Source: Chloroflexota bacterium
GTDB taxonomy: Bacteria > Chloroflexota > Dehalococcoidia > Lucifugimonadales > UBA3495
Length of the DNA stretch: 64,000 bases
Assembly: GCA_009840135.1 (NCBI GenBank)
Contig: VXOH01000020.1
Location: forward strand, 1-64,000
Reading direction: 5' to 3'
Every line of letters begins with the position of its first letter. The stretch's first letter is position 1. Below the pieces are notes generated by a model that saw only the letters and a list, made by a program, of their open reading frames with translations, ran no database searches and had not been told where the DNA came from. The translations under genes and the position numbers were made by a program. Shown here one piece after another: positions 1-64,000 of the stretch.

Positions 1-125
1 GGGGCGGTTCGCGAAACGCCCCTCCCGCCGTAGCTTCCAGGCCTCCGCCCGAAGCAGAACCTCGCCTTTTCCCGCCTATTATCGAATCTTCGTGTTCCTT
101 CGTGGATGAACAAAAAGGAGTTCCT

Positions 126-2441
126 ATGAGCGAAAACTGGTTCCGGCTGGAGGAAGCAACCATTGCAGGACTGCACGCCGCCATACAGTCCGGCCAGACT
201 ACCTGCGTTGAGATTGTGCAGGGCTACATAGACCGGGTACGGGCATACAACGGCGTGCCCAGCGTTCTGGTCACAGAAGACGGCGGGGACATCCCGGAGG
301 CCACCGGCGCGGTGCGGGGCGGGGACCCCATAACCTTCCCCACCGAAACGGTGCCTGCATCCCAGATATTCCCAGACCTGGATAAATACCGGGGCAAGCC
401 GCTGGAGTTCGGTCGCATGGAGCCCACGGCATCGGACCCGACGGTGCAGCAGCAGTACGGCATGATTGTGGCGAAGAAGAAGGCCGGGCAGGTCAACGCC
501 CTCGCCACTCTCAATATCCGTGGCGAGCGTTCCGTAACCTGCAAGGGCGATTTTGACCGGCACCCCTCCCAGGGGCCGCTGCCCGCGGGCGCGCCGCCGG
601 TGTGCGAGCACTTTCGCCAATTTCCCGACGCCCTGGAGCGTGCCGCAGAGTTGGATGCCCAGTACGGAACCAACCCCGACCTGGAAGCCATGCCCATGTA
701 TGGCATCACCTTCTCCTTCAAAGACCCCTTTGACACCAGGGACATGCGGTCAACCGGCGGCGGCGATGCTGCCTACGACATAGATTTTCCCGCCCGCGAC
801 CATGTCCTTGTGGAGCAGTTACGCAACAAGGGCGCCATAATATTCGCCAAGGCCGTCAACACCGAGTACAACGGCCGGGCCGGCGACCCGGGCGGTCGTC
901 ACGAGCCCGACAAGATACTCCCCTCGGTGCTGGGCTACCAGCGGTCCAGCTGGGGCGGCAATCCTTCCAACCCTTACGACACCTCCCGTTCCGCCTCCCT
1001 GGGTTCCAGCTCCGGCTCGGCCCTCTCCGTCAGCACCAACATGGTCATGGCCAGCCTGGGCGAGGAGACCCGGGCCTCAACCCGCGGGCCGGCCAACCAC
1101 AACTCGGTGGCCCTCATCCTGCCCCACAAGGCCATGCTGGGCTTCGACGGCGGGGCCATCGGCGCCGACATTTACTGCGACCGCAGCGGCATCCACTGCC
1201 GCTCCATCCAGGACTGCTCCAGGGTGCTGGATGCCTTGAAGGACCCGGAAGAAGGGTACTACGACCCCCGCGATCCCTTCACCACCGTGCCCCGCTCTTC
1301 GGTGCTGCCCTCCTACCAGGTCCACGCCCGAGGTTCCGGCGAGGCCGGCGCTCTTTCCGGCGTCCGCCTGGGCATCATCCGCGAGTCCATGGCCTACCCG
1401 GCCGGCTCGCTCACCGAAAAGCCCATCGTTGACTCAGCCGACCGGGAGATAAAGGCGGTCCTGCGAGACCACCTTGGCGCAACCCTGCTGGAGTCCGGAG
1501 ACCGCAACTGGCGTCCCGACCGGGCCGACCCGGAAATAGAACCCATGAAGGTGGACTTCCGGCGGGCCATAGCCGCCCTGCTGCCCGTATTCATGCCCGA
1601 CATTCTCTACCGCCTGGGGCCCGACGGTCAGCCGGTATTCAAGGAATTTGCCGAGGTTATCGTCCCCACCGAGTTTGCCCCCGGCGTATTCTTCGGTTCC
1701 GGCGAGATGCAGCCGGTGGACTACTTCGTGGAACTGGCCGACGGCCTAATCGAGCCGCCCTCCAACCTGGACCTTCCCACCATCCAGGACCAGATTCTGG
1801 CCATGTCCTTCCGCTACCACATCAAGCAGTACCTGACCCGCCGCGCCGCCGACTGGCGAGCCCTGGGTTACACCGAGAGCATCGTGGACTGGCCTACCCT
1901 CAACGCCCGTTCCAAGTTCTGGGGGGACGATCAGCGGGCTGCCTTCAAAAACTGGGAGGAGGTCACCGACCTGCGAAATCCCCTGGGAGGCCGCCAGGGC
2001 GTGGACGAGCGCATCATGCTGCGCGAGTTCCTGAGGCGCGTGGATATGATGGTCATCCTGGAAAACAAGCTGGACGCCCTGGTGCGCCTGCACACGCCCT
2101 ACCCGCCGGCCCTCATCGGCGGGGCCAACCAGAGCAGCGGCGGCAACAACATCCGGCAGGAGTCCACCAACGGGCCCAACGCCGGCCTCACCGAGGTGTT
2201 GATTCCCGCAGGCTACGTGGATACCGCCTACGACCCCGTATTCCGCCTGTCTGATGACGGCTCCAGTTACGTGTCCGCGCCTTCAACCACGCCTACCGCG
2301 TTGGACGCGCCAGGTCTGCCCTTCTCCCTGGTGTTCCGTACCGAGCCAGGCAAGGAGGACCTGCTGCTGAACATAGCTTCCTCCTACGAAGCGGCTTCTC
2401 GTCGCAGGGTAATGCCGCCCGACTTTGGCCCGCTGGGATGA
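126..2441 (+). CDS. amidase-signature family protein (divergent, ~770 aa)
   Basis: ORF with FSFKDPFD (Lys region), SLGSSSGSALSVS and GEETRASTRGPANHNS resembling the amidase signature; start probably ATG at 126 rather than 102. Confidence 0.8.
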   Translation: MSENWFRLEEATIAGLHAAIQSGQTTCVEIVQGYIDRVRAYNGVPSVLVTEDGGDIPEATGAVRGGDPITFPTETVPASQIFPDLDKYRGKPLEFGRMEPTASDPTVQQQYGMIVAKKKAGQVNALATLNIRGERSVTCKGDFDRHPSQGPLPAGAPPVCEHFRQFPDALERAAELDAQYGTNPDLEAMPMYGITFSFKDPFDTRDMRSTGGGDAAYDIDFPARDHVLVEQLRNKGAIIFAKAVNTEYNGRAGDPGGRHEPDKILPSVLGYQRSSWGGNPSNPYDTSRSASLGSSSGSALSVSTNMVMASLGEETRASTRGPANHNSVALILPHKAMLGFDGGAIGADIYCDRSGIHCRSIQDCSRVLDALKDPEEGYYDPRDPFTTVPRSSVLPSYQVHARGSGEAGALSGVRLGIIRESMAYPAGSLTEKPIVDSADREIKAVLRDHLGATLLESGDRNWRPDRADPEIEPMKVDFRRAIAALLPVFMPDILYRLGPDGQPVFKEFAEVIVPTEFAPGVFFGSGEMQPVDYFVELADGLIEPPSNLDLPTIQDQILAMSFRYHIKQYLTRRAADWRALGYTESIVDWPTLNARSKFWGDDQRAAFKNWEEVTDLRNPLGGRQGVDERIMLREFLRRVDMMVILENKLDALVRLHTPYPPALIGGANQSSGGNNIRQESTNGPNAGLTEVLIPAGYVDTAYDPVFRLSDDGSSYVSAPSTTPTALDAPGLPFSLVFRTEPGKEDLLLNIASSYEAASRRRVMPPDFGPLG

Positions 2442-2544
2442 TTCTCGTGAGCAGGGACGGGATCATTCCGGTTGCGTGAGCCCGCCAAATGGTTTACGAA
2501 ATTTAACACTGGGTAAACATTGCCATAAACGACTTGACAAATTA

Positions 2545-2574
2545 TTGACATTGTTCCGTTCGCTGGCTTATAGT
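2545..2574 (+). promoter_or_regulatory. putative sigma70-type promoter for the ABC substrate-binding protein
   Basis: TTGACA (2545-2550), 18-nt spacer, TATAGT (2569-2574). Confidence 0.4.
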
Positions 2575-2705
2575 TCCCGAAACTGTCAGACTTGGGCTGG
2601 CCAGATGGATATTGCGTTGGGGAAATATCCGGGCGCAGCGCCAGTCTGCCGATGGGATTGCAGTTCTATCCAACTTTAGTGGACAAGGAGGCGATAGAAG
2701 AAAGA

Positions 2706-4793
2706 ATGGCTCATCACTGGTTAACCAAACCTAAAATGTTGATCTACGGCTCTCTGAGCCTGCTGCTTTTGCTGGCAGTAGCCTGCGGAGCGGCGGAAGA
2801 GAGCCCTGCTGATACCGGCAGCACCACGGAAACAGCCGCCGAACAGGCAGCCCAGGAACAGATGCAGCAGCCGGCCGGTCCCCCACCGGCGGCCCAGCGC
2901 CAGCCCAGCACCGGCATGGCCGGCGGTGAGGGCGGTTCCACCCAGGGCACCGAGCCCATGGCTGAACAGTCGGCCCCGGCTCCTACTGCGGCTCCGGCTA
3001 TGTCCGATGCGCCCGCAGTTGCGGCGAAGAACGTAACTCGCCTCGAGTTTGCGATTACTTCCGCCAATAACGAGACCAACCGCCCCTGGAAGGGCAGCCG
3101 CCAGGCCTACGTCCAGTATGACCCCACGCTGGACTATGCCATCGGCATTCACCCCACCACCAGCGAGTGGGTGCCTGAGCTGGCCTCCAAGTGGGAAGCC
3201 AATGACGACCTGTCAGAGTGGACTTTCTGGCTTCGCGAAGGCATCCAGTTCCACAATGACTGGGGCGAACTGACCGCCGACGACTTCCTGCATACGGCCC
3301 AGATACTGACCCGGCCTGATACGCGGCTGGGTACCTGGCGTTACTTCGTTGGTGGCCGGAACGACGACGGCAGTCCTCTGGCCGGTCCCGACAAGTATTT
3401 CACCAAGATTGACGATTACACCTTCACCGTCACCTTCCACGGCAAGGACGGCAACCCGACGACCACCTTCGACGCCGAGTTCGTGATGAGCAATGCCTCC
3501 TCCGAAATGGGCCCCTGGAGCAAGAAGTTCTGGAATTCGGTCGGAGGCAGTGAAGAGGTGTACTTCTGCGGAGAGACCGCTCCCGCCTCCTGCACGGCAA
3601 CCCTTGAAGCGCGGGAAGCGCTCCTTGACGAAGAGGGAATGCAGGGCACCGGTTCCTACCAGTACATGGGCCGCGAGCCGGCCCTGGCCTTCATCATGGA
3701 GAAGACTCCCGGCACCCACTGGACCCACAACGTAGATCTGCCGGACGGCGTTCTCCCCGATGACCCGGACTTCCAGGAAATTCGGCTCTACTGGACTCCC
3801 GAGGACGCCAGCCGCTACGCCGCCCTGCTGGCCGGCGAAGCGCACCTGGCCGACCTGCCCCTGGACCTGCAGAAGGACGCTGCCGAGAATGGCATGAGGT
3901 TGTTCCGGTCCCAGTTTACCTCCAACAACTTCTTCGTCTTCTTCGGCGGGATGTACCTGAGCGACGACCCCAAGGACGTTGCGGCTTATGACCCCTCGGT
4001 GCCTTGGGCCGAGACCCCCTGGGCCGGCCAGGAGCCGGTTCAGGACCGCAATTCCCCCCAGTTCCAGAACAACGGCTGGAAGGTCCGCCGCGCCATGAAC
4101 AAGGCCATCAACCGGGAAGAACTCCTGGACGTGCTTTACAAGGGCATCGGCGAGCTGATGTATGTAGGTTACTATCACCCCAGCCACTACGGTTGGGACG
4201 ACACCTGGCCTGACCGCTACGAGACCGAGTACAAGTACAACCCGGACGAGGCCCGACAGCTTCTGGCCGAGGCCGGTTACGACGAGAGCAACCCGGTCAA
4301 GGTAACGGTGCAGTCCTACGTCTCCCCGGGTGAAGCGGAACTGCCCCAGGCGATGGAAGCCATCGCCACCTACTGGCAGAACGTGGGCATCGAAGTGGAT
4401 ATCGAGGACCTGAGCGCCTCCCAGGTGCGGGAACGCTACCGGGGCCGCGAGATGCAGAACCGGGTATGGCCCAACATCATCATCTACTTCCCGCTGGAGT
4501 ACGGTAACCTGACCGGTTTCACCAGCACTTTCGGCTCCAGCAGCCACTACCAGGACAACTGGGTCAACCGTGTAGCCAGTGACTGGCGGAACGCCACCGA
4601 CTTCGACGAGCGGGACCGCATCGCTCGCGAGTGGGGTAACTGGGCTTTCGATAACTACATGACCATGCCCCTGTTCTGGTTCCCCCACACCGTCGTGGGC
4701 GACCCGGCGGTGGTGGAAAGCTGGATCTACCCCGGCAGCACTGTGCCCCGCAACGGTCACATGCACGCCGTCAAGGCTGCCTACAAGGGCTAG
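2706..4793 (+). CDS. ABC transporter substrate-binding lipoprotein (peptide/nickel, SBP family 5)
   Basis: Lipobox LLAVACG, Ala/Pro/Gln-rich linker, SBP_bac_5-like body (FHNDWGELTADDFLHTAQ, KVRRAMNKAINREELL). Confidence 0.88.
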   Translation: MAHHWLTKPKMLIYGSLSLLLLLAVACGAAEESPADTGSTTETAAEQAAQEQMQQPAGPPPAAQRQPSTGMAGGEGGSTQGTEPMAEQSAPAPTAAPAMSDAPAVAAKNVTRLEFAITSANNETNRPWKGSRQAYVQYDPTLDYAIGIHPTTSEWVPELASKWEANDDLSEWTFWLREGIQFHNDWGELTADDFLHTAQILTRPDTRLGTWRYFVGGRNDDGSPLAGPDKYFTKIDDYTFTVTFHGKDGNPTTTFDAEFVMSNASSEMGPWSKKFWNSVGGSEEVYFCGETAPASCTATLEAREALLDEEGMQGTGSYQYMGREPALAFIMEKTPGTHWTHNVDLPDGVLPDDPDFQEIRLYWTPEDASRYAALLAGEAHLADLPLDLQKDAAENGMRLFRSQFTSNNFFVFFGGMYLSDDPKDVAAYDPSVPWAETPWAGQEPVQDRNSPQFQNNGWKVRRAMNKAINREELLDVLYKGIGELMYVGYYHPSHYGWDDTWPDRYETEYKYNPDEARQLLAEAGYDESNPVKVTVQSYVSPGEAELPQAMEAIATYWQNVGIEVDIEDLSASQVRERYRGREMQNRVWPNIIIYFPLEYGNLTGFTSTFGSSSHYQDNWVNRVASDWRNATDFDERDRIAREWGNWAFDNYMTMPLFWFPHTVVGDPAVVESWIYPGSTVPRNGHMHAVKAAYKG

Positions 4794-4821
4794 CCAGGCC
4801 ACTACCTCTTGGCGCAACTTT

Positions 4822-4856
4822 GGGCAGGTCGCTGTAAGGGCGACCTGCCCGTCTTT
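4822..4856 (+). terminator. intrinsic terminator-like hairpin after the SBP gene
   Basis: GGGCAGGTCGC...GCGACCTGCCC stem followed by GTCTTTAT. Confidence 0.55.
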
Positions 4857-4906
4857 ATCACCGCCGTACCCCCTTTCCCATTCTGACCTAGCAGGGAGTC
4901 CCGATT

Positions 4907-5965
4907 ATGAGCACTCAGCAATCCTCATCCGGCAATGGCCGTGCCCTGGAGTTCGGCCTGTTTGACTGGATTGAGTGGGAGAATCAGCCCCACAGCAAAA
5001 TTTACGAGGAACGGCTCAAGCTGCTGGAATACGCCGACAAGAACGGCTTTTACTGCTATCACTTGGCCGAGCATCACGTCACACCCCTGAGCCTGGCCCC
5101 TTCCCCCGGGGTATTTCTGGCCGCCGCCGCCCAGCGCACCAGGAACATCCGGCTGGGGCCGCTGGTTTACCTGCTGCCCTTCTACAGTCCCTTGCGCCTG
5201 CTGCACGAGGTCTGCATGATCGACAACCTGAGTAACGGGCGGCTGGACCTGGGCGTAGGGCGGGGCATCGTGCCCATGGAGGCAGCCCACTATGACGTGA
5301 ACTTCGACGACGGCAGGGACATGTTCCAGGAGGCTCTGGACGTCCTGATAATGGGAATGACCCAGAAGTCCCTGAACTACGTGGGCAAGTACTACCAGTA
5401 CGAAGACATCCAGGTCTGGTCGGAACCGCAGCAGCGGCCCTACCCGCCTCTGTGGTATGCCACCAATAACAAGGAGACAGTCCCCTGGATCGCGCAGCAT
5501 GGTTTCAATACCAGCACCGTTTTCGATGATAACGCCGAGGTGAAGCAGCACATTGACCTGTACCGCCAGGAGTGGCAGAAACATCTGGGTGACGAGGGCA
5601 GGCTCAACAGCCACGTGGCCGAACCCAAGCTCGGCCTCACCCGGCACGTTTACATTGCTCCCACCGACGCCGAGGCCCTCAAAGAGTGCCGCGCCGCCTT
5701 TGAAACCTGGTTCTTCAACATTAACTTCCTCTGGGACAAGCACGACGTTCCCATTCCCGCCACCCTGGATTTCGACGACTGGGTGGAGAAGGAAGTGATG
5801 ATGGTAGGTTCCCCGGCCACGGTGCGGGAGCAGGTTGGGCGCATGGTGGAGGAGAGCGGCATCAACTATTTCAACTCCATCTTTGCGTGGGGCGATCTTT
5901 CCCACGAGCAGGTAATGCGCTCCATTGGCCTGTTCGTCGAAGAAGTAATGCCTGCCTTGCGCTGA
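4907..5965 (+). CDS. LLM-class flavin-dependent oxidoreductase (luciferase-like)
   Basis: Luciferase-like fold motifs: YHLAEHHVTPLSLAPSPGVFLAAAAQRTRNIRLGPLVYLLPFYSPLRL..E.CMIDNLSNGRLDLGVGRG. Confidence 0.92.
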   Translation: MSTQQSSSGNGRALEFGLFDWIEWENQPHSKIYEERLKLLEYADKNGFYCYHLAEHHVTPLSLAPSPGVFLAAAAQRTRNIRLGPLVYLLPFYSPLRLLHEVCMIDNLSNGRLDLGVGRGIVPMEAAHYDVNFDDGRDMFQEALDVLIMGMTQKSLNYVGKYYQYEDIQVWSEPQQRPYPPLWYATNNKETVPWIAQHGFNTSTVFDDNAEVKQHIDLYRQEWQKHLGDEGRLNSHVAEPKLGLTRHVYIAPTDAEALKECRAAFETWFFNINFLWDKHDVPIPATLDFDDWVEKEVMMVGSPATVREQVGRMVEESGINYFNSIFAWGDLSHEQVMRSIGLFVEEVMPALR

Positions 5966-5988
5966 AAGAAAGCAGGCATTACCCTTTA

Positions 5989-6028
5989 TAGACGCGGAGT
6001 AAACAGGTAAGGCTCCGCGTCTATTTGT
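5989..6028 (+). terminator. hairpin/terminator after the LLM oxidoreductase
   Basis: TAGACGCGGAG...CTCCGCGTCTA then TTTGTG; a second hairpin AATGCCTGC...GCAGGCATT (5947-5980) spans the stop codon. Confidence 0.55.
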
Positions 6029-6065
6029 GCATCCACTGACATATTCTCTTGTGAGGAAAACGAAC

Positions 6066-6578
6066 TTGCGCGCATCAATGGATGCTCCGGCTCCCCGCCT
6101 TGCCGCTCTTCCCATCTCCATGTTCGTATGCGCCCTCAGCGTCGCCACGGCCATCGTCGGCGCCCTGGGCCCCTGGGCAAGGGTGCCCACCTACCAGGCC
6201 AGCTACGGAGATGTCGCTGCCGGAGAGGGGGTCTTCTGGGTTACGGGGACCGAAGCGCCCGGCATGGTCCCTATATTTGGGGATGGGATGGTGGTCCTGG
6301 TCATGGTATCCCTGGCCGGGGCGCTCATATTGTGGCGAATGGTGAAGCCGCCCAGGTCCAGCGGATTTATCCTGTCCGGCATCCTTTGCCTGCTGCTGCT
6401 GTCGGCGGTTATTGCTACGGTTAATTGGGCCTACCCAGGCTATATTCCCCAAGCCGACTCCCGCACCTATTTCAAGCCCAGCGTGGAAGTGAGCTGGGGA
6501 CTGGTCGTCATGTGCCTGGGACTGTGGCCGGGCGTGTTGGCTGCAGCCTACCAGCTGTGGGCCGACGAACTCCGCTGA
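6066..6578 (+). CDS. hypothetical polytopic membrane protein
   Basis: About 4 hydrophobic segments; possible TTG start at 6066 with GAGGA upstream (ORF track uses GTG at 6027). Confidence 0.6.
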   Translation: MRASMDAPAPRLAALPISMFVCALSVATAIVGALGPWARVPTYQASYGDVAAGEGVFWVTGTEAPGMVPIFGDGMVVLVMVSLAGALILWRMVKPPRSSGFILSGILCLLLLSAVIATVNWAYPGYIPQADSRTYFKPSVEVSWGLVVMCLGLWPGVLAAAYQLWADELR

Positions 6579-6591
6579 ACTATCAGCACCT

Positions 6592-6760
6592 GAAGCCACC
6601 AAGGACAAACAGAACCACGAAGGGTGATTCATCCACGAATGCCCACGAATAATTACTAATTAGTTACTTGCCCAACAAATACATTAGTGAAAATTCGTGC
6701 TTATTCGTGGATAAATCGTCTCCTTCGTGGTTCTTTGTGTTCCTTCGTGGATTTATTGAA
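6592..6760. repeat. long imperfect inverted repeat built from CCACGAAGG/TTCGTGGAT units
   Basis: Left arm aaacagaaccacgaagg...attcatccacgaatgcccacgaat mirrors right arm attcgtgcttattcgtggataaat...ccttcgtggttctttgt. Confidence 0.65.
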
Positions 6761-7660
6761 TCAGAGGTTGCGCTGCTTGGGGTCGAGCCGGTCGCGCAAC
6801 CAGTCGCCCATCAGGTTCAGGGACAGCACCACCAGTGAGATGGCAACCCCTGGGAAGAAGGACACCCACCAGGCGGTCACTACAAGCTCCCGTCCGGTGG
6901 CCACCATCAGGCCCCAGGCGGGCGTGGGCCGGGGAATACCGGCCCCGAGGAAACTGAGGCTGGCCTCCAGCAGGATCACAAAGCCTACCTGCAGGGTCGC
7001 CAGCACGATGATGGAATTCACTACGTTGGGAAAGACGTGCCGCACGATGATGCGGAAGTCCGAAGAACCCGCCACCTTGGCTCGTCCGATAAAATCCTGG
7101 TTCTTGATGGCCAGCACCTCTCCCCTTACCTGACGGGCGTAGCGAGACCACAGGATTACGCAGATGACGAAAATCACCACGCCGAAACTGGGACCCCGGG
7201 CCGCCACGATGGCCAGGGCTAACAGGATGGCGGGTATGGAGAGGGCAATATCCACACCTCTCATAATCAGCATGTCAGAGCGGCCGCCAAAGTAACCGGC
7301 AATCAGCCCCAGACCAACGCCCACAACTCCGCTGATGGCAATCACCGTCAGCGAAACCATCAAAACGTACTTGGCGCCATGGATGATGCGACTTAGAATG
7401 TCGCGGCCCTGCTTGTCGGTGCCCAGGAGATACCTGGCCGATCCCCCTTCCTGCCATGCCGGCGGGGTCAACCGCTCCGCAAACTGCCCCCGGGTAGGAT
7501 GGTGGGGCGCCACGACGTTGGCAAAAAATGCAGGAATGATCAAGACAACTACAATCACCGCCAATGGAATAAGCGGGAAGCGCCGGGCTTCCCGCAGGAA
7601 GTTACCTACGCTGCTGGGGGAGTACCAGGCAGGTTTTCGCGCTGGCGCAGTTATTTGCAT
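6761..7660 (-). CDS. ABC transporter permease (DppC/OppC-like)
   Basis: EAA-type motif region ([28 protein letters not shown]), ~6 TM segments. Confidence 0.9.
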
Positions 7661-7781
7661 TGTTGTCCACTCCTGATCAACTGGCGGGAACGGCGTTCCC
7701 CGTATTCTTGGGAATGAGGGTCGTCACCCCCATCCCAGCCTTTCCCCCATCAATGGGGGAAGGGATACTTAAGCCGCTTGC

Positions 7782-8699
7782 CTAGTATCGAATCCTGGGA
7801 TCCAGGTAAGCGTAGAGAATGTCCACTACCAGGTTGGCAAGGATATAGATCCCTGCGAAGGTGATTACAACCGCCTGGACTACCGGATAGTCCCGGGCGT
7901 TGATGGCCTGAATGGCCAGCAGGCCGGTGCCCGGCCATGTAAAGACGCTTTCCGTGATAACCGCTCCGGTCATCAACTGTCCCGCCACGATGCCGAAGAA
8001 CGTCAAGGGAGGAATGGAGGCGTTCTTGAGGGCGTGCTTCCAGACTACCTTCCACTCCAGAAGACCCTTGATTCGGGCCAGTTTTATGTACTCGGAGTCC
8101 AGCACTTCCAGCATGGCGGAGCGCACCAGGCGCATCATCGCCGCGACCTGGAACCAGCCCAGGGTAATGGCGGGCAGGATCAGATTCTTGCCTCCTCCCC
8201 GGCCTTGAGTGGGGAACAGGTCCAACTGGACGGCAAAAATGAAGATCAGGACGATGCCTAACCAGAAGGGAGGCAGAGACTGCCCTGCCAGGGCAATGAG
8301 CTTACCTATATAGTCAAAGACGGAGTCCTTCTTCACCGCCGAAAGGACCCCAACGGGCACGGCGATCAGCAAGCTGATTCCCATGGCAATGGCGGCCAAT
8401 TGGAATGTTGCGGGGAAGCGTTCGATTACGAGCCCGATGGCAGTTTTGTCAGCCCAGTTGATAGACTGGCCGAAATCGCCGCGTAAAGCGTTCCCAACAA
8501 ATTTCAGGTACTGAATAGGCAGGGGCTGGTCGAGACCCAACGAGCGTTCCAGGGCCCTTTCCTGGGCCGGACCGGCGTCGAATGGCAGGAATACATCAAC
8601 GGGATTTCCGCTGAGACGCGCCAGGGCGAAAACTATAACGCTTACGATGAACAGCACCAGGAGCGCGTACAAACACCTGATGATAATGAACCGTTGCAT
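7782..8699 (-). CDS. ABC transporter permease (DppB/OppB-like)
   Basis: MQRFIIIRCLYALLVLFIVSVIVFALARLSGNPVD and EYIKLARIKGLLEWKVVWKHALKNASIPPLT. Confidence 0.9.
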   Translation of the reverse strand: MQRFIIIRCLYALLVLFIVSVIVFALARLSGNPVDVFLPFDAGPAQERALERSLGLDQPLPIQYLKFVGNALRGDFGQSINWADKTAIGLVIERFPATFQLAAIAMGISLLIAVPVGVLSAVKKDSVFDYIGKLIALAGQSLPPFWLGIVLIFIFAVQLDLFPTQGRGGGKNLILPAITLGWFQVAAMMRLVRSAMLEVLDSEYIKLARIKGLLEWKVVWKHALKNASIPPLTFFGIVAGQLMTGAVITESVFTWPGTGLLAIQAINARDYPVVQAVVITFAGIYILANLVVDILYAYLDPRIRY

Positions 8700-9302
8700 T
8701 CCTACACCTCAAGCTATTGGTGCGAGGACGGGCTCCAGCCGGCCAGGGGAAGGCTTCTTCGACGCCGCCATGCCCTCGTTCTTCGGGCCAACAAAAGTGA
8801 ACCCTTGGAGACCGGCGGCTTCTCCCATAGAATCTAGGCCAATATATGCCAAAGGCCGTTTAGTGTCAACGAATGAGCCTTGCCGTCGGGACGCAATAAA
8901 CCGGTCGAAAATCGAGGAAACCGCCAGGGAAACTTTCCTGCCCCTCATGTTGCCTCGGCGGGTAGCTGAGCCAACCAAAGCCCGTCCTCTCTCGCCGCGA
9001 CCGCGAGATTACTCCCGACAAAAACGTCGGAAATTGCTCCGCAACAGTGTGACAAGCACGCCTGAACATAATGTAAGATAAGGCCAGTTGCGAAGGAAAC
9101 TTCACACCCCGTTTTCTAGCTATCCGGCAATTGGACTCAATATGGTGTACGTGTTACAATCGGGTGTGTTAATGTAAAGGATATTATGTATGGTTATAGA
9201 ATCCATCGCACAGCGCGAGTCCTGAGCAATATAGATTGGCCGGGCGGCTTTTGATTGCCCTGCTGTTGGGAAAATCTTTTGGTTAAGGAGTAGGAGTTTG
9301 CC

Positions 9303-10565
9303 ATGAAGTTAGTTGTTGTTGGGACGGGTCAAGGCGGGTCCAATATTGCTGACGAATTCGTAGCCTTGGGGCAGTGGGTGTGGACTAACCGAAGGGTGAG
9401 GATATTTACCGGTACGGAGTCAGACCCCATAGCCAAGGGTGTTTTCGCGGTTAACCTGGGCGCCGGCGACCTTTACGGTCTGGAGCACATTCCCCAAACG
9501 GATGACCATACGATTTTGCTCGGCACCACCGACGAGTTCCGGGGGCGGGGCGCGGGCAAGGTCAATGCCGATGGCGCCGAACAGTCCCGTCGGGACTCCC
9601 GCAAGATAGTATCCACTATTCGGGACCACGGTGATGTCTATACCGCGGATGCCATTATGGTTATCGCCACCACCGCCGGAGGCACCGGTTCCGGCTCCGT
9701 GGGCGTCATCGTTGACCTGCTCAAGGAAGAGTTCAAAAAGCCCGTTTACGCCATGCTGGTTTTGCCCTTTGAGAACCAGTACGACGAGCCGGACAGCGTC
9801 ATCAACACCGCCACCTGCCTCAAGAAGGTTATCGAGAACTCCAAGGCCGATGCGGTGTTCCTGGTGGACAACCAGAAGTTCGCCCGCAAGCAGGATGCCA
9901 TGGGCGTCAACTTTGCCACCATAAATCGCAAAATCGCCGATTCCTTCATGGACATCCTTTGCGTCGGTGAAGAGACCGATCGCCGCTTCATCGGCGAGGT
10001 GCTGGACGCCAACGACGTAATCCGCATACTCAAAGGGCCTACCGTCATCGGCGTCAGCCATGTCGCGGTTCCCACGTCCAAGAAGACCAAGTCCCTGTTT
10101 GGCCGCCTGCGGGGTCCGGACCGGGCCCAGCAGCATTTCTCCGTATCCAAGGCTCAGATAGAGCGTGCCCAGAACGTGGTCACCCAGGCACTGTCCGAAC
10201 TTTCCTTGGACTGCGAGTACGTAGAAGAGGGGAGGGCCCTCTACGATGCCCAGCATGTTTTGGGCCTGTTCAGCGGCCCGGCGGGTGAGGCTACGGAAGA
10301 AATCGTCGAAATGATGGACAATACCTTTGCGGAGCTGGTTCCCGGGGCCGGTCGGCGCAAGGGCACCTATCCGGGCCGCACTTCCGATACCATCAGCGTG
10401 ACCGCCATCGTAGCCAACATCGGTGAAGGTAAGGCCATGGACCGTATCGAGTGGTTCTACCGTGAAGCCGCCAACATGATGAATACCTCCAAGGACCGCC
10501 GGGAGGGCCGGGGAAGGCGCTGGGAAGACATCTCCAAGCTGTCCGACGTGCTGCCGAATCTGTAG
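9303..10565 (+). CDS. divergent FtsZ/tubulin-superfamily GTPase
   Basis: N-terminal GTGQGGSNIAD, GRGAGKVNADG, tubulin signature TAGGTGSGS, VLPFENQYDE, ADAVFLVDNQKF, and a T7-like VLDANDV with two Asp. Confidence 0.85.
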   Translation: MKLVVVGTGQGGSNIADEFVALGQWVWTNRRVRIFTGTESDPIAKGVFAVNLGAGDLYGLEHIPQTDDHTILLGTTDEFRGRGAGKVNADGAEQSRRDSRKIVSTIRDHGDVYTADAIMVIATTAGGTGSGSVGVIVDLLKEEFKKPVYAMLVLPFENQYDEPDSVINTATCLKKVIENSKADAVFLVDNQKFARKQDAMGVNFATINRKIADSFMDILCVGEETDRRFIGEVLDANDVIRILKGPTVIGVSHVAVPTSKKTKSLFGRLRGPDRAQQHFSVSKAQIERAQNVVTQALSELSLDCEYVEEGRALYDAQHVLGLFSGPAGEATEEIVEMMDNTFAELVPGAGRRKGTYPGRTSDTISVTAIVANIGEGKAMDRIEWFYREAANMMNTSKDRREGRGRRWEDISKLSDVLPNL

Positions 10566-10645
10566 GGTTGATCTTTGTTTTTGTGTGTGGAAGGGTTTGG
10601 CATGGGCGCCGGCCCGTCATTGTACCGAATTGATTGGAGGCAAAG

Positions 10646-11458
10646 TTGAGAGTCTCGAGAGCGCCGGAGTTCCGCAACGGCTCCGGTTCCCCAATTATCC
10701 TTATCCTGGTTTTTCTCGCCGTATTGATTGTAGGAGGAGTGGTAATTTATCTGCTGTTGGGCAGTAATGTTGGTTCCTCTTCCGAGCCTCCTCCGGCCAT
10801 ACCCACGGCTCCCGTCGCTCCGCAGCCATTGCCCACCCTGCCGGCGCAGGTGCCGCCTCCAGTACCGCAGGTTGACCCTGTCCCCACGCCCGCCGCTCAG
10901 GTGACCACCTATCCCAAGCCGGAGGTTATATTCGGCGAGGTCCTGTCCGAGGGCTTTGTGGACCTCGAGTTGCTCACCGGGCGCGTTCGCACTTTCTTCA
11001 CCTTCCAGGTGGATACCAGCACCCAGAATATTGTCCTTTTCTTCGGCCTTTACGAGGGTACCGGCCAGGCCATCAGCCGCTCAATCGTGGTTGAGGACTA
11101 CAGCCAGTCGGAATTGATAGACAACGCTGAACTTACCGTCTATTACCCCGATGCCCCTCCTACGGTAATCAGGTTTGACCGGGAACCGGGCACGGTGGTC
11201 TCCAGCCAGTTCTACACCACCCAGCCCTTCGACCCCGGCCTTTTCTCCCCGCAAATGAGGATTGCGCTCATCCGGCAGAATCTGCTGCTTCAGAATGCCG
11301 ATTCCAGTATCATTGCCGATATGCAGCTTGATCCCTCCGGGGTTTCCACCCTTTCGGGATACAGGGTAACCAGGAACGATCCGGTTACTACCGAGGCCGC
11401 CCTGACCGAAATCCAGGCCATAATTGACCAGCTGGAGAGCCGACGGCCCCGTTCCTGA
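10646..11458 (+). CDS. single-pass membrane protein with Pro-rich linker and extracytoplasmic domain, adjacent to the FtsZ-like gene
   Basis: GGAGG 5 nt before TTG (10646); TM IILILVFLAVLIVGGVVIYLLLG; PPPAIPTAPVAPQPLPTLPAQVPPPVPQVDPVPTP; no terminator seen between the two genes. Confidence 0.65.
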   Translation: MRVSRAPEFRNGSGSPIILILVFLAVLIVGGVVIYLLLGSNVGSSSEPPPAIPTAPVAPQPLPTLPAQVPPPVPQVDPVPTPAAQVTTYPKPEVIFGEVLSEGFVDLELLTGRVRTFFTFQVDTSTQNIVLFFGLYEGTGQAISRSIVVEDYSQSELIDNAELTVYYPDAPPTVIRFDREPGTVVSSQFYTTQPFDPGLFSPQMRIALIRQNLLLQNADSSIIADMQLDPSGVSTLSGYRVTRNDPVTTEAALTEIQAIIDQLESRRPRS

Positions 11459-11491
11459 CCCTCTCAGCCCCGCAATTCCGTCCCAATGAGA

Positions 11492-11525
11492 GACGCCGCC
11501 CCGAACGGGGCGGCGTCATTTTTCG
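11492..11525 (+). terminator. strong intrinsic terminator after the FtsZ-like/membrane-protein pair
   Basis: GACGCCGCCCC-GAAC-GGGGCGGCGTC followed by ATTTTTC. Confidence 0.9.
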
Positions 11526-11643
11526 TTGATCCCGGGCTGCGCCTTGGGCTTATGTGGCCGGATGGCATGGCGAATTGGCCTGACCCGGTCCCTTCCGAAT
11601 TCACTGGCCAACCGCAGAGGGGAGCCAACCTTTTGAGCTTTCC

Positions 11644-12480
11644 CTAAATGCCGTCCAGCTCAGAGAGTATGGTTTCGTCCATGGAAAAGCTTTGATTTTC
11701 CGTGGGGAACGAGCCGTTCCTGACCTCAATGGAGTATTGGGCAAAGGCTTCCTTGATGGTCTGGCCCAGGTGGGCGTACTGCTTGGCGTGCCTGGGCACA
11801 AAGTCAGTGAACAGTCCCAGCATATCGTGCAGCACCTGCACCTGCCCGTCACACTCCGGCCCTGCCCCAATGCCGATGGTAGGGATGGAGAGCCTTTCCG
11901 TAATCACGCGTGACAGGGGAGCGGGAACCAGTTCCAGCACCACCGCATAGGCTCCTGCGGCTTCGAGGGCCAGGGCGTCCCTGAGAATCTGGCGGGCCTG
12001 CTCCGCAGACCGTCCCCGTACCCGATAACCGCCAAAGGCGTTGACCGACTGGGGAGTAACCCCGATGTGGCCCATTACCGGTATGTCGCAGTCAACGATC
12101 CGCCGCACCGTGGAGGCGACTTTCTCGCCTCCTTCCAGCTTTACGGTATGTGCGCCGCCCTCCTGCAGCAGACGGGCCGCATTGCGCAGGGACTGACCTT
12201 CGTCTATCTGATAGGTCATAAAGGGCAGGTCGGCTACTATCAGCGAGTTCCTGTTGCCCCTGGCGACCATCTTTGTGTGGTGGATGACGTCTTCCAGGGT
12301 TACGGGAATCGTGGACTCATGGCCCAGCACCACCATGCCCAGGCTGTCGCCCACCAGCACCACAGGTATTTCCGCCGCATCGGCAATGACGGCCGTGGTG
12401 TAGTCGTAGGCGGTAATCATGGGGATCTTTTCTCCCCGCTCTTTCATTTCGGCCAGATGCCTGACTGTAACTTTCGCCAT
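11644..12480 (-). CDS. panB: 3-methyl-2-oxobutanoate hydroxymethyltransferase
   Basis: MAKVTVRHLAEMKERGEKIPMITAYDYTTAVIADAAEIPVVLVGDSLGMVVLGHESTIPVTLEDV...GHIGVTPQS. Confidence 0.97.
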   Translation of the reverse strand: MAKVTVRHLAEMKERGEKIPMITAYDYTTAVIADAAEIPVVLVGDSLGMVVLGHESTIPVTLEDVIHHTKMVARGNRNSLIVADLPFMTYQIDEGQSLRNAARLLQEGGAHTVKLEGGEKVASTVRRIVDCDIPVMGHIGVTPQSVNAFGGYRVRGRSAEQARQILRDALALEAAGAYAVVLELVPAPLSRVITERLSIPTIGIGAGPECDGQVQVLHDMLGLFTDFVPRHAKQYAHLGQTIKEAFAQYSIEVRNGSFPTENQSFSMDETILSELDGI

Positions 12481-12482
12481 GA

Positions 12483-13571
12483 TTACAATCTCCGGGCCTC
12501 GGGTTGGACGACGCGCGATGGGTCAACATTTGCCGGGTCAGCATTTGTTAGGTCAGCATCCAATGGGCCAGCGCCCGGTTCATCGCCGCTTGGTGGTACG
12601 GCGCTTGACTGGTGAGCGTCGGATTGCCAGGAGCCTGGCCGCTGAGTATCGGGGCGTCGGTCATCGAATTCCGCCAAGGTACGTTCAAGGGCCTCTATCC
12701 CATCCGGCCCCATGCCAAGTTGCATAGCCAGGGGCAGGGCTTTTTCCGTCAACGACAGGTAGAGCCTGGCCACGTCCGGGCGGCTGCGGGACAAAGCCTC
12801 CAGGTGCCGCCGGACCGTAACCACATCCCCGCGATACAGGGGCCCGGTGACGCCGTCCCTTGGCCCCAGGCTGGCAACGTTCTCCAGGGTGGCCCGGGCC
12901 ACGGGGGCCAGGGCGTTAAGGGCATCCTCCTCCGTGAATCCGGCAGCCTGCCACACCTGCACGGCAGCCTCCAGCAGGGTTACCAGGTAGCCGCAACTCA
13001 GTACGGCCGAGGCATGGTAAAGGGGTCGCAGCTCCTCGGTTATGCTCACCGCCCTGCCTCCCAGCCTGTCCGCCAGCTCCTTCAGAAACGATTCCAGCCT
13101 TCCCTCGGCAGATACCGCAAACGTTACCCCGGCAAGGCGGTTCACAGTCAACGCCGGCTCGTCCAGCCCGGCAAAGGTCTGGAAGGGATGAAAAGCGCCC
13201 GTCTCAGCGCCCTGGCTCTCAGCCGCTTGCAGTGCTTCCCGCCCCAGCGCGCCGCAGCAGTGAACAACGTACTGCCCATGCCGCCACCGGACATCCCCGG
13301 CCACGGTTTCTATAACCGAGTCCGGCGTGGTAATGAACACCAGGTCCGCCGCCTCCGCCGCCTCCTGGGCAGTGGGGAAAGGGACACACCCCGGTATCTT
13401 GTCTGCCAGGGCCCGGGCAGACTGAAACCGGCGGCTGGAAACTGAGCCTACCGGGCATCCGGCTTGATGCAGGGCCAGGGCCAGGCCCGTACCCAGGGTT
13501 CCGGCCCCAACGAAGCCCAGTACCATGCCTGGTGGGGGTGTCGGATCAGCAGTTGTCACTTTCCAGTTCAC
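12483..13571 (-). CDS. Rossmann-like/DUF2520 domain NADP-binding protein with repetitive C-terminal tail
   Basis: GFVGAGTLGTGLALAL Rossmann motif; GAFHPFQTFAG typical of DUF2520; tail DADLTNADPANVDPSRV. Confidence 0.85.
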   Translation of the reverse strand: MNWKVTTADPTPPPGMVLGFVGAGTLGTGLALALHQAGCPVGSVSSRRFQSARALADKIPGCVPFPTAQEAAEAADLVFITTPDSVIETVAGDVRWRHGQYVVHCCGALGREALQAAESQGAETGAFHPFQTFAGLDEPALTVNRLAGVTFAVSAEGRLESFLKELADRLGGRAVSITEELRPLYHASAVLSCGYLVTLLEAAVQVWQAAGFTEEDALNALAPVARATLENVASLGPRDGVTGPLYRGDVVTVRRHLEALSRSRPDVARLYLSLTEKALPLAMQLGMGPDGIEALERTLAEFDDRRPDTQRPGSWQSDAHQSSAVPPSGDEPGAGPLDADLTNADPANVDPSRVVQPEARRL

Positions 13572-14595
13572 TCACTGAGGGTATTCCCCCGATTCCTGTA
13601 GCCGTCTCCACGGCCCGCAAAACCGCCTGGGCCGTCACTTCCACCGCCGCCGCTCCTATGGAAGTCAAATCGCCTGGCGGGTGACGCCGGTTGGTTGCCA
13701 GGGCAAACATGGTGTCGCCGTCGCGACTGGTATGGCAGGGGCGGATGGACAGGGCAAGGCCGTCGTGGCTGATGCGGGCCAGCCAGTTGGCCTCCTCCTT
13801 GGTCAGGGTTGCGTCTGTGGCAACCACGCCGATGGTCGTATTGCTCAGGGGCTCCGCAGCCTCAGAAGGGATATGGGAATCGGCATCCGAATACTCATTG
13901 GTTTCCGAGTCCCTTCCCGGGTCCGACCCTGAATCAGGTTCACCCTCCAGCAACGCCTGGACGGCGGGCACGAAGCCCTTGCCGGAACGCCGCCTGGGTC
14001 CGGCAATCAGCCTGCCCGTCTGGTGGTCAACCACGTCACCCACAGCGTTGACTGCCACCAGGGCCGCCACCGTATTGCCATCCGGCAGGACCAGTGCGGC
14101 GCTGCCTATGCCGCCCTTGACCGCCCGGTCGGGGCCCAGAATTTTTCCTACCGTTGCCCCCGTTCCAGCTCCTGCTGAGCCTTCGGGCACCGGATCGCTG
14201 CTCGCGGCCTGGGCCGCTGCGTAGCCCTCCCCGGCCCCGGGACGTACCTTGTTGGTAATCAGCCCCAGGTCGAAGAGGATGGCCGAGGACACTATGGGCA
14301 CTACCGCCTGTCCCACCCTTACGCCGATATTCTGCTCTTCCAGGTACCGCATTACGCCGGAAGCCGCGTCGAGACCGTAGGCGCTGCCCCCGCTCAGGAC
14401 TATGCCGTGTACCCGGTCAACCCGCCGCATGGGCCGCAGCAAGTCGGTTTCCCGCGTGCCCGGCGAGCCGCCGCGCACGTCCACGCCGCCGGCCGCGCCA
14501 GCCCGGCACAGGACTACGGTGCAGCCGGTAGCGTTGGCCAGGTCGGTGTAATGAGCGACTTCCAGACCTGCAATAGCGGTCAGGGTGGTGTTCAT
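13546..14595 (-). CDS. P1 family peptidase (DmpA/L-aminopeptidase-like)
   Basis: GCTVVLCRAGAAGGVDVRGGSPGTRETDLL and VLSGGSAYGLDAASGVMRYLEEQ; start taken as ATG at 14595. Confidence 0.9.
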   Translation of the reverse strand: MNTTLTAIAGLEVAHYTDLANATGCTVVLCRAGAAGGVDVRGGSPGTRETDLLRPMRRVDRVHGIVLSGGSAYGLDAASGVMRYLEEQNIGVRVGQAVVPIVSSAILFDLGLITNKVRPGAGEGYAAAQAASSDPVPEGSAGAGTGATVGKILGPDRAVKGGIGSAALVLPDGNTVAALVAVNAVGDVVDHQTGRLIAGPRRRSGKGFVPAVQALLEGEPDSGSDPGRDSETNEYSDADSHIPSEAAEPLSNTTIGVVATDATLTKEEANWLARISHDGLALSIRPCHTSRDGDTMFALATNRRHPPGDLTSIGAAAVEVTAQAVLRAVETATGIGGIPSVSELESDNC

Positions 14596-14770
14596 TCTAT
14601 GCCTTCGTCCAACAGAGCGCGGTGCAGCAGGAAAGTTGGGAGACAAAAATAAAGCCACGCCACACTTGGGCGCAGCTACATCAACTGCTTTTTAAGCGGA
14701 TACCATTCAACTTTGGCCGTCTCGGTCAGCATAGGATCCCAGCGGCCCGCCGCGCGCGGAATTAGCCTGC

Positions 14771-14795
14771 AAAAGAAAAAGCCGGAATCTCCGGC
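14771..14795 (-). terminator. intrinsic terminator (minus strand) downstream of sbcD-like gene
   Basis: Minus strand GCCGGA-GAT-TCCGGC followed by TTTTTCTTTT. Confidence 0.7.
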
Positions 14796-15142
14796 GGCTA
14801 ACCCCCCTTTCGGGTGGATTGCATGGGGAGTTTAAGGGCAGGCAAACGGGGTGTCAAGCTGGGTTTGAGCCAGGACGATAGCCATGAAGATAGCCAGGAC
14901 GATTGTCAGGTTTTCATTGAACCGCTCGTGGTGAGCTTGTCGAACCGTCCCTCGTTTTAGGGGCTTCCTTCGACAGCCTCAGGAACAGCGGAGAGGACGC
15001 TATGTTGCGACTCTGCAATCTTCATGTGTGTGAGAAGTTAGGGACATGTAATGGCAGTCTCCCCAACCTGCCGGTACAGGGTTTGCGTCCCGGTCATCGC
15101 ACATGGCACCCTGCCCATCGGTTTCGAGGAAGCGCCAGGCCG

Positions 15143-16399
15143 TCACAAGAGTTCGGGCGTCTCGCCCGTCTCTACCTCGCCCATCAACTCCTCGGCGTAG
15201 CGGAGCATTTTCTCCGTTCTGCGGGCATCTGCGCCCCGGTCTTCCAGGTAAAGTCGCAGGGCCTGCATGGGCTGCAATCCCTCCGAATCGCCGGGTGCTA
15301 TGCGGGTGCGGCGGGCGCCCTCCACTTCTCTGCTCACGGCCGCAATGTAGTGCGCCGATTGCAGCGCCTGCCTTATTTCACCCTCCCTTAATGCGGGTTC
15401 CGCCTCGGCCGGCAACTTTATCCGCACTCGCACCACCGCGTCTTCAACCTCATGCCGATCAATGGCCCGCAGCACCGCCCCGGTGGGGTCGGGTTCCCCG
15501 GGTGCGATTACCACGTCAACCGTTACAAACCGCCGGGCATTAATATGCTGGAACTGGAAGTCCTTCAGTCGGCGGCCCCGTTCGGCGGTCGGGTCAAGGT
15601 CTATTACGCAGAACCCCTTTTCGTCCTTCTCCTCAGAGAAATCCACCCGTTGCAGGCTTCCGGAATATACCATCCTGGGTGCTTCCTGCCGCAGCACTTG
15701 GTATTTGTGGATGTGGCCCAGTGCGACGTATTCCAGCTCCGGACGGTGCAGGGCGCTGGCCAGCAGCACATGATCATTGCCCAGCATCATGGAACGCTCC
15801 GTGCCCACGGTGGCCCCGTTGACTGTCAGGTGTCCTGTCAGAATGGCCGGCACGTCCGGGTCCAGTTCCCCGATTCTCAGGTCAATGGCGTCGGTCATCC
15901 GGCTCTCGATTTCGGCCCGCACCTCGTCAATAGTCATACCTCGCGACTCCTCGCGGGTAATCAGCCTGCCCCGGCGAGGCCAGGGCACCGCCAGGACCTG
16001 GAGGGGACCGGCCGGCGTCGCCACCGGATAAACCTCCAGGTTGTCCCCGATGTGGACGTTGGGCACCTGGAGGGTTGGAAAAATCTCGACGGCGTTGGCG
16101 CGGCTGCTGGCGTTTGGGAGGTCATGGTTTCCCACCAGCAGAAAGACGGGAATCCCTGCCGACACTATCCGGTACAATCGGGCCGCGAATTCCCGCTGAT
16201 GGGTCTGCGAAGGGTCTCGTCCCTTGTAGGCATCCCCGGCCAGCAGCACCAGGTCAACATCCTGCGTGGTGGCAAAATCCACCACCTCATCCAGCGCCGC
16301 CAGAAAGTCGCCCAGGCGGGTGGACAACCCGGTAGCCGGGTCTATACGCCCGTAATTCTCCACGCCGATGTGGAGGTCTGAAAAATGAAGAATTCGCAT
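15143..16399 (-). CDS. DNA repair exonuclease, SbcD/Mre11 family metallophosphoesterase
   Basis: MRILHFSDLHIG, VDLVLLAGDAYKGRDPS, LLVGNHDLPN, LTGHLTV, ALGHIHKYQ. Confidence 0.92.
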   Translation of the reverse strand: MRILHFSDLHIGVENYGRIDPATGLSTRLGDFLAALDEVVDFATTQDVDLVLLAGDAYKGRDPSQTHQREFAARLYRIVSAGIPVFLLVGNHDLPNASSRANAVEIFPTLQVPNVHIGDNLEVYPVATPAGPLQVLAVPWPRRGRLITREESRGMTIDEVRAEIESRMTDAIDLRIGELDPDVPAILTGHLTVNGATVGTERSMMLGNDHVLLASALHRPELEYVALGHIHKYQVLRQEAPRMVYSGSLQRVDFSEEKDEKGFCVIDLDPTAERGRRLKDFQFQHINARRFVTVDVVIAPGEPDPTGAVLRAIDRHEVEDAVVRVRIKLPAEAEPALREGEIRQALQSAHYIAAVSREVEGARRTRIAPGDSEGLQPMQALRLYLEDRGADARRTEKMLRYAEELMGEVETGETPELL

Positions 16400-16632
16400 G
16401 GGAAATATTGGCCAGCCAAGGTCAAGAATCAGTGGTAAGTATAGCAAAATAGCCGGCCCGTAAACTCCCCGCCGGCGCCGCAAATGCTCTATCGAAGACC
16501 CAAATAAAGCAGAGGGCTATTTATTGCAGTTATAGTAGTTATTGACAGTCTTTCTGGCACTCAATAGAATCAGATTGCCGAAACTCGCAAACAAAGTGCA
16601 ACTTTGTCATCTGAAAATAGGGGCCAGCCCGC

Positions 16633-17334
16633 ATGACCACAGTCAAGCAATTGTACTCCCTTCAGGAAGTTGACCTGAACTTGGATGGAGTAAACGGCCG
16701 GATCGCGGAAGTGGAGCGGGAGCTGGAGGGCCGGCTGGCGCTGGGAAAGATTGAGGAATCCCTGGAGCAGTCCAAGGGCCGGTTACAGGAGATACAGGGG
16801 GCCCACAGGGAACTGCAGCAGGAAACGGAAAGCCAGCGAGAGCGTTCCACCCATCTGGACAACCAGCTTTACAGCGGAGAAATGGCCAACCCCAGGGACC
16901 TGGAGGCCCTGCAACTGGAAGCCAACAACGTACGGCATATCCTGGAGCAGATGGATGTCCGACTGTTGGAGCTTTCCCTTCAGGCGGAGGATGCCAGGTC
17001 GGGCATAGCAACCCTTGAGCAGCAACTCTCCGACACGCAGGCAGCCTGGGAGACCAGGCAGGCCGAACTGTGGGAACAACTTGAGCAACTAACGGACCGC
17101 CAGGAGGCCCTGACCAAAGACCGGTCCAGTCTGGCAGCCGGGGTGGACTCGGTGGAACTGTCCCGATACGAGGGCCTCCGGCGCAGCAAGGGGGGCCAGG
17201 CCGTTGCCAGGGTGGTGCGGGGCCTCTGCCAGGCCTGTCGCATGTCTCTTCCCTCCCAGCACATGCAGCGAGTCCGAACCGGCCGTCAAACCGTATTCTG
17301 CAACAGCTGCGGGCGAATGTTGCTTCCGGGCTGA
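16633..17334 (+). CDS. coiled-coil protein with C4-type zinc ribbon
   Basis: Long coiled coil followed by CQACRMSLPSQHMQRVRTGRQTVFCNSCGRML. Confidence 0.9.
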   Translation: MTTVKQLYSLQEVDLNLDGVNGRIAEVERELEGRLALGKIEESLEQSKGRLQEIQGAHRELQQETESQRERSTHLDNQLYSGEMANPRDLEALQLEANNVRHILEQMDVRLLELSLQAEDARSGIATLEQQLSDTQAAWETRQAELWEQLEQLTDRQEALTKDRSSLAAGVDSVELSRYEGLRRSKGGQAVARVVRGLCQACRMSLPSQHMQRVRTGRQTVFCNSCGRMLLPG

Positions 17335-17476
17335 TATAAGCCAGCGTTACCTTCAATTCACCGGTTTTCAATACTTCGGTTTTCTTGGGGCGCACAGCCG
17401 TGCGCCCCTTCTCATTTCCCCGTTTCTACCTTTCTTGACCCCCCTATGGGCGTATGCTAGAGTGCCAATGGAGAGG

Positions 17477-18030
17477 CCAGGCAGGACCGGGTGACCGCCG
17501 CGGCGGGGAGCTTCCTCGCCGGGGAGGAAAGTCCGGGCTCCTCCGGACAGGGTGCTGGGTAACGCCCAGGCTTCTGCGCCAGTTTCGCGACTGCCGCAGG
17601 GGACGGAAAGTGGCACAGAAACATACCGCCTCCGAACGGGAATTAGGTTTAAGACTGCTTCGGACATTCCGGAACAGTTGCGAACCGAAAAGTCGGGGGT
17701 AAGGTTGAAATCGGACGGTAAGAGCGTCCGGTCGCCTGTGGTGACACAGCGACGGCCAAACCCCACCTGGAGCAAGGCCGAATAGGGGGACCATGGGCGT
17801 CCGGCTCGTCCCCGGGTTGGCTGCTTGACCCCGACGGCAACGTCGTCCGGCCCGCTCCGCCCGCCTAGGGGGAACGGGGCCGACTCCCGGGTTTGACCGT
17901 GGGCTTACTGCGGCCTGCCTGGCGAGGGGCTAGATAGATGGTCACCATCCCTCCGGCGCCGTCAGCCTTCTCCATGAAGTCCGGCGGCTTCTCGATGGGA
18001 AACAGAACCCGGCTTACAGGTCTTGCCGAC
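17477..18030 (+). ncRNA. rnpB: RNase P RNA (bacterial type A-like, enlarged)
   Basis: GAGGAAAGTCCGGGCTCC, ACAGGGTGCTGGGTAACGCCCAG, GGCACAGAAACATACCGCC, GGTAAGGTTGAAA..GGTAAGAGCGTCCGG, AAACCCCACCTGGAGCAAGGCCGAATAGG, TAGATAGATGG, ACAGAACCCGGCTTACAGG; P1 GGCAGGACC (17480-17488) pairs GGTCTTGCC (18019-18027). Confidence 0.95.
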
Positions 18031-18097
18031 CCTCTTCCCTTTCATTTCCCTTCAAAATCTCCCCTTCCTTCAATTACAGGCAAATACAGGAGACGAC

Positions 18098-18871
18098 ATG
18101 GTAAGAACCAACTTGACCAAGGCAAAAATCAACAACGGCGAGGTAGCCCTGGGCGCCAGCATCAACTTCTACGCCCCGGGACTGGTGGAACTCTACGGCG
18201 TCATGGGCTTCGACTGGGTATGGATTGACTGCGAGCACGGGTCGTCCAACGACTCCGAGACGGAAAACATGGTCCGCGCCGCGGAGTTGTACGACCTTAC
18301 CCCCATCTGCCGCATACCCAACGCCTATCCTTCCACTATCCTTCGTTTCCTCGACCGCGGAGCCCAGGGGCTCATAGTTCCCCACATTTCCACCCCCGAA
18401 GAAGCGGAGGGCGTCGCCAGGGCCTCGCATCACTACCCCGACGGAGACCGCAGCAGCGCCACCGGAGGCCGCACCAACCGGTTTGGCGCCGGGCTGTCCA
18501 CCCCCGAATATTACGCCTCCGCCAATCGAGAGGTGCTGGTTATCGTTATGATTGAGACTCCGGAAGCGGTGGAAAACGTGCGGGCGATAGCCTCCGTTCC
18601 GGGCGTGGATGCCCTGCTGGTGGGCAGCAGCGACCTGACCCAGACCATGGGCATGGCATCTCCCGCCGAGCTGGACGCCGCCATCGACAAGGTTATCGAG
18701 GGCACCAAGGCTGAGGGCAAGGCCATCGGTGTGGCTGGCGCGGGCATGTCGCTGAATAACGTTCCGCGCTTCCAGCACTTCGCGGGAAGGGGCGTGCAAC
18801 TGATGTCCATCGGCGCCCAGGACATGATAAGGAGCGGCGGCGACGGTTTTCTGAAGACCATGCGGGGGTAA
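18098..18871 (+). CDS. HpcH/HpaI aldolase/citrate lyase family protein
   Basis: LGASINFYAPGLVELYGVMGFDWVWIDCEHGSSN; CRIPNAYPSTILRFLDRGAQGLIVPHI; VIVMIETPEAVENV. Confidence 0.93.
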   Translation: MVRTNLTKAKINNGEVALGASINFYAPGLVELYGVMGFDWVWIDCEHGSSNDSETENMVRAAELYDLTPICRIPNAYPSTILRFLDRGAQGLIVPHISTPEEAEGVARASHHYPDGDRSSATGGRTNRFGAGLSTPEYYASANREVLVIVMIETPEAVENVRAIASVPGVDALLVGSSDLTQTMGMASPAELDAAIDKVIEGTKAEGKAIGVAGAGMSLNNVPRFQHFAGRGVQLMSIGAQDMIRSGGDGFLKTMRG

Positions 18872-18989
18872 AGTCAGGCGGAACGCGCTATGGGCAGTTC
18901 GTCCCACTGTCCTGTAAAATGCTAAACAAACGCCGATTAACTCTGCCTGGCCACAATTTTCTGCAGGGCGGAGCTACCAGAGGTCAGCC

Positions 18990-19685
18990 ATGACCACCAG
19001 ACAGACAAACAAGCGCAAGAAATCGGAACAGCAGCAATTCGTGCTGCCCGATATCCCGGAGCGTGACCCTGACGACATGACCAGTTCCAAGCACCTGTCC
19101 CGGAACGGCAATCATCACCATCTGATGCAGCACTTGGGTAAGCAGGAAACCACCATTGTGTCGGGAGAAATGTACATTACGCCGGCTCCGGGCTCGGAAA
19201 TGCGCTACCCCGACCTGATGGTCGTCTTCGATTCAGACCCGGTCGCCTACGAGAGAAGCAACGGCTACATCATTTCCCAGCAGCGCAAGCCACCGGACTT
19301 CGTCCTGGAAATAGCATCGCGAACCACGGCCACCATAGATACCACCGAGAAGCGGGACTGGTATGCGTCGCTGGGAGTACCCGAGTACTGGCGCTTTGAT
19401 GAGACCGGCGAGTTTCATGGAACACCGCTGGCCGGGGACAGGCTGGTGGATGGCGCGTATGAACCCATAGCGATAGAGACGGTGGAAGAAGGAGTATTGC
19501 AGGGGTTCTGCGCCGTTCTAAACCTCTACATCAGGTGGGAACGTGGAGAACTGCGCTGGCACGATCCGGCAACAGGTCAGGAAATCCCCACTTTCCTGCA
19601 GGAACGGGATGCCCGTCTGGCTGCGGAAGCCCGCGTTAGGCAACTGGAGGAGGAACTGGCCAGAAGAGAGGCGGGCTCCCGGTAA
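18990..19685 (+). CDS. Uma2 family PD-(D/E)XK nuclease-like protein
   Basis: RYPDLMVVFDS...PPDFVLEIASRTTATIDTTEKRDWYASLGVPEYWRFD typical Uma2 core; C-terminal coiled coil. Confidence 0.85.
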   Translation: MTTRQTNKRKKSEQQQFVLPDIPERDPDDMTSSKHLSRNGNHHHLMQHLGKQETTIVSGEMYITPAPGSEMRYPDLMVVFDSDPVAYERSNGYIISQQRKPPDFVLEIASRTTATIDTTEKRDWYASLGVPEYWRFDETGEFHGTPLAGDRLVDGAYEPIAIETVEEGVLQGFCAVLNLYIRWERGELRWHDPATGQEIPTFLQERDARLAAEARVRQLEEELARREAGSR

Positions 19686-19947
19686 CCCGATTATCCAGCA
19701 CGATGGGGCCCTGTTTTCAGGCAGCCTTCCTCTGGCGGCGCACTTCCTCCACCGACGGGTCAGGCTTGACCGGATGGACCGGATAGGAGCGAAACCCAGC
19801 ATTCCCGGTTGCTGAAAACCGCCGCAAACGCTATCATTACTCTCTTAGCCAGATTTCAGCCAACCATATCTGGCTGTTAACGCTGGGCTCGAGGGCGCAA
19901 ACCGGCATTTCGAGAGCGGCGAAATTACCGAGGACATTGCTTACCTG

Positions 19948-20595
19948 ATGTACCTGGATCTGCACAGCCACTCCGTTTCTTCCGACGACTCCCGCGCCAC
20001 CGTTGAACAATACGTGAAATGGATCCACGTCCTGCGAAGCAAGCGGGGCTACACCATTGACGGCTTCGTTCTTACCGAGCACCGCAAGTTCGACTTCGAC
20101 AAAGACTACTCCCAGCTTGCCACCGAGTACGACGTGCTTATCATGAAAGCCTCGGAACTGGACACCCGATACGGGCATGTCCTCGTTTACGGTGTAACAG
20201 AAGGTTTGGCCAAGGATATTGACCTGGGCGACGTCAAGATGGACGCCCGGGAACTGATTAAAGCGGCCCGCCACCACGGGGCCATCGCCGTTCCGGCCCA
20301 CCCCGGCCGCTTTGGCATCGGGCTGGTGGACTATATGGACCAGGGTGAGACTTTCCCCGACCTCGAAATAGTGGAGCGCGTGAACGGCGGCAGCCGGGCC
20401 GGGGAAAATGAACGGGCCGCCGCCTTGTGCGATGAGCACAATTACCTGGGCACCGGCGGCAGCGACGCTCACCTCGCCAGCCACCTGGGGTCCTGCGTCA
20501 CTTCATTCCCGACCGAGGTACGGAACGAGCGGCAGCTCGTGGAAGCCCTGCTGACCGGCGACTTTAGCCCCGTGTGGTTGAAGGACGTCAATTAG
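19948..20595 (+). CDS. PHP domain metal-dependent phosphoesterase
   Basis: MYLDLHSHSVSSDDSR, LTEHRKFD, AVPAHPGRF, GGSDAHLASHLG. Confidence 0.9.
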   Translation: MYLDLHSHSVSSDDSRATVEQYVKWIHVLRSKRGYTIDGFVLTEHRKFDFDKDYSQLATEYDVLIMKASELDTRYGHVLVYGVTEGLAKDIDLGDVKMDARELIKAARHHGAIAVPAHPGRFGIGLVDYMDQGETFPDLEIVERVNGGSRAGENERAAALCDEHNYLGTGGSDAHLASHLGSCVTSFPTEVRNERQLVEALLTGDFSPVWLKDVN

Positions 20596-20709
20596 CGATT
20601 CCATTCCGCTAGTCGGCGCGAATTCCCCCTCGTGACCGTCTTCTGACGGGCAACTCTTTTGCGAGCATCATCGCCAACTCTTGGATTGAACGAAGAGGAG
20701 TCTCCTTCG

Positions 20710-21159
20710 ATGACCATGGAACTGGAATACAATCGGGACCTCTATGGGGTGGAGCATGAGGCGGGTCCCTTTGAGATTACCGCCGAACTAATCCAGACCT
20801 TTAACCGCAGCATCGGAGAGAGCAGTCCCATGTACACCGATGCAGCGACGGCCCAGGCTGCGGGTTATGGCGGCGTCCTGGCCCCACCCACCCTGGTCAC
20901 CATGCTGGTGAGGAACGTGGAACTGCCGGACATAGACCTGAAGTTCGGCCGCATGCGCTTCCATGCCGGCCAGCGGGTCCAGTCCAGGGCTCCGATAGTG
21001 GCAGGGGACAGCCTGATGGCATCCTCCCACCTGAAAGAGGTCTATCCCAAGACGGGGCGCAGCGGCACCATGGTGTTCACGGTTTGGGAGACCACCTTCA
21101 CCAACCAGGACGGCGTAGTGGTTGCCGACGTCCAGGAATCCTACGCATCCCGGGAGTAA
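20710..21159 (+). CDS. MaoC-like/FAS1-type dehydratase domain protein
   Basis: EVEHEAGPFEITAELIQTFNRSIGESSPMYTD-type hot-dog fold; overlaps next gene by TAATG. Confidence 0.75.
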   Translation: MTMELEYNRDLYGVEHEAGPFEITAELIQTFNRSIGESSPMYTDAATAQAAGYGGVLAPPTLVTMLVRNVELPDIDLKFGRMRFHAGQRVQSRAPIVAGDSLMASSHLKEVYPKTGRSGTMVFTVWETTFTNQDGVVVADVQESYASRE

Positions 21160-21611
21160 TGCGGAACATGCCTGAACAAAACGGACCCTACTTTGAGGAT
21201 GTTGACCTGGGCGATGAAATAGGGCCGATAGAACTGGTGGCTACGGATGAGAATGTAACCACCTTCTGCGAGCTCTGGGGCAACCCCATGCCCAACCGCT
21301 TTACCAGCCAGGAAATTGCGGAAAAGTCCGGCCTGCCCGGCCCCATCGTGCCCGGGGTCATGAGCATGGCCATTATGAGCCAGGCCCTCACCGACTGGGC
21401 TGGGCCCGAGTCTCTGAAAGACCTGGACCTGGTTTTTCGCCTGCCCATCCCCCACAACAAGCCCCTGTTTATTTCGGCCACGGTCATTGATACCAGGCAG
21501 GAAGAAGGCAACAACGTCGTAGAGTGCGATGTGCTCATGACAGGCACGGCCGGCGAACGCTACGTGGGTGGCACGGCCTTGCTTTCGTTGCCAAGCAGTG
21601 AGGAGCAATAA
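21159..21611 (+). CDS. MaoC family hot-dog dehydratase
   Basis: YFEDVDLGDEIGPIELVATDENVTTFCELWG.P.P.....A...GLPGPIVPGVMSMAIMSQAL. Confidence 0.78.
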   Translation: MRNMPEQNGPYFEDVDLGDEIGPIELVATDENVTTFCELWGNPMPNRFTSQEIAEKSGLPGPIVPGVMSMAIMSQALTDWAGPESLKDLDLVFRLPIPHNKPLFISATVIDTRQEEGNNVVECDVLMTGTAGERYVGGTALLSLPSSEEQ

Positions 21612-21904
21612 TGAGCATTTCTGACATTGAGTGGTGGGATCCGCCCAGGAAAATCATGATCAAGTTGGAGCCCCACCAGATCAAACGCATGCCCCTGGGT
21701 CATGATACTTTCATCGTAATGGAATTTGGAGGGCGTCAATTCGATGCCCTGATTCCTACTTCCACTATCGTGGACAACAAGTATGCGCCTGCTATGCTGG
21801 CAGGAAAGAATGGCGACAGAATCATAATCTATTTTCCGATAAGCAACGAAGGAAGGCCTACCTGGGAACTGACAGATGCGGAACTGGAAAGCATCACTGC
21901 CTGA
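21611..21904 (+). CDS. hypothetical protein (97 aa) translationally coupled to MaoC
   Basis: Start overlaps preceding stop (TAATG); same strand and spacing as neighbours. Confidence 0.6.
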   Translation: MSISDIEWWDPPRKIMIKLEPHQIKRMPLGHDTFIVMEFGGRQFDALIPTSTIVDNKYAPAMLAGKNGDRIIIYFPISNEGRPTWELTDAELESITA

Positions 21905-21943
21905 GGGTCAAGAGGACCTGTTACACAATAGGAAGGGGGAAGC

Positions 21944-22480
21944 ATGATTCTTTCGGATCTCCAGATACTGGAAATGTTGGATTCTGGAGATTTGGTAATA
22001 ACGCCCTTTAGTTCAGACAGTGGGTCCATTCAACCAGCTTCAATTGACCTTCGCCTGGGACCAACCATATCCGACCCGGGCACTAATCCTGTGGAGGGCA
22101 TATACGTCGACCCCAATAAGCTGGACGTGAGCAGCTTTATACGTTCCCAGTCGGAAACTAGAGACATTAGCGGGGAACCCCTTTTCCTTCATCCCAGGCA
22201 GTTTGTGATAGGTGCTACCCTCGAACATGTAACTCTGTCCACCAGACTGGGCGCCAGGGTAGATGGCAAGAGCAGGCTGGCAAGACTGGGTGTGGGAGTC
22301 CATATCACCGCTCCCAAAATAGACCCGGGTTTCTCCAATTACATTACCCTGGAGATTTTCAACCTGGGGCCCTGGACCATCATGCTTCAGAATGAAATGG
22401 AAGTCTGTTCCTTGATCCTGGAGCCCCTGGGACGACCGGCCCTGCGGGGATACGAGGGCGCGTTTCAGGGAAGCAGTTGA
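21944..22480 (+). CDS. dcd: dCTP deaminase
   Basis: MILSDLQILEML...GSIQPASIDLRLG...ARVDGKSRLARLGVGVHITAPKIDPGFSNYITLEIFN. Confidence 0.9.
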   Translation: MILSDLQILEMLDSGDLVITPFSSDSGSIQPASIDLRLGPTISDPGTNPVEGIYVDPNKLDVSSFIRSQSETRDISGEPLFLHPRQFVIGATLEHVTLSTRLGARVDGKSRLARLGVGVHITAPKIDPGFSNYITLEIFNLGPWTIMLQNEMEVCSLILEPLGRPALRGYEGAFQGSS

Positions 22481-22590
22481 ACCCGGATTGCCACTCTTGG
22501 CCACTAAGGGTTTCAGAATGATGGAGCGTTAAAGGCGGGTTTGGTAGCAGGAGTAATGTCCCTCCTGGTGAGAAATAGCGAGGCAATAAA

Positions 22591-23451
22591 ATGTACGACC
22601 TCAACGGCAAAATTGCTATAGTAACCGGCGCCGGCGGCCGTCACGGCATCGGCCGATCCATCGCCACTCGCCTGGCCCGGGAAGGCGCCGATGTCGTGGT
22701 TACCGATATTGCCGCCTCGCTGGACGCCATCCGCACCGAGGACCGCCTCGATGGCTGGGAGGGCCTGCCCAGCGTGGTCAGGGAGATTGAGGCGGAAGGC
22801 AGGCAATCCCTGGGCATCTTCTCCGACGTTTCCGACAGCGCCCAGGTGGACGACATGATCCAGCAGGTTCTGGACCGCTTCGGCAAAATTGACATCCTCG
22901 TCAACAACGCCGGTTCCCGCCCGGGGCGTGACCGGGTTCCGGTGGTGGATCTGGAGGAAGACGCCTTTGACGAGGTGATGCGAGTAAATGTCCGTGGTAC
23001 CTACCTTTGCTCCCGGGCTGTGGCCCGCCACATGGTAGCGCGGAGCGAAGCAGGCAACGGGGGCGGCAAGATCATAATCATCTCTTCCGGCGCCGGCAAG
23101 CGGGGCATCGCTCGCTACGCCGTTTATTGCGCCTCCAAGTTCGCCCTGGTGGGATTCACCCAGGCCCTGGCCCAGGAAATGGCGGCCCACAAGGTCAACG
23201 TCAACGCCATCTGCCCCGGGCTTGTGGACACCGAGCGGGTGGACTTCATCGCCGCCGCCCTGGCCGCTGAAGGGGAATCGGCCGAGGAACACCGCGCCGT
23301 AATGGTTCAGGAGCGTTCGACCCGGGTTCCCATGGGTCGCATTGCCCAGGGCGACGACATCGCCAGGATGGCGGCCTTCCTGGCCTCCTCCGAGTCCGAC
23401 TACATGACCGGCCTGTCCATCAGCGTTTCCGGCGGCTCGGAGATGAACTAG
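22591..23451 (+). CDS. SDR family NAD(P)-dependent oxidoreductase
   Basis: VTGAGGRHGIGRSIA, NNAGSR, SSGAGKRGIARYAVYCASKFAL. Confidence 0.95.
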   Translation: MYDLNGKIAIVTGAGGRHGIGRSIATRLAREGADVVVTDIAASLDAIRTEDRLDGWEGLPSVVREIEAEGRQSLGIFSDVSDSAQVDDMIQQVLDRFGKIDILVNNAGSRPGRDRVPVVDLEEDAFDEVMRVNVRGTYLCSRAVARHMVARSEAGNGGGKIIIISSGAGKRGIARYAVYCASKFALVGFTQALAQEMAAHKVNVNAICPGLVDTERVDFIAAALAAEGESAEEHRAVMVQERSTRVPMGRIAQGDDIARMAAFLASSESDYMTGLSISVSGGSEMN

Positions 23452-23569
23452 GCTATCCGGCACACCCAATCCAGGGCGACAACAAGGGTCGCCCCTGCAG
23501 TTGATGTTGTAGGGGCAGCCCTTGTGGCTGACCTTTCCACCAGCCAGAACTGGTTACAGGATATAAACC

Positions 23570-23860
23570 ATGCCCCTTGACCGCGCCGACGTTGAACACA
23601 TAGCCGCCCTGGCCCGTATCGGCCTGACCGAGGAAGAGATAGCCACTTTCCAGGAGCAGCTATCCAACATTCTCGACCAGTTCGAGTTGCTCAAACAGCT
23701 GGACACCAGTTCAGTGGCGCCTACCGGCCATGCCGTGGAGGTAAGCTCGGTGATGCGGGAAGATGAACCCGCTGAACCGCTCAGCGCCGAAGACACCCTG
23801 CTGAACGCTCCCCGCCGCCGGGATGATTTCTTCCAGGTAAAGGCGGTACTGGAAGAGTAA
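23570..23860 (+). CDS. gatC: Asp-tRNA(Asn)/Glu-tRNA(Gln) amidotransferase subunit C
   Basis: MPLDRADVEHIAALARIGLTEEEIATFQEQLSNILDQFE; followed by gatA. Confidence 0.95.
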   Translation: MPLDRADVEHIAALARIGLTEEEIATFQEQLSNILDQFELLKQLDTSSVAPTGHAVEVSSVMREDEPAEPLSAEDTLLNAPRRRDDFFQVKAVLEE

Positions 23861-24045
23861 TAACCTTCCCCGCGCCCGGGAACCGTCGAAAAAAGCAAAA
23901 TCTCGAAACCGCTAATCCTGAGCTTGTCGAAGGATCATCCAGTGCCCGTCCAAGGATCATCCTGAGCCCCTGTTACCCGGCCCAGCAAGCCCGCCACCGG
24001 CAGCTTGAGAAGATTTCCCAATTTGGTTAGGAGGGATGCTCCCCT

Positions 24046-25503
24046 TTGTCCGAACTCTGGCAATTAACCTTACAAGAGGCCCGGGCCGGACTGGATGCCC
24101 GGGCTTTCAGCGCTGTGGAACTTGCCCGTGCCTGCTTTGAAAGAATCGCTCAAGTAGAAGAGCGGGTCAAATCCTACGTCACCATAACCGAGTCCCACGC
24201 CCTGCAACAGGCCGAGGCGGCGGACAAGGCCATTTCCGAGGGCCTGGGCAATACCCTGACCGGCATTCCGGTGCAGATTAAGGACCTCATCTGCACCAAA
24301 GGCATTCGGACTACCTGCTCCTCCCGCATGCTGGAAAACTACGTGCCCGTGTACGATGCCGCGGTCACCGAAAAACTGTTCGTTCAGGGAGCGGTGCTGC
24401 TGGGCAAGGGCAACATGGATGAGTTCGCCATGGGTTCATCATGCGAGAACTCGGCCTTCTTCCCTACACGAAATCCCTGGGACCTGGAGCGAGTGCCCGG
24501 CGGGAGCAGTGGTGGAGCCGCCGCCGCGGTGGCTGCCGATGAAGCTATTGTCGCCCTGGGTTCCGACACCGGGGGCAGCATTCGCCAGCCGGCTTCCCTG
24601 TGCGGCGTGGTGGGCATCAAACCCACCTACGGCCGGGTCAGTCGCTACGGCCTCATAGCCTTCGCCTCTTCCCTGGACCAGATCGGCCCGGTGGGCAAGG
24701 ACGTTACCGATTGCGCCCTGGCCCTCAATGCCATTGCCGGTTACGATCCCCGGGACTCCACCTCCCTCAACCTGCCCGCTACCGACTTCACCGCCGGTCT
24801 GACGGGAGACATCAAGGGAATGAAGCTGGGAATACCCAGTGAGTATTTCGTGGAGGGTATGGAACCCGGGGTGCGGAGGGCGGTGGAATCCGCCATCAAG
24901 CAGCTGGAGGGCCTGGGAGCTTCGGTAGAACCGGTATCACTCCCCACCACCGAATATGCCCTGGCCTGCTACTACATCATCGCCCCGTCCGAGTGCTCGG
25001 CCAACCTGGCCCGGTACGATGGGGTGAAGTTTGGGTACTCCTACCAGGACACCTCTGATATGTGGGAAGCCATGGAACGCACCCGACAGCTTGGATTCGG
25101 GCCCGAGGTCAAGCGGCGCATAATGCTGGGCGCCTACGCCCTGTCCGCCGGTTACTATGATGCCTACTACCTCAAGGCCCAGCAGGTTCGCACCCTGATC
25201 CGCCAGGACTTCGCCCAGGTCTTCGAGCAGGTGGACGCCCTGGTTACCCCCACGTCACCGGTGGTGGCCTTCCCCCTGGGCGACAAGACCGCCGACCCGG
25301 TGCAGATGTACCTGATTGACGTCTGCACCCTGCCCATCAACATCGCCGGCCTTCCCGCCATTTCCGTCCCTTGCGGCTTCTCTGAGGGCCTTCCTGTAGG
25401 AATGCAGCTTATCGGTCCCCATCTCTCTGAAGACCGCCTTTTGAACATAGCCTACGCCTACGAACAGGCTACGGAATGGCACAAGGCCAGGCCCGGGATA
25501 TAG
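24046..25503 (+). CDS. gatA: Asp-tRNA(Asn)/Glu-tRNA(Gln) amidotransferase subunit A
   Basis: [91 protein letters not shown] start. Confidence 0.97.
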
Positions 25504-25546
25504 GTCATCGTCGTGGTATAATGTGGTGACACAGCGGAGGTCTGCA

Positions 25547-25903
25547 ATGAGCATCTTCCATTATCCACTGGAAGTCACCGGCCCGGACACCAGCGGGTTC
25601 CAGGAGGTAATTGCCCTGGTTGACACCGGCGCTACTTTTGCCCAGATCCCCGCGCCGCTGCTCCAAAACCTGGGTGTCCTACCCACCGAGACTGTCAGAT
25701 TCCGCTTGGCCAACGGCTCCAGCATACAGCGAGCTATCGGCGAGACCCAGGTGCGCATCGAGGGGCAAATCGTCAATACCGTGGTTGTTTTTGGCGAAGA
25801 CAACGCCGATGCGCTTCTGGGCGTTTACACCCTGGAGCGGGCCCTCCTGGCGGTGGACCCTGCCGGCCAGCGGCTTATCCCCACCGACGCTTTGTTGGTT
25901 TAG
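25547..25903 (+). CDS. clan AA (retropepsin-like) aspartic protease
   Basis: ALVDTGATFAQIPAPLLQNLG...FRLANGSS...ALLGVYTLERALLAVDPAGQRLIPT. Confidence 0.8.
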   Translation: MSIFHYPLEVTGPDTSGFQEVIALVDTGATFAQIPAPLLQNLGVLPTETVRFRLANGSSIQRAIGETQVRIEGQIVNTVVVFGEDNADALLGVYTLERALLAVDPAGQRLIPTDALLV

Positions 25904-26030
25904 CCATCGTTTGTTCCTCACCGCCTGCACTTTCTCCCGCCATGCAATGGGAAAAGCCGGAACCGCTACCCTTTCCCTCCCTGCCCCTCAATGCTAGAAT
26001 CGGGGCAGTTGGTACGGGGGAGGTATCAAT

Positions 26031-27428
<1,398 letters not shown>

Positions 27429-27440
27429 GGGGCCTCAATA

Positions 27441-27560
27441 GGTCCCTTCCCCCTTGATGGGGTAAGGTTAGGATGGGGGTGACAGCTTGCCGGAGACCCA
27501 TTCCCCCTCACCCTGACCCTCTCCCGCCAGGGGCGAGGGGACTTGTTCAGACCTTCCTTA
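27441..27560. repeat. dispersed repeat family A, copy 1
   Basis: gtcccttcccccttgatggggtaaggttaggatgggggtga...cttgttcagaccttcctta, collinear with 28958-29077. Confidence 0.75.
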
Positions 27561-27575
27561 GATCCCCTGCATTGG

Positions 27576-27607
27576 CGGGATAGACGGGATAGACGGGATA
27601 GACGGGA
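27576..27607. repeat. 9-bp tandem repeat (CGGGATAGA x3 plus partial)
   Basis: cgggataga|cgggataga|cgggataga|cggga directly before the YbaK-like gene. Confidence 0.85.
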
Positions 27608-27618
27608 CCAAGGTAACA

Positions 27619-28122
27619 ATGAGCACACCGGAAGAGATTGAATGGCGGGTACGGGCGGCCCTGGACGAACTGGCCATAGGAGGCTGGGAGTGGATTGAAA
27701 TTGACCCTCAATACGGCGACACCGCCGACTTCTGCCAGCAGTACGGGTATGACCTGCCTCATTCCGCCAACACCATCGTCGTGGCCAGCAAACGGGGGCC
27801 CGCGGCCTTTTGCGCCGGAATCGTGCGGGCCTGCGACCGGCTGGATGTGAACAAGCGGGTACGCGGCCTGATGGGAGTATCCCGGGCTTCCTTCGCCTCG
27901 GCGGAAGAGACCCGCGAGGTGACGGGCATGATGATCGGCGGGGTTACGGCCCTGGCGCTTCCGGAAGGGTTGCCCATTTACGCCGACGTGCGCCTGCTGG
28001 ATATGGACTACATCATTCTCGGCGCGGGCAGCCGGTCGGGCAAGCTGAAACTGGCGCCCCGCGAGCTGGAGAAACTCCCGGGCCTGGAGTTCATCGAGGG
28101 ACTGTCAATTTCGGCGGAGTAA
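27619..28122 (+). CDS. YbaK/EbsC (ProX-like) aminoacyl-tRNA editing family protein
   Basis: ANTIVVASKRGPAAFCAGIVRACDRLDVNKRVRGLMGVSRASFASAEETREVTGMMIGGVTALALPEGLPIYAD. Confidence 0.85.
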   Translation: MSTPEEIEWRVRAALDELAIGGWEWIEIDPQYGDTADFCQQYGYDLPHSANTIVVASKRGPAAFCAGIVRACDRLDVNKRVRGLMGVSRASFASAEETREVTGMMIGGVTALALPEGLPIYADVRLLDMDYIILGAGSRSGKLKLAPRELEKLPGLEFIEGLSISAE

Positions 28123-28438
28123 CGGCGGCTGGTCCGGCATCAGGATAAGGCGGCGGACATCCGGAGAATAACCGGGTCACCCGCAGCGTTATAGCTTTGG
28201 CAGGATCCCGAAAAGCGCAGAATATCAGACCTCTCTACCCATGTAGCTACAAATACCTGCCAATAGGCTGTCTCTCAATTGTGACCATTCGTGCCCATTC
28301 GTGGAATTTTCCCCGTAACCCCCCTCCTGTCCCATCCTGTTTCTTCGAAGACAACCCTTTGTTGACTACCCAAATGGGCCGTGTATAAAATGGGGCAGAC
28401 TTGGATTGAAGTCCAAACTGGTCCCTCAAGGAGACGTA

Positions 28439-28945
28439 ATGACCACCTACGAATCGGTTTTGCACCCACCGGCCATCGTTGCCGAGTTGAAGAAGAACAA
28501 TATCACCCACGTGGTCTGGCTGCCCGACAGCGAGACCAACTTCATGTACCAGCTTCTGACCGAGGAAGAGTCACTGGACCTGGTGCCTGTGTGCCGCGAG
28601 GGCGAGACCATGGCCATCGCCGCCGGCCTTTGGGTGGGCGGCAAGAAGCCCGTGGTCCTGATTCAGAACACCGGCATCTTCGAGTCCGGCGACTCCATCC
28701 GCGGACTGGGCCTGGACATCAACCAGCCCCTGGTCATGCTCATCGGCTATCGAGGCTGGACCCGCCGCGGCCCAACGCCCGACTCTGCCGCTCGTTTCAT
28801 CGAGCCCATCCTTCACACCTGGGGCATCAACTGCTACCTGATCGAGACCGATGACGACGCCGACCGCATCAGCATGGCCTGTGAGGAAGCGGAACGCACC
28901 CAGCGTCCGGTAGGCGTCCTGGTCGGCACCGAATTCGGCGTCTAG
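28439..28945 (+). CDS. thiamine pyrophosphate enzyme, N-terminal (alpha) subunit, sulfopyruvate decarboxylase-like
   Basis: CREGETMAIAAGLWVGGKKPVVLIQNTGIFESGDSIRGLGLDINQPLVMLIGYRG. Confidence 0.82.
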   Translation: MTTYESVLHPPAIVAELKKNNITHVVWLPDSETNFMYQLLTEEESLDLVPVCREGETMAIAAGLWVGGKKPVVLIQNTGIFESGDSIRGLGLDINQPLVMLIGYRGWTRRGPTPDSAARFIEPILHTWGINCYLIETDDDADRISMACEEAERTQRPVGVLVGTEFGV

Positions 28946-28957
28946 CCAACTTTCAAG

Positions 28958-29077
28958 AATCCCTTCCCCCTTGACGGGGGAAGGTTAGGATGGGGGTGAT
29001 AGCTTGCCAAATGCGTATTCCCCCTTACCCTAACCCTCTCCCTTGGCGGGAGAGGAGCCTTCTTCAGACCTTTCTTA
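28958..29077. repeat. dispersed repeat family A, copy 2
   Basis: atcccttcccccttgacgggggaaggttaggatgggggtgatagcttgcc...cttcttcagacctttctta. Confidence 0.75.
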
Positions 29078-29171
29078 ATACATGATCCGACACACTCACC
29101 AGGAGAGGTAAGCGGGTGCCAACCCGCTCATCCTGGGCTTGTCGAAGGACATCCGCAAGGAGACAAAAAGC

Positions 29172-29768
29172 ATGATTAACAATACCGACGCCGTAAGGCT
29201 TATTGACAGCAAACGGACCGACTCCGTCATTGTACCTACCATGAACGCCAACAATGTGGGCTTCGGCCTGCCCAGCGTTACCTCCAATCAGAACCTGGAC
29301 CTGCCCCTGTCCGGGGCCATGGGCAAGGCTGCCAACCTGGGTCTGGGCATAGCTTTGGCCCAGCCCGACCGCAAGGTCATGGTACTGGATGGCGACGGCA
29401 GCCTGCTGATGAACCTGGGCGCCATGGTAACCTCGGCCAACAAGGCTCCCACCAACTTCTATCACTTCCTGTTCAATAACGGGGTGTATGCGGTGACCGG
29501 TGGTCAGCCCATCCCGGGCTCCGAGGTTCAGGACTGGGAGGCCATGGCCAAAGCGGCCGGTTACGCCGCCGTCTTTTCCTACGATAACCTGGAAGACTTT
29601 ACCACCGGCATTGACGAAGTCCTGGCCGCTACCGGACCGGTCTTTGTTCACCTGGCCATTGAGCCCCAGGTTGAAAACACGCCGGTGCAGTTCCGGACCC
29701 GCTCGCCTCGCACCGTGCTCATGGCCTTTGACGAAGTTCCGGCGGCCCTGGGCGTCGGCTCCGACTAA
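29172..29768 (+). CDS. thiamine pyrophosphate enzyme, C-terminal (beta) subunit
   Basis: Intact TPP motif VLDGDGSLLMNLGAMVTSANKAPTNFYHFLFNNGVYAVTGGQ. Confidence 0.87.
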   Translation: MINNTDAVRLIDSKRTDSVIVPTMNANNVGFGLPSVTSNQNLDLPLSGAMGKAANLGLGIALAQPDRKVMVLDGDGSLLMNLGAMVTSANKAPTNFYHFLFNNGVYAVTGGQPIPGSEVQDWEAMAKAAGYAAVFSYDNLEDFTTGIDEVLAATGPVFVHLAIEPQVENTPVQFRTRSPRTVLMAFDEVPAALGVGSD

Positions 29769-29805
29769 GACGGGAGCTCCTCACTTTCCGGCAACCGGCT
29801 TTCCG

Positions 29806-29847
29806 AGGCGGCCCCTTGCTGGCCGCCTCTCTTTCTTTGTATATTTG
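29806..29847 (+). terminator. terminator-bearing 42-bp direct repeat, copy 1
   Basis: aGGCGGCCccttgctGGCCGCCtctctttctttgtatatttg; identical to 30529-30570. Confidence 0.8.
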
Positions 29848-30018
29848 GGATAACGCTCCTCGCCTCCGGGAAGAGAAGCCCGAGGCAAGGGCTACGGCAT
29901 AAATCCCCTTTTGACAGGGAAAGCGGATGAAATTCAGTAAATTCTTGCTACGGGAACATTGCTGTTGCGAAATGGCGAGGCTGGTGGGGGCCAAATGGCC
30001 CGCCGGGGAGATTGAACC

Positions 30019-30375
30019 ATGGGAATATTGAACGTGAGGATCCAGGTGGGAAATCCCCAGGGCACCAACTTCGAAGACCTGGATGTGACGGTGGACACAG
30101 GTTCGAGCTACACCGCAGTTCCGAGGACTGTCCTGGAACGGCTGGGAGTGGGAGTGGAGGATTCGGCTCCCTCAATACTGGCCGACGGAAGGGAAGTTCC
30201 GGTGGATGTAGGTGAGACCGTCATCAGGCTGGAGGGAAGGCAGCTTCATACGCCGGTCATTTTTGCCGGTGAAGGTGAGCCCGCCCTGCTGGGCGTTGTT
30301 ACCCTGGAGCAGGCCAGGCTGGCCGTTGACCCATTGGGGCAGAAACTGGTTCCCACCGCGCTGCTCCGCTACTAA
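30019..30375 (+). CDS. clan AA (retropepsin-like) aspartic protease
   Basis: VTVDTGSSYTAVPRTVLERLGVG...SILADGREV...ALLGVVTLEQARLAVDPLGQKLVPT. Confidence 0.82.
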   Translation: MGILNVRIQVGNPQGTNFEDLDVTVDTGSSYTAVPRTVLERLGVGVEDSAPSILADGREVPVDVGETVIRLEGRQLHTPVIFAGEGEPALLGVVTLEQARLAVDPLGQKLVPTALLRY

Positions 30376-30490
30376 GATACTGTTTCAAAAGTCCCCTCTC
30401 CCTCTGGGAGAGGGTTAGGGTGAGGGCGAGCAGGTAGGATGCATGGCCCCGTTGGGACGGCCAGAACCAGTTTTGAGATAGTTTCTAAAC
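30376..30490. repeat. MITE-like repeat family G, copy 1
   Basis: gatactgtttcaaaagtcccctct...ttttgagatagtttctaaac; collinear with 58286-58405. Confidence 0.65.
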
Positions 30491-30528
30491 CGATGAAACA
30501 GGGAGTCTGCAATTCTCTCGTTCTATCC

Positions 30529-30570
30529 AGGCGGCCCCTTGCTGGCCGCCTCTCTTTCTTTGTATATTTG
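30529..30570 (+). terminator. terminator-bearing 42-bp direct repeat, copy 2
   Basis: Identical to 29806-29847. Confidence 0.8.
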
Positions 30571-30669
30571 TCCCAGGAAAACGGGCGGCATGTTTATCCG
30601 GTGGGCTTGCCCTCACTATGCTTAACCACTGTGTTTACCCGCCGGGACCGTCCAGGAGCCCTGATTGAG

Positions 30670-30963
30670 GTGCCCCAATTGCTGAAAGACCTGAGCAGAA
30701 GTCTCCTGGGCCGGCTGATCAGCCTCGGCATTTTCGCGCTGGGATTCTGGGTGCTCTACCAGGGACTGCTGCGGGACGACAATCCGTTGCTGCTGGGCCT
30801 GGGGGTCATAGTGGGCAGCGTCCTCATCCTGGGCGGCCTTTATCTCATGGCCACCACCCGACGACTGGCGGCCCGCCGTGCTTCAGAGCAGGATGCCCAG
30901 CGAGACTTGGAACAGGAGGAACCAACCGTTGATTCCCTCGACGGAAGCGGCAAAAGCGATTAG
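30670..30963 (+). CDS. small membrane protein (2 TM)
   Basis: LLGRLISLGIFALGFWVLYQGLLRDDNPLLLGLGVIVGSVLILGGLYLMATTRR; start uncertain. Confidence 0.5.
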   Translation: MPQLLKDLSRSLLGRLISLGIFALGFWVLYQGLLRDDNPLLLGLGVIVGSVLILGGLYLMATTRRLAARRASEQDAQRDLEQEEPTVDSLDGSGKSD

Positions 30964-31498
30964 TTTCCACCGGCAGGACGCCCTGGTGGTATCCACCTCC
31001 GCGGCCCTGCGGGACTGGAACCAGGTTTCGGACCGGCGAGAACTCGATATTGACCTGACCGACTGCATGGACCGGGCCCCTGCCGTCGGCCTCGGCCTGT
31101 CCCTGGCCCAGCCCGACCGCAAAGTCCTGGTCCTGGACTGCGACGCCACCCTGCGCACTGACCTGGGATCGCTGGCCACCATCGGGGAGTCCCGGCCGGA
31201 AAACCTGGTCCACTTCGTTTTTGACGATGCCACCCATGTATCCACCAGCGGGGTTCCGGTGGAAGGTCTGGACAACGTCAACTTTGCCTCCATGGCCCAG
31301 GGCGCCGGTTACACCCGCACCTTCAGCTTTGACAATCCCGAGGAACTGTTCATCGGTCTTGAGGACGTATTGAAGGAGCAGGGCCCGGTTTTCGTGGTGG
31401 TCAAGGTGTATCGGGACGACGAATCGGCTTCGTTTCCCGAACGGCGCATGGCCGAGGGGTGGGCCGAGGTCAGGGAAACCCTGCTGGCGGGAGGCTGA
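30929..31498 (+). CDS. TPP-enzyme beta-subunit-like paralogue with degenerate cofactor motif
   Basis: AGGAGG upstream of TTG 30929; GLGLSLAQPDRKVLVLDCDATLRTDLGSL aligns with GLGIALAQPDRKVMVLDGDGSLLMNLGAM at 29172-29768. Confidence 0.75.
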   Translation: MIPSTEAAKAISFHRQDALVVSTSAALRDWNQVSDRRELDIDLTDCMDRAPAVGLGLSLAQPDRKVLVLDCDATLRTDLGSLATIGESRPENLVHFVFDDATHVSTSGVPVEGLDNVNFASMAQGAGYTRTFSFDNPEELFIGLEDVLKEQGPVFVVVKVYRDDESASFPERRMAEGWAEVRETLLAGG

Positions 31499-31629
31499 GG
31501 AATCAACACCCGCGCCGGGGCCGTTGCCCTCCCCGTGCCAGGGAGACAACATCCCCGGAATTTTCTACCCCAGGGGCATAGACACCGGCTTGCACGTCTC
31601 TATAGACGAACTCATGAGCGGAGGAAGTC

Positions 31630-31998
31630 ATGGCCGATGCAACTGTCTATCTGCGCATCCTTGGAGAACTGGGCATTGACACGGACCAACTCTGGCCGAA
31701 CCTGGGCCATTCCGGTCGGATACTGAGGAAACGGAGTGGTGAGCGGTTCCCTGGCCTATACTTCAATCGCCAGGGCCAGGTCTGTTACCTTACCCTGAAC
31801 CCCCGGGTGGCAACCGTCCAGGTTGACTGGAACCTGTGGCAGGAAGTTCCCGACTCTATTTCGGTGCCCCACTTCGATCAGGACAAGCATAACATCGTGC
31901 CCAATCCGGGGCAGGAACAGAGGGCGCTGCGGAGCCTGTTGGGAGCGCCGTCGGGAGGCGGATTACTGAGTGCTCTCAAGAGAATTTTCGGCAGATAG
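31630..31998 (+). CDS. hypothetical protein (122 aa)
   Basis: ATG with GGAGGAAG upstream; no recognised domain. Confidence 0.5.
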   Translation: MADATVYLRILGELGIDTDQLWPNLGHSGRILRKRSGERFPGLYFNRQGQVCYLTLNPRVATVQVDWNLWQEVPDSISVPHFDQDKHNIVPNPGQEQRALRSLLGAPSGGGLLSALKRIFGR

Positions 31999-32009
31999 CC
32001 CCTGAGCAG

Positions 32010-32077
32010 GCGACTTCGTCGCTGCAAATCAACGGTTCTTCCCCACGACGTAGGGGCGATTCGCGAATCGCCCCTAC
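32010..32077. repeat. dispersed repeat family D, copy 1 (inverted relative to 50896-50962)
   Basis: gcgacttcgtcgctgcaaatcaacggttcttccccacgacgtaggggcgattcgcgaatcgcccctac. Confidence 0.75.
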
Positions 32078-32163
32078 TCGGATGCCGGCCGAAATGCACA
32101 TACTACCTTCGCTTCAGTCCAGTCTTCCTCCGTTAACGGGGAGGAAATTCATGCGAATATTCC

Positions 32164-32943
32164 TTAACCCTCTTCCGGCTCTTCCGGCTCTTCCGCCGGG
32201 CGTACCACAATTTGCTGGGCCACGGTAAACCCCATGGATACCTGGTCCTTCGGGGTTGACACTGTCATTACGCCCAGGTAGGGAGTGGACTCGGTGACGC
32301 TTACCGGGCTCTCCGGCACAATCTGCGCGGCGTCCAGGAACTGCAGCAAATTGGAATCTTCCTCGGGAATGCGCTCCACTACGTAGCCCCGGTCCTTGAC
32401 TGCGGCATCCAACGTAATGCAGTTGGCAGCCAGCGCGGAGTCGCCGAATCCTGGTATTGGCCGGCCAAAAGGCGACTTCTTCGGATAACCCAGCTTTTCC
32501 CGCAGCCTGGCCTCCAGTTCACCGGAAATGCCGTGTTCCAACCGGTGGGCCTCGATATAAGCGCGATGCAGTTCCATTCCCAGCAGCTCTACCACCAGCC
32601 ACTCAGCCAGGCGGTGACGGCGGGCAATATCCTCGCCGCCCTCGAATCCCTTGCCGGTAAGCCTGATGCGCTTGTCGGTCCCGATATCTACCAGTCCCTG
32701 CTTCTGCATCCGGCGGGTCATTCCTGCCACGGAAGGCACCGAGGAACCCAGGCCCTCGGTGGGCGGCAGCTGCTTGATGGCGTCGGTTAGCTGGGTCACG
32801 GTGGGAGTTACCGAATCTTCCCACAGGCGGTACAGGCACAGCAGGTAGTTTTCGGTTACCGCTGAAAATCTCTCCAGCCCTTCCATTTCCTCGTCTTCGT
32901 CATGCCTGCTGGCGCGTGGGGCGCTCCTTCTGGCTCTGGGCAT
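32164..32943 (-). CDS. DtxR/MntR-family metal-dependent transcriptional regulator
   Basis: SAVTENYLLCLYRLWED...PSVAGMTRRMQKQGLVDIGTDKRIRLTGKGFEGGEDIARRHRLAEWLVVELLGMELHRAYIEAHRLEHGISGELEARL. Confidence 0.87.
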   Translation of the reverse strand: MPRARRSAPRASRHDEDEEMEGLERFSAVTENYLLCLYRLWEDSVTPTVTQLTDAIKQLPPTEGLGSSVPSVAGMTRRMQKQGLVDIGTDKRIRLTGKGFEGGEDIARRHRLAEWLVVELLGMELHRAYIEAHRLEHGISGELEARLREKLGYPKKSPFGRPIPGFGDSALAANCITLDAAVKDRGYVVERIPEEDSNLLQFLDAAQIVPESPVSVTESTPYLGVMTVSTPKDQVSMGFTVAQQIVVRPAEEPEEPEEG

Positions 32944-33384
32944 AGGAATACCTCGTCACGTGATGGCTGGGCGTCGCCCTCATACCGGCAACGGTTGCCA
33001 TTAGTCAGAAAAATGGAAAACTATAGAGGGGATTATACAGGGGCGCCGGCTCTTGTGGTAGGCAGGAGAAAAATAGGCCAGGGTCCTTCGTTTGTACGAA
33101 CCCCCTCACCCTCGACGGGGGCGGGATCCGCCTGAGGCGGACCTGTGGCTGTTAGGGTGGGCTGGGAGCTAATGCGCTAGTAGGCAGTTCAGATGGCCGG
33201 ACCAGGCCCCCTCACCCTCACCCTCTTCCGTAGGGGCGGTTCGCGAACGGCCTTATCCCCCACCTGTTCCCGCTCTTCCTGGGCCTGTCGAAAGATGTCT
33301 GCCCGCGCGGCGCATGGTTCGAAAAATTTCGGAAGACGAGATGGCCCCGCAGAATTGGCAGGGGGAACCGGAGAAGCGGTGAGG

Positions 33385-34503
33385 TTAATCAGCCAGCGCG
33401 GCGCCGTCGATGAATGGGCGCATGGAATGGCCGCAGCGTACCCGGACCATTACCCCGGCTCCAACCTCATATTCGTCGGTGTGGGAAAGGAGGCAGCGCA
33501 CCGAGCCACCCGAGTTCAGCGCAATGCGGTAAAGGTAAAAGGCCCCGCGGAACTCGCGCTCCATAATCACCCCGTTGCCATTCTCCGCAGGTTCACATTC
33601 CACGCAGTCGGGACGGACCATGATCTCCAGGCTTCCGGCGCTGCTGCGGTCGCCGGTGCTGTCGGTATTGTCGGTGTTGTCGGTGTTGTCCTTCGGATTG
33701 TCGGGACAGGCCGGCCAGTCAGCGTCGCCAATATCCGACAAGATTCGGCCCTTTTCCCACCTGGCGGGTACGAAATCAACCATGCCAATGAACTCGGCGA
33801 CGAACTTGCTGCGGGGGCGATGGAATATATCCTGGGGGGTTCCCTGTTGCTCGATTCTGCCCTGGTTCATAACGGCGATGGTGTCGCCCACGTACATGGC
33901 CTCTTCCTGGTCGTGGGTCACGAACACCGCAGTAACGCCGCCGGCCCGCAGAATGTCCACCACATCCCGGCGGACCTGCTCCCGCAACCCCGGGTCCAGG
34001 TTGGAGAAGGGTTCATCCAGCAGTAGAAGCTCGGGACGGGGAGCCAGGGCCCGGGCCAGGGCTACGCGTTGCTGCTGCCCGCCGGACAACTCGTAAGGCA
34101 TCCGCTGCACCAAGCCGTCCAGCCCGGTCATGCGGACAACAGCGTCAACGCGCTCGGGCTTGTTGTCATTCCTGGACAGGCCATAGGCGATGTTCTGCTC
34201 TACCGTCAGGTGGGGGAAGAGGGCGCCTTCCTGGAAGACCATGCCTACGCGGCGCTTTTCCGGCGGAACGCTGCGCCTTTCTTCATGCATCGTTTCACCG
34301 GCAATCCTTATGGCTCCCGAGTCGGGTTGAGCGAACCCCGCTATGGACCTCAGGGCCGTGGTCTTTCCGCAGCCGCTGGGACCCAGCAGCGCCACCACCT
34401 GCCCCTGCTGCACCTGGAGGTTGAACCCCCGCAGAACGGCCACATCGTCAAACTGCTTATTGACGTCCACGCACTCCAGCATGCAGTCTGCCAGTGGGCC
34501 CAT
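33385..34503 (-). CDS. ABC transporter ATP-binding protein (Fe3+/FbpC-type)
   Basis: Walker A LGPSGCGKTTALRS, signature LSGGQQQRVALARAL, Walker B LLLLDEPFSNLD, TOBE-like C-terminus; DNTDNTDNTD insert. Confidence 0.9.
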   Translation of the reverse strand: MGPLADCMLECVDVNKQFDDVAVLRGFNLQVQQGQVVALLGPSGCGKTTALRSIAGFAQPDSGAIRIAGETMHEERRSVPPEKRRVGMVFQEGALFPHLTVEQNIAYGLSRNDNKPERVDAVVRMTGLDGLVQRMPYELSGGQQQRVALARALAPRPELLLLDEPFSNLDPGLREQVRRDVVDILRAGGVTAVFVTHDQEEAMYVGDTIAVMNQGRIEQQGTPQDIFHRPRSKFVAEFIGMVDFVPARWEKGRILSDIGDADWPACPDNPKDNTDNTDNTDSTGDRSSAGSLEIMVRPDCVECEPAENGNGVIMEREFRGAFYLYRIALNSGGSVRCLLSHTDEYEVGAGVMVRVRCGHSMRPFIDGAALAD

Positions 34504-35138
34504 CTTATCTGCTATTGGATCACCCGATCCCGATTGAATCCCGGGGGCAATGTGGTTTCTTACGCCGGTAGCCAACTGGGTTCCATGCACCTCTTATGGT
34601 TTCCACGTTCGCCTGACCAGCATATATACGGCCAGGATCTCCACTCACACAAGCACAACTTGCTTGTCTGCTAAGGCAAGTCAGTTAAGGCCATACAATG
34701 TTAAGGCTTATGGCGAACAAACGCAATGCTTTCAGCATACATCTTTCTTATTTCGTCCTCTTGCCTCCCAGCGTCACTTGCCGCCACCGGTTAATGCAAA
34801 GTCCTTCCTGCAGGATTGAGCTTACCATGCTGCCCAGGGAGCCGCCTGGCCTTTCCGTCGGCGCCTTCCTCCTCCTTCGTCTACAATCATCTTCTTCAAT
34901 TATTCCGGCCTGGTTCATTACCCACGGGGCAGGCACGACCGTTAGCTCCCCCCGCGCCGGACAGCTTCGGACTGAAGCTATTTGTGCCGATGGCACCTCC
35001 GGCAGCAAGGGAACAGGCGGACCCGCATTAATGCATGTCTGGCGCCGGAGAAAGTTCCCCGGTTTTCCTGGATTGCCACAAGGCCCTCTTCCTGGCGAGG
35101 TAACCGCAATACATACACACACGATGCACAAATAAGTG

Positions 35139-35167
35139 TTGACACTGTACAAACATTGTGCTACCCT
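35139..35167 (+). promoter_or_regulatory. putative promoter upstream of noncoding leader of the permease gene
   Basis: TTGACA (35139-35144), 17-nt spacer, extended -10 TGCTACCCT. Confidence 0.45.
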
Positions 35168-35234
35168 CATATACGATTTATCGTTAACATTAGCATGTAA
35201 GTCATTTACCAGTTAAGATTGACGATATTCGCCG

Positions 35235-35439
35235 GTGCGTCTCCTCCACTTTTCCGTCCTCCTCCCCGGGCGGCGAAAGGAGACGCACTTCCAGTTTAAG
35301 CTGCGCCGCGCCGCCGGGAAGCCATGAGGAATCGAGGAGTGATCGGAGGCATCCCGAAGTATCGCCGGGATACCGTTTACTGGCCAACTGGGAACAGTCC
35401 CACAACATCCGCAGTACGGCAGGGGTGAATTACCTGCCG
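35235..35439 (+). ncRNA. candidate structured leader RNA (no known family assigned)
   Basis: Perfect 11-bp stem GTGCGTCTCCT (35235-35245)/AGGAGACGCAC (35278-35288); internal ATCCCG/CGGGAT stem; 7-bp stem CGGCAGG (35417-35423)/CCTGCCG (35433-35439); no convincing ORF. Confidence 0.3.
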
Positions 35440-35806
35440 GGCTTGGTAGGTTCTTCAAAACTCCCTTGCTCTCTATATGGAGGAGGTGGGCAGGGGCGAT
35501 GAACCATATCCCGCCAGTAGCCGAACAACGTTGCTCTTGACGGTTGGGACTGGAGTCTGTTCGTGGTGAGCTTGTCGAATCCGCCTGAGGCGGACGGCCC
35601 TTCGACAAGCTCAGGGTGAGCGGAAAACAACCCATCATTTAAAAGCTGTTGACCCGCTTGTGGAGTTTAGGCTCCCTTGCGGCTGTCGGACGTTCTGCCA
35701 TAATGGGTTGGCCTTAATGGGTTGGGCCGGGTTGGGAACAAAAGCAGGCCCGTCACCCGGCACCATACTGAACACATCAAACTAAGAAACCGAAAGAACG
35801 CACCCG

Positions 35807-37423
35807 TTGAATTCACCCATTTCAAGATTAATTGGCCCGGCCTGGCGTCGGGTTGGCGCGATTGACGCCCCTCCGGCGGTGCTGTGGGCGCCCGCCCTGC
35901 TTATTGGCGCTCTCCTGCTGTTGTCGCCCGTTTATCTGACCATCCGTTCCCTGGGAGCCGGTCAGGAATTCTGGGAAGCCCTGTTGCGATGGCGGGTGCT
36001 GGAAATCCTGCTGCGCACCCTCCTGCTGGTAGGAACGGTCACCGTTGCCTCCCTGGCTATTGCGCTGCCTCTGGCCTGGCTGACGGTCCGCACCGATTTA
36101 CCCTTCGCCAGGGTGTGGGGCGTACTCCTGGCCCTGCCCCTGGTAATACCCAGCTACGTGGCTGGTTTCGCCATGGTGGTGGCGCTGGGTCCCCGGGGAA
36201 TGCTGCAGGGGTTCCTGGAGGGCCCCTTCGGGGTGGAAAGGCTGCCCGACATCAGCGGTTTCCCGGGAGCAATGGTAACCCTGACCCTCCTTAGCTACCC
36301 CTATGCTTTGCTCACCATCCGCGCCTCCCTTCAGCGACTGGACCCCTCGCTGGAGGAGTCATCCCGGGGGCTGGGCTACAGCTGGCCCGCTACCTTCAGG
36401 CGCGTGGTGGTACCCCTTCTCAGGCCTTCCATGGCCGCCGGAGGATTGCTGGTAGCCCTCTATACCCTCAGCGATTTTGGCGCCGTTTCCCTGCTGCGCT
36501 ACGAGACCTTTACTTGGGCCATCTTTATCCAGTACGAGTCGGCCATTGACCGCACCCTGGGAGCGGCCTTCTCCCTGGCCCTGGTGGCGCTGGCCCTGGC
36601 TTTCCTGGTCGGGGAGTATCTCAGCCGCGGCCGGTCCCGGTATTACCGGGTGGACCAGGGGGTTGTCCGACCTGCCCAAAACGTGCCCCTGGGCTCCTGG
36701 CGCTGGCCGTCGGTGGTTCTCTGCGCCGTCATAGCATGCCTTTCCCTGGCCCTTCCCATGGCGGTGCTGTTCTTCTGGGTAGTGCGCGGGGTGAGCGCCG
36801 GCGAACCGTTGCTGCTGCTTTGGCAGGCTGCCGGAAACTCCCTTTACATTTCCGCCCTGGCTGCTCTGGTCGCCGTCCTGGCCGCCTTTCCCATCGCGAC
36901 CCTTTCCGTGCGGCACTCCGGGCTGCTTAGTTCCCTGCTGGAACGGATAACTTACGTGGGATTCGCCCTGCCCGGCATTGCGGTAGCCCTGGGGCTCGTT
37001 TTCTTCGGGGCCAATTTCGCCCGGATCCTTTACCAGAACCTGTCCCTGCTCATCCTGGCCTACGTGGTATTGTTCCTGCCCACGGCGGTGGGTTCCACCC
37101 GAACCTCCATACTCCAGGTCAATCCGAGAATGGAGGACGCTGCCCGCAGCCTGGGCCGGGGCCCGGCGCAGGTCTTCATGTCGGTAACCCTTCCCCTGGC
37201 AAGACCCGGCCTTCTGTCTGGCGCCGCCCTGGTCTTCCTTCTTACCATGAAAGAACTGCCCGCAACCCTGATTCTCCGGCCCACGGGATTCCCGACCCTG
37301 GCCACCTCCATTTGGAGCGCGGCCTCCGAGGCCTTCTTTGCCCAGGCCGCTGCCCCGGCCCTGCTGCTGGTGTTGGCATCCTCGGTGCCCCTGTCCTTCC
37401 TCATGCTGCGGGAACGGCGGTAG
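35807..37423 (+). CDS. ABC transporter permease, iron-type (FbpB-like, fused two-domain)
   Basis: About 12 TM segments; two EAA-type loops (LEESSRGLGYSWPATFRRVVVPLLRPS and MEDAARSLGRGPAQVFMSVTLPLARPG). Start at 35807 is TTG. Confidence 0.9.
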   Translation: MNSPISRLIGPAWRRVGAIDAPPAVLWAPALLIGALLLLSPVYLTIRSLGAGQEFWEALLRWRVLEILLRTLLLVGTVTVASLAIALPLAWLTVRTDLPFARVWGVLLALPLVIPSYVAGFAMVVALGPRGMLQGFLEGPFGVERLPDISGFPGAMVTLTLLSYPYALLTIRASLQRLDPSLEESSRGLGYSWPATFRRVVVPLLRPSMAAGGLLVALYTLSDFGAVSLLRYETFTWAIFIQYESAIDRTLGAAFSLALVALALAFLVGEYLSRGRSRYYRVDQGVVRPAQNVPLGSWRWPSVVLCAVIACLSLALPMAVLFFWVVRGVSAGEPLLLLWQAAGNSLYISALAALVAVLAAFPIATLSVRHSGLLSSLLERITYVGFALPGIAVALGLVFFGANFARILYQNLSLLILAYVVLFLPTAVGSTRTSILQVNPRMEDAARSLGRGPAQVFMSVTLPLARPGLLSGAALVFLLTMKELPATLILRPTGFPTLATSIWSAASEAFFAQAAAPALLLVLASSVPLSFLMLRERR

Positions 37424-37618
37424 GGAGAAGCGAGAGGGTAGTTGCCCAACGGGTTGCCTAGAATTAGCTGGCGACAGGATCTAAGGCGGTCCTGTATTTT
37501 CCGTAGCAAGACCTACACACCGGCTTTTGCAAAGTGGTCCCGTATTCGGTTCCACAAAGGAACTCTGCCATAGTCTTTACGCCTCGGAGCTCGGCGAATC
37601 GGTTCAGTCATCGAAAGG

Positions 37619-37837
37619 CTAACATTGGCACCGGGCTCTATTCATCCTTCGAGCCTCCTTGCGGACTGCCATAGCACCCAATTTGAACGCCAATTCACTT
37701 ACAACATGGGCTACCAAAAAGCCGAAAATGCCAGCAACGCTGATTATGGCAGCAAGCCAGAAAACATTCGGAATGCACATCTCGACGATCCCCCAGGCTG
37801 TGACTTCGAACAAAGGCGTGGACTTAGCTCCAAGCAT
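37619..37837 (-). CDS. possible small membrane protein (72 aa)
   Basis: NVFWLAAIISVAGIFGFLVAHVVSELAFKLG hydrophobic helix; occupies otherwise unexplained intergenic region; no clear RBS. Confidence 0.3.
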   Translation of the reverse strand: MLGAKSTPLFEVTAWGIVEMCIPNVFWLAAIISVAGIFGFLVAHVVSELAFKLGAMAVRKEARRMNRARCQC

Positions 37838-37914
37838 AGTATCAGAAAGGATGCCTTTGTAGGCCGCGAAAGTGCTACACTATGGACCCGGGCTATCTCT
37901 CGTCGGGTGTTGCC

Positions 37915-39498
37915 ATGCTTCGGCTGACAGTTCTCCTTCCCTTTACAATCCTGGCGGCAACCTTCCTGTTCCTGGGACCCTTTCCGCCAACAGCGTCCGC
38001 CCATGGATTCGGTGAGCGTTATGACCTGCCTCTCCCCCTCACCTATTTCGCTATAGCCGGAGCCGCCGCCGTTGTCCTCTCCTTTGTCGTGGTGGGCCTG
38101 TTTGTCCGAGGAAACCCCGCCCGCACCGGCTATCCCCGTTTCAACCTCTTCCGGTTCACCCCGGTTAGAATCATCCTGACCGGGCCCGTGGCCTGGGCGC
38201 TGAAGCTCGCTTCCGTGTTCCTGTTTTTCCTGGTAATCGCCACCGGCCTGTTTGGTTCCGAGCGTCCCGTCAGCAACCTGACACCCACCTTTGTCTGGAT
38301 AATATGGTGGGTGGGCATGGGATTCGTGGTGGCCCTGCTGGGCAATCTCTGGGCCCTGGTTAACCCCTGGAAGATACTCTACGGGCTGGCCGAGGCCATT
38401 TACAACCGGTTCAACCCCGACTGGGAGCTTGGCCTGGGCCTGGACTACCCAGAAAGAGTCGGCGTATGGCCCGCTGTGGTCCTTTTCTTCGCCTTCGTGT
38501 GGGTGGAAAACGCCCTGCCGGACAGCGCCTCTCCGGCCATGCTGGCCTGGCTGATCATTTCCTACAGCGTTCTCACCCTGGGCGGAATGTACCTGTTCGG
38601 CAAGCACCGGTGGCTGCAGCGCGGCGAGGCTTTCACCGTCATATATGGATTCCTCTCCCGTTTTTCCGTAACCGAGGTGCGCTTCACCGATAAGGATGCC
38701 TGCATTGAACGCGATAGGCCGGAAGGGGAACCCGGAGACAAAGCGGCTGGGCAGGGCTGCGTGGACTGCTATGAGGGCTTCGAGTACGCGGAGGAACGAG
38801 AGTTCAACCTGCGGCCGCCGGCCATCGGGCTGCACTCGGAGCGTCCGCTGCCTTCCGGACTCACGGCCTTGGTGCTGTTGGTGCTGGCCACCGTAACTTT
38901 CGACGGCTTCAGCGATACTCCGGAGTGGGCAACGGTACTGGGCTGGGCCCTGGAGCAAACGCCCCAACTGACTTCCCCATACCTGAACGGCCTCGTAATT
39001 GCCAATACGCTGGGCCTTGCCCTCTTCCCCCTGGCCTTCGCCGCAATTTACTGGGGGTTCTCATCCCTGATGCGGTGGGTTGTGCAGCGTGGCGGAGGTT
39101 CAAGTCCCATCACCGTGGAGTTGATGGCGGCCTTCGTCTTCTCGCTGGTGCCAATTGCACTGGCCTACCATTTCGCCCATTACCTGGGTTTCCTGCTCAT
39201 CCAGGGCCAGCTCATAATTCCCCTGGCATCGGATCCCTTCGGGGTCGGCGCCGACTTGTTCGGCACTGCCGGCTACAGGGTCAACATCGCCATAACCAAC
39301 GCCCGATTCATCTGGTTCTTCGCCATAATTTCCATCGTCGTGGGACACATCATAGCGGTGTACCTGGCCCACCTGCGGGCCGCTTCCCTCTTCAAGAACG
39401 GGCAGTTGGCCCTGAAAAGCCAGCTGCCCATGCTTGTGCTAATGGTGATTTACACGGTGGTGAGCCTCTGGATTATTTCGAGGCCGATTACCGAGTGA
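37915..39498 (+). CDS. polytopic membrane protein, unknown function
   Basis: Signal-like N-terminus then HGFGERYDLPLPLTYF and multiple TM segments. Confidence 0.7.
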   Translation: MLRLTVLLPFTILAATFLFLGPFPPTASAHGFGERYDLPLPLTYFAIAGAAAVVLSFVVVGLFVRGNPARTGYPRFNLFRFTPVRIILTGPVAWALKLASVFLFFLVIATGLFGSERPVSNLTPTFVWIIWWVGMGFVVALLGNLWALVNPWKILYGLAEAIYNRFNPDWELGLGLDYPERVGVWPAVVLFFAFVWVENALPDSASPAMLAWLIISYSVLTLGGMYLFGKHRWLQRGEAFTVIYGFLSRFSVTEVRFTDKDACIERDRPEGEPGDKAAGQGCVDCYEGFEYAEEREFNLRPPAIGLHSERPLPSGLTALVLLVLATVTFDGFSDTPEWATVLGWALEQTPQLTSPYLNGLVIANTLGLALFPLAFAAIYWGFSSLMRWVVQRGGGSSPITVELMAAFVFSLVPIALAYHFAHYLGFLLIQGQLIIPLASDPFGVGADLFGTAGYRVNIAITNARFIWFFAIISIVVGHIIAVYLAHLRAASLFKNGQLALKSQLPMLVLMVIYTVVSLWIISRPITE

Positions 39499-39607
39499 CG
39501 GGCCGATGCAACGGGTTATTCAGCGAATACTCGCCGACGGGCCACCCGCTGCATACGCTTATGGTGCGCAACACCTCACTTATTCAGTCCAAAGCTTCCT
39601 AAAGATA

Positions 39608-39638
39608 CAAAAAAAGGCCGGGCTTTATGGCCCGGCCT
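39608..39638 (-). terminator. intrinsic terminator (minus strand) of FAH-family gene
   Basis: Minus strand AGGCCGGGC-CATAAA-GCCCGGCCT followed by TTTTTTG. Confidence 0.8.
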
Positions 39639-39685
39639 ATTCAGTGTTCTTCGTGAACCTTCGTGTCCTTCGTGGATGGCCTCAC

Positions 39686-40456
39686 CTAGCTTTCCAGCTT
39701 CACCGGGTTGCGCAGTATGCCAATGCCGTCAATGTCAATCTCGCAGACGGCGCCGTCGTCCATATTGCTGGTGGTGCCGGGAGTTCCGGTGTAGATGCAG
39801 TCTCCGGCGTCCAGGGTCACGTAGCGGGAGATGAACTCGATCATCGTGGGCACGTCGAAGATCAGGTGAGCGGTGGACTCGTTCTGCTCCTCACTGCCAT
39901 TGACCCGGGTGCGCAGATGCTGGGCATGGGGGTCCAGGTCCGTCTCAATCCAGGGACCCATGGGCGAGAAGGTGTCGGCCGACTTGGCCCGCCACCAGTC
40001 CGAGTTGTTCTCGTTGCGGTCGCGGCGCTGCCAGTCGCGAGCGCTGACGTCGTTGCCACAGGTGTAGCCCAGGACGTGGTTTAGGGCATCTTCCTTGGAC
40101 ACGTTCTTGCAGGTGTCCTTGATTATCAGCACCAGCTCGCCCTCTGCATCCAGGCGCTCCACTTCCTTGGGGCGGATGATGGTGTCTTCCGGGCCAATGA
40201 CACTGGTGGGAGTCTTGTGGAAGACCATGGGGTAGGGAGGCGCCGGCCGGTCACCGATGTGGCTGGTGTAGTTCAGGCCCATGGCCAGGATTTTGCCGGG
40301 AACCACCGGGGCCAGCAGCTTGACGTCGCTGAGTTTGTGAATGTGGTCGGTAACGGTGAAGTCGCCGAACATATCGCCGTCAATGGCGGCAACGCTGTCG
40401 CCGTCTATGACGCCGAAGTGAACTCTTCCGTGGGCTTCGTAACGGGCTATCCTCAT
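39686..40456 (-). CDS. fumarylacetoacetate hydrolase family protein
   Basis: ILAMGLNYTSHIGD, DAEGELVLIIKDTCKNVSKEDALNHVLGYTCGNDVSARDWQ, GDCIYTGTPGTTS. Confidence 0.93.
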   Translation of the reverse strand: MRIARYEAHGRVHFGVIDGDSVAAIDGDMFGDFTVTDHIHKLSDVKLLAPVVPGKILAMGLNYTSHIGDRPAPPYPMVFHKTPTSVIGPEDTIIRPKEVERLDAEGELVLIIKDTCKNVSKEDALNHVLGYTCGNDVSARDWQRRDRNENNSDWWRAKSADTFSPMGPWIETDLDPHAQHLRTRVNGSEEQNESTAHLIFDVPTMIEFISRYVTLDAGDCIYTGTPGTTSNMDDGAVCEIDIDGIGILRNPVKLES

Positions 40457-40614
40457 TTGTCGCTCCTTGAAATTCCGAGAGAAATTGGCGCCGCCGTTTC
40501 TTCGATGGCAATCCCGGGCGGCACAGCGCAATAATGTTAGCACCAAGAGTGGGGGTTGGCTACCGGGGAATGGTGAGAGCAGGGCAGACACACAGGTCTG
40601 CCCCTACCGGTCGT

Positions 40615-41277
40615 TCAGAGGGACGGTTCCCAAATGCGCTGCATTTCCAGCACGAAGCCGGGGAGTTCCGGGTCGCCCGACAGGGTTTCCGGAGCCTCCA
40701 CCACCTCCACCGTAACGCCGGGGCGGTAAATGTAGACGCGATGGCGGGGGTCCAGGGGGTCGATGAGCCAGCCCAGGCGGGCGCCATTGGCCAGGTATTC
40801 CTCCATTTTGGCCTGTATATCGCGTAGCCGGTCGGATTCGGAACGCAGTTCGACTACGAAGTCGGGGCAGATGGGAGAAAACTTGAGACGTTCCGGTTCC
40901 GGTATTTCCACCAGGCGGCTCTTTAGAACCCAAGACGCATCCGGGGAGCGGAGGGCGCCGTTGGGCAGGGTGAACCCTGCATTTGACTCAAAGGCCAGTC
41001 CTGAATCGTCGGTCTCGGCCCAAATTTGCAGCCGTGCAGAAATTCTAATGTTCTTGTTTGACGTATTGTTGAAAGTAGGGGCCATAAGCTCCAGTTCTCC
41101 CCGGGCGTTGATTTCAATGCGGAGCGTGTCGTTCAGTCCGCACAACTCCAGGAACTGGTCCTCAGTCAACTTCCATTCGGGGGGCAACCGGAGCACTATG
41201 GGGCCATTGGGTTCCGGAGTGACTGGATCCGGAACTGCCGGGGTTTCCTGGCGGGGTTTTGCCCGGGGAGTAGTCAT
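40615..41277 (-). CDS. Uma2 family PD-(D/E)XK nuclease-like protein
   Basis: FTLPNGALRSPDASWVLKSRLV...PICPDFVVELRSESDRLRDIQAKMEEYLANGARLGWLIDPLDPRHRVYIYRPG. Confidence 0.92.
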   Translation of the reverse strand: MTTPRAKPRQETPAVPDPVTPEPNGPIVLRLPPEWKLTEDQFLELCGLNDTLRIEINARGELELMAPTFNNTSNKNIRISARLQIWAETDDSGLAFESNAGFTLPNGALRSPDASWVLKSRLVEIPEPERLKFSPICPDFVVELRSESDRLRDIQAKMEEYLANGARLGWLIDPLDPRHRVYIYRPGVTVEVVEAPETLSGDPELPGFVLEMQRIWEPSL

Positions 41278-41336
41278 TTTGGCACTACCTCTTAACTGGT
41301 CGGGCTTGGTGGTTACCTGGAATGATACCAAAATCG

Positions 41337-42161
41337 CTAACCCGGCCTCCCGTACTGCTGCTGGGCCAGGGTCTGGTACGTTACCGGCGTTACCTGCACC
41401 AGTCCCGCGTCCACCGGCAATACCACTCCGTTTACCCATCGGGCCTCGTCGCTGGCCAGGTATACGGCGGCATAGCCAATGTCCCAGGAATCTCCCTCGG
41501 TGCGCAGCGGCGCGGCGTTCCGGCGGATTTCCCGTAAATCCGAGTCCATGCGCGGCGCCACCATGGGCGAATAGACCAGCCCCGGAGCGATGCAGTTGAC
41601 CCGTATGCCGTCCGGGCCGTGGTCGGCCGCCATGGACATGGTCAGGCCCTGTACCGCCGCCTTGGACGTGGTGTAGGGGGTGCTGCTGTGGGCCCTGAGA
41701 CCGGCTATTGATGAGATGTTTATGATGGATCCGCCGCCGCTTTCTATCATTCTTGGGATTGCAAACTTGCTGCATAGGACTATGCTCTTGACGTTGACCG
41801 CCATCACGAAGTCCCAGTCATCTTCGCTGATCTCCAGCACCGAACCCCGGCGGGAGATTCCCACGTTGTTGTCCAGCACGTCCAGCCGACCCCACCGTTC
41901 TACGGCGGCATCTACCATCCGGCGGCAGTCGTCGGCATTGATGACGTTAGCCTCGAACACGTCGGCCTCGCCGCCCTCTTCCCTGATTAGGCCCAGGGTT
42001 TCCTCCGCCCTTTCCTGCACGTTATCCACCAACAGGACCTTCGCCCCTTCCCGTGCGAACAGCACGGCGGCGGCCTTGCCGTTGCCCACCCCGGGGCCGC
42101 TGGAACCGGCGCCGGTTACGATTGCCACCTTACCTTCAAGTCTGCCGTTGCGTTCGGGCAT
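41337..42161 (-). CDS. SDR family oxidoreductase
   Basis: VAIVTGAGSSGPGVGNGKAAAVLFAREGAKVLLVD; NNVGIS; SSIAGLRAHSSTPYTTSKAAV. Confidence 0.95.
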   Translation of the reverse strand: MPERNGRLEGKVAIVTGAGSSGPGVGNGKAAAVLFAREGAKVLLVDNVQERAEETLGLIREEGGEADVFEANVINADDCRRMVDAAVERWGRLDVLDNNVGISRRGSVLEISEDDWDFVMAVNVKSIVLCSKFAIPRMIESGGGSIINISSIAGLRAHSSTPYTTSKAAVQGLTMSMAADHGPDGIRVNCIAPGLVYSPMVAPRMDSDLREIRRNAAPLRTEGDSWDIGYAAVYLASDEARWVNGVVLPVDAGLVQVTPVTYQTLAQQQYGRPG

Positions 42162-42205
42162 GATTTGGCTCCTGAGTATTGGATGAGCTAATACTAAAGC
42201 AATGT

Positions 42206-42517
42206 CTATCTGGCGCTTGTCTGCGCCTGAGTGGCGACTGCGAACTTCTCAACTTCAATGGACTCAGCCAAGTCTTGAGCTTGCCAAAGGTCGTACGCGG
42301 CCTGGATACCTAGCCAGGTTTCGGGGGTTGAACCGAAGGCCATTGACAGCCGGATAGCCATTTCGGCGGATATGCTGGCCCTGCCATTTATGACGTCAGA
42401 CAACTTCTGGCGGCTTATTCCCAAGCCCCTGGCCGCCCTTGTAATAGTTAGACCCAGGGGCTCCAGGCATTCATACCTGACTATCTCGCCAGGATGGCAA
42501 GGATCATGTATGGGCAT
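42206..42517 (-). CDS. higA: HigA-family antitoxin (XRE HTH)
   Basis: HPGEIVRYECLEPLGLTITRAARGLGISRQKLSDVINGRASISAEMAIRLSMAFGSTPETWLGIQAAYDL. Confidence 0.92.
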   Translation of the reverse strand: MPIHDPCHPGEIVRYECLEPLGLTITRAARGLGISRQKLSDVINGRASISAEMAIRLSMAFGSTPETWLGIQAAYDLWQAQDLAESIEVEKFAVATQAQTSAR

Positions 42518-42529
42518 TGTGAAGCCCTC

Positions 42530-42808
42530 CTAATGGTAATCTGTATAGTCCACATCGACTGCGTGCCCGTCCTCGAACCTGAAAGTGACACGCATGTTGC
42601 CCGACACTGAAACGGCCCAATGCCCGGCCAGTTGGCCGGACAAGGGATGAAGCCTCAATCCCGGTAAGTCCATACCCTGTGGACTGCTGCTTCGGTCCAG
42701 TATTGTGAGTATGCGCCTCACTTTACCAATATGTTCCGGGGCAATTCGCCGCGAATTCCGCCCGTTGTAGAAGTCCCTTAGGCCACGGTTCCTGAAAGAT
42801 TGAATCAA
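42530..42808 (-). CDS. higB: HigB/RelE-family toxin
   Basis: MIQSFRNRGLRDFYNGRNSRRI...LPGLRLHPLSGQLAGHWAVSVSGNMRVTFRFEDGHAVDVDYTDYH. Confidence 0.92.
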   Translation of the reverse strand: MIQSFRNRGLRDFYNGRNSRRIAPEHIGKVRRILTILDRSSSPQGMDLPGLRLHPLSGQLAGHWAVSVSGNMRVTFRFEDGHAVDVDYTDYH

Positions 42809-42890
42809 AGTTCAATCCTGGTTTCCAAGGTCTTTTGTCCTACTTTTCCTAGCATCGAGTTGGCGCAGACTTCGAGGACGCGCTGCCTTG

Positions 42891-43319
42891 CTAACTAATC
42901 TCCACCACTTCAATCTCAAACGTAAGGTCCTTGCCGGCCAGCGGGTGGTTCGCGTCCAGCTTAACCTTGTCGTCGGACAGCTCGAGGACCGTCATTTGCG
43001 CCGGCCTTCCATCGGCCGAGGTGGCCTGCAACTGCATGCCTACCTCCAGGGGTATGGACGCGGGTATCTCGGAGCGGTCCACTTCAAAAACGCCATCGGG
43101 CCGGTGTACGCCATAGGCCTGATCGGCGGCAATAATTATGGTTCGAGTTTCTCCCTGCTCCATTCCAACAACGCCCTGTTCAAAGCCGGGAATCATTTGC
43201 TTTTGGCCAACGGTAAATTCCAGGGGCTGCCCCCCTGCGGAGGAATCGAACACGGTGCCGTCGTCAAGTTTGCCCGTATAATGGACCTTTACCCTGCTAC
43301 CCTGCGTTACTTCTGCCAT
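42891..43319 (-). CDS. FKBP-type peptidyl-prolyl isomerase (SlyD-like)
   Basis: VKVHYTGKLDDGTVFDSSAGGQPLEFTVGQKQMIPGFEQGVVGMEQGE...DANHPLAGKDLTFEIEV. Confidence 0.95.
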   Translation of the reverse strand: MAEVTQGSRVKVHYTGKLDDGTVFDSSAGGQPLEFTVGQKQMIPGFEQGVVGMEQGETRTIIIAADQAYGVHRPDGVFEVDRSEIPASIPLEVGMQLQATSADGRPAQMTVLELSDDKVKLDANHPLAGKDLTFEIEVVEIS

Positions 43320-43605
43320 ATCTTGCCTCCTCGGCTGATGCCCTACCTTAACACCCTTTGCTGCGGGTAGTCCATTCTGCAAATCAGGACCGTAGCGTTG
43401 CGGTTTAGCTGCTATGACAGTTCGAATCACCGGTGTAGACCTATGCATCTGCCCTGGTTTCGCCCACTTAACCACCCGAATTGGAACACCACTCGACCCA
43501 TGCCCGTTATAGCGTCCATTTCCCGTTTCGTGTAACATGAACCTAATACCCATTTAGGCCCTTATCCCGCAAGTTGGAAAAAGGTCAATATCGGGGGTCA
43601 AACCA

Positions 43606-44745
43606 ATGAATAAGCGTCGCGTTACCAAGCCGGTTTACGTGGGCGGAGTAAAGGTCGGCGGCGATGCCGAAATTACGGTCCAGTCCATGACCAAGACCGA
43701 TACCCGAGACGTCAAGGCCACCGTGCGCCAGATTCACGAACTGGAAGAGGTGGGTTGCGACATCATCCGCTCGGCGGTGCCCGACATGGAAGCCGCCAGG
43801 GCCATGGCCGAGATCAAGAAGCAGATTAACATCCCCCTCATCGCCGACATTCACTTCCATTACCAGCTGGCCATCGAGTGCGCCATGGGTGGCGTTGACT
43901 GCCTGCGCCTGAACCCCGGCAACCTGCGCAACGAAGAACAGGTCAAGGAAGTTGTGAAGGTTGCCAAAGAGCGAAACATCCCCATCCGCATCGGCGTGAA
44001 CTTCGGCAGTCTGCCCCCCGTGGGCGGCATCGGTCGCACCCGCGGCTTCTCCCGGCACATGGACCTGGTGAACCGCCTCCCCAAGGCCGGAGAGGCCCAG
44101 GAAGGCCAGTACAGCATCGTGGACCACATGGTAGCCACCGCCCTGTGGGAAATCACCCTGCTGGAGCAGCAGGACTTTGACCAGATCAAGATCTCCCTGA
44201 AGGCCTTCGACGTGCCCACCACGGTGGAGGCCTACCGCCAGTTGGCCGAAATGGTCCCATACCCCTTCCACCTGGGCATTACCGAGGCGGGCACTGCCCA
44301 GTCCGGCTCTATCCGTACCGCCGTGGGTTTGGGTTATCTGCTGTACGAGGGCATCGGTGACACCATCCGCGTTTCCCTGAGCGACGACTCGACTGAGGAA
44401 GTGGTCGTTGGCTATGAAATCCTGAAGTCGCTGAACCTGCGGACCAAGGGCACCACCCTGGTAGCCTGCCCCAGCTGCGGCCGGGCCGATGTGGACGTGC
44501 GCAAGCTGGCCAACGATGTGGACGCCCTGCTGAAGAAGACGGACAAGAACATCAAGGTCGCGGTCATGGGCTGCGAGGTCAACGGCCCCGGCGAGGCCAA
44601 GGATGCCGACGTGGGCATCGCCGCCGGCGCTGGCCGGGCGGTAATCTTCCGCAAGGGAGAGAAGGTGCGGGTGGTCCCCGAGGAGGAAATGTTCACCGCA
44701 CTGATGGAAGAGGTGGAGAACACGCCGGTAGAGGCAGGGGATTAG
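43606..44745 (+). CDS. ispG: 4-hydroxy-3-methylbut-2-en-1-yl diphosphate synthase
   Basis: VQSMTKTDTRDVKATVRQIHELEEVGCDIIRSAVPD, ADIHFHY, CPSCGRADVD, VAVMGCEVNGPGEAKDADVGIA. Confidence 0.97.
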   Translation: MNKRRVTKPVYVGGVKVGGDAEITVQSMTKTDTRDVKATVRQIHELEEVGCDIIRSAVPDMEAARAMAEIKKQINIPLIADIHFHYQLAIECAMGGVDCLRLNPGNLRNEEQVKEVVKVAKERNIPIRIGVNFGSLPPVGGIGRTRGFSRHMDLVNRLPKAGEAQEGQYSIVDHMVATALWEITLLEQQDFDQIKISLKAFDVPTTVEAYRQLAEMVPYPFHLGITEAGTAQSGSIRTAVGLGYLLYEGIGDTIRVSLSDDSTEEVVVGYEILKSLNLRTKGTTLVACPSCGRADVDVRKLANDVDALLKKTDKNIKVAVMGCEVNGPGEAKDADVGIAAGAGRAVIFRKGEKVRVVPEEEMFTALMEEVENTPVEAGD

Positions 44746-44759
44746 CCGGAGGTGATACC

Positions 44760-45083
44760 GTGGCCAGCATAACAGTTCGCAACTTGGACGAGGGCCTGAA
44801 ACAGCGCCTGAAGGAACAAGCCGCCAGGCACGGCTGCTCCATGGAGGAGGAAGTGCGGCGGATTCTGCAGGCGGCGCTGCCCCTAAAGGTCAAGCCAAAT
44901 CCAGCCAAGGCGCAGGAAACGCCAAAGACCGGATTGGACATGGCTATGGGAATACACAATTTGTTCCGTTCGTCCGGCCTGACTGACGAAGACATTGAGA
45001 TGTTCATCAATAATGTCGAGGAACTCCGGCATCCCGAGCGCTCCAGCCGGCGACACGTTGACGATTCTGAATCCAGCCGGTGA
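44760..45083 (+). CDS. FitA-like ribbon-helix-helix antitoxin
   Basis: MASITVRNLDEGLKQRLKEQAARHGCSMEEEVRRILQAAL; GGAGG before GTG; GTGA overlap with toxin gene. Confidence 0.88.
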   Translation: MASITVRNLDEGLKQRLKEQAARHGCSMEEEVRRILQAALPLKVKPNPAKAQETPKTGLDMAMGIHNLFRSSGLTDEDIEMFINNVEELRHPERSSRRHVDDSESSR

Positions 45084-45517
45084 TAATCCTCGATACGAAC
45101 GTAATATCTGAATTGATGTTGGCACTCCCAGTTGCACCCGTCGCAAGTTGGTGGAGTACCCAGCCCCTTGCAGATTTGTACATCACCACTGTAGTGGAAG
45201 GAGAACTGAGATACGGGGCTGCCAGGTTGCCTGTGGGGCGGAGACGTGGCTTGCTGATTCAATCCATTGACCTGGTACTTGCAAACTTCCTGCCTGACCG
45301 AATCCTGCCGTTCGACCGGGCAGCCGCCAGCGAGTATGCCCAAATAATGGCGCACCGCAGGTCTATTGGCCGCCCTATGGAAGGGCATGAACTGGATTGC
45401 CAGATCGCTGCCATCGCCCGAGTCAACGGGGCGGCCGTTGCTACCCGCAACGTGCGGGACTTCACCGACTGCGGCGTCGAAATAATCAACCCCTGGGAAG
45501 CCGCGGCCACGCCATAA
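45080..45517 (+). CDS. FitB/VapC-like PIN-domain toxin
   Basis: MIILDTNVISELM, YITTVVEGELRYGAARL, HELDCQIAAIARVNGAAVATRNVRDFTDCGVEIINPW. Confidence 0.93.
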   Translation: MIILDTNVISELMLALPVAPVASWWSTQPLADLYITTVVEGELRYGAARLPVGRRRGLLIQSIDLVLANFLPDRILPFDRAAASEYAQIMAHRRSIGRPMEGHELDCQIAAIARVNGAAVATRNVRDFTDCGVEIINPWEAAATP

Positions 45518-45532
45518 AAGGGACACGACTAT

Positions 45533-47233
45533 ATGCGTTTCACCCAACTTGTAACGAAAACCCTGCGGGAAGACCCGCCCGAGGCGGAGACCGCCAGCCA
45601 TCGCCTGATGCTGCGGGCCGGCCTCATCTACCAGGTGGCGGCCGGGGTTTACGCCTATCTGCCCCTGGCCTGGCGCTCGCTGCGCAAGATCGAAAGCATC
45701 ATCCGCGAGGAGATGGACGCTGCCGGTGGTCAGGAGTTGATGATGCCTGCCCTGCAGCCCCGGGAACTCTGGGAGCAGACGGGCCGCGCCGAAGCCATGG
45801 GGGAAGTCCTCTTTTCCATGGAAGACCGACGGGGCCGTCCCATGGTGCTGGCCCCCACCCACGAAGAAGTGGTAACCAGCATCGTCCGCGCCAACGTCCA
45901 GAGCTACCGCGACCTGCCGGTAATCCTCTACCAGATCCAGACTAAATTCCGCGACGAACCCCGTCCCCGCGCCGGGCTGGTGCGGGTGCGCGAGTTCGAC
46001 ATGAAGGACGCCTACAGCTTCAACGCCGACGACGACAGCCTGGACGACAGCTACCAGGCCATGGCCCAGGCCTATCGCAACATTTACCGCCGCTGCAGCC
46101 TGCCCGTACTCATGGCCGAGGCCGACAGCGGCGCCATCGGGGGCAAGGACTCCCATGAGTTCCTGCTGTCCACCCCCACCGGCGAGGACACGGTAATCAC
46201 CTGTCGCAGCTGCGGCTACACCGCCAACGCGGAAAAGGCGGAGGGAATCTACCCAGAACAGTCGGCTGGGCCCCAACTTCCCCTGGAGGAGGTGGACACC
46301 CCCGGCCTCAAGACCATCGCCGGCCTGGCGGACTTCCTGAACGTGCCCACCAGCCAGACCCTGAAGGCCGTCTTCTATTCCGCCGACGGCGAGGTGGTCT
46401 TCGTTACCGTGCGCGGTGACCTGGAGGTCAACGAGGTCAAGCTGAAGAACAATCTCCATTGCAACGAATTGCGTTTAGCCACCGATGAAGAGGTGCGAAA
46501 TGCTGGCCTGGTTGCCGGATCGGCTTCCCCCATTGGCATCACGGGAATGCGGCGGGTGGCCGATAACTCTATAACCCAGGGCAGCAACTTCGTGGTGGGG
46601 GCCAACAAGCCCGATACCCACTTCCGCAACGCCAATTATCCTCGCGATTTTGAGGTGGACCTGCTGACCGACATCGCCCTGGCCCAGCCCGGCCAACTCT
46701 GTCCCCTGTGCCGCACCCCACTGGAAGCCACCCGGGGCGTGGAAGTAGGGCACATTTTCAAGCTCGGCACCTCCTACAGCGAAGCCTTGGGCGCCATGTA
46801 CCTGGACCAGGAAGGGCAGCAGCGCCCCATTACCATGGGTTGCTACGGCATCGGCGTGGGCCGCCTGCTGGCCGCCGCCGTTGAGCAGAACCACGACGAA
46901 AAGGGCATCGTCTTTCCCGCACCCATCGCTCCCTACCAGGTGCATATGGTGGGTCTCAACATGACCGACGACTCCGTAGCCGCTGTGGCAGACAAGCTTT
47001 ACCGGGATCTGTGGGACCAGGGAATTGAAACTCTGTTTGATGACCGGCCCGACCAGGCGGCCGGCGTCAAGCTTAACGATGCCGACTTGATGGGGCTGCC
47101 CATCAGGTTAGTGGTCAGCCCGCGCAACCTGCGCAATGATGCCGTTGAAATGAGGGGCCGCACGGAAGACGAGGCGACCATGGTAGGCCTGGAAGGAGTA
47201 ACGACGGCGGTGCGGGAAGCGCTCCTGGACTAG
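45533..47233 (+). CDS. proS: prolyl-tRNA synthetase
   Basis: YAYLPLAWRSLRKIESIIREEMDAAGGQELMMPALQPRELWEQTGR, LAPTHEEVVTSIVR, QTKFRDEPRPRAGLVRVREFDMKDAYSF, IGGKDSHEF insert. Confidence 0.97.
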   Translation: MRFTQLVTKTLREDPPEAETASHRLMLRAGLIYQVAAGVYAYLPLAWRSLRKIESIIREEMDAAGGQELMMPALQPRELWEQTGRAEAMGEVLFSMEDRRGRPMVLAPTHEEVVTSIVRANVQSYRDLPVILYQIQTKFRDEPRPRAGLVRVREFDMKDAYSFNADDDSLDDSYQAMAQAYRNIYRRCSLPVLMAEADSGAIGGKDSHEFLLSTPTGEDTVITCRSCGYTANAEKAEGIYPEQSAGPQLPLEEVDTPGLKTIAGLADFLNVPTSQTLKAVFYSADGEVVFVTVRGDLEVNEVKLKNNLHCNELRLATDEEVRNAGLVAGSASPIGITGMRRVADNSITQGSNFVVGANKPDTHFRNANYPRDFEVDLLTDIALAQPGQLCPLCRTPLEATRGVEVGHIFKLGTSYSEALGAMYLDQEGQQRPITMGCYGIGVGRLLAAAVEQNHDEKGIVFPAPIAPYQVHMVGLNMTDDSVAAVADKLYRDLWDQGIETLFDDRPDQAAGVKLNDADLMGLPIRLVVSPRNLRNDAVEMRGRTEDEATMVGLEGVTTAVREALLD

Positions 47234-47235
47234 CG

Positions 47236-47814
47236 GTGGGCGGCAATTCTCCCGGGCTGCGGCCCCTCACTTTTGTCGAACGCCACATCACCTGGATGTA
47301 CGGCTTCATGCCGGCGGTGGCAATTTACACCGTACTGCTGGCGGTTTCCTACTTTCTTACTCGCCCCGACATCAACATTTTCCTCTATTTCCTCACCTTC
47401 TCCCAGACCGTGGATCCGGTAACAGGCCGGGAACTTCCCATCAACGTCCAGATGATGTTGGCCCGGGGCTTCTACCTGATTGCCTATTTCACCTGGGGGC
47501 GTTCCACCGGCCACCTGCTCATGGGAGCCCACGTAATTGACCGAAAGACGGGCCGCCGCATGACTACCTGGCAGAAGCTGGTGCGCGGTTCGGCGCAGAT
47601 GCTCACCGGTTCCTTGTATATAGTCCTGGACGGAATATCTCTCATCCTGGTCTTGCTGGACCGGCAGGAAAGGCGGTCGGTGTACGACTGGTTATCCGGT
47701 ACGGTGGTGGTTATGGGAGACCTGCCGCCCGAGGAGGAGACGGTCACCTCCCGCAGCTGGGTTGCTCAGCTGATCGGCTCCCTGCGAAGGGGCGCAGCCG
47801 ATGAAAGTCGGTAG
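47236..47814 (+). CDS. RDD family membrane protein
   Basis: GRSTGHLLMGAHVIDRKTGRRMTTWQKLVRGS...LLDRQERRSVYDWLSGTVVV; GTG start. Confidence 0.8.
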   Translation: MGGNSPGLRPLTFVERHITWMYGFMPAVAIYTVLLAVSYFLTRPDINIFLYFLTFSQTVDPVTGRELPINVQMMLARGFYLIAYFTWGRSTGHLLMGAHVIDRKTGRRMTTWQKLVRGSAQMLTGSLYIVLDGISLILVLLDRQERRSVYDWLSGTVVVMGDLPPEEETVTSRSWVAQLIGSLRRGAADESR

Positions 47815-47879
47815 CTCTACCTGTCTCGATAACAGTCGCTGAGAACAGGGAGAGTTAAGGCGCTTTGGGGTGGTTATCT

Positions 47880-48386
47880 TTACCGGGCCTCCAGTACGGA
47901 GCTCAGGTAAATCAGGTTGGCCTTCAATTCCGGGGCAATGTTGCCCTCCCTGGAAGATGCCAGTAGCAAGAGCAGGCGCAACTGGGCGGCCAGGTCAGAG
48001 GCCAGCTTCTGCTTTGCTTCGGCTTCCGTATCCCCCGCCACGGGCACCCTCAAACCCTGCAGGGGAAGCCTGGTGCGGGACTCTCCCGCCCAGTACTGGT
48101 CCAGTGTGTCTATGATCAGGACCGGTATTTCATTGGTGATTACAAATGGAGCGTCGGAGGGCGAGTCCTCGGGCCGCAGCGCGTCCACTTTCACCTGCGT
48201 GACATCGCTGTGATTTATGTGGAAGACTGCTGCGTTGGGCTGGCTGGCCCCGATGATCCGCCAGTCCCAGTCCTCGGGAGTTGTTGCGTCCATCTCCGAT
48301 TCGATATGCACGGGAATGGTGTCGTGTTCGGCCAGACGAGACTCGTTATCTCGCGGTGTGTCGGGTTGCGATTCGGGGGCGGGCAT
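47880..48386 (-). CDS. hypothetical protein (168 aa)
   Basis: Same-strand member of a compact cassette; no recognised domain. Confidence 0.55.
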   Translation of the reverse strand: MPAPESQPDTPRDNESRLAEHDTIPVHIESEMDATTPEDWDWRIIGASQPNAAVFHINHSDVTQVKVDALRPEDSPSDAPFVITNEIPVLIIDTLDQYWAGESRTRLPLQGLRVPVAGDTEAEAKQKLASDLAAQLRLLLLLASSREGNIAPELKANLIYLSSVLEAR

Positions 48387-48436
48387 TGATGGCCTCCCAG
48401 GTGGTGAAATTGGTCAATTAACAGGAGTATATTGGG

Positions 48437-48880
48437 CTACAAGGTCAGGATGCCAGGTACGAGCCGCTTGCTACCGGCGTCGGCGGCCAAGGCAGCACCG
48501 GTAAGGGCTATGCTGCCGACGACTATGGTACTACCCTTGGGCTCAAATATAACCTCAACGTGCCAGGGGGTCTCGCCTTCCAGTTCTATTCTGGCCAGTC
48601 CCACTGGGCGGGACTGGATGGAGCCGTCGGGTTGGCGAAAATCCCGGTCCTGCCACTTCTTTACGTCCAATTCATCCAGAACGTCCTCCGGCACATGAGT
48701 GAAAATTGATCTGGTGTCAACCAAACCGGTCAACTCGACGGATGTCGTCCGATCATCGTCCCACAGCCGGAAATCCACGGAAAAGCTGCCTGGCTCGCCA
48801 CCAATAGTGCTTCCAGCCAGGATCATCGGCTCGCCTGGCACCCGCTTCCTTTCTGCATCGGTATCATCATTTGAAACCAT
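48437..48880 (-). CDS. retropepsin-like (clan AA) protein with altered active-site motif (DTR)
   Basis: LTGLVDTRSIFTHVPEDVLDELDV...RQPDGSI...VVGSIALTGAALAADAGSKRLVPG parallels 48924-49367. Confidence 0.75.
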   Translation of the reverse strand: MVSNDDTDAERKRVPGEPMILAGSTIGGEPGSFSVDFRLWDDDRTTSVELTGLVDTRSIFTHVPEDVLDELDVKKWQDRDFRQPDGSIQSRPVGLARIELEGETPWHVEVIFEPKGSTIVVGSIALTGAALAADAGSKRLVPGILTL

Positions 48881-48923
48881 ATTGTTCCACTCCAACACCA
48901 CAAGCCTTGCCGGTAGTTTCAAC

Positions 48924-49367
48924 CTACAAAGGCAGGTCTGCCGGTATGAACTTCTCATTTCTGGCATGAATGGCCAAGGCAAAAATCTCCAGGGCCAAGG
49001 CCCCCAGCAACGTGCTGCTTCCCGCCGGCCCAAAAACCGCGTAGACACTGCGCCTCTGTCCTTCCAACTCTATTCTGACCTGCCCAACGTCCAGTTCGAG
49101 CTTGGTACCGTCGGCCAATCTGAAGACCTCGGAGAATTCCCGTTCAATGCCCAGGTCCTCGAGGATGAGTGCAGGAACCTGCGGGTAGAATGCCCCAGTG
49201 TCCACCAGCCCGTTCAAGGTATGGGAGCGGGTCCCATCGTTACTCCAGAGCGTAAAGTCCGCGTAGAAGGTACCCAAATCCCCTCCGACAACGGTGGCAG
49301 GGAGAACAAGCTCCTCCACCGGCAGCCTCTTTACGAAGGCAGCGGCCGCCCGATTTTCTGTGCTCAT
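48924..49367 (-). CDS. retropepsin-like (clan AA) aspartic protease
   Basis: LNGLVDTGAFYPQVPALILEDLGI...FRLADGTKLELDVGQVRIELEGQ...LLGALALEIFALAI. Confidence 0.8.
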   Translation of the reverse strand: MSTENRAAAAFVKRLPVEELVLPATVVGGDLGTFYADFTLWSNDGTRSHTLNGLVDTGAFYPQVPALILEDLGIEREFSEVFRLADGTKLELDVGQVRIELEGQRRSVYAVFGPAGSSTLLGALALEIFALAIHARNEKFIPADLPL

Positions 49368-49381
49368 ATTTTCCTGCCCCG

Positions 49382-49735
49382 CTAGGCCTGCCCCACCTCT
49401 ATGTCCCAGGCGTTGTAGACCTGTTCCGGCAAGGAAATGGGGCCGACGGCCTCCTCGTAGTCCTTCACGTGCTTGCTGGCCAGCAGGGCAAAAGCCTTCA
49501 GCATCTGGGGGCTCACCTTTACGCGGGCCCGCAAAATGGGCTCCCTTTCTTCCATCTGCTCTCCGAAAAACATGACCGCAGAGTAGAGGCTGCTGTAAAT
49601 GTGGAAAGAATCACAGTAGAAGGTTATCGGCTCCCCCGAAACCTCTGCAGTTTGAGTATCGCCGGGGTTGACGTAGCTGTCTTCCTGGGGTGGCTGGTCT
49701 TCAGGCGGAACGTAAGGACGCTGGATGATTGGCAT
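49382..49735 (-). CDS. DUF3467-like protein
   Basis: ARVKVSPQMLKAFALLASKHVKDYEEAVGPISLPE. Confidence 0.6.
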   Translation of the reverse strand: MPIIQRPYVPPEDQPPQEDSYVNPGDTQTAEVSGEPITFYCDSFHIYSSLYSAVMFFGEQMEEREPILRARVKVSPQMLKAFALLASKHVKDYEEAVGPISLPEQVYNAWDIEVGQA

Positions 49736-49872
49736 TTTATTGACCTCCCCGATTCTGGTACGCGGTTCCCATTATACACAGCCGGTGACAGCAGACGGTT
49801 ACCTCGGGTGGGCAAATAGAAACCGAAAAAGAACATGCATCCGTCCGCCTCCAGCCTCTGGCTTTCATCACC

Positions 49873-50367
49873 TTAGCCTTCATCACGTTTGCTTTCTACT
49901 TGCAGCCCGCGTGAGTACCTGCATAGGTGATAATACCCTATAGCCATAGCCTCCCACTCGTGGGTTGACTTCCTTGCACCGATCAGACCCATGCGCCGCA
50001 TAATGGCAAAGGCCAGTTGGTCCTGCGGCACCCGGGCGTGGCTGGACAGGGCCGCCCGGACCTCTTGCGCCGAGTAGGTGAATAGCGGCAGGCGATGCCG
50101 CTCAGACCAGTTAATCAGGGAATTGTCCAGCAGTTCCAGGGAAGGCACCGGCCAACGCATCCCTGACGGTTGCCCGTAAGCCACCGTACCGGGATGCCAG
50201 CGCTCCACCAACAGGTCAAGATTTCGCACCAAATGGTTAACCCGGCCCGCGGCATCCGGGTCCCGGCTCTTGGACATTCTGATTATGCCGGTTTGGATGA
50301 TTCCACCAGGATTGAATACCGCCCATCCCGTCTCTCGGACAGCGGCATCCAGGGCCAAGAGTGTCAT
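49873..50367 (-). CDS. RuvC/RNase H-fold nuclease-like protein
   Basis: LLALDAAVRETGWAVF (RuvC-like strand 1), VAYGQPSGM, THEWEAMAIGYYH (C-terminal acidic helix). Confidence 0.6.
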   Translation of the reverse strand: MTLLALDAAVRETGWAVFNPGGIIQTGIIRMSKSRDPDAAGRVNHLVRNLDLLVERWHPGTVAYGQPSGMRWPVPSLELLDNSLINWSERHRLPLFTYSAQEVRAALSSHARVPQDQLAFAIMRRMGLIGARKSTHEWEAMAIGYYHLCRYSRGLQVESKRDEG

Positions 50368-50403
50368 GCTTCCCTCTCCTGTTCCTCATGGTGTGCCTCG
50401 TTG

Positions 50404-50706
50404 TTAACCGGACAGCGCTGCCATGAGCCGGCTGTACCCGCCCACAAGCCGGTTTGGTGAATTGCCGAAGCTGGAGAGTGGTTGACCTGGACTGCCGAAG
50501 AATTGTGGCGTGCCCCGAGTCTCGTCTCCTTCCGTTTCAAGACTCATTCCGAAGGCCGGCTCCACGCCTGCGTTCAATGGTGTATCCTCCTGAAGGTAAA
50601 GGCCGACGTAGGAATATGCGCCGCACTGTAGGCAAATCCAGTCTCCATCGTCCCTGGCCAGGTCGCCGCCGCACCGTCCGCAGGCTTTCAATCTGAAATA
50701 GTCCAT
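50404..50706 (-). CDS. small zinc-ribbon protein
   Basis: CGRCGGDLARDDGDWICLQCGAYSY; ATG at 50706 with AGAGAGG upstream. Confidence 0.65.
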   Translation of the reverse strand: MDYFRLKACGRCGGDLARDDGDWICLQCGAYSYVGLYLQEDTPLNAGVEPAFGMSLETEGDETRGTPQFFGSPGQPLSSFGNSPNRLVGGYSRLMAALSG

Positions 50707-50730
50707 CTGTACCTCTCTGGAAAGTCCAAT

Positions 50731-50767
50731 ATAGAACAATTGTTCTATAGCAATCGTTGCTTGTCAA
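50731..50767 (-). promoter_or_regulatory. putative promoter overlapping an 18-bp perfect palindrome (LexA/SOS-box-like)
   Basis: ATAGAACAATTGTTCTAT (50731-50748) contains GAAC-N4-GTTC; minus-strand TTGACA (50767-50762), 17-nt spacer, AACAAT (50744-50739). Confidence 0.6.
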
Positions 50768-50895
50768 GAGGTTTGCTCGTACATGCGATGGCACAGTCTG
50801 GCCAGAAAGTTTAGAATCCCGGCAGCGTTTCACAGTTTCCGCAACAATCCTGAACCAAATCCAAGGTGGGATATGCATTCAGCCCCGCATGCTAA

Positions 50896-50962
50896 GTAGG
50901 GGCGATTCGCGAATCGCCCCTATGGTCCGGGGCAGAAGCGTTGATTTGCAGCGGCGAGGTAC
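50896..50962. repeat. dispersed repeat family D, copy 2
   Basis: gtaggggcgattcgcgaatcgcccctatggtccggggcagaagcgttgatttgcagcggcgaggt, reverse-complement match of 32010-32077. Confidence 0.75.
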
Positions 50963-51179
50963 GGTTGGTTCGTTTCCAGTCAAATGTAGTTTTCACTTTG
51001 GCTTTAGTTTAGTAGGCCATCGCTATTGGATTGACGGATTACCCTTGAGTGCGTTCGTGGTGAGCCTGTCGAACCATGAATCGGCGGCCCTTCGACAAGC
51101 TCAAGCGAACGGGGAAATACCCATCAATCCAAAGGCCTCTGTGTACCAGGCCTGCGGTGCTCTCCAAATAGGAGTCAAC

Positions 51180-52424
51180 ATGAACGACTTGCCGGCGGGT
51201 TCGCCTACGGACTCCACTCCATCCCTGGCCCGGCGGCTGGCCGAGGTGGCCTGGGCTTTCCTGCCCCTGGGTTGGATTGCCTTCGGCGGGCCCCAGGCCC
51301 ACATCGCCCTGCTCCAGGAGCGGTTTGTGGCGCGGCGGCGCTGGCTGGACGAGGAACGGTTCGTGGAGCTGCTCGGCCTGGGCCAAGGACTGCCGGGGCC
51401 TACTTCCACCCAGATAGTTGTGGCCGTCGGCGCCGCCCGGGCCGGTCCCCTGGGTGGATTGGTCGCCCTCTTTCTTTTCCTGCTGCCCGCCGCAACCATC
51501 ATGGCCCTGGCCGGCCTGGGCATGACCCGGTTCCTGTCCGAGGGAGACCGCCCGGCCTGGCTGGACGGGGTGCAGCCGGCCACCGTAGCCCTGGTGGCGG
51601 TGGCGGCCTGGCGCCTGGGGATAGTCGTGGTAAACACCCGCCTCACCATGGGCCTGATGCTCCTGGGCGCGGTGGTTGCCATCCTCGTCCGTCAACCCTG
51701 GGCGTTTCCGGCAGTGCTGGCCGCCGGCGGGATAGTCACCGGCTTCGCGCTGCGGGAGCAAAGACCAGACTCAACTCAGGCCTCCGGCGGTGTGCCTCTC
51801 CGGAACCTGGGCATATCACCACTGGCCGGCTTCCTTCTGTTGGCCCTGTTTTTCATACTGCTGGTCGGTCTGATTCCCGCCCGGCTGATATTCCAGCATC
51901 AGTCTCTGGAGCTGTTCGAGTCCTTCTACCGCACCGGGTCCCTGATTTTTGGAGGAGGGCAGGTGGTGCTGCCCATGCTGCTGACCGAGGTGGTGGAACC
52001 CGGCTGGGTAACCGAGGAGCAATTCCTGGACGGCTTTGCCTTGATGCTCGCTCTCCCAGGGCCGCTGTTCAGCTTCAGCGCCTACCTGGGGGCCGTGGCC
52101 GGCGGCGTGCCTGGGCTGCTCCTGGCCTTCGTTGGCCTCTTCCTGCCTGGAGTGTTGATAATCTACGCGGTTCTGCCCTTTTGGGAACGGGTGCGGCAAT
52201 ATCCCTGGGTGCGGATCGCCCTGGTGGGCGTCAACGCCACTGCAATAGGCCTGGTTGTAGGAGTGGTGTTTCTCTTGTGGGAGCGGGCCGACCCCAATGC
52301 GGCCGGCGCCGTCATTGGCTTGCTGGCTTTCGGGTCTGTGATGTTCTTCCGGCTACCGGCCCCCCTGGTCATAGTGGGCGCCGGTATCCTGGGCTGGCTC
52401 TTCGGCCTGTTGGGACTGCTGTAG
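51180..52424 (+). CDS. chrA: chromate transporter family protein
   Basis: FLPLGWIAFGGPQAHIALLQERFVARRRWLDEERFVELLGLGQGLPGPTSTQ and second-half repeat FGGGQVVLPMLLTEVVEPGWVTEEQFLDGFALMLALPGPLFSFSAYLG. Confidence 0.94.
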   Translation: MNDLPAGSPTDSTPSLARRLAEVAWAFLPLGWIAFGGPQAHIALLQERFVARRRWLDEERFVELLGLGQGLPGPTSTQIVVAVGAARAGPLGGLVALFLFLLPAATIMALAGLGMTRFLSEGDRPAWLDGVQPATVALVAVAAWRLGIVVVNTRLTMGLMLLGAVVAILVRQPWAFPAVLAAGGIVTGFALREQRPDSTQASGGVPLRNLGISPLAGFLLLALFFILLVGLIPARLIFQHQSLELFESFYRTGSLIFGGGQVVLPMLLTEVVEPGWVTEEQFLDGFALMLALPGPLFSFSAYLGAVAGGVPGLLLAFVGLFLPGVLIIYAVLPFWERVRQYPWVRIALVGVNATAIGLVVGVVFLLWERADPNAAGAVIGLLAFGSVMFFRLPAPLVIVGAGILGWLFGLLGLL

Positions 52425-52492
52425 AAGGGGCGGCAACTCCCCTCTTATCTCGGAAGGGGGCAGGGGCTGTCGCATGAAAGGTCTGGGAAAGT

Positions 52493-52562
52493 ACCGCCGT
52501 TCCCGCGCAGGCGGGAACCTCGCAGGCAAAAGTCAAGATTCCTGCCTTCGCAGGAATGGCGA
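52493..52562. repeat. dispersed palindromic repeat family C
   Basis: cgttcccgcgcaggcgggaacctcg...attcctgccttcgcaggaatggcg; related copies ~53438-53508, 58862-58938, 62347-62420. Confidence 0.7.
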
Positions 52563-52659
52563 AAGGTGCCGGGGAACCCTCATGCAATCGCCCTGGGTAC
52601 TTCTTGGCGGGTACCTGCTGGTTGCTAGTCGTTAGCGGCTGATTGCCAATGGAAAAATG

Positions 52660-53109
52660 TCAGCCGGAAAATTCCACGCCCACGCCGACAATTTCTATCT
52701 GCATGGAACGGGTATCCGGCGAGCCGTCGGCAAAAGTCACGCCAACGGTAACATTGAGGCCCTTCTGGACCTCCGGGGTCCCCGGAATCTCGAACCGAGC
52801 GTCCAGATTGTCCCCCTGCATTCCCAGTTCCATGTGCTCGGCAATCCGCTTCTCTCCGTCGTAAACGATTACCTCGTGTACGGTGGCATGCGGTCGGGTG
52901 CGGAAGCTGACCAGCGCCGCCTCGGCCTTGGTAGCCTTGCCGTTGGCCACCGCCATGGTGGGAATCGGGAAATGGACCCAAGTATTCTGTCCCCCGGCCC
53001 CTTCAATGCGGACAAAGGGCCCGGTGTGCCGCACCGAAGTGATCCGGCCCACATATTCCGCCTGCATGCTGGCCCCGTGTACCCACTCTACGTACTTGCC
53101 GTCTGCCAT
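52660..53109 (-). CDS. hypothetical protein (149 aa)
   Basis: Complete ORF, plausible composition; no recognised domain. Confidence 0.5.
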   Translation of the reverse strand: MADGKYVEWVHGASMQAEYVGRITSVRHTGPFVRIEGAGGQNTWVHFPIPTMAVANGKATKAEAALVSFRTRPHATVHEVIVYDGEKRIAEHMELGMQGDNLDARFEIPGTPEVQKGLNVTVGVTFADGSPDTRSMQIEIVGVGVEFSG

Positions 53110-53649
53110 CTCTTACCGTTCCTCTGTCTCTGCTTGCGATAAAGTTCTTTGGGACAAACCATTGCCCTTCGGTTACAACGGGATTATAGCCGCTAACGCC
53201 GGCCCGGTACAGGGCGGAGCCTCCGTGGGCAGGTTCTTTTCATTCTCCGGATTCCCGCTCATCCTGGGCGGTGTTTGCACCCAGCTTGCAGGGGCAGACC
53301 TGGATGTCTGCCCTGTTCCCAAAAACGAACCCCAGATTTGGACCGCTGCCGCCATCACAACGCCATGGCCGCCGCCTTGCCTTCGGATTGCCTAGGGGCT
53401 GTCGTCAAATTGAAGGTGGAAGTCTCCCGGCCTTTCTTTTCGTCGTTCCCGCGCAGGCGGGAACCTCGCTGGCTACAGTCAAGATTCCTGCTTGCACCGT
53501 AATGATGGAGCGATTTGACGACACTCTCTAGAGGCCATTTCAAAATACCTTCCCGCTTGATGGGGGAAGGTCAGGATGGGGGTGACTGCCCAAAGATTCA
53601 TGCCAATTCCGCAGTGAAATACATCCCTCCCAGATTATTGAAACAGGTT

Positions 53650-54873
53650 CTAGAAGAATCTGCCCCGCTGCCGTCCCCTCTGGTAGGCCAGCCGCAACAG
53701 GTAAAAAGACGCCGCGCCCACCGCGACGGCAACCAAAATAATCAGCACCGGTGTCCAGAATCCCACGCCCGAAGAACCGGCCACGTAGGCCACCTGGATA
53801 CTGGCGTTGGGCGTCCGGCTTTGGGCTGCTTCCAACCCCGCCGCACCGGAAATCTCCAGGAGTTCGCGGGCTGTTACCCTGCCCTGCCCCTCAATGAACC
53901 TGGTGGTCCCGTCGAAGTCCCTGTCCAGCATTCGGAAACTGATTTCAGCCCGCTCCTCATCTCCGGAAGAGGCCAGATAGACCTCGTCAATCTCTCCACC
54001 GCGACCGGCTACGTATTTGCGCAGCTCGCCCACACGCCCCATCACGTCGGAGACCTCCAGGGCGAAGCTGGCCGACGGCCCCGCGACACCAAGGCTGCCC
54101 ATGGGGAACAGGGACACCTGGATCGTGGCCAGCTCCAGCCGCTGTTGCAGCGTATCCAGCTGGTTTTGACTTCGCTCGATATTGCCTCTCACCCGGGCCA
54201 GCTCCCTCTCTACGCTCAGCAGTTCCGATACCGAACTGCTGCGCCCCATCAGGGAAGTCAGGCTTTGCTCCTCCTTGTGGTATATCGCCAGCCGGGCCGT
54301 CAGGTCCTTGTGTTGGTCCGTAAGGTCCTCGCTTCCCAGGCTGCGAAACTGCACGTTGCCCAGTCCCTCAATGAATTCCATGGCAGTGCTGAACCGTTCC
54401 TGCGGGACCTTGACCACAATATCGGTGCGGGGCAAAGTTGAACCGCCCGAACTGGACAGTCGCTCCACGAAACCGCCCAGGTTCTCCGCTATAGTCTGCA
54501 CCCGCAGGGCCGCGCCCTGGATTGAGTCCACCTCAATTGCAACGCTGGCCAGCGACAGGGACCCCACGTTGCCTCCGTATGTATGGCCGCTGCCGCCAAG
54601 TCCTGCCGCCGGCCCGTAGCTGGGCAGGAGCGCCGGAGGCGCAAAAGTTGCCGACGATGCGGCGGCGGCGTCCGCCCCGGGCATCTGTCCGGCGGCGCGC
54701 AGGGACATTTCCTGCCTTGCCGCAGCCCTGTCCCTCAGCCCCGACACCGGGCCGGATCCGGTATCCAGGGTACGCAGAGTCAACGTCCTGCCGCTGTCCT
54801 CGGAAGGGGAGCCGCACGCCATAAACAGAACCAGAAAGGCCGCCAGAAGCAGAAATCCAACTGTCTTATTCAT
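53650..54873 (-). CDS. DUF4349 domain-containing lipoprotein
   Basis: Lipobox LFMACG; VQTIAENLGGFVERLSSSGG...VKVPQERFSTAMEFIEGLGNVQFRSLGSEDLTDQHKDLTARL; C-terminal TM. Confidence 0.9.
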   Translation of the reverse strand: MNKTVGFLLLAAFLVLFMACGSPSEDSGRTLTLRTLDTGSGPVSGLRDRAAARQEMSLRAAGQMPGADAAAASSATFAPPALLPSYGPAAGLGGSGHTYGGNVGSLSLASVAIEVDSIQGAALRVQTIAENLGGFVERLSSSGGSTLPRTDIVVKVPQERFSTAMEFIEGLGNVQFRSLGSEDLTDQHKDLTARLAIYHKEEQSLTSLMGRSSSVSELLSVERELARVRGNIERSQNQLDTLQQRLELATIQVSLFPMGSLGVAGPSASFALEVSDVMGRVGELRKYVAGRGGEIDEVYLASSGDEERAEISFRMLDRDFDGTTRFIEGQGRVTARELLEISGAAGLEAAQSRTPNASIQVAYVAGSSGVGFWTPVLIILVAVAVGAASFYLLRLAYQRGRQRGRFF

Positions 54874-55143
54874 CTGGTGTACTCTTTTGGGTTAAAATGA
54901 TAATCAGGAACCGATTTTACTATAAAACAGTCCGGGCCCCGTATGACACGAAAACCCGTGTAGAGGGATTTGGCTTAAAATTCTCGGGTGAGCCAGGGAC
55001 AGGCCGGCGCTTGCCAGCCGAGGTTGAAATACGGCGGCAATGTCAATCCCCGTTCCCTGGCTCGGGCGTATATCAGAATACCGGGCAGTCGCATTACAAC
55101 CATCGCACCCTGCCCCAGCTTCTCCTGTCAGGAGGTCTTGGAA

Positions 55144-56823
55144 ATGACAAAACTTTCGTCCGCCCTGGGTTTTGGAGCCTTGGCGGGAGCCTTGGTGTCC
55201 GCCCCGCTGGTTGGCCTGATGTACCTGGCCGACAAGTTGCTGGACCTTCCCTTTGTTCCCTTCGCCTTGTTCGACTGGATTGCCCGCGTCACCCCGGGAC
55301 CCATGATTACCTTCGGCATCGACATGATGATCGAAGCCTTGCTTCTGTTCAACCTTAGCGTGGCCGCCGCCGCCAAGACCAGTGAGCAGATTGCCGCCAT
55401 ACTCCTGGTTTTCGCCATAGGCGTGGTTGCCGCAGTCATCTTCTTCGCAGTCCTGCGAAATAGTCCTGTCCATGGTCCCGGCCTGGATGCCGGATGGATT
55501 TCCAGGCTATTCTCCCAGCCCGTTCCCGGCCTGGTTCTGGGCCTCATAGTTGGCCTTCCGCTTACCCTGGTCAGCCTGCCCATGGGCCAGTCCACCATGA
55601 ACCCCATTGTCACTTCTGTCGTGCTGATGGCCCTCTTCCTGGTATGGGGCCTGACGCTGGGTTACGCGCGGCGCCGCCTCTTCCAGGGCGTTTCCGCGGA
55701 ACAGCTGGTGCTGGGCGGAGAGGTCAGGTACGCTAATGTAATCAACCGGCGCCAGTTCCTGGTGCGCCTGGGCGCCACCACCGCTACCATCACCGTGGCC
55801 GGCGCGGGTCTCGGCGCCGTTCTTGCCCAGGGCGAACAGGCGCGCATCAGCGAGTCTGTAGCCGGCTCCATGCCGGCCGAAGAGATGAAGCCCCGGCGTG
55901 CCCTGCCCAACGACGGCGACCCGGTCACCCCGGCGCCCGGAACTCGCCCGGAGTTCACCCCGGTGGAAGACCACTACCAGGTATTCCTCCGCACCGAACC
56001 CACTTTTATAGATATTTCCAACTGGGTGCTGCCCATCCACGGCCTGGTAGCCAACCCCAAAGAACTGACCATTGAGAATATTCGGAACAACTATACCTCC
56101 CGTGACCAGTACGTAACCCTGTCCTGCATTTCCGGGCGTATCGGCACCTCGCTGATCAGCACCACCTGGTGGACGGGAGCGGTAATGCAGGAGGTGCTGG
56201 CCGACGTGCAACCGCTGCCCGAAGCCAAGTATTTGGTTATCAAGTCGGGCGACGGCTTCTATGAAACGGTGGCGCTGGACCTGATCGCCTCCGACGAGCG
56301 AATCATGCTCTGCTACGCCTGGGATGGTGAGCCCTTGCCCTTCGACCATGGCTTCCCCCTCCGCATCTGGCTGCCCGACCGCTACGGCATGAAGCAGCCC
56401 AAGTGGATTATTGATATCGAGGTGGTCAGCGAGTACGAAGAGGGTTATTGGGTGGAACGCGGCTGGGACGAGGTGGCCCGGGTGAGGGCCACGTCGGTTA
56501 TTGACACCGTGGCGGTCAGGGACGTATTCGAAAAGGACGGGCGGCAACTGGTCCCCGTGGGCGGCATTGCCTTCTCCGGCGCCCGGGGAATCTCCCAGGT
56601 GCAGGTAAGGGTGGACGGCGGCCCCTGGCAGGACGCCCAGTTGCGCACTCCGCTATCCGAAACTACCTGGGTAATCTGGCGTTACGACTGGCCCTTCGCC
56701 GCCGGCGACCACACCTTTGAGGTCCGCTGCGCCGAGGCCGACGGCACCCCCCAAATTGAAGAGGACATGGGCAACCGCCCCAGCGGAGCCACCGGCATCC
56801 ACAGCCGCAAGGCTTCGTTGTAA
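55144..56823 (+). CDS. molybdopterin-dependent oxidoreductase (sulfite oxidase-like) with N-terminal membrane domain
   Basis: N-terminal TM segments; internal RRQFLVRLG; WVLPIHGLVANPKELTIENI, YVTLSCISGRIGTSLISTTWWTGAVMQEVL, GDHTFEVRCAEADG. Confidence 0.9.
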   Translation: MTKLSSALGFGALAGALVSAPLVGLMYLADKLLDLPFVPFALFDWIARVTPGPMITFGIDMMIEALLLFNLSVAAAAKTSEQIAAILLVFAIGVVAAVIFFAVLRNSPVHGPGLDAGWISRLFSQPVPGLVLGLIVGLPLTLVSLPMGQSTMNPIVTSVVLMALFLVWGLTLGYARRRLFQGVSAEQLVLGGEVRYANVINRRQFLVRLGATTATITVAGAGLGAVLAQGEQARISESVAGSMPAEEMKPRRALPNDGDPVTPAPGTRPEFTPVEDHYQVFLRTEPTFIDISNWVLPIHGLVANPKELTIENIRNNYTSRDQYVTLSCISGRIGTSLISTTWWTGAVMQEVLADVQPLPEAKYLVIKSGDGFYETVALDLIASDERIMLCYAWDGEPLPFDHGFPLRIWLPDRYGMKQPKWIIDIEVVSEYEEGYWVERGWDEVARVRATSVIDTVAVRDVFEKDGRQLVPVGGIAFSGARGISQVQVRVDGGPWQDAQLRTPLSETTWVIWRYDWPFAAGDHTFEVRCAEADGTPQIEEDMGNRPSGATGIHSRKASL

Positions 56824-56893
56824 TGGGCCGGAAGGCGAAGTCTCATTGCCGGCTTCGGTTGTTTCGCCAGGTGTGAGGGTATAATATGCGGCC

Positions 56894-57388
56894 ATGGCCG
56901 TCATCCTGGACGCCAACGCGCTGATAAACCTCTACCGGGCGGAGATTCTATCCCTGATATACCTTGCAACGGAATGTATTGTGCCAGCCGAGGTTTACGC
57001 CGAAGCCGTAACCAACGGCCAGATGGCCGGTTATCCCGACTCGTCAGGCATCGCCGAAATAATAGGGCCATGTACCGAGGAATTTATGGAAATCCAACCG
57101 GATCTGGGCCGCACAGGGCGGGGCGAAACGGCAGTGCTGAGAGTGTATTTAGAAAGGCGTGGTAACTCGTTCCCTAGCGACGATCAGCGATTCTTGAGGT
57201 ATCTGGAGCGCATGGAGCGCAGCGAAAGAGTCGCAATTAGGCACTTGGGTACGCCTCAGTTTATCGTGCAGTCTACGATTAACGGATTGATAACCAAGTC
57301 TCAAGCCCTGGACGGCATTGCCAGTCTGGGAGGCGGAATTTCCGAAGTGCAGTCTACTGACGCCCTTCAACGCTTGGAGACACTATGA
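56894..57388 (+). CDS. PIN-domain-like putative toxin
   Basis: MAVILDANALINLYRA...IVPAEVYAEAV...GRGETAVLRVYLERRGNSFPSDDQRFLRYLERM. Confidence 0.75.
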   Translation: MAVILDANALINLYRAEILSLIYLATECIVPAEVYAEAVTNGQMAGYPDSSGIAEIIGPCTEEFMEIQPDLGRTGRGETAVLRVYLERRGNSFPSDDQRFLRYLERMERSERVAIRHLGTPQFIVQSTINGLITKSQALDGIASLGGGISEVQSTDALQRLETL

Positions 57389-57750
57389 CACGCAAGTTGA
57401 GCAAAAAGAACCAAATTACCAGTCTGGAAATACCCTTGGAGCTTTCCAGTTGCGCCGAACTGTTTTCTGAAATCACAGGCATTGACAAATCAGACGCGCT
57501 GCTCGATTGGTTACGGTCTGGCGCAGAAAGGGAAATGCTGCGATTAGTTAGCGAAGGAGAATTGAGCGCCGGGAAGTTCGTCGAACTCCTCGGTATTACC
57601 TACTTTGACGTTCCTCAACTAACTGAAAAGTACAATATAGAAATCGGCCCAACCGAGGAACAAGTGCAATATATGTGGGACAAACACGCAGAAGCAGTAG
57701 GCGCTATTCTAAAGAAATCCGTTAAATCCCATCAGGAGCAGCAAGACTAA
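57385..57750 (+). CDS. UPF0175-like putative antitoxin
   Basis: LVSEGELSAGKFVELLGITYFDVPQLTEKYNIEIG; ATGA overlap with preceding PIN gene. Confidence 0.65.
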   Translation: MTRKLSKKNQITSLEIPLELSSCAELFSEITGIDKSDALLDWLRSGAEREMLRLVSEGELSAGKFVELLGITYFDVPQLTEKYNIEIGPTEEQVQYMWDKHAEAVGAILKKSVKSHQEQQD

Positions 57751-58166
57751 TGTCCGACAAGCCCTTTATTGACTTCGACCAGGCTCAGGCCGCCATGAAG
57801 GCCATCATCGAAGAGGCCACTCAGCCCGGCGGCATGCCCGTGGCCGTCTCCATCGTGGACGATGCCGGCAACATGGTGGCCTACGCGCAAATGGACCACG
57901 TCCGTCTCTACGCCCGACGCCACGCCTTCCGCAAGGCCTACACCGCCGCCATCATGGGCATGGATACCGGGCCCCACGGCGAGCAGCTCAAGGAACGGGG
58001 CCGCACCGTCAGCGACTACGGCGACCCCAACCTGACTCCCGGCATTGGCGGGGTCGTTGTCAAGTCTGGCGACGGTGTAATCATGGGCGGCATCGGCGTA
58101 GGAGGCTACCTGGCCCGGGACGAGGAACTGGCCATGATCGGCCTCAAGGCCATGAACATTTCCTGA
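57750..58166 (+). CDS. GlcG/HbpS family heme-binding-like protein
   Basis: AMKAIIEEATQPGGMPVAVSIVDDAGNMVAYAQMD...AFRKAYTAA...GGVVVKSGDGVIMGGIGVGG. Confidence 0.88.
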   Translation: MSDKPFIDFDQAQAAMKAIIEEATQPGGMPVAVSIVDDAGNMVAYAQMDHVRLYARRHAFRKAYTAAIMGMDTGPHGEQLKERGRTVSDYGDPNLTPGIGGVVVKSGDGVIMGGIGVGGYLARDEELAMIGLKAMNIS

Positions 58167-58285
58167 ATCCGCTTCAAATCCCTTGCTCATTGATGGAAAA
58201 GGGTTAGAATTGAGGTGAAGGGTCACCCTTCAGGGGTGGCATTTGGATCAATGTCTCCGAAATACTCGCTCGCCGCGGGAGCCAC

Positions 58286-58405
58286 TTGGAAACTTTCTCA
58301 AAAGTCCCCTCTGCCCCTGGGAGAGGGTTAGGGTGAGGGCGAACAGGTATAGTGGAGAACCGGTTGGGACAGCCAGCGCCGGTTTTGAGATAGTTTCTTA
58401 ACCAA
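58286..58405. repeat. MITE-like repeat family G, copy 2, with imperfect terminal inverted repeats
   Basis: TTGGAAACTTTCTCAAAA ... TTTTGAGATAGTTTCTTAACCAA. Confidence 0.7.
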
Positions 58406-58439
58406 TCTCATCCAGGAACGCTTTTTGGAGGTAATTGAC

Positions 58440-58841
58440 ATGCCGGAACGCAATCCCTACATGCCAACGTTCACCACGGGAAGCATCAAGGTCAGCATGA
58501 TTCAGCATACCAACGTGGAAACCAGCGACGTGGCCCGCAGCCAGGACTGGTACCGCCGGGCCTTCGGGGCCGAGTGGACCGAGGACGGCCCCCGCTACCT
58601 GAAGCTGGGCAACACGGAACTGCATCTGCACGTTGAGGCCAACCCCCAGCCCCATCCCACCAACCACTTCGCCGTTGAGGTCGAGGACTGGGACGCCTGG
58701 CTGGCCAACCTCCAGCAGGAGGGCATTGACTTTGAGCCCGGGCGGGCGCCCAAGCTCAACGACAGCGGCAAGCTGGCCGGCTTCGTGCGCGACCCGGACG
58801 GCAACCTGATCGAGGTCATGTACCACGCCGCCTGGCACTAA
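58440..58841 (+). CDS. VOC (glyoxalase/bleomycin resistance) family protein
   Basis: VSMIQHTNVETSDVARSQDWYRRAFGAEW...GFVRDPDGNLIEVMYH. Confidence 0.93.
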   Translation: MPERNPYMPTFTTGSIKVSMIQHTNVETSDVARSQDWYRRAFGAEWTEDGPRYLKLGNTELHLHVEANPQPHPTNHFAVEVEDWDAWLANLQQEGIDFEPGRAPKLNDSGKLAGFVRDPDGNLIEVMYHAAWH

Positions 58842-59053
58842 CCCGCCGCAAGGGAAGGTCCCGTCGTTCCTGCGAAGGCAGGAACCTCGCTCGGGTCTAC
58901 CCAGGTCTAACCCGGGCTTCTGCCTTCGCAGTAATGACCAAAAGGCAGCGACGCCAGCTCACCAGGGGGCGAAAGTTACCCAACCCCAACCCGTAGGGGC
59001 AGCCCTTGTGGCTGCCCTCTGCCCCGCCGGGCAGCCGCCCTGGGCGTTTTCTC

Positions 59054-59347
59054 TTACCCCTGCATCCCCTCGACAAAAATAGCGTTGGTGGTAGCCGTGT
59101 TGTGCCGCATCGCCTTGGGACCCGCGTACTCTTCCGAGTAGTACCAGGCCTTGGCCTGCTCCACGCTGTCAAACTCCAGGACTACCAGGCGGCTGGGGCT
59201 CCAGTCCCCCTCCACCGTCTCTGTGGCCCCACCCCGCACCACGTACCGGCCGCCATAGGCCTCGATGGTTCCGCTGACCAGCTTGCGGTACTCCTCAAAC
59301 CCCTCCGGGTCCGTTACCGTAACGTCTGCAATCATGTACCCAGCCAT
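59054..59347 (-). CDS. DUF1330 domain-containing protein
   Basis: MAGYMIADVTVTDPEGFEEYRKLVSGTIEAYGGRYVVRGG...LVVLEFDSVEQAKAWYYSEEY. Confidence 0.94.
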   Translation of the reverse strand: MAGYMIADVTVTDPEGFEEYRKLVSGTIEAYGGRYVVRGGATETVEGDWSPSRLVVLEFDSVEQAKAWYYSEEYAGPKAMRHNTATTNAIFVEGMQG

Positions 59348-59400
59348 TCGATGCTCCTTTTTGCTGTCCTCGTAACTTAAGGAAAATTTTGCCCGAGCCT

Positions 59401-59492
59401 CTCTTCCCCCTTGATGTGTTGACAGGGTATGTACCTGCCGGAGACTCTCTTCTCCCTTGATGTGCTGACAGGGTATGTACCTGCCGCAAACC
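59401..59492. repeat. 46-bp tandem duplication
   Basis: ctcttcccccttgatgtgttgacagggtatgtacctgccggagact / ctcttctcccttgatgtgctgacagggtatgtacctgccgcaaacc. Confidence 0.85.
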
Positions 59493-59794
59493 CTGCCCCG
59501 TTAGTACGTCATCCTGCCCGTTAGTATGTCATTCTGAACGGAGTGAAGAATCTATAGTCACCCCCTTATGACGACTTTCGGAATAGCAAGGCAATCTATC
59601 TTCGCGAGCTCGGGTCCTTCGCGTAGTTTATCTTGAGCTATGCCGAAGGGCTAAGGATGTCATATCAGCCGGCAATTCTTCACCGCAAGGTCCGAATACA
59701 TACCGCTCTCAGCCCTTGGAGAGGGCGTAATCCGCCTCAGGCGGACCTGTGCCGGTAAGGTCAGGACTGGGGCGAAGCCTTCCCATCTCCGGAA

Positions 59795-60970
59795 TTACCC
59801 GTGGGAATGGTCGTGCTGCTCCCGGTGCTGCCGCAGCAGGTCCTTGCCGTAGTCGTTGCCGTTGGGCGTCCGCATCACGGTGTGGATGTGGTTGCGGGTG
59901 GGGTAATCGTTGTCCAGGAAAATGCCGTTCTGGTGATCAAACTCGATGAGTATTACCGGGCTGTGTACCCGGTAGTAGAAAACGCTGTCCTCTCCGGTCC
60001 CGCCCATCCAGGCGAAGTGGGTTTCGCTGAGATGTTGCCTGACTTCGTCCATTCTTAATTGGGCATGGCCGGCCGGCATCCGGTTTACGTAAGTCCCGAT
60101 CAGATCGAACATTATGGCCTGCTGGTGGCTGGACAGGTCGTCGAACTTGATGCCCTCATAGTGCATTTCGAAGTTGTCCCGGAACGCCCCGGTAAACACT
60201 CCGGAAGGAACATCCTCCGATACAACTGCCTTCCTGCGCTGGTCGGCGGTGAAAGTCTGGGCCAGGTTGATTGCGGCGCTCTCCTCCGCCTGGAATACCC
60301 TGGTGCCGGCGTACTTACCGATATCCACGGCCACCGGCTCGGAGCCCATGAACATGGGCGTCATTACCACCTGGTCCCCCAGCACGAACCAGTTGACGTT
60401 CAGGTGATGGCCGTCGAACTGCCAGCCCCAAGGCTCGTCCTGGGAGGGCTCGCCCATTATGCTGAGCCAGTAAAGCCATTCCCCCAGTTCTTCATCGCTG
60501 CCGGTAATTTCCCGTATTGCCTCGTTCAGCCTCATAATGTTGCGGGCCAGCTCAAATCCCTGGGGACTGAATCCCTGTCGCAGCAGGCCAAAGACCAGCT
60601 CCCGCTGGTCCTGGCTCATGGGTTCCATCATGGCCCCGTGGCGCATCAGGAAAACGTGGATGTTGCTCCAGCGGCGCCAGGCATCGCTATCCATCGTAAA
60701 CCGGGCAGCGTCGCGCTGGCTGGCGTCCAGCGAAGCCAGCCAGGCTTCTGCGGCCCCTTTCATTACATCGGTCGAGAGCCCCGTCTGTTGCAGCGAGTAC
60801 AGCCCCGGCTTTACCTGGCCGTCGGCAGACAGCCCCTTGAAGGGTTCGGCGATTTGAGCCTCGGCGTTGCTGAGGTTCTCCCGCATCTGCTCCGACATGT
60901 CGGGGTCCAGCCTTCGTCCCGAAACAACCGGCCGGTTTCGTATCTTGAAGTCCTTCAAAGTGAGTGTCAT
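59795..60970 (-). CDS. DUF3500 domain-containing protein
   Basis: EPFKGLSADGQVKPGLYSLQQTG...WGWQFDGHHLNVNWFVLGDQVVMTPMFMGSEPV...HYRVHSPVILIEFDHQ. Confidence 0.92.
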   Translation of the reverse strand: MTLTLKDFKIRNRPVVSGRRLDPDMSEQMRENLSNAEAQIAEPFKGLSADGQVKPGLYSLQQTGLSTDVMKGAAEAWLASLDASQRDAARFTMDSDAWRRWSNIHVFLMRHGAMMEPMSQDQRELVFGLLRQGFSPQGFELARNIMRLNEAIREITGSDEELGEWLYWLSIMGEPSQDEPWGWQFDGHHLNVNWFVLGDQVVMTPMFMGSEPVAVDIGKYAGTRVFQAEESAAINLAQTFTADQRRKAVVSEDVPSGVFTGAFRDNFEMHYEGIKFDDLSSHQQAIMFDLIGTYVNRMPAGHAQLRMDEVRQHLSETHFAWMGGTGEDSVFYYRVHSPVILIEFDHQNGIFLDNDYPTRNHIHTVMRTPNGNDYGKDLLRQHREQHDHSHG

Positions 60971-61282
60971 CAGTATCGTCCTCCCATGGAAGATAGCCAA
61001 TTATACTACGGCGGCCGTTGCCAGGAATTCTTTCCCCAGTGCAAAGCGGAGCGACGGCAAGAACGCAGCAAATGTTCCTATCCGCTCATCCTGAGCTTGT
61101 CGAAGGACGCCCCCGAATCGAGGGATGGCTCGACAAGCTCACCATGGGCGGCTAAGTGAATGCTCGGCAATGGTCCTGAGCAGGGCAGAGGGCAAATTAA
61201 ACGCCCTGGTTTTGCCCCCGCCCGTCAGGGGTCGGGCAGTGGGCGGGTGCGGCGGCCCTGTTTGTCGGCTGGGGCGCTTCCT

Positions 61283-62290
61283 TTACGGCCACTGGTTCCC
61301 CACGGCCTCAACGTAAAGCGAGTACAGGGACTGGCTGCAGGTCATGAACAGCCGGTTCTTCTTGACTCCGCCGAAACAAAGATTGGAACAGGGCTCCGGC
61401 AGGTGAATCCGGCCAATCAGCTCGCCCTCAGGAGTGAAGCAATGGACTCCGTCTCTGCCGGCCCCGGCCCAGCCCACGCTGGACCACAGGTTCCCGTCCC
61501 GGTCCGTCCTCATTCCGTCGGCAAATCCGGGCGATAGGTCGGCAAACACCTTCCCGCCCCGCAGCTTTCCCCCGTCCTCCACGTCGAATGCTCGAATATG
61601 TCCCAGCGCATGGGGATCGTGGGAAATGCCGCTGTCGGAAATGTACAGCCGTTTCTCGTCCGGCGAAAAGCACAGTCCGTTGGGCTTCACCAGATCATCG
61701 GCAACTACAGCCACGCCGCCGGTACCGGGGTCCAGGCGATAGACTTGAGTGGGCAGTTCCGCCTCGGCTCGCTGACCTTCGTAGCCCACGATTATTCCAT
61801 AGCCGGGGTCGGTAAACCAGACCGACCCGTCGGACTTGACCACCACGTCGTTGGGCGCGTTTAATCTCTTCCCCTCAAAGCTGTCCAGCAGCACGGTAAG
61901 GCTGCCATCGTACTCGGTGCGCGTAACCCGACGGGGCAGGTGCTCACAGGTTATCAGGCGCCCCTGCAGGTCCCTGGTATTGCCGTTGCCGTAGTTGGAG
62001 GGTTGCCGGAAAACCGACACCGAATTCGTTATCTCGCAGTAGCGCAGCATCCGGTTGTTGGGAATGTCGCTGAACACCAGGGAGCCGAAGTCGCCGAACC
62101 ATACCGGCCCCTCGGCCCAGCGAGTCCCCGTGTACAGGCATTCCACGGCGGCGTTTCCGTTCCGGTATGCGTTGAACCGCGAATCAACAACCTCCACCGC
62201 CACGTCCGGGTAACGGACGATTCCCTGGTCCCAGCGCCTGCTCAATTCAGGAGTCCATTCTCCGGGAGTCCGTTCATTGTTTCCTGGCAT
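61283..62290 (-). CDS. SMP-30/gluconolactonase/LRE family protein
   Basis: ECLYTGTRWAEGPVWFGDFGSLVFSDIPNNRMLRY...LNAPNDVVVKSDGSVWFTDPGYGI...KPNGLCFSPDEKRLYISDSG. Confidence 0.94.
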   Translation of the reverse strand: MPGNNERTPGEWTPELSRRWDQGIVRYPDVAVEVVDSRFNAYRNGNAAVECLYTGTRWAEGPVWFGDFGSLVFSDIPNNRMLRYCEITNSVSVFRQPSNYGNGNTRDLQGRLITCEHLPRRVTRTEYDGSLTVLLDSFEGKRLNAPNDVVVKSDGSVWFTDPGYGIIVGYEGQRAEAELPTQVYRLDPGTGGVAVVADDLVKPNGLCFSPDEKRLYISDSGISHDPHALGHIRAFDVEDGGKLRGGKVFADLSPGFADGMRTDRDGNLWSSVGWAGAGRDGVHCFTPEGELIGRIHLPEPCSNLCFGGVKKNRLFMTCSQSLYSLYVEAVGNQWP

Positions 62291-62611
62291 TGCCTGCTCC
62301 TTCCAGTGGTCCGAGAAGTATGTTTTGATGAGCTGGGGAATAACCGTCGTTCCTGCGAAGGCAGGAACCTCCGCTCATTGGGTGCGATCCGCCTGAGGCG
62401 GACGCCTTCGCAGGAATGACGGAATTGCCAAACAGCCTTCATTCCAGTTGCGTTTACCCTGTGATTTCTATCAATTAATTCCTGCCAATCGGAAAAGACC
62501 CAGCTTTGTTCATATCCCTCGCCTTGCCCCATTCCTTCCCGTAATGGTACTTTACTGCATAGCATTCTGACACTGGCGCTCCAGATTCAAACAACTGACG
62601 AGGAATAACTT

Positions 62612-64000
62612 ATGGCAACTGCACCGGCGGCGCCCCATCGCAACTTTATTGGCGGACAGTGGGTTGAGTCCGCGTCCGGCCGCACCTATCCCATCTACAA
62701 CCCGGCCCACAAGGGTACGGCGCTGGGCGAGTTCCAGACCTCGACCCCCGATGATGCCCTGCAGGCGGTGGCCGCGGCCAAGGAGGCCCTGGAAGGCTGG
62801 GCCAATACCCCCGCCCCGGCCCGGGCCCAGGTGCTGTTCCGCGCCCTGGAAATTATGGGCCGCCGCAGCGACGAACTGGCCCGCACCATAACCGAGGAGG
62901 AGGGCAAGCCCCTGCCCGACGCCATGGGCGAGGTCCGGCGCGCCATGAACATTATCGAATACGCCGCCGGCGAGGGACGCCGAATGTTCGGCTATACCAC
63001 CCCATCGGAACTGCCCAGCACCGTGGCCTACACCGTGCGCCGTCCCCTGGGCGTGGTCGCCATAATCACCCCCTGGAACTTTCCCATCGCCATACCGGCC
63101 TGGAAGATGGCTCCGGCCCTGATCTGCGGCAATACCCTGGTCTTCAAGCCGGCTTCCATCACTCCCCTCAGCGCCGTAAAACTCACCGAGGTATTCGAGG
63201 AAGCCGGCCTGCCTCCCGGAGTGCTGAACCTGATCACCGGCCCCGGCGGCTCGGTGGGCAACGCCCTGGTGGAGAGCCCGGATGTTAACGGCATCTCCTT
63301 CACCGGCTCCACCGACATCGGCACCGGCATCTACGCCCAGGGAGCCCAGCGGCTCAAGAAAGTCCAGTGCGAGATGGGCGGCAAGAACGCCGTCATCCTG
63401 CTGGCCGACGCCGACCTGGACAAGGCCCTGGGCGGTATCGTCCAGGGGGCCTTCGGCTCCACCGGGCAGCGCTGCACCGCCACCAGCCGCGTCATCGTGG
63501 AGGAAGGCGTTTACGACACATTCATGGAACAGTTGATTGACCGGACTTCAAAGCTCAAGGTAGGCGACGGCCTGGCCCCGGACACCGACGTCAGTCCCCT
63601 GTCCAGCCAGTCCCAGCTGGACACCGTGCTGGAGTACATCGGCATCGGCGCCGAGGAGGGCGCCCACCTGGCCTTTGGCGGCCACGCCGTAACCGGCGGC
63701 GAGTTCGACGAAGGCTATTACGTTGAACCAACCATCTTTACCGACTGCACGCCCGATATGCGCATCTCCCAGGAGGAGATATTCGGCCCGGTCCTGACCG
63801 TCTTCAAGGCCCGGGACCTGGAAGAGGCGGTGGAAATCTCCAATAGCGTCAAGTTTGGCTTGTCCTCGTCGGTTTACACCCGCGACCTGCCCCGCGCCTA
63901 CCGGTACATCAACACCGTGGATGCCGGCATGGTCCACGTAAATGCTCCCACCCTGGGCGGCGAGGTACATCTCCCCTTTGGCGGTCTCAAGTCCTCCGGC
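62612..64000 (+). CDS. aldehyde dehydrogenase family protein (truncated by window end)
   Basis: [91 protein letters not shown]. Frame open to window end, so absent from ORF track. Confidence 0.96.

Follow-up and report, generated by a model that had tools for sequence, protein, structure and literature searches.

Is the tubulin-like GTPase encoded at 9303-10565 of the window (the whole 64,000-nucleotide stretch of a Chloroflexota contig that was analyzed) a division FtsZ, or does it belong to another branch of the superfamily? The first-pass annotation, made from the sequence alone, had read it as a specialized cytoskeletal GTPase. The gene is a real open reading frame under strong purifying selection, and the motifs cited for that reading were all located in the translation: the glycine loop GTGQGGSNIAD at residues 7-17, the GGTGSG signature within TAGGTGSGS at residues 124-132, and the T7-like VLDANDV at residues 233-239. 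The ortholog alignment shows AGGTGSG, D235, and N51 to be invariant. The gene and its parts are the following.

9303..10565, plus strand: CetZ-like tubulin-superfamily GTPase gene, 420 aa, ATG start; dN/dS 0.036-0.058 against four near relatives
9285..9302, plus strand: ribosome-binding site AAGGAGTAGGAG of the CetZ-like gene, read from the sequence
9309..9884, plus strand: Tubulin/FtsZ GTPase domain, residues 3-194 (Pfam PF00091, 77.4 bits, cut-off 33)
9675..9695, plus strand: tubulin signature AGGTGSG, residues 125-131, invariant in 14 orthologs
9900..10469, plus strand: CetZ-type C-terminal domain, residues 200-389 (Pfam PF21011, 41.5 bits, cut-off 21.6)
9999..10016, plus strand: T7 synergy loop VLDAND, residues 233-238, from alignment; D235 and D238 are putative catalytic acids

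Profile searches matched the Tubulin family (2.3e-21) and CetZ_C (PF21011, 1.3e-10) above their cut-offs, Pfam returned no FtsZ_C domain in the 420-aa protein, and the scores for the FtsZ equivalog TIGR00065 (31.6 bits, cut-off 295.2) and for FtsZl-1/Tubulin_2 (PF13809; 19 bits, cut-off 27) were below threshold. In a control at E<=0.001 across 14 genomes, PF21011 matched only in Haloferax volcanii. The top PDB sequence matches were CetZ1 (4b46, 8.6e-23), CetZ2, and the Methanosaeta CetZ. A model of the protein was built from 14 sequences, all close orthologs, and had a mean pLDDT of 54.7, with the best blocks (70-84) in parts of the GTPase domain only; Foldseek recovered the tubulin fold from this model, whose C-terminal half is of low confidence, with a probability of 1.00 to CetZ, FtsZ, and tubulin, and ranked CetZ1, the Methanosaeta CetZ, and CetZ2, the three CetZ proteins with solved structures, first, above tubulins and FtsZ. 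Apart from the CetZ-like gene, the source genome (3.45 Mb, 190 contigs, 93% complete) gave a single match to the tubulin family, and this is a canonical ftsZ that lies directly beside ftsA on another contig. Neither ftsA nor dcw genes are found near the CetZ-like gene, in agreement with its description as lying outside a division cluster, and the transport and pantothenate neighbors that had been named are OppB/OppC-type permeases and PanB. A small multi-transmembrane protein of no family, encoded at 6027-6578 of the window, is also kept near the CetZ-like gene in loci L003, L004, L005, and L007. Two outcomes had been named in advance as contrary to the annotation, namely a place within the FtsZ clade in a genome lacking a second ftsZ or a structure without the tubulin fold, and neither was observed. 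We conclude that the 420-aa protein is a specialized GTPase of the tubulin family, distinct from the division FtsZ. The first-pass annotation did not name CetZ and overlooked the strictly linked membrane-protein gene that follows.

The phylogeny supports the same separation. The careful tree comprised 73 rows with FtsZ as outgroup and omitted two very long branches (L084 and L086); the trees took their reference CetZ from haloarchaea only and contained neither TubZ nor tubulins. The FtsZ clade (100/100) took in the genome's own FtsZ and left out the CetZ-like protein, which formed a clade of its own with its orthologs (100/100). The protein also fell outside the canonical CetZ clade (100/100), which united haloarchaeal and ten Chloroflexota sequences. 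The CetZ-like clade was sister to canonical CetZ with support of just 84/86, and alternatives to this position were not rejected, among them a grouping with the Dehalococcoidia proteins (p-AU 0.19). Grouping with haloarchaeal CetZ alone was rejected in the AU test. The AU test also did not reject an arrangement that put the CetZ-like protein and FtsZ together on the same side of a branch; the tree being unrooted, this means only that the protein may have branched off first among the CetZ-like sequences. At 23 positions that we derived ourselves as separating haloarchaeal CetZ from FtsZ, the protein carries the CetZ residue at 10, the FtsZ residue at 2, and neither at 11, whereas the genome's own FtsZ carries the CetZ residue at 0 and the FtsZ residue at 22. 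Because the protein lies outside the canonical clade and its sister position is supported at that level only, we label it CetZ-like and not strict CetZ; the best description is of a divergent CetZ-like protein from a bacterium, paired with a membrane partner of its own. The two omitted sequences, L086:871-2451 (527 aa) and L084:964-2142 (393 aa), are very divergent tubulin-superfamily proteins of the same order that carry neither FtsZ_C nor CetZ_C.

The T7 loop had attracted attention because its Asn is replaced by Val while both Asp residues are kept. The alignment bears out this reading, with VLDAND here corresponding to NLDFAD in Bacillus subtilis FtsZ and to VVDSSE in CetZ1. The substitution is not special to this protein, however, as Asn occupies the first T7 position in 0/10 haloarchaeal sequences, 0/10 canonical Chloroflexota sequences, 0/15 orthologs, and 0/34 Dehalococcoidia paralogs. 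The Val at T7 is thus no sign of a special activity. D235 is present in all 15 orthologs and D238 in 14, the L006 ortholog having D238A, and the second T7 acid is Asp in the CetZ-like clade versus Glu in 10/10 haloarchaeal sequences. The statement that no FtsZ-type C-terminal peptide is present was upheld in part: an FtsZ-type end is absent, but the orthologs have in common a short conserved LPN/LPD end, and many Dehalococcoidia relatives terminate in IPSLL or a similar sequence.

Orthologs of the CetZ-like protein are 72-94% identical to it. A scan of genome contigs yielded 15 relatives with a best-segment identity of 72-93%, 14 of them from Dehalococcoidia, SAR202, or Chloroflexota MAGs and one (L017) on a contig fragment filed under Neomarinimicrobiota. 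The host is bacterial, with the orthologs residing in Chloroflexota MAGs and the neighborhood conserved among the near ones; panB belongs to this conserved neighborhood in several relatives. Full-length orthologs are patchy (5 of the 147 genomes of the order), and none was found in the sampled genomes of a sister genus (g338). Proteins approximately 40% identical to the CetZ-like protein occur in the wider class at up to three copies per genome, and PF21011 is matched in 67 of 294 class genomes. Genome G678, from the window's family, has a different CetZ of the canonical type (L083, CetZ_C 87.6 bits), so that two or more types of CetZ gene exist in this family.

Directly downstream of the CetZ-like gene lies a second gene, with these features.

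10646..11458, plus strand: partner gene encoding a single-pass membrane protein of 270 aa, TTG start at 10646 (the listed open reading frame runs from 10634)
10646..10690, plus strand: conserved N-terminal tail of the partner, M-R-x-S-R-x-P-E-x-R-G-G, predicted cytoplasmic; R5, E8, and R10 invariant in 13 sequences
10691..10765, plus strand: transmembrane helix of the partner, residues 16-40 (hydrophobic stretch in the alignment; helix H16-40 in the model)
10766..10918, plus strand: Pro-rich spacer of the partner, variable in length in the alignment and of low pLDDT
10919..11455, plus strand: beta-rich domain and C-terminal helix of the partner, predicted extracytoplasmic, pLDDT mostly 85-95
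11492..11517, plus strand: terminator-like hairpin 3' of the partner gene, 11-bp stem with 10 G-C pairs

The partner gene is directly downstream of the CetZ-like gene in 13 of the 13 orthologous loci with sequence there, and it is kept at L010, L011, L012, L014, L015, and L016 although all other tested window genes differ at those loci. Among the 147 genomes of the order, full-length matches to the partner occur in exactly the 5 that bear the ortholog, always adjacent to it; the remaining matches scored 18-27 bits and for the most part fell on membrane segments or Pro-rich parts of longer proteins. We found no earlier description of this pairing or of the partner gene itself in the open-access literature. 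The alignment of the partner resolves a short N-terminal tail, a transmembrane helix, the variable Pro-rich spacer, and a conserved outer domain, and its model reaches a pLDDT of about 85-95 over most of residues 97-190 and 240-266. No Pfam family was matched above cut-off by the protein, and no PDB fold was matched by the domain at E<=0.001. Positive charges precede the helix, and the N-terminal tail is therefore predicted to face the cytoplasm. The partner evolves faster than the CetZ-like gene (dN/dS 0.14-0.26). Its TTG start is preceded by GGAGG and follows the CetZ-like gene after a gap of 80 bp. Terminator-like hairpins are no more numerous in the region than expected by chance, and the one at 11492..11517 is well placed. 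The two genes are probably co-transcribed, although the 80-bp gap and the hairpins found within the gap in three close relatives make this less than certain. These gap hairpins, strong, G+C-rich, and with a T run after them, are at L004:7292-7318, L005:7290-7321, and L006:2404-2432 and could represent partial terminators that set the ratio of the two proteins. As a candidate conserved RNA element the gap hairpin was rejected, being strong in L004-L006 but not so in the window, L003, L010, and L015.

The envelope genes of the host provide the setting for this gene pair. Neither FtsW/RodA nor SepF was found in the source genome, and a search of it for MreB gave two matches only, to FtsA and to a DnaK-length frame, so that MreB is treated as absent. 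FtsW/RodA is present in 135 of the 294 class genomes and is missing from 66 of the 67 with CetZ_C, the exception being G492 with one FtsW/RodA match; the Fisher p value for this exclusion (4e-20) is inflated and confounded by shared ancestry. Loss of the dcw cluster and of peptidoglycan, with walls of the S-layer type, is described for SAR202 and Dehalococcoidales (PMC10608941, PMC11994032). In Haloferax, CetZ1 is required for rod shape and motility and apparently has no direct role in division (PMC9856176). Archaellin-family genes (PF01917) occur in 53 of the 294 class genomes, several of which have FtsW/RodA, and there are none in the source genome. A link of CetZ_C to the archaellum was rejected, archaellins being present in 10/67 CetZ_C genomes versus 43/227 others (p=0.59).

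We favor, with moderate confidence, a model in which the CetZ-like protein forms a GTP-dependent filament that is tethered to the membrane by its partner and organizes the shape or envelope of wall-less, S-layer cells apart from FtsZ-driven division. Membership of the family suggests that the protein is cytoskeletal, that is, that it assembles into filaments. It would bind GTP and polymerize head to tail, and hydrolysis would take place at the subunit interfaces, where the T7 loop of one subunit (D235 and D238) would meet the nucleotide of the next. The cytoplasmic N-terminal tail of the partner, about 15 residues long, may bind the filament and make the partner a membrane tether, with its Pro-rich spacer and outer domain extending toward the S-layer-type envelope. 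Such a filament could organize cell form or envelope in the absence of peptidoglycan machinery. A broader proposal, that a CetZ-type cytoskeleton coupled to the S-layer by a dedicated adaptor replaces MreB and peptidoglycan in shaping wall-less Chloroflexota, with different lineages having recruited different envelope proteins, is put forward only tentatively. As sister genera manage without the CetZ-like gene, it does not generally substitute for the wall.

The pair might instead act in division, the CetZ-like protein being a second division protein beside FtsZ (compare FtsZ1 and FtsZ2 of archaea) and the partner a divisome anchor in place of SepF. A genome that is missing SepF could need an extra membrane anchor, two FtsZ proteins are common among wall-less archaea (PMC9856176), and the short conserved LPN/LPD or IPSLL end could serve as an interaction peptide. 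We nevertheless regard a division role as rather unlikely, as the C-terminal domain is of the CetZ type with FtsZ_C missing, the protein is outside the FtsZ clade, its gene is far from ftsA and the dcw genes in a genome where ftsZ already adjoins ftsA, and division proceeds without it in most genomes of the order. Also unlikely is that the protein, instead of forming a shape cytoskeleton, acts as a scaffold, specific to its lineage, for a surface structure or for secretion or transport, with the outer domain of the partner positioning a surface complex. Pilus, archaellum, and transporter genes do not consistently accompany the pair, its other neighbors vary, and archaellins show no association in the class by the counts given above; what speaks for such a scaffold is that other bacterial CetZ groups adjoin different membrane or exported proteins (two-transmembrane downstream, exported repeat upstream) and that archaeal CetZ neighborhoods include type IV pilus genes (PMC9856176). 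A DNA-positioning filament of the TubZ/PhuZ kind, derived from a plasmid or phage, is highly improbable despite weak sequence matches to phage and plasmid TubZ structures (8e-6 and 6e-5), since CetZ structures score far higher, the CetZ_C domain is present, the neighborhood with panB is conserved in several relatives, and plasmid matches are haloarchaeal only. The neighbors in the window are metabolic and transport genes.

According to Brown and Duggin in 2023, CetZ is found only in archaea (PMC9856176). CetZ-like proteins of Dehalococcoidia received a one-sentence mention in the same year by Santana-Molina et al. (PMC9871819), and no other treatment of CetZ in Chloroflexi, Chloroflexota, or Dehalococcoidia was found in the open-access literature, subscription papers and preprints being outside the scope of the search. 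At this locus a CetZ-type gene, accompanied by an identifiable candidate membrane partner, occurs in bacteria that resemble many archaea in having an S-layer wall and lacking peptidoglycan. The strictly paired two-gene unit offers a small, testable system for the action of CetZ on the envelope, and the results are grounds for revising the annotation of many "FtsZ" paralogs in Dehalococcoidia. DET0589 and DET0636 of Dehalococcoides, annotated as FtsZ (PMC5102406), are probably members of this paralog group.

Haloarchaeal CetZ (CetZ1 and CetZ2 of Haloferax volcanii, 4b46 and 4b45, and a plasmid CetZ) has in common with the CetZ-like protein the Tubulin GTPase and CetZ_C domains, Q10 in the first glycine loop, N208, the GE pair at 222-223, a T7 loop without Asn, and a conserved RxGxxP. 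The two are 23-29% identical and differ in their hosts, archaeal versus bacterial, and the CetZ-like protein further differs in having additional insertions around residues 37-46 and 315-321, its own clade, and a dedicated membrane partner. The Dehalococcoidia CetZ-like paralogs are, by identity (about 33-41%), its nearest relatives outside its own clade, with the same domains, residence in genomes without FtsW, and a C-terminus of the IPSLL type. They differ in often being present at 2-3 copies per genome and in having GAPDH, coiled-coil, or exported proteins as neighbors, and the partner protein of the window was not seen beside them. Some are in tandem pairs (L030:274-2655 and L066:174-2583, one L066 copy being a long branch), which suggests that the copies diverged once duplicated or that the filament has two components. 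In one Dehalococcoidia group (f8/f9/f15), an exported repeat protein that terminates in a transmembrane helix and a short, basic, cytoplasmic tail is encoded directly upstream of the CetZ-like gene; the loci are L031, L034, L035, L062, L067, L070, L073, L078, and perhaps L027. Canonical Chloroflexota CetZ (L039, L049-L060, L083) resembles the window protein in its CetZ_C domain and its bacterial hosts of the same class but groups with haloarchaeal CetZ at 100/100, scores about 180-296 bits against CetZ1 for complete copies compared with 87 for the window protein, and in most cases is followed by a small two-transmembrane protein. The gene for the latter, of 68-82 aa, lies directly after or overlaps the CetZ gene at L039, L049, L051, L053, L054, L056, and L057, in several Chloroflexota families. 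These recurrent envelope-protein neighbors of bacterial CetZ groups would fit a membrane-linked role. The genome's own FtsZ (L001) is like the CetZ-like protein in belonging to the tubulin superfamily and differs from it in being encoded beside ftsA, falling within the FtsZ clade, and carrying the FtsZ residue at 22 of the 23 discriminating positions.
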